Position numbers and translations under genes: made by a program. Of a stretch of 5,402 nucleotides of DNA, positions 1 through 5,402 are shown in pieces. The notes under the pieces are model-generated. The model was not told the origin of the DNA. It made no database searches and saw only the letters and a program-made list of their open reading frames with translations. Position 1 is the stretch's first letter. The number at the start of each line of letters is the position of its first letter. Origin of the DNA: Candidatus Aminicenantota bacterium (GTDB lineage Bacteria; Acidobacteriota; Aminicenantia; JAMOAD01); assembly GCA_027061995.1 (NCBI GenBank), contig JAMOUT010000094.1, forward strand, positions 1 through 5,402. Reading direction: 5' to 3'.

Positions 1-355
1 TGCAACATATCCTCCCTATTAGATAACCGGAGTGATTCTTATCAAAATACTCCATGGGATAATTAAAAACTTTCTCAAGTAATTTTTTTTGAATATCGAG
101 TATGCTCTCTTTCTGAAATTTGAAAAATGTTATTCTGTTAATATATGAAAATAGCTGGCTCAGTATTATAACAATTCCGAAGAATACTGTTATCAGTGTG
201 ATTTTCCCCGCATCTTTCGCTCCGAGCACCTCGTCTATAGCCCATTTCGGAAACATCGGATAGATTAGAGAAAGTCCCGATGATATCAGAAGAAATATCA
301 CGGGGATTATCCCTTTTTTCCAATATGGTAAAAGAAATTTAATGAATAGCTTCAT
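1..355 (-). CDS. ABC exporter, N-terminal transmembrane part (partial)
   Basis: This is the first 118 codons of an ABC exporter with the membrane domain at the N-terminus (MsbA-like half-transporter layout). The rest runs off the left edge, so the nucleotide-binding domain is not seen. Translation starts MKLFIKFLLPYWKKG, then has a hydrophobic segment at about residues 15-35 that ends in the family-typical PKWAIDEVLG stretch. A second hydrophobic segment lies at about 52-72, and the cytoplasmic-loop motif YPMEYFDKNHSGYLIGRI is at about 99-116. An in-frame TGA at 359-361 makes ATG 355 the first possible ATG; no strong ribosome binding site precedes it. It begins 16 bp after the LpxD-like gene stops, so it belongs to the same operon and is the likely exporter of the modified peptide. 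No C39 peptidase domain precedes the membrane domain, so it would not itself cleave a leader from its N-terminal side. A lipid or drug exporter role is possible. Confidence 0.85.
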   Translation of the reverse strand, partial: MKLFIKFLLPYWKKGIIPVIFLLISSGLSLIYPMFPKWAIDEVLGAKDAGKITLITVFFGIVIILSQLFSYINRITFFKFQKESILDIQKKLLEKVFNYPMEYFDKNHSGYLIGRICC

Positions 356-371
356 ATATCAATTCCGATTC

Positions 372-1391
372 TCAAAGTTCATCAAGCCATTTTTTTACTT
401 TTACCCATTTTTTTATCACTTTTCTTAAAAATATCTCTCTTCTCTTCCAATCTTCTACAGATGTAGCAGGAGAGCCTACTACTTTATTCCCTTCTTTTAC
501 ATTTTTTAACACTCCGCTCTTTGACACTATAAAAGCATTATGTCCTACTTTTATTTTATCATACAACCCGGACTTGGGACCTATCGACACCTCATCACCA
601 ATTTCAACTTCATCTCCTATGGCTGCTTGTCCTGCAATCCTACAATATCGCCCAATTTTTACACCCCTTGAAATATATACAAGAGCATCTATTTTACTCC
701 CACTACCGATTATTGTATCACTTAAATCATTTCGAGCTATAATAGAATTTGCTCCTATAAATATATTATCTTTTATTATGATTTTTCCCGTAAGCGGTAA
801 TGTTAATTCAAGTTTTCCTTTACCAAATCCACGGTTAAATCCTGTATTTCCTATACAAGCGTTATTTTCAATTACTACATTATTTCCTATTTCCACATTT
901 GATCTAATAATAACACCAGAATGAATTACACAATTTTTACCTATTTTTATATCATTATATATCGTAACATTAGGATAAATAACCGTATTATCATCTATCA
1001 TAACATTATCACCTATTACAGTATTATGACCTATTGATATATTTTCCCCTTTTTTAAATGCTTTTCCTATAAAAATATTTTTCCCGATTCCCTCTTCAAT
1101 TGATTCATTTATTTCAAAAAGAGAAAGTATCTTTTGAAATTTTTCATTCATATTCTTCGATGAAACAAGAATACAATGAAAACCTTCCATATTATATCTA
1201 CTTAAAAGTATTATATTTTTATTCTTTTTGTTGTTTAAATACTCTGGTAATTTTTTATCTTTACTTAAACACAAAGATAAATAATTTGGTTCTTCTTCAA
1301 GTAAATCTCTTACTCCCATAATCATTATATCTCCATTACCTGAATAGCTACAATTCAATTGACGAGCAAGTTTCTTTAGTTTTATACTCAT
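372..1391 (-). CDS. LpxD-like left-handed beta-helix acyltransferase homologue, degenerate active site
   Basis: This 339-residue protein has the LpxD (UDP-3-O-acylglucosamine N-acyltransferase) layout. It has an N-terminal domain at about 1-100 with the LpxD-like opening (LKKLARQLN, then a GDI..MGVRDL strand). Hexapeptide repeats follow at about 103-310 (IGHNTVIGDN, VTIYNDIKIGKN, FIGANSIIAR, DTIIGSGSKID, VKIGRYC), then a basic helical tail at 311-339 starting GSPATSVEDWKRR. Recalled LpxD has IAHN after KIDN, its His being the catalytic base; here the same place reads ISRG (Arg242). One extra coil of about 18 residues lies at about 164-181. His122, His157 and His284 sit in other coils. The ATG at 1391 is chosen over the ATG at 1427 because it matches the family N-terminus, overlaps the previous stop by 4 bp (ATGA) and has GGGAG 10 bp upstream. 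Inference: a peptide-modifying or substrate-binding protein rather than housekeeping LpxD; its donor and acceptor are unknown. Confidence 0.85.
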   Translation of the reverse strand: MSIKLKKLARQLNCSYSGNGDIMIMGVRDLLEEEPNYLSLCLSKDKKLPEYLNNKKNKNIILLSRYNMEGFHCILVSSKNMNEKFQKILSLFEINESIEEGIGKNIFIGKAFKKGENISIGHNTVIGDNVMIDDNTVIYPNVTIYNDIKIGKNCVIHSGVIIRSNVEIGNNVVIENNACIGNTGFNRGFGKGKLELTLPLTGKIIIKDNIFIGANSIIARNDLSDTIIGSGSKIDALVYISRGVKIGRYCRIAGQAAIGDEVEIGDEVSIGPKSGLYDKIKVGHNAFIVSKSGVLKNVKEGNKVVGSPATSVEDWKRREIFLRKVIKKWVKVKKWLDEL

Positions 1392-2155
1392 TTCACACTT
1401 TCTCCCGTATAAGGGTTGTAAAAACATTTAGGATTCTTTTCATACAGATTATTGCTTTTTCTCAAGGCAAGCTCCCTACAATCAAAACAAATATATCTAA
1501 ATTCGCAATCCTTACATATCTCTATTTTATCCTTTGTTAATTTCCAGTATTTTTCCATCCTTTTTAAAATCAAGCTAAACTCTTCCGAAAGCAGGTCTCC
1601 CACTACTATCTCACTATATATACATGGTCTTACCTTATTATCTTTAGTTATTGCTATTCTTTTACCCCAGCACGGATTATAATTCATATTAAATTCATAA
1701 AGATTTTTATCTATCTCCATAAGATGTTTTCCCGATTTTATACTACATTTTTTGAAATTTATTTTCTCCTTTTTTATTTTATCTGCAAAAAAATACTTTT
1801 CGATATCATCTTCTCCATAGTATCTGATAACGGCAATTTTTATCGGACCAAGCTTATTTTTTATAAATTCCAGATTAACTCTTTTGTCAACTTCAAGTTC
1901 AATTGAGATATTCATTTTTTTATCTTTATTGAAATTTATATATGGGATCCATCTGTTTTCATCAACCTTAATCAAAAGGTCTTCTTCCAAAGCACTATCC
2001 ATAAAATCCTTGATTTTAGCATATTCTCTGTTCTCGAAATCCTTTATTATTTTATTGTCCACATGATAAATATCTTTTTTCAAAAAATCTATTATTAAAC
2101 TTTTCACAATCCCTCTTTCAACTCTAATAAATTGATGGAATTTATATACCTTCAT
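1388..2155 (-). CDS. SPASM-domain protein without radical SAM motif (grasp-with-spasm SPASM-like)
   Basis: This 255-residue protein ends in a SPASM-like auxiliary Fe-S cluster region. Cys162 and Cys178 flank a CWGKRIAIT..VRPC strand pair, followed by Cys214-x2-Cys217-x5-Cys223-x2-Cys226 (CKDCEFRYICFDC) and Cys244 in PKCFYNPYTGE. The first 136 residues contain no Cys, so there is no CxxxCxxC and no classical radical SAM chemistry. The N-terminal stretch (KFHQFIRVERGIVKSLIIDF) and the tail NPYTGE resemble, from memory, the SPASM component of grasp-with-spasm RiPP systems (TIGR04193-type). That N-terminal region may form an RRE-like winged helix that binds the leader, which is inference. No ATP-grasp gene is visible; instead a complete radical SAM-SPASM enzyme is two genes upstream. 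ATG 2155 is chosen over the in-frame TTG 2197 because GAGAGG lies 5 bp upstream. It overlaps the lipoprotein gene by 14 bp and the LpxD-like gene by 4 bp. Likely a maturation partner or scaffold. Confidence 0.8.
   Translation of the reverse strand: MKVYKFHQFIRVERGIVKSLIIDFLKKDIYHVDNKIIKDFENREYAKIKDFMDSALEEDLLIKVDENRWIPYINFNKDKKMNISIELEVDKRVNLEFIKNKLGPIKIAVIRYYGEDDIEKYFFADKIKKEKINFKKCSIKSGKHLMEIDKNLYEFNMNYNPCWGKRIAITKDNKVRPCIYSEIVVGDLLSEEFSLILKRMEKYWKLTKDKIEICKDCEFRYICFDCRELALRKSNNLYEKNPKCFYNPYTGESVK
1402..1406 (-). promoter_or_regulatory. Ribosome binding site of the LpxD-like gene
   Basis: GGGAG lies 10 bases before ATG 1391, inside the last codons of the SPASM gene. With the ATGA stop-start overlap it indicates translational coupling and argues against the upstream ATG 1427. 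Confidence 0.65.
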
Positions 2156-3500
2156 TATTACCTCTCTTTTTATCCTTTTCTTTCTCCGATATTTCAATAT
2201 TTTTTTTAGGAAGCTTAAATCTGCAGTATCTGACTATGTCATCCCATTCTTTTGTCCTGTCCCCGTAAACATATATCCCTTTCTCATAATCAATGAAAAA
2301 TGATTTCCTTATAGCGCTAACTTCATGTAGCTCCTTTCCGAAAAATGTTCCGAAAGGTAATACAATAGTCTCCTCATAATCTCCGTTATCACTTTTTATA
2401 ATATCCATAAACATCAATTTTTTCTTACTATCTACCCCCGAAACAAATCCTATCCTATCTCTGCCTACTTTAACCATCCTCAAAAAATATAACTTACCTT
2501 TATAAGAGTTATAAAAAATCCTACCCCCGGCTTTTATTGTTCTGGGATTATTCGACCAATCTTTCATCCTGTATGTCCCTATGTTATAAGCATCTTTGTC
2601 CGTATATACCGTCGGATTAAGCCACTCAAGTTTTATAAACACTGTTTTCCCCGTATCTATATCTCTAACATAATAACCCTGTTCAAAATTATACGAATAA
2701 AACATATTTCCATCCATTATAAAACCTGAAGATAATGGAACAATATAATACATATAATACAGATTGATACCTCCCGACTCATCACTGTGTACCATATCAA
2801 CCTTTATTTTTTTTAAATCCACTGTCTTTTCCCATGATAATTTATCTTTGAACGAGAGATCCAAAATACCTGACCTGAATCTATTTTCAGTCTCTTTCCT
2901 TATTGTATTACCTGTATAGATTTCGTGCTTATATCCGATTAAAACTTTTCTCTTATTCCCTTTTTTGAAAAACGAGAGATAGCTAAATGAGAATTCGGAA
3001 TAGTCATAATCAAAAAAGGTTGCTTTTAAACAGGCCAGGTCCTTATCAAGAAAAACTATTTTATTATAGTTTAAAATATAATAATTATTATTAAAATAAT
3101 ATACATAAACGGGAATCAATGCATTTGCGAATGTATCGGTAAAACAAGCGGGGGAATGATAATCTCCCATTAATAACCTCTTTTTATCCTTTATCTCCCC
3201 CGTATTCATATCAATCATCTCAAGTAATAGTTTTCCGTTTTTCCTCTCTGTATGATGGTCAACTATATAAAACTCATTCTTTTCAAATGACACTCCCGCA
3301 TAACGATTACCCCCTATATCCTTACCATAAACCTTTACCTCTCTTATGTTGGGGCTTACTATCTTTTTCTCAACTTTACCCTTTACTATAGTCTTTATAT
3401 TTCTTCTTATCTCCTCTTTCTCATTTTTCTTGCAGCCAACCATCATCAATATGGAAATCATTAAAATAACACAAACTAAAATATTATTTTTGATTCGCAT
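2142..3500 (-). CDS. RiPP-operon lipoprotein, possible beta-propeller
   Basis: This 452-residue protein has a basic N-terminus (MRIKNN), a hydrophobic core at about 7-21 and a lipobox MVGC with the lipidated Cys at residue 23. Lys-Lys-Asn follows the Cys, with no Asp at +2, so by the E. coli rule it would go to the outer membrane. The mature part repeats short strands of the kind FYIVD, YYILNYNKIVFLD, KVLIGY, GFIMDGNMFYSYN, IFYNSYKGKLYFL and KGIYVYGD at roughly 40-70 residue intervals. This suggests a beta-propeller, but no diagnostic domain was recognised. Six-bladed propeller lipoproteins accompany short secreted peptides in some Bacteroidota (family knowledge, not proven here). It sits between the two SPASM genes, overlapping the radical SAM gene by 17 bp and the SPASM gene by 14 bp, so it is co-translated with the modification enzymes. 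ATG 3500 is preferred to the in-frame TTG 3506 because GAGGAGG is 9 bp upstream of the ATG but only 3 bp from the TTG. Possible roles are immunity, receptor or extracytoplasmic processing. Confidence 0.8.
   Translation of the reverse strand: MRIKNNILVCVILMISILMMVGCKKNEKEEIRRNIKTIVKGKVEKKIVSPNIREVKVYGKDIGGNRYAGVSFEKNEFYIVDHHTERKNGKLLLEMIDMNTGEIKDKKRLLMGDYHSPACFTDTFANALIPVYVYYFNNNYYILNYNKIVFLDKDLACLKATFFDYDYSEFSFSYLSFFKKGNKRKVLIGYKHEIYTGNTIRKETENRFRSGILDLSFKDKLSWEKTVDLKKIKVDMVHSDESGGINLYYMYYIVPLSSGFIMDGNMFYSYNFEQGYYVRDIDTGKTVFIKLEWLNPTVYTDKDAYNIGTYRMKDWSNNPRTIKAGGRIFYNSYKGKLYFLRMVKVGRDRIGFVSGVDSKKKLMFMDIIKSDNGDYEETIVLPFGTFFGKELHEVSAIRKSFFIDYEKGIYVYGDRTKEWDDIVRYCRFKLPKKNIEISEKEKDKKRGNNEGI
2161..2166 (-). 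promoter_or_regulatory. Ribosome binding site deciding the SPASM-protein start
   Basis: GAGAGG lies 5 bases before ATG 2155, within the end of the lipoprotein gene. It supports ATG 2155 over the in-frame TTG at 2197, removing 14 lysine- and arginine-rich residues from the longest reading. Confidence 0.75.
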
Positions 3501-4788
3501 ACTCAAATACCTCCTCTTGATTTAATTCTATATATCTTTCCATTGAATATTCTATAAAACTCCTCCTATCTCTGCAAAATTCTTCGGACAACGAAAAGTA
3601 TCCGTCATTTTCTATTGATGCAAAGCATAAATCACATAAAAACCTATACGAGCACCTCGAGCAGCTTTTTTTTAATGTTTTTTTAAAATTATAATATATA
3701 TCCACCATCTTTTTATAATCATAACCGTTTCTATAATCTCCTATTTTAAATCTATGATTTCCCCGTTCACATATGTGAAAATCTCCATTAACGGTTATAA
3801 AAGCCCTGCTGTTAAACCTACATGTACTTTGAGTATGAAAATATATCCTCTTATCTAACTTGTCTTGAATATTATAAATTTCAATAAATGCCCTGTCTAT
3901 TGCCAACAATCTCTTCTTTTCTCTAACTTTACTCTTTATCTGCTCAAATATTCTGTCTTCTTCAGCTTTCCTGTTTGACTCGTATTCAAAGTTGTCATAC
4001 AAATCGGAATTAATCCTGCTTGCATCTCCGATACTTATGCTTCCTATATATTCAAATATTTTTTTATTATTGAAAAAATCATATATTTCAAGTAATGATA
4101 GTTCGGAAGAATGTGTGACCCCTATACTAATATGTTCTGAAAAATATCTTTTACTTTTCTTATAAATTAATTCAAGATTCCTTATTATCCTCTCAAATGT
4201 CCCTTTTCCGTTAATATAGACTCTGTAAGCATCATGATTTTTTTCGGGACCATCAATACTTATCCTCATATCAAACTCTTTTGATATCATATATTTAATT
4301 ATATCTTTTTTATGAAGCAAAGTCCCGTTCGTTGATAGAATATAATGAATTTTCCAATCATAAAACCTCTTTTCAAAATAATCAACAATCTCCCTCATTA
4401 GAGATAAATTCAATAAAGGTTCTCCCCCATAGAAAGCAAGTCCTATCTCATTATCCGGAGAATTTTTGAGCAAATTATAAAAATAATCTATTGTTTTTCT
4501 TGCTATATCAAAATTCATGCAATTTTTACTATGTTTTCTGTGAAAATAAAAGTGGCCACTGTAAATACAGTATTTGCATCTTAAATTACAATTTTCCGTT
4601 AATTCAAATACAATCGTATTTATCCGTTTAACCTCTTCCCTGACTAACGCCTCATTTAATAAAATGCTTCGGTTTTTCACCGTCTTACCGTATTTTTTTA
4701 AAATATTCTCTGTTTTGGTATTTGTAAGAATATTATAATCGGGAAGATATGAATATTCTTTATTATTAAAGTAAATTTGTTCATTCAT
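3484..4788 (-). CDS. Radical SAM/SPASM peptide maturase
   Basis: This 434-residue enzyme is expected to use a [4Fe-4S] cluster and S-adenosylmethionine to modify a small peptide in the cytoplasm. The cluster motif is CNLRCKYC (Cys67, Cys71, Cys74), followed by the YSGHF..HRKHS stretch seen in many peptide maturases. The SAM-binding AFYGGEPLLN is at about 118-127, STNGT at 152-156 and RISIDGP at 175-181. The C-terminal SPASM region has Cys323-x11-Gly-x4-Cys340, then Cys376-x2-Cys379-x5-Cys385-x2-Cys388 and a final Cys405. That is enough Cys for two auxiliary clusters, although the last spacing is x2 rather than the usual x3. Residues 1-55 form a short N-terminal region that may help bind the leader. 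ATG 4788 has AGGAG 9 bp upstream. It is the first large gene after the candidate precursor and is coupled by a 17-bp overlap to the lipoprotein gene. The exact product (thioether, C-C or C-O crosslink) cannot be read from the sequence; a sulfatase-maturase-like role is less likely because no sulfatase is nearby. Confidence 0.93.
   Translation of the reverse strand: MNEQIYFNNKEYSYLPDYNILTNTKTENILKKYGKTVKNRSILLNEALVREEVKRINTIVFELTENCNLRCKYCIYSGHFYFHRKHSKNCMNFDIARKTIDYFYNLLKNSPDNEIGLAFYGGEPLLNLSLMREIVDYFEKRFYDWKIHYILSTNGTLLHKKDIIKYMISKEFDMRISIDGPEKNHDAYRVYINGKGTFERIIRNLELIYKKSKRYFSEHISIGVTHSSELSLLEIYDFFNNKKIFEYIGSISIGDASRINSDLYDNFEYESNRKAEEDRIFEQIKSKVREKKRLLAIDRAFIEIYNIQDKLDKRIYFHTQSTCRFNSRAFITVNGDFHICERGNHRFKIGDYRNGYDYKKMVDIYYNFKKTLKKSCSRCSYRFLCDLCFASIENDGYFSLSEEFCRDRRSFIEYSMERYIELNQEEVFEYANQK
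3510..3516 (-). promoter_or_regulatory. Ribosome binding site deciding the lipoprotein start
   Basis: GAGGAGG lies inside the 3' end of the radical SAM gene, 9 bases before ATG 3500 and only 3 bases before the in-frame TTG 3506. This makes the ATG the start and shortens the protein by two residues. Confidence 0.8.
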
Positions 4789-4797
4789 CTTACAACA

Positions 4798-4802
4798 CTC
4801 CT
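4798..4802 (-). promoter_or_regulatory. Ribosome binding site of the radical SAM gene
   Basis: AGGAG (in AAAAGGAGTG) lies 9 bases before ATG 4788, directly after the hairpin. Melting or folding of the nearby A/T-rich segment could affect its access, which is inference. Confidence 0.75.
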
Positions 4803-4816
4803 TTTATTAAATATAT

Positions 4817-4843
4817 ACGGAGAGGATATAAAACCCTCTCCGT
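4817..4843 (-). terminator. Attenuator-like hairpin between precursor and maturase genes
   Basis: ACGGAGAGG and CCTCTCCGT form a perfect 9-bp stem with a 9-base loop, just downstream of the precursor stop codon and about 28 bp before the radical SAM start. On the transcribed strand the stem is followed by an A/U stretch (ATATATTTAATAAAAG) rather than a clean U tract, so it is a weak or partial terminator or an mRNA-stabilising hairpin. Either would let precursor transcripts outnumber enzyme transcripts, which is inference. Confidence 0.5.
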
Positions 4844-4857
4844 TATAAAATAACCGC

Positions 4858-4995
4858 TTACACTTTTGGTTTGTGATATTCTCTATATGTTTCAGTATAA
4901 GGTCTACCTATCTTACAACATTTCTCACATTGGTTTTTAGATTCTAATACGATTGTTCTTATTATACTATTGTTAGTTTTAATTTTCTTTAACAT
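4858..4995 (-). CDS. Candidate RiPP precursor peptide, 45 aa
   Basis: This short ORF lies directly upstream of the radical SAM maturase and has the strongest ribosome binding site in the window (AAGGAGGA, 5 bp before ATG 4995). The peptide starts MLKKIKTNNSIIRTIV, a basic and aliphatic leader-like half. It then has Cys23, Cys26 and Cys27 in NQCEKCC and an aromatic segment, GRPYTETYREYH, with Tyr at 33, 37 and 40, ending HKPKV. Such a Cys/Tyr-rich C-terminal half next to a SPASM radical SAM enzyme fits a precursor that receives thioether or aromatic crosslinks (inference). There is no double-glycine leader motif, no signal peptide and no similarity I recognise to a named precursor family. The peptide ends 14 bp before a hairpin that separates it from the maturase gene, an arrangement common for highly expressed precursors. 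Alternative: a small zinc-binding protein, but CxxCC with only three Cys is a poor zinc site. Confidence 0.75.
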   Translation of the reverse strand: MLKKIKTNNSIIRTIVLESKNQCEKCCKIGRPYTETYREYHKPKV

Positions 4996-5000
4996 TACTT

Positions 5001-5008
5001 TCCTCCTT
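5001..5008 (-). promoter_or_regulatory. Strong ribosome binding site of the precursor peptide
   Basis: AAGGAGGA lies 5 bases upstream of ATG 4995. It is the main sequence support for treating the 45-codon ORF as a real, highly translated gene. Confidence 0.8.
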
Positions 5009-5207
5009 AATTTTAATTAATTTTTAATTCTTTCAACAAAATATAAAATACTAAACATTTAACGAGCGGAAGGGTTTTAATTCGAGCAGCCGCAACTTCG
5101 TGTAGCCGAGCAGTCGTTCCGGCTTATAAGGCAACTCTTCGGGATACCACCAAACAAAACTTCAGACTCTTTCTAATTTTAACTAATTCACAAATTTAAA
5201 ATTCAGC

Positions 5208-5227
5208 CCGCCACGGCGGATCTCCGC
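5208..5227. repeat. Two overlapping GC-rich palindromes
   Basis: CCGCC-AC-GGCGG (5208-5219) overlaps GCGGA-TC-TCCGC (5216-5227), so the middle arm can pair in either direction. GGCGGA at 5215-5220 can also pair with TCCGCC at 5268-5273, and CTCCGCT at 5222-5228 is repeated at 5273-5279. The loops of the perfect pairings are very short (2 bases), so real hairpins would open one base pair. It may be a dispersed intergenic repeat or a transcription terminator for the upstream gene. Confidence 0.6.
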
Positions 5228-5239
5228 TAACACTTCGAC

Positions 5240-5267
5240 ATTCATAATTCAGCATTCAGAATTCTTC
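5240..5267. repeat. Imperfect heptamer tandem repeat (ATTCAgN x4)
   Basis: Four consecutive 7-base units read ATTCATA, ATTCAGC, ATTCAGA and ATTCTTC. A fifth isolated ATTCAGC occurs at 5201-5207. The 7-base period is seen directly; such short tandem repeats often mark intergenic repeat cassettes. Confidence 0.7.
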
Positions 5268-5278
5268 TCCGCCTCCGC

Positions 5279-5401
5279 TCATTTCATCGGAAATTTCAGT
5301 CTTGTTTTTAACCACATATTTACACCTCCTCCATCAAAGCTTAAAGCATAGAGCCTCGAAGCATCGGAGCTAAAAACATTTTCGGGCAGCTGCACCAATT
5401 T
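5279..5401 (-). CDS. Possible C-terminal end of an upstream gene (partial, unidentified)
   Basis: From the right edge one minus-strand frame stays open for 40 codons to a TGA at 5279-5281. It reads KLVQLPENVFSS, then RLYALSFDGGGVN, then MWLKTRLKFPMK. The residue mix is protein-like, and it would be the 3' end of a gene preceding the RiPP operon on the same strand. No family was recognised. An open frame of this length can arise by chance, and its AGGAGGTG codons also look like a ribosome binding site. That site lies 7 bases before an in-frame ATG (5317) and 9 bases before an out-of-frame GTG (5315) that opens a 19-residue ORF. The sequence beyond the edge would decide. Confidence 0.35.
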   Translation of the reverse strand, partial: KLVQLPENVFSSDASRLYALSFDGGGVNMWLKTRLKFPMK

Positions 5402-5402
5402 T

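Follow-up and report, generated by a model that had tools for sequence, protein, structure and literature searches.

A Candidate Two-Subunit Radical SAM Maturase with a Core-Deleted RRE-SPASM Partner in RiPP Gene Clusters of Aminicenantia

Organization of the locus

The window, the whole stretch of DNA analyzed here, is an entire contig (G000:C94) of 5,402 bases from an Aminicenantia MAG (2.36 Mb, 95% complete). It carries six co-directional genes, all on the minus strand, in the order precursor peptide, radical SAM (rSAM)-SPASM enzyme, lipoprotein, SPASM-only protein, LpxD-like protein and ABC transporter. The precursor gene (4858..4995) is an ORF with a strong SD sequence, AAGGAGG; it encodes a 45 aa peptide, MLKKIKTNNSIIRTIVLESKNQCEKCCKIGRPYTETYREYHKPKV, that matches related precursors. 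It lies 69 nt upstream of the gene for the catalytic rSAM-SPASM peptide maturase (3484..4788), a 434 aa protein. The lipoprotein gene (2142..3500, ATG at 3500) overlaps the rSAM gene by 17 bp, and the gene for the SPASM-only accessory protein (1388..2155, ATG at 2155) overlaps the lipoprotein gene by 14 bp. The gene for the LpxD paralog (372..1391, ATG at 1391) overlaps the SPASM-only gene by 4 bp and is followed, after a 16-bp gap, by the ABC gene (2..355, start at 355), which is cut by the contig end. The sequence-only reading had described these six genes and three overlaps, and the coordinates confirm them. Its family calls of LpxD, SPASM-only protein, rSAM-SPASM enzyme and ABC membrane domain were all correct. 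Its "ABC exporter" stands as a membrane domain, of which only an N-terminal fragment of 118 aa is present, too little to assign a transporter type. A search for the contig carrying the rest of the ABC gene gave no clear candidate.

A hairpin with an 11-bp stem and a T-rich tail (4817..4843, minus strand) lies in the interval between the precursor and rSAM genes and resembles an attenuator. The 75 nt around it fold with z = -4.5, far more stable than chance, and strong hairpins occur at the equivalent place in the sister clusters L039, L042, L044, L047 and L053. An Rfam scan of the window gave no match. The hairpin may act as a partial terminator, such that the precursor peptide would be made in excess over the enzymes. 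The suggestion that all six genes form one transcript has to be qualified by this element.

Positions 5030-5402 belong to a dispersed intergenic repeat with 33 matches in the same genome. One copy (G000:C30:408-793) is nearly full length at 90%, and a piece of about 40 bp recurs at about 90% or better. Such a repeat would explain why the contig stops there. Elsewhere in this genome, locus L034 (G000:C89) has an rSAM-SPASM-like gene (407 aa) followed by a 272-aa ORF and a lipoprotein-like ORF, possibly a second peptide-modifying locus.

The catalytic enzyme

The window rSAM protein (P0004) has the CX3CX2C motif at C67-C71-C74, seven SPASM cysteines and an adjoining precursor gene, features that place it in the rSAM/SPASM maturase superfamily. 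Its best family match is TIGR04068 (CcpM) at 228.4 bits, below the cut-off of 500. It resembles CcpM and the ranthipeptide-type enzymes CteB, PapB and TigE in its Cys-bearing precursor and seven-Cys SPASM domain.

The position of the CX3CX2C motif sets these enzymes apart. Wherever no long upstream start is read, it lies at residue 64-77 in the catalytic enzymes, against residue 111-122 in those second enzymes of the class that are full rSAM proteins. In TrnC and TrnD of the thuricin CD system the motif lies at C114 and C109, respectively (PMC12093266). In CteB and TigE the match to the rSAM profile begins only after 40-50 residues, and the N terminus of the window enzyme seems too short for the RRE region that those two have. 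From the residue numbering, the catalytic enzyme thus seems to have too short an N terminus for an RRE of its own (64-77 residues versus about 105-120 in RRE-bearing enzymes).

The SPASM-only partner

The SPASM-only protein (P0002) has eight cysteines in a SPASM pattern, and these are invariant in 21 aligned rows of the family. The CX3CX2C motif is absent from P0002 and from all 21 rows. The N-terminal domain of the family also has invariant residues, F.Q......G.......D. The AlphaFold model (pLDDT 90) predicts two parts. Residues 16-80 align with the RREs of lasso B1 proteins (Z 6.9 to 6jx3_B, rmsd 2.2 Å; Z 6.6) and also match TruD, MccB and ThcOx. RRE Z-scores below 8 are modest and weak on their own, the case being that the N-domain matches are all RiPP leader-binding proteins. 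Residues 93-267 align with the SPASM parts of TigE, CteB, PqqE and SuiB. The predicted architecture is therefore an RRE followed by a SPASM domain, with no rSAM core.

The short N terminus of the catalytic enzyme, together with the RRE-like domain in its partner, indicates that the SPASM-only protein has most likely taken over leader recognition. The eight invariant cysteines point to strong selection on its clusters and are what one would also expect if it were a redox or structural scaffold, with the rSAM enzyme reading the leader through its own N-terminal region of about 55 residues. The scaffold reading does not account for the RRE-like N domain of the model or for the invariant residues within that domain, and is rather unlikely. 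The difference in SPASM cysteines, seven in the catalytic enzyme versus eight in the partner, would fit a catalytic enzyme whose Aux I has an open site for substrate and a partner whose cluster is closed.

Second proteins of related clusters show how such a partner may have come about. They are full rSAM-type proteins with CX3CX2C in L057, L058 and L060, shortened proteins that still have the motif in L063, L065 and L066, and shortened proteins without it in L056, L064 and L068. With the window type, these make up a graded series. In a tree of SPASM domains, a split with 100/100 support separates the second proteins included, together with gwsS of Elizabethkingia, from the domains of the catalytic enzymes, which means that the partner did not arise by recent duplication of its catalytic enzyme. 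Support for the inner forks is poor, and they give no order of core loss. L058 and L060 have two full rSAM-type proteins along with propeller and ABC genes, a layout that is possibly ancestral.

Precursor peptides

The small ORFs that precede the rSAM genes have in common a start of the MLKK(L/I)T type. A CX3CX3C arrangement is found in 14 of 18 precursors (shuffles gave a mean of 0.09 and a maximum of 2), and in 15 of the 18 a tail of 16-20 residues follows the last Cys. The ORFs were picked by eye, so the count leans to Cys-bearing candidates, though it favors no particular spacing or length of tail. The window precursor has the MLKK-type start, three clustered cysteines and an 18-residue tail, with the spacing CX2CC rather than CX3CX3C. 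In thuricin CD, Cys5, Cys9 and Cys13 (CX3CX3C) are linked to C-terminal acceptors (PMC8172795). The Aminicenantia precursors have the same general layout of clustered cysteines plus a C-terminal region, a likeness that does not extend to a claim of the same chemistry; thuricin CD has the CX3CX3C arrangement, but sactipeptides as a class need not have it.

Conservation of the neighborhood

A profile search with the SPASM-only protein (E<=1e-15) found matches in 16 of 142 genomes of the class. A sample of the phylum gave matches in 8 of 396 genomes, seven of the eight within the class, and at most weak SPASM matches in the remaining members. The named relatives are Candidatus Aminicenantes and Acidobacteriota MAGs. 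The SPASM-only profile found these relatives; a single-protein search of genome contigs with the rSAM enzyme found none. None were found among viral contigs, and among plasmids only gwsS of Elizabethkingia matched, over the SPASM domain.

Thirty-four surrounding regions were mapped for homologs of all six window proteins. With the window and L119 counted in, there are about 28 places with a window-type SPASM-only protein. L036, L048 and L062 lie too near the end of a contig for a verdict; at 23 of the other 25 places, as counted from the maps, the SPASM-only gene is next to a homologous rSAM gene or fused with it. The exceptions are one of the four L047 copies, and L069. The association spans at least five families of the class. 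In six cases (L037, L038, L041, L046, L047 and L050) the rSAM and SPASM-only proteins are fused into a single chain of about 700 aa. L055 has the gene order precursor-rSAM-lipoprotein-SPASM-ABC, that of the window without LpxD. L047 (G080:C499) is an expanded array, with four SPASM-only modules, one of them fused, and at least three precursors in 10 kb.

The lipoprotein has the lipobox ...LMMVGC. Its model (pLDDT 77) is a predicted six-bladed β-propeller of the NHL/TolB-like kind whose best matches are NHL domains (Z 17.5), with Z 17.0 to the Bacteroides DUF4221 structure 3s9j. Neither the lipoprotein nor its family has a Pfam match; the propeller was apparent from the predicted fold. A propeller protein of some kind occurs in about half of the clusters. 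Lipoproteins of the window family are present in nine (window, L036, L040, L043, L048, L054, L055, L059 and L069), the gene sitting between the rSAM and SPASM genes where the contig permits. Other propeller proteins, several with Pfam DUF5128/TolB_like, follow five of the fusions (L037, L038, L041, L046 and L050), and the lipoprotein profile matches the propellers of fused clusters with a probability of 95%. An M16-type protein with HxxEH follows in L036, L039, L044, L051 (a fragment), L053 and L119. The MAG contigs of several clusters are short, and not all clusters show a propeller, peptidase or exporter. The SPASM gene is split in L054 and L055, and the rSAM gene of L059 is shortened, an internal piece being missing.

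If the neighborhood were accidental, homologs of its genes should be scattered; precursor, rSAM enzyme and SPASM-only protein instead recur together. This co-occurrence, with a propeller in about half of the clusters, bears out the proposal of a distinct RiPP-type cluster. Absence of the lipoprotein and LpxD genes from all related clusters would also have spoken for an accident; the lipoprotein family recurs, and LpxD, an add-on, is found in 2 of about 28 clusters. A generic rSAM RiPP operon lying by chance, or in a state of decay, beside unrelated envelope genes would agree with the rarity of LpxD and with broken genes in the G089, G098, G027 and G014 clusters. Given the recurrence in at least five families, the fusions, the translational overlaps and the invariant cysteines, it is a very improbable account; the cluster maps already refute it for the core genes, leaving it possible for LpxD only.

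The LpxD-like protein

The LpxD-like protein is full length, with an N-terminal domain and a hexapeptide left-handed helix. It scores 227.5 bits against TIGR01853, below the equivalog cut-off of 242.5, and passes the broader PRK00892 subfamily cut-off (240 versus 207). The canonical LpxD of the same genome is encoded on another contig (G000:C10, 344.8 bits). Unlike canonical LpxD (TIGR01853), the window copy is thus a second, divergent one that has lost the catalytic His (H239 in E. coli). An Arg occupies the position (residue 254 of the 351-aa ORF starting at 1427), and the His is kept in all 31 other LpxD rows and in the G089 homolog. The window copy has probably lost transferase activity, judging by this replacement. 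The degenerate LpxD homolog noted from the sequence is a divergent second copy and a late add-on.

A cluster-bound LpxD occurs in 2 of about 28 clusters, those of the window and of genome G089. The two copies are 49% identical. Most simply, LpxD was recruited into the cluster before the window and G089 lineages separated, or moved with the cluster. In the G089 cluster (L036, G089:C110) the M16, propeller and ABC genes 3' of the LpxD homolog look split or truncated.

The rarity of the gene bears on the possibility that the product is a lipidated RiPP, in which the LpxD-like protein would acylate the peptide and the product would be held at the envelope with the propeller lipoprotein. Several features are in keeping with it. 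The two cluster copies form their own 100/100 clade apart from the 31 other rows, both overlap the SPASM gene by 4 bp, both genomes have a canonical LpxD elsewhere, and the G089 copy retains the catalytic His. Set against these are the Arg in the window copy and the absence of the gene from about 26 of the 28 clusters, and lipidation is accordingly improbable. For the window itself the suggestion of an acylated peptide was set aside, the LpxD clade being separate and the window copy without the catalytic His.

Comparison with known systems

TrnC and TrnD, the thuricin CD maturases, form a tight complex, their pairing mediated by RREs. Only the rSAM activity of TrnC is essential; the radical chemistry of TrnD is nearly dispensable, its presence is not, and it is modeled to bind the leader (PMC12093266). 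This is the closest functional comparison, a two-protein maturase in which radical chemistry is required of one partner. The likeness, drawn by analogy, is one of a way of working and not of membership. TrnD is a full SAM-cleaving rSAM enzyme, whereas the Aminicenantia partner has neither the rSAM core nor CX3CX2C, and on the test of a second maturase that is a full rSAM enzyme the window cluster is not thuricin CD-like.

Among annotated proteins, the closest relative found for the SPASM-only protein is gwsS of the grasp-with-spasm system (44% over the SPASM domain), which is also without CX3CX2C. Grasp-with-spasm precursors have MKKL starts (PMC8939145), to which those of the Aminicenantia precursors can be likened. 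The differences are in the rest of the system. The Aminicenantia catalytic partner is an rSAM enzyme, not an ATP-grasp; the SPASM-only protein is about 90 aa shorter and scores 86.8 bits against TIGR04193, below the cut-off of 175; and the ATP-grasp partner TIGR04192 has no match in the window genome (95% complete). The "grasp-with-spasm-like" label given to the protein thus holds for its SPASM domain and not for the system. A grasp-with-spasm-type pair is present in another Aminicenantia MAG (L067/L170, G076:C114), where an ATP-grasp gene scoring 276.8 bits, over the cut-off, lies beside a SPASM gene.

In the GG-Bacteroidales families TIGR04148 and TIGR04150, as their names describe, an rSAM enzyme is paired with a pseudo-rSAM SPASM protein. 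The Aminicenantia pair is similar in pairing an rSAM enzyme with a SPASM protein, and its catalytic enzyme matches TIGR04148 (188 bits, below the cut-off of 300). P0002 has no match to TIGR04150 at E<0.1, and its relatives score 19-37 bits, under the cut-off of 250.

A proposed pathway and its significance

The locus is best read as a RiPP cluster with a two-subunit maturase, sactipeptide- or ranthipeptide-like, a reading to which we assign a probability of roughly 0.6. In the proposed pathway, the SPASM-only subunit would bind the leader through its RRE domain and dock on the catalytic rSAM enzyme. The catalytic subunit would then install radical cross-links between the clustered cysteines and residues in the C-terminal tail of about 18 residues, most likely as Cys thioethers, and the product, going by the precursor family, might be a hairpin like those of sactipeptides. 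The auxiliary Fe-S clusters of the SPASM-only subunit may be structural or may pass electrons. Removal of the leader in sister clusters is probably the task of an M16-type peptidase. The ABC transporter would export the product, and the membrane-anchored propeller lipoprotein could handle it beyond the inner membrane in receptor, immunity or anchoring roles. The LpxD-like protein would have been added late and be dispensable; in the window it is probably not catalytic. A stronger form, a RiPP class in which a de-catalyzed rSAM protein (RRE plus SPASM) is an obligate subunit supplying leader recognition and Fe-S clusters in trans, with LpxD-type lipidation for the envelope in one lineage, is a long shot.

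The kinds of component are already known: rSAM-SPASM maturases, RREs, SPASM proteins without the rSAM motif (gwsS), propeller lipoproteins and ABC export. The open-access literature gave no description of a catalytic rSAM enzyme that has as its partner an RRE-SPASM protein with a deleted core, fusions of the two included, and no relevant paper on RiPPs of Aminicenantes. The precursors represent a peptide family in which a CX3CX3C-plus-tail design is conserved, from a lineage that is largely uncultured and has been little studied. The radical chemistry of the partner seems to have been deleted in evolution, leaving the RRE and the SPASM domain, and in six cases the remainder has been fused to the catalytic enzyme. 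Such a natural minimal partner offers a way to study the function of the second subunit and of its auxiliary Fe-S clusters.
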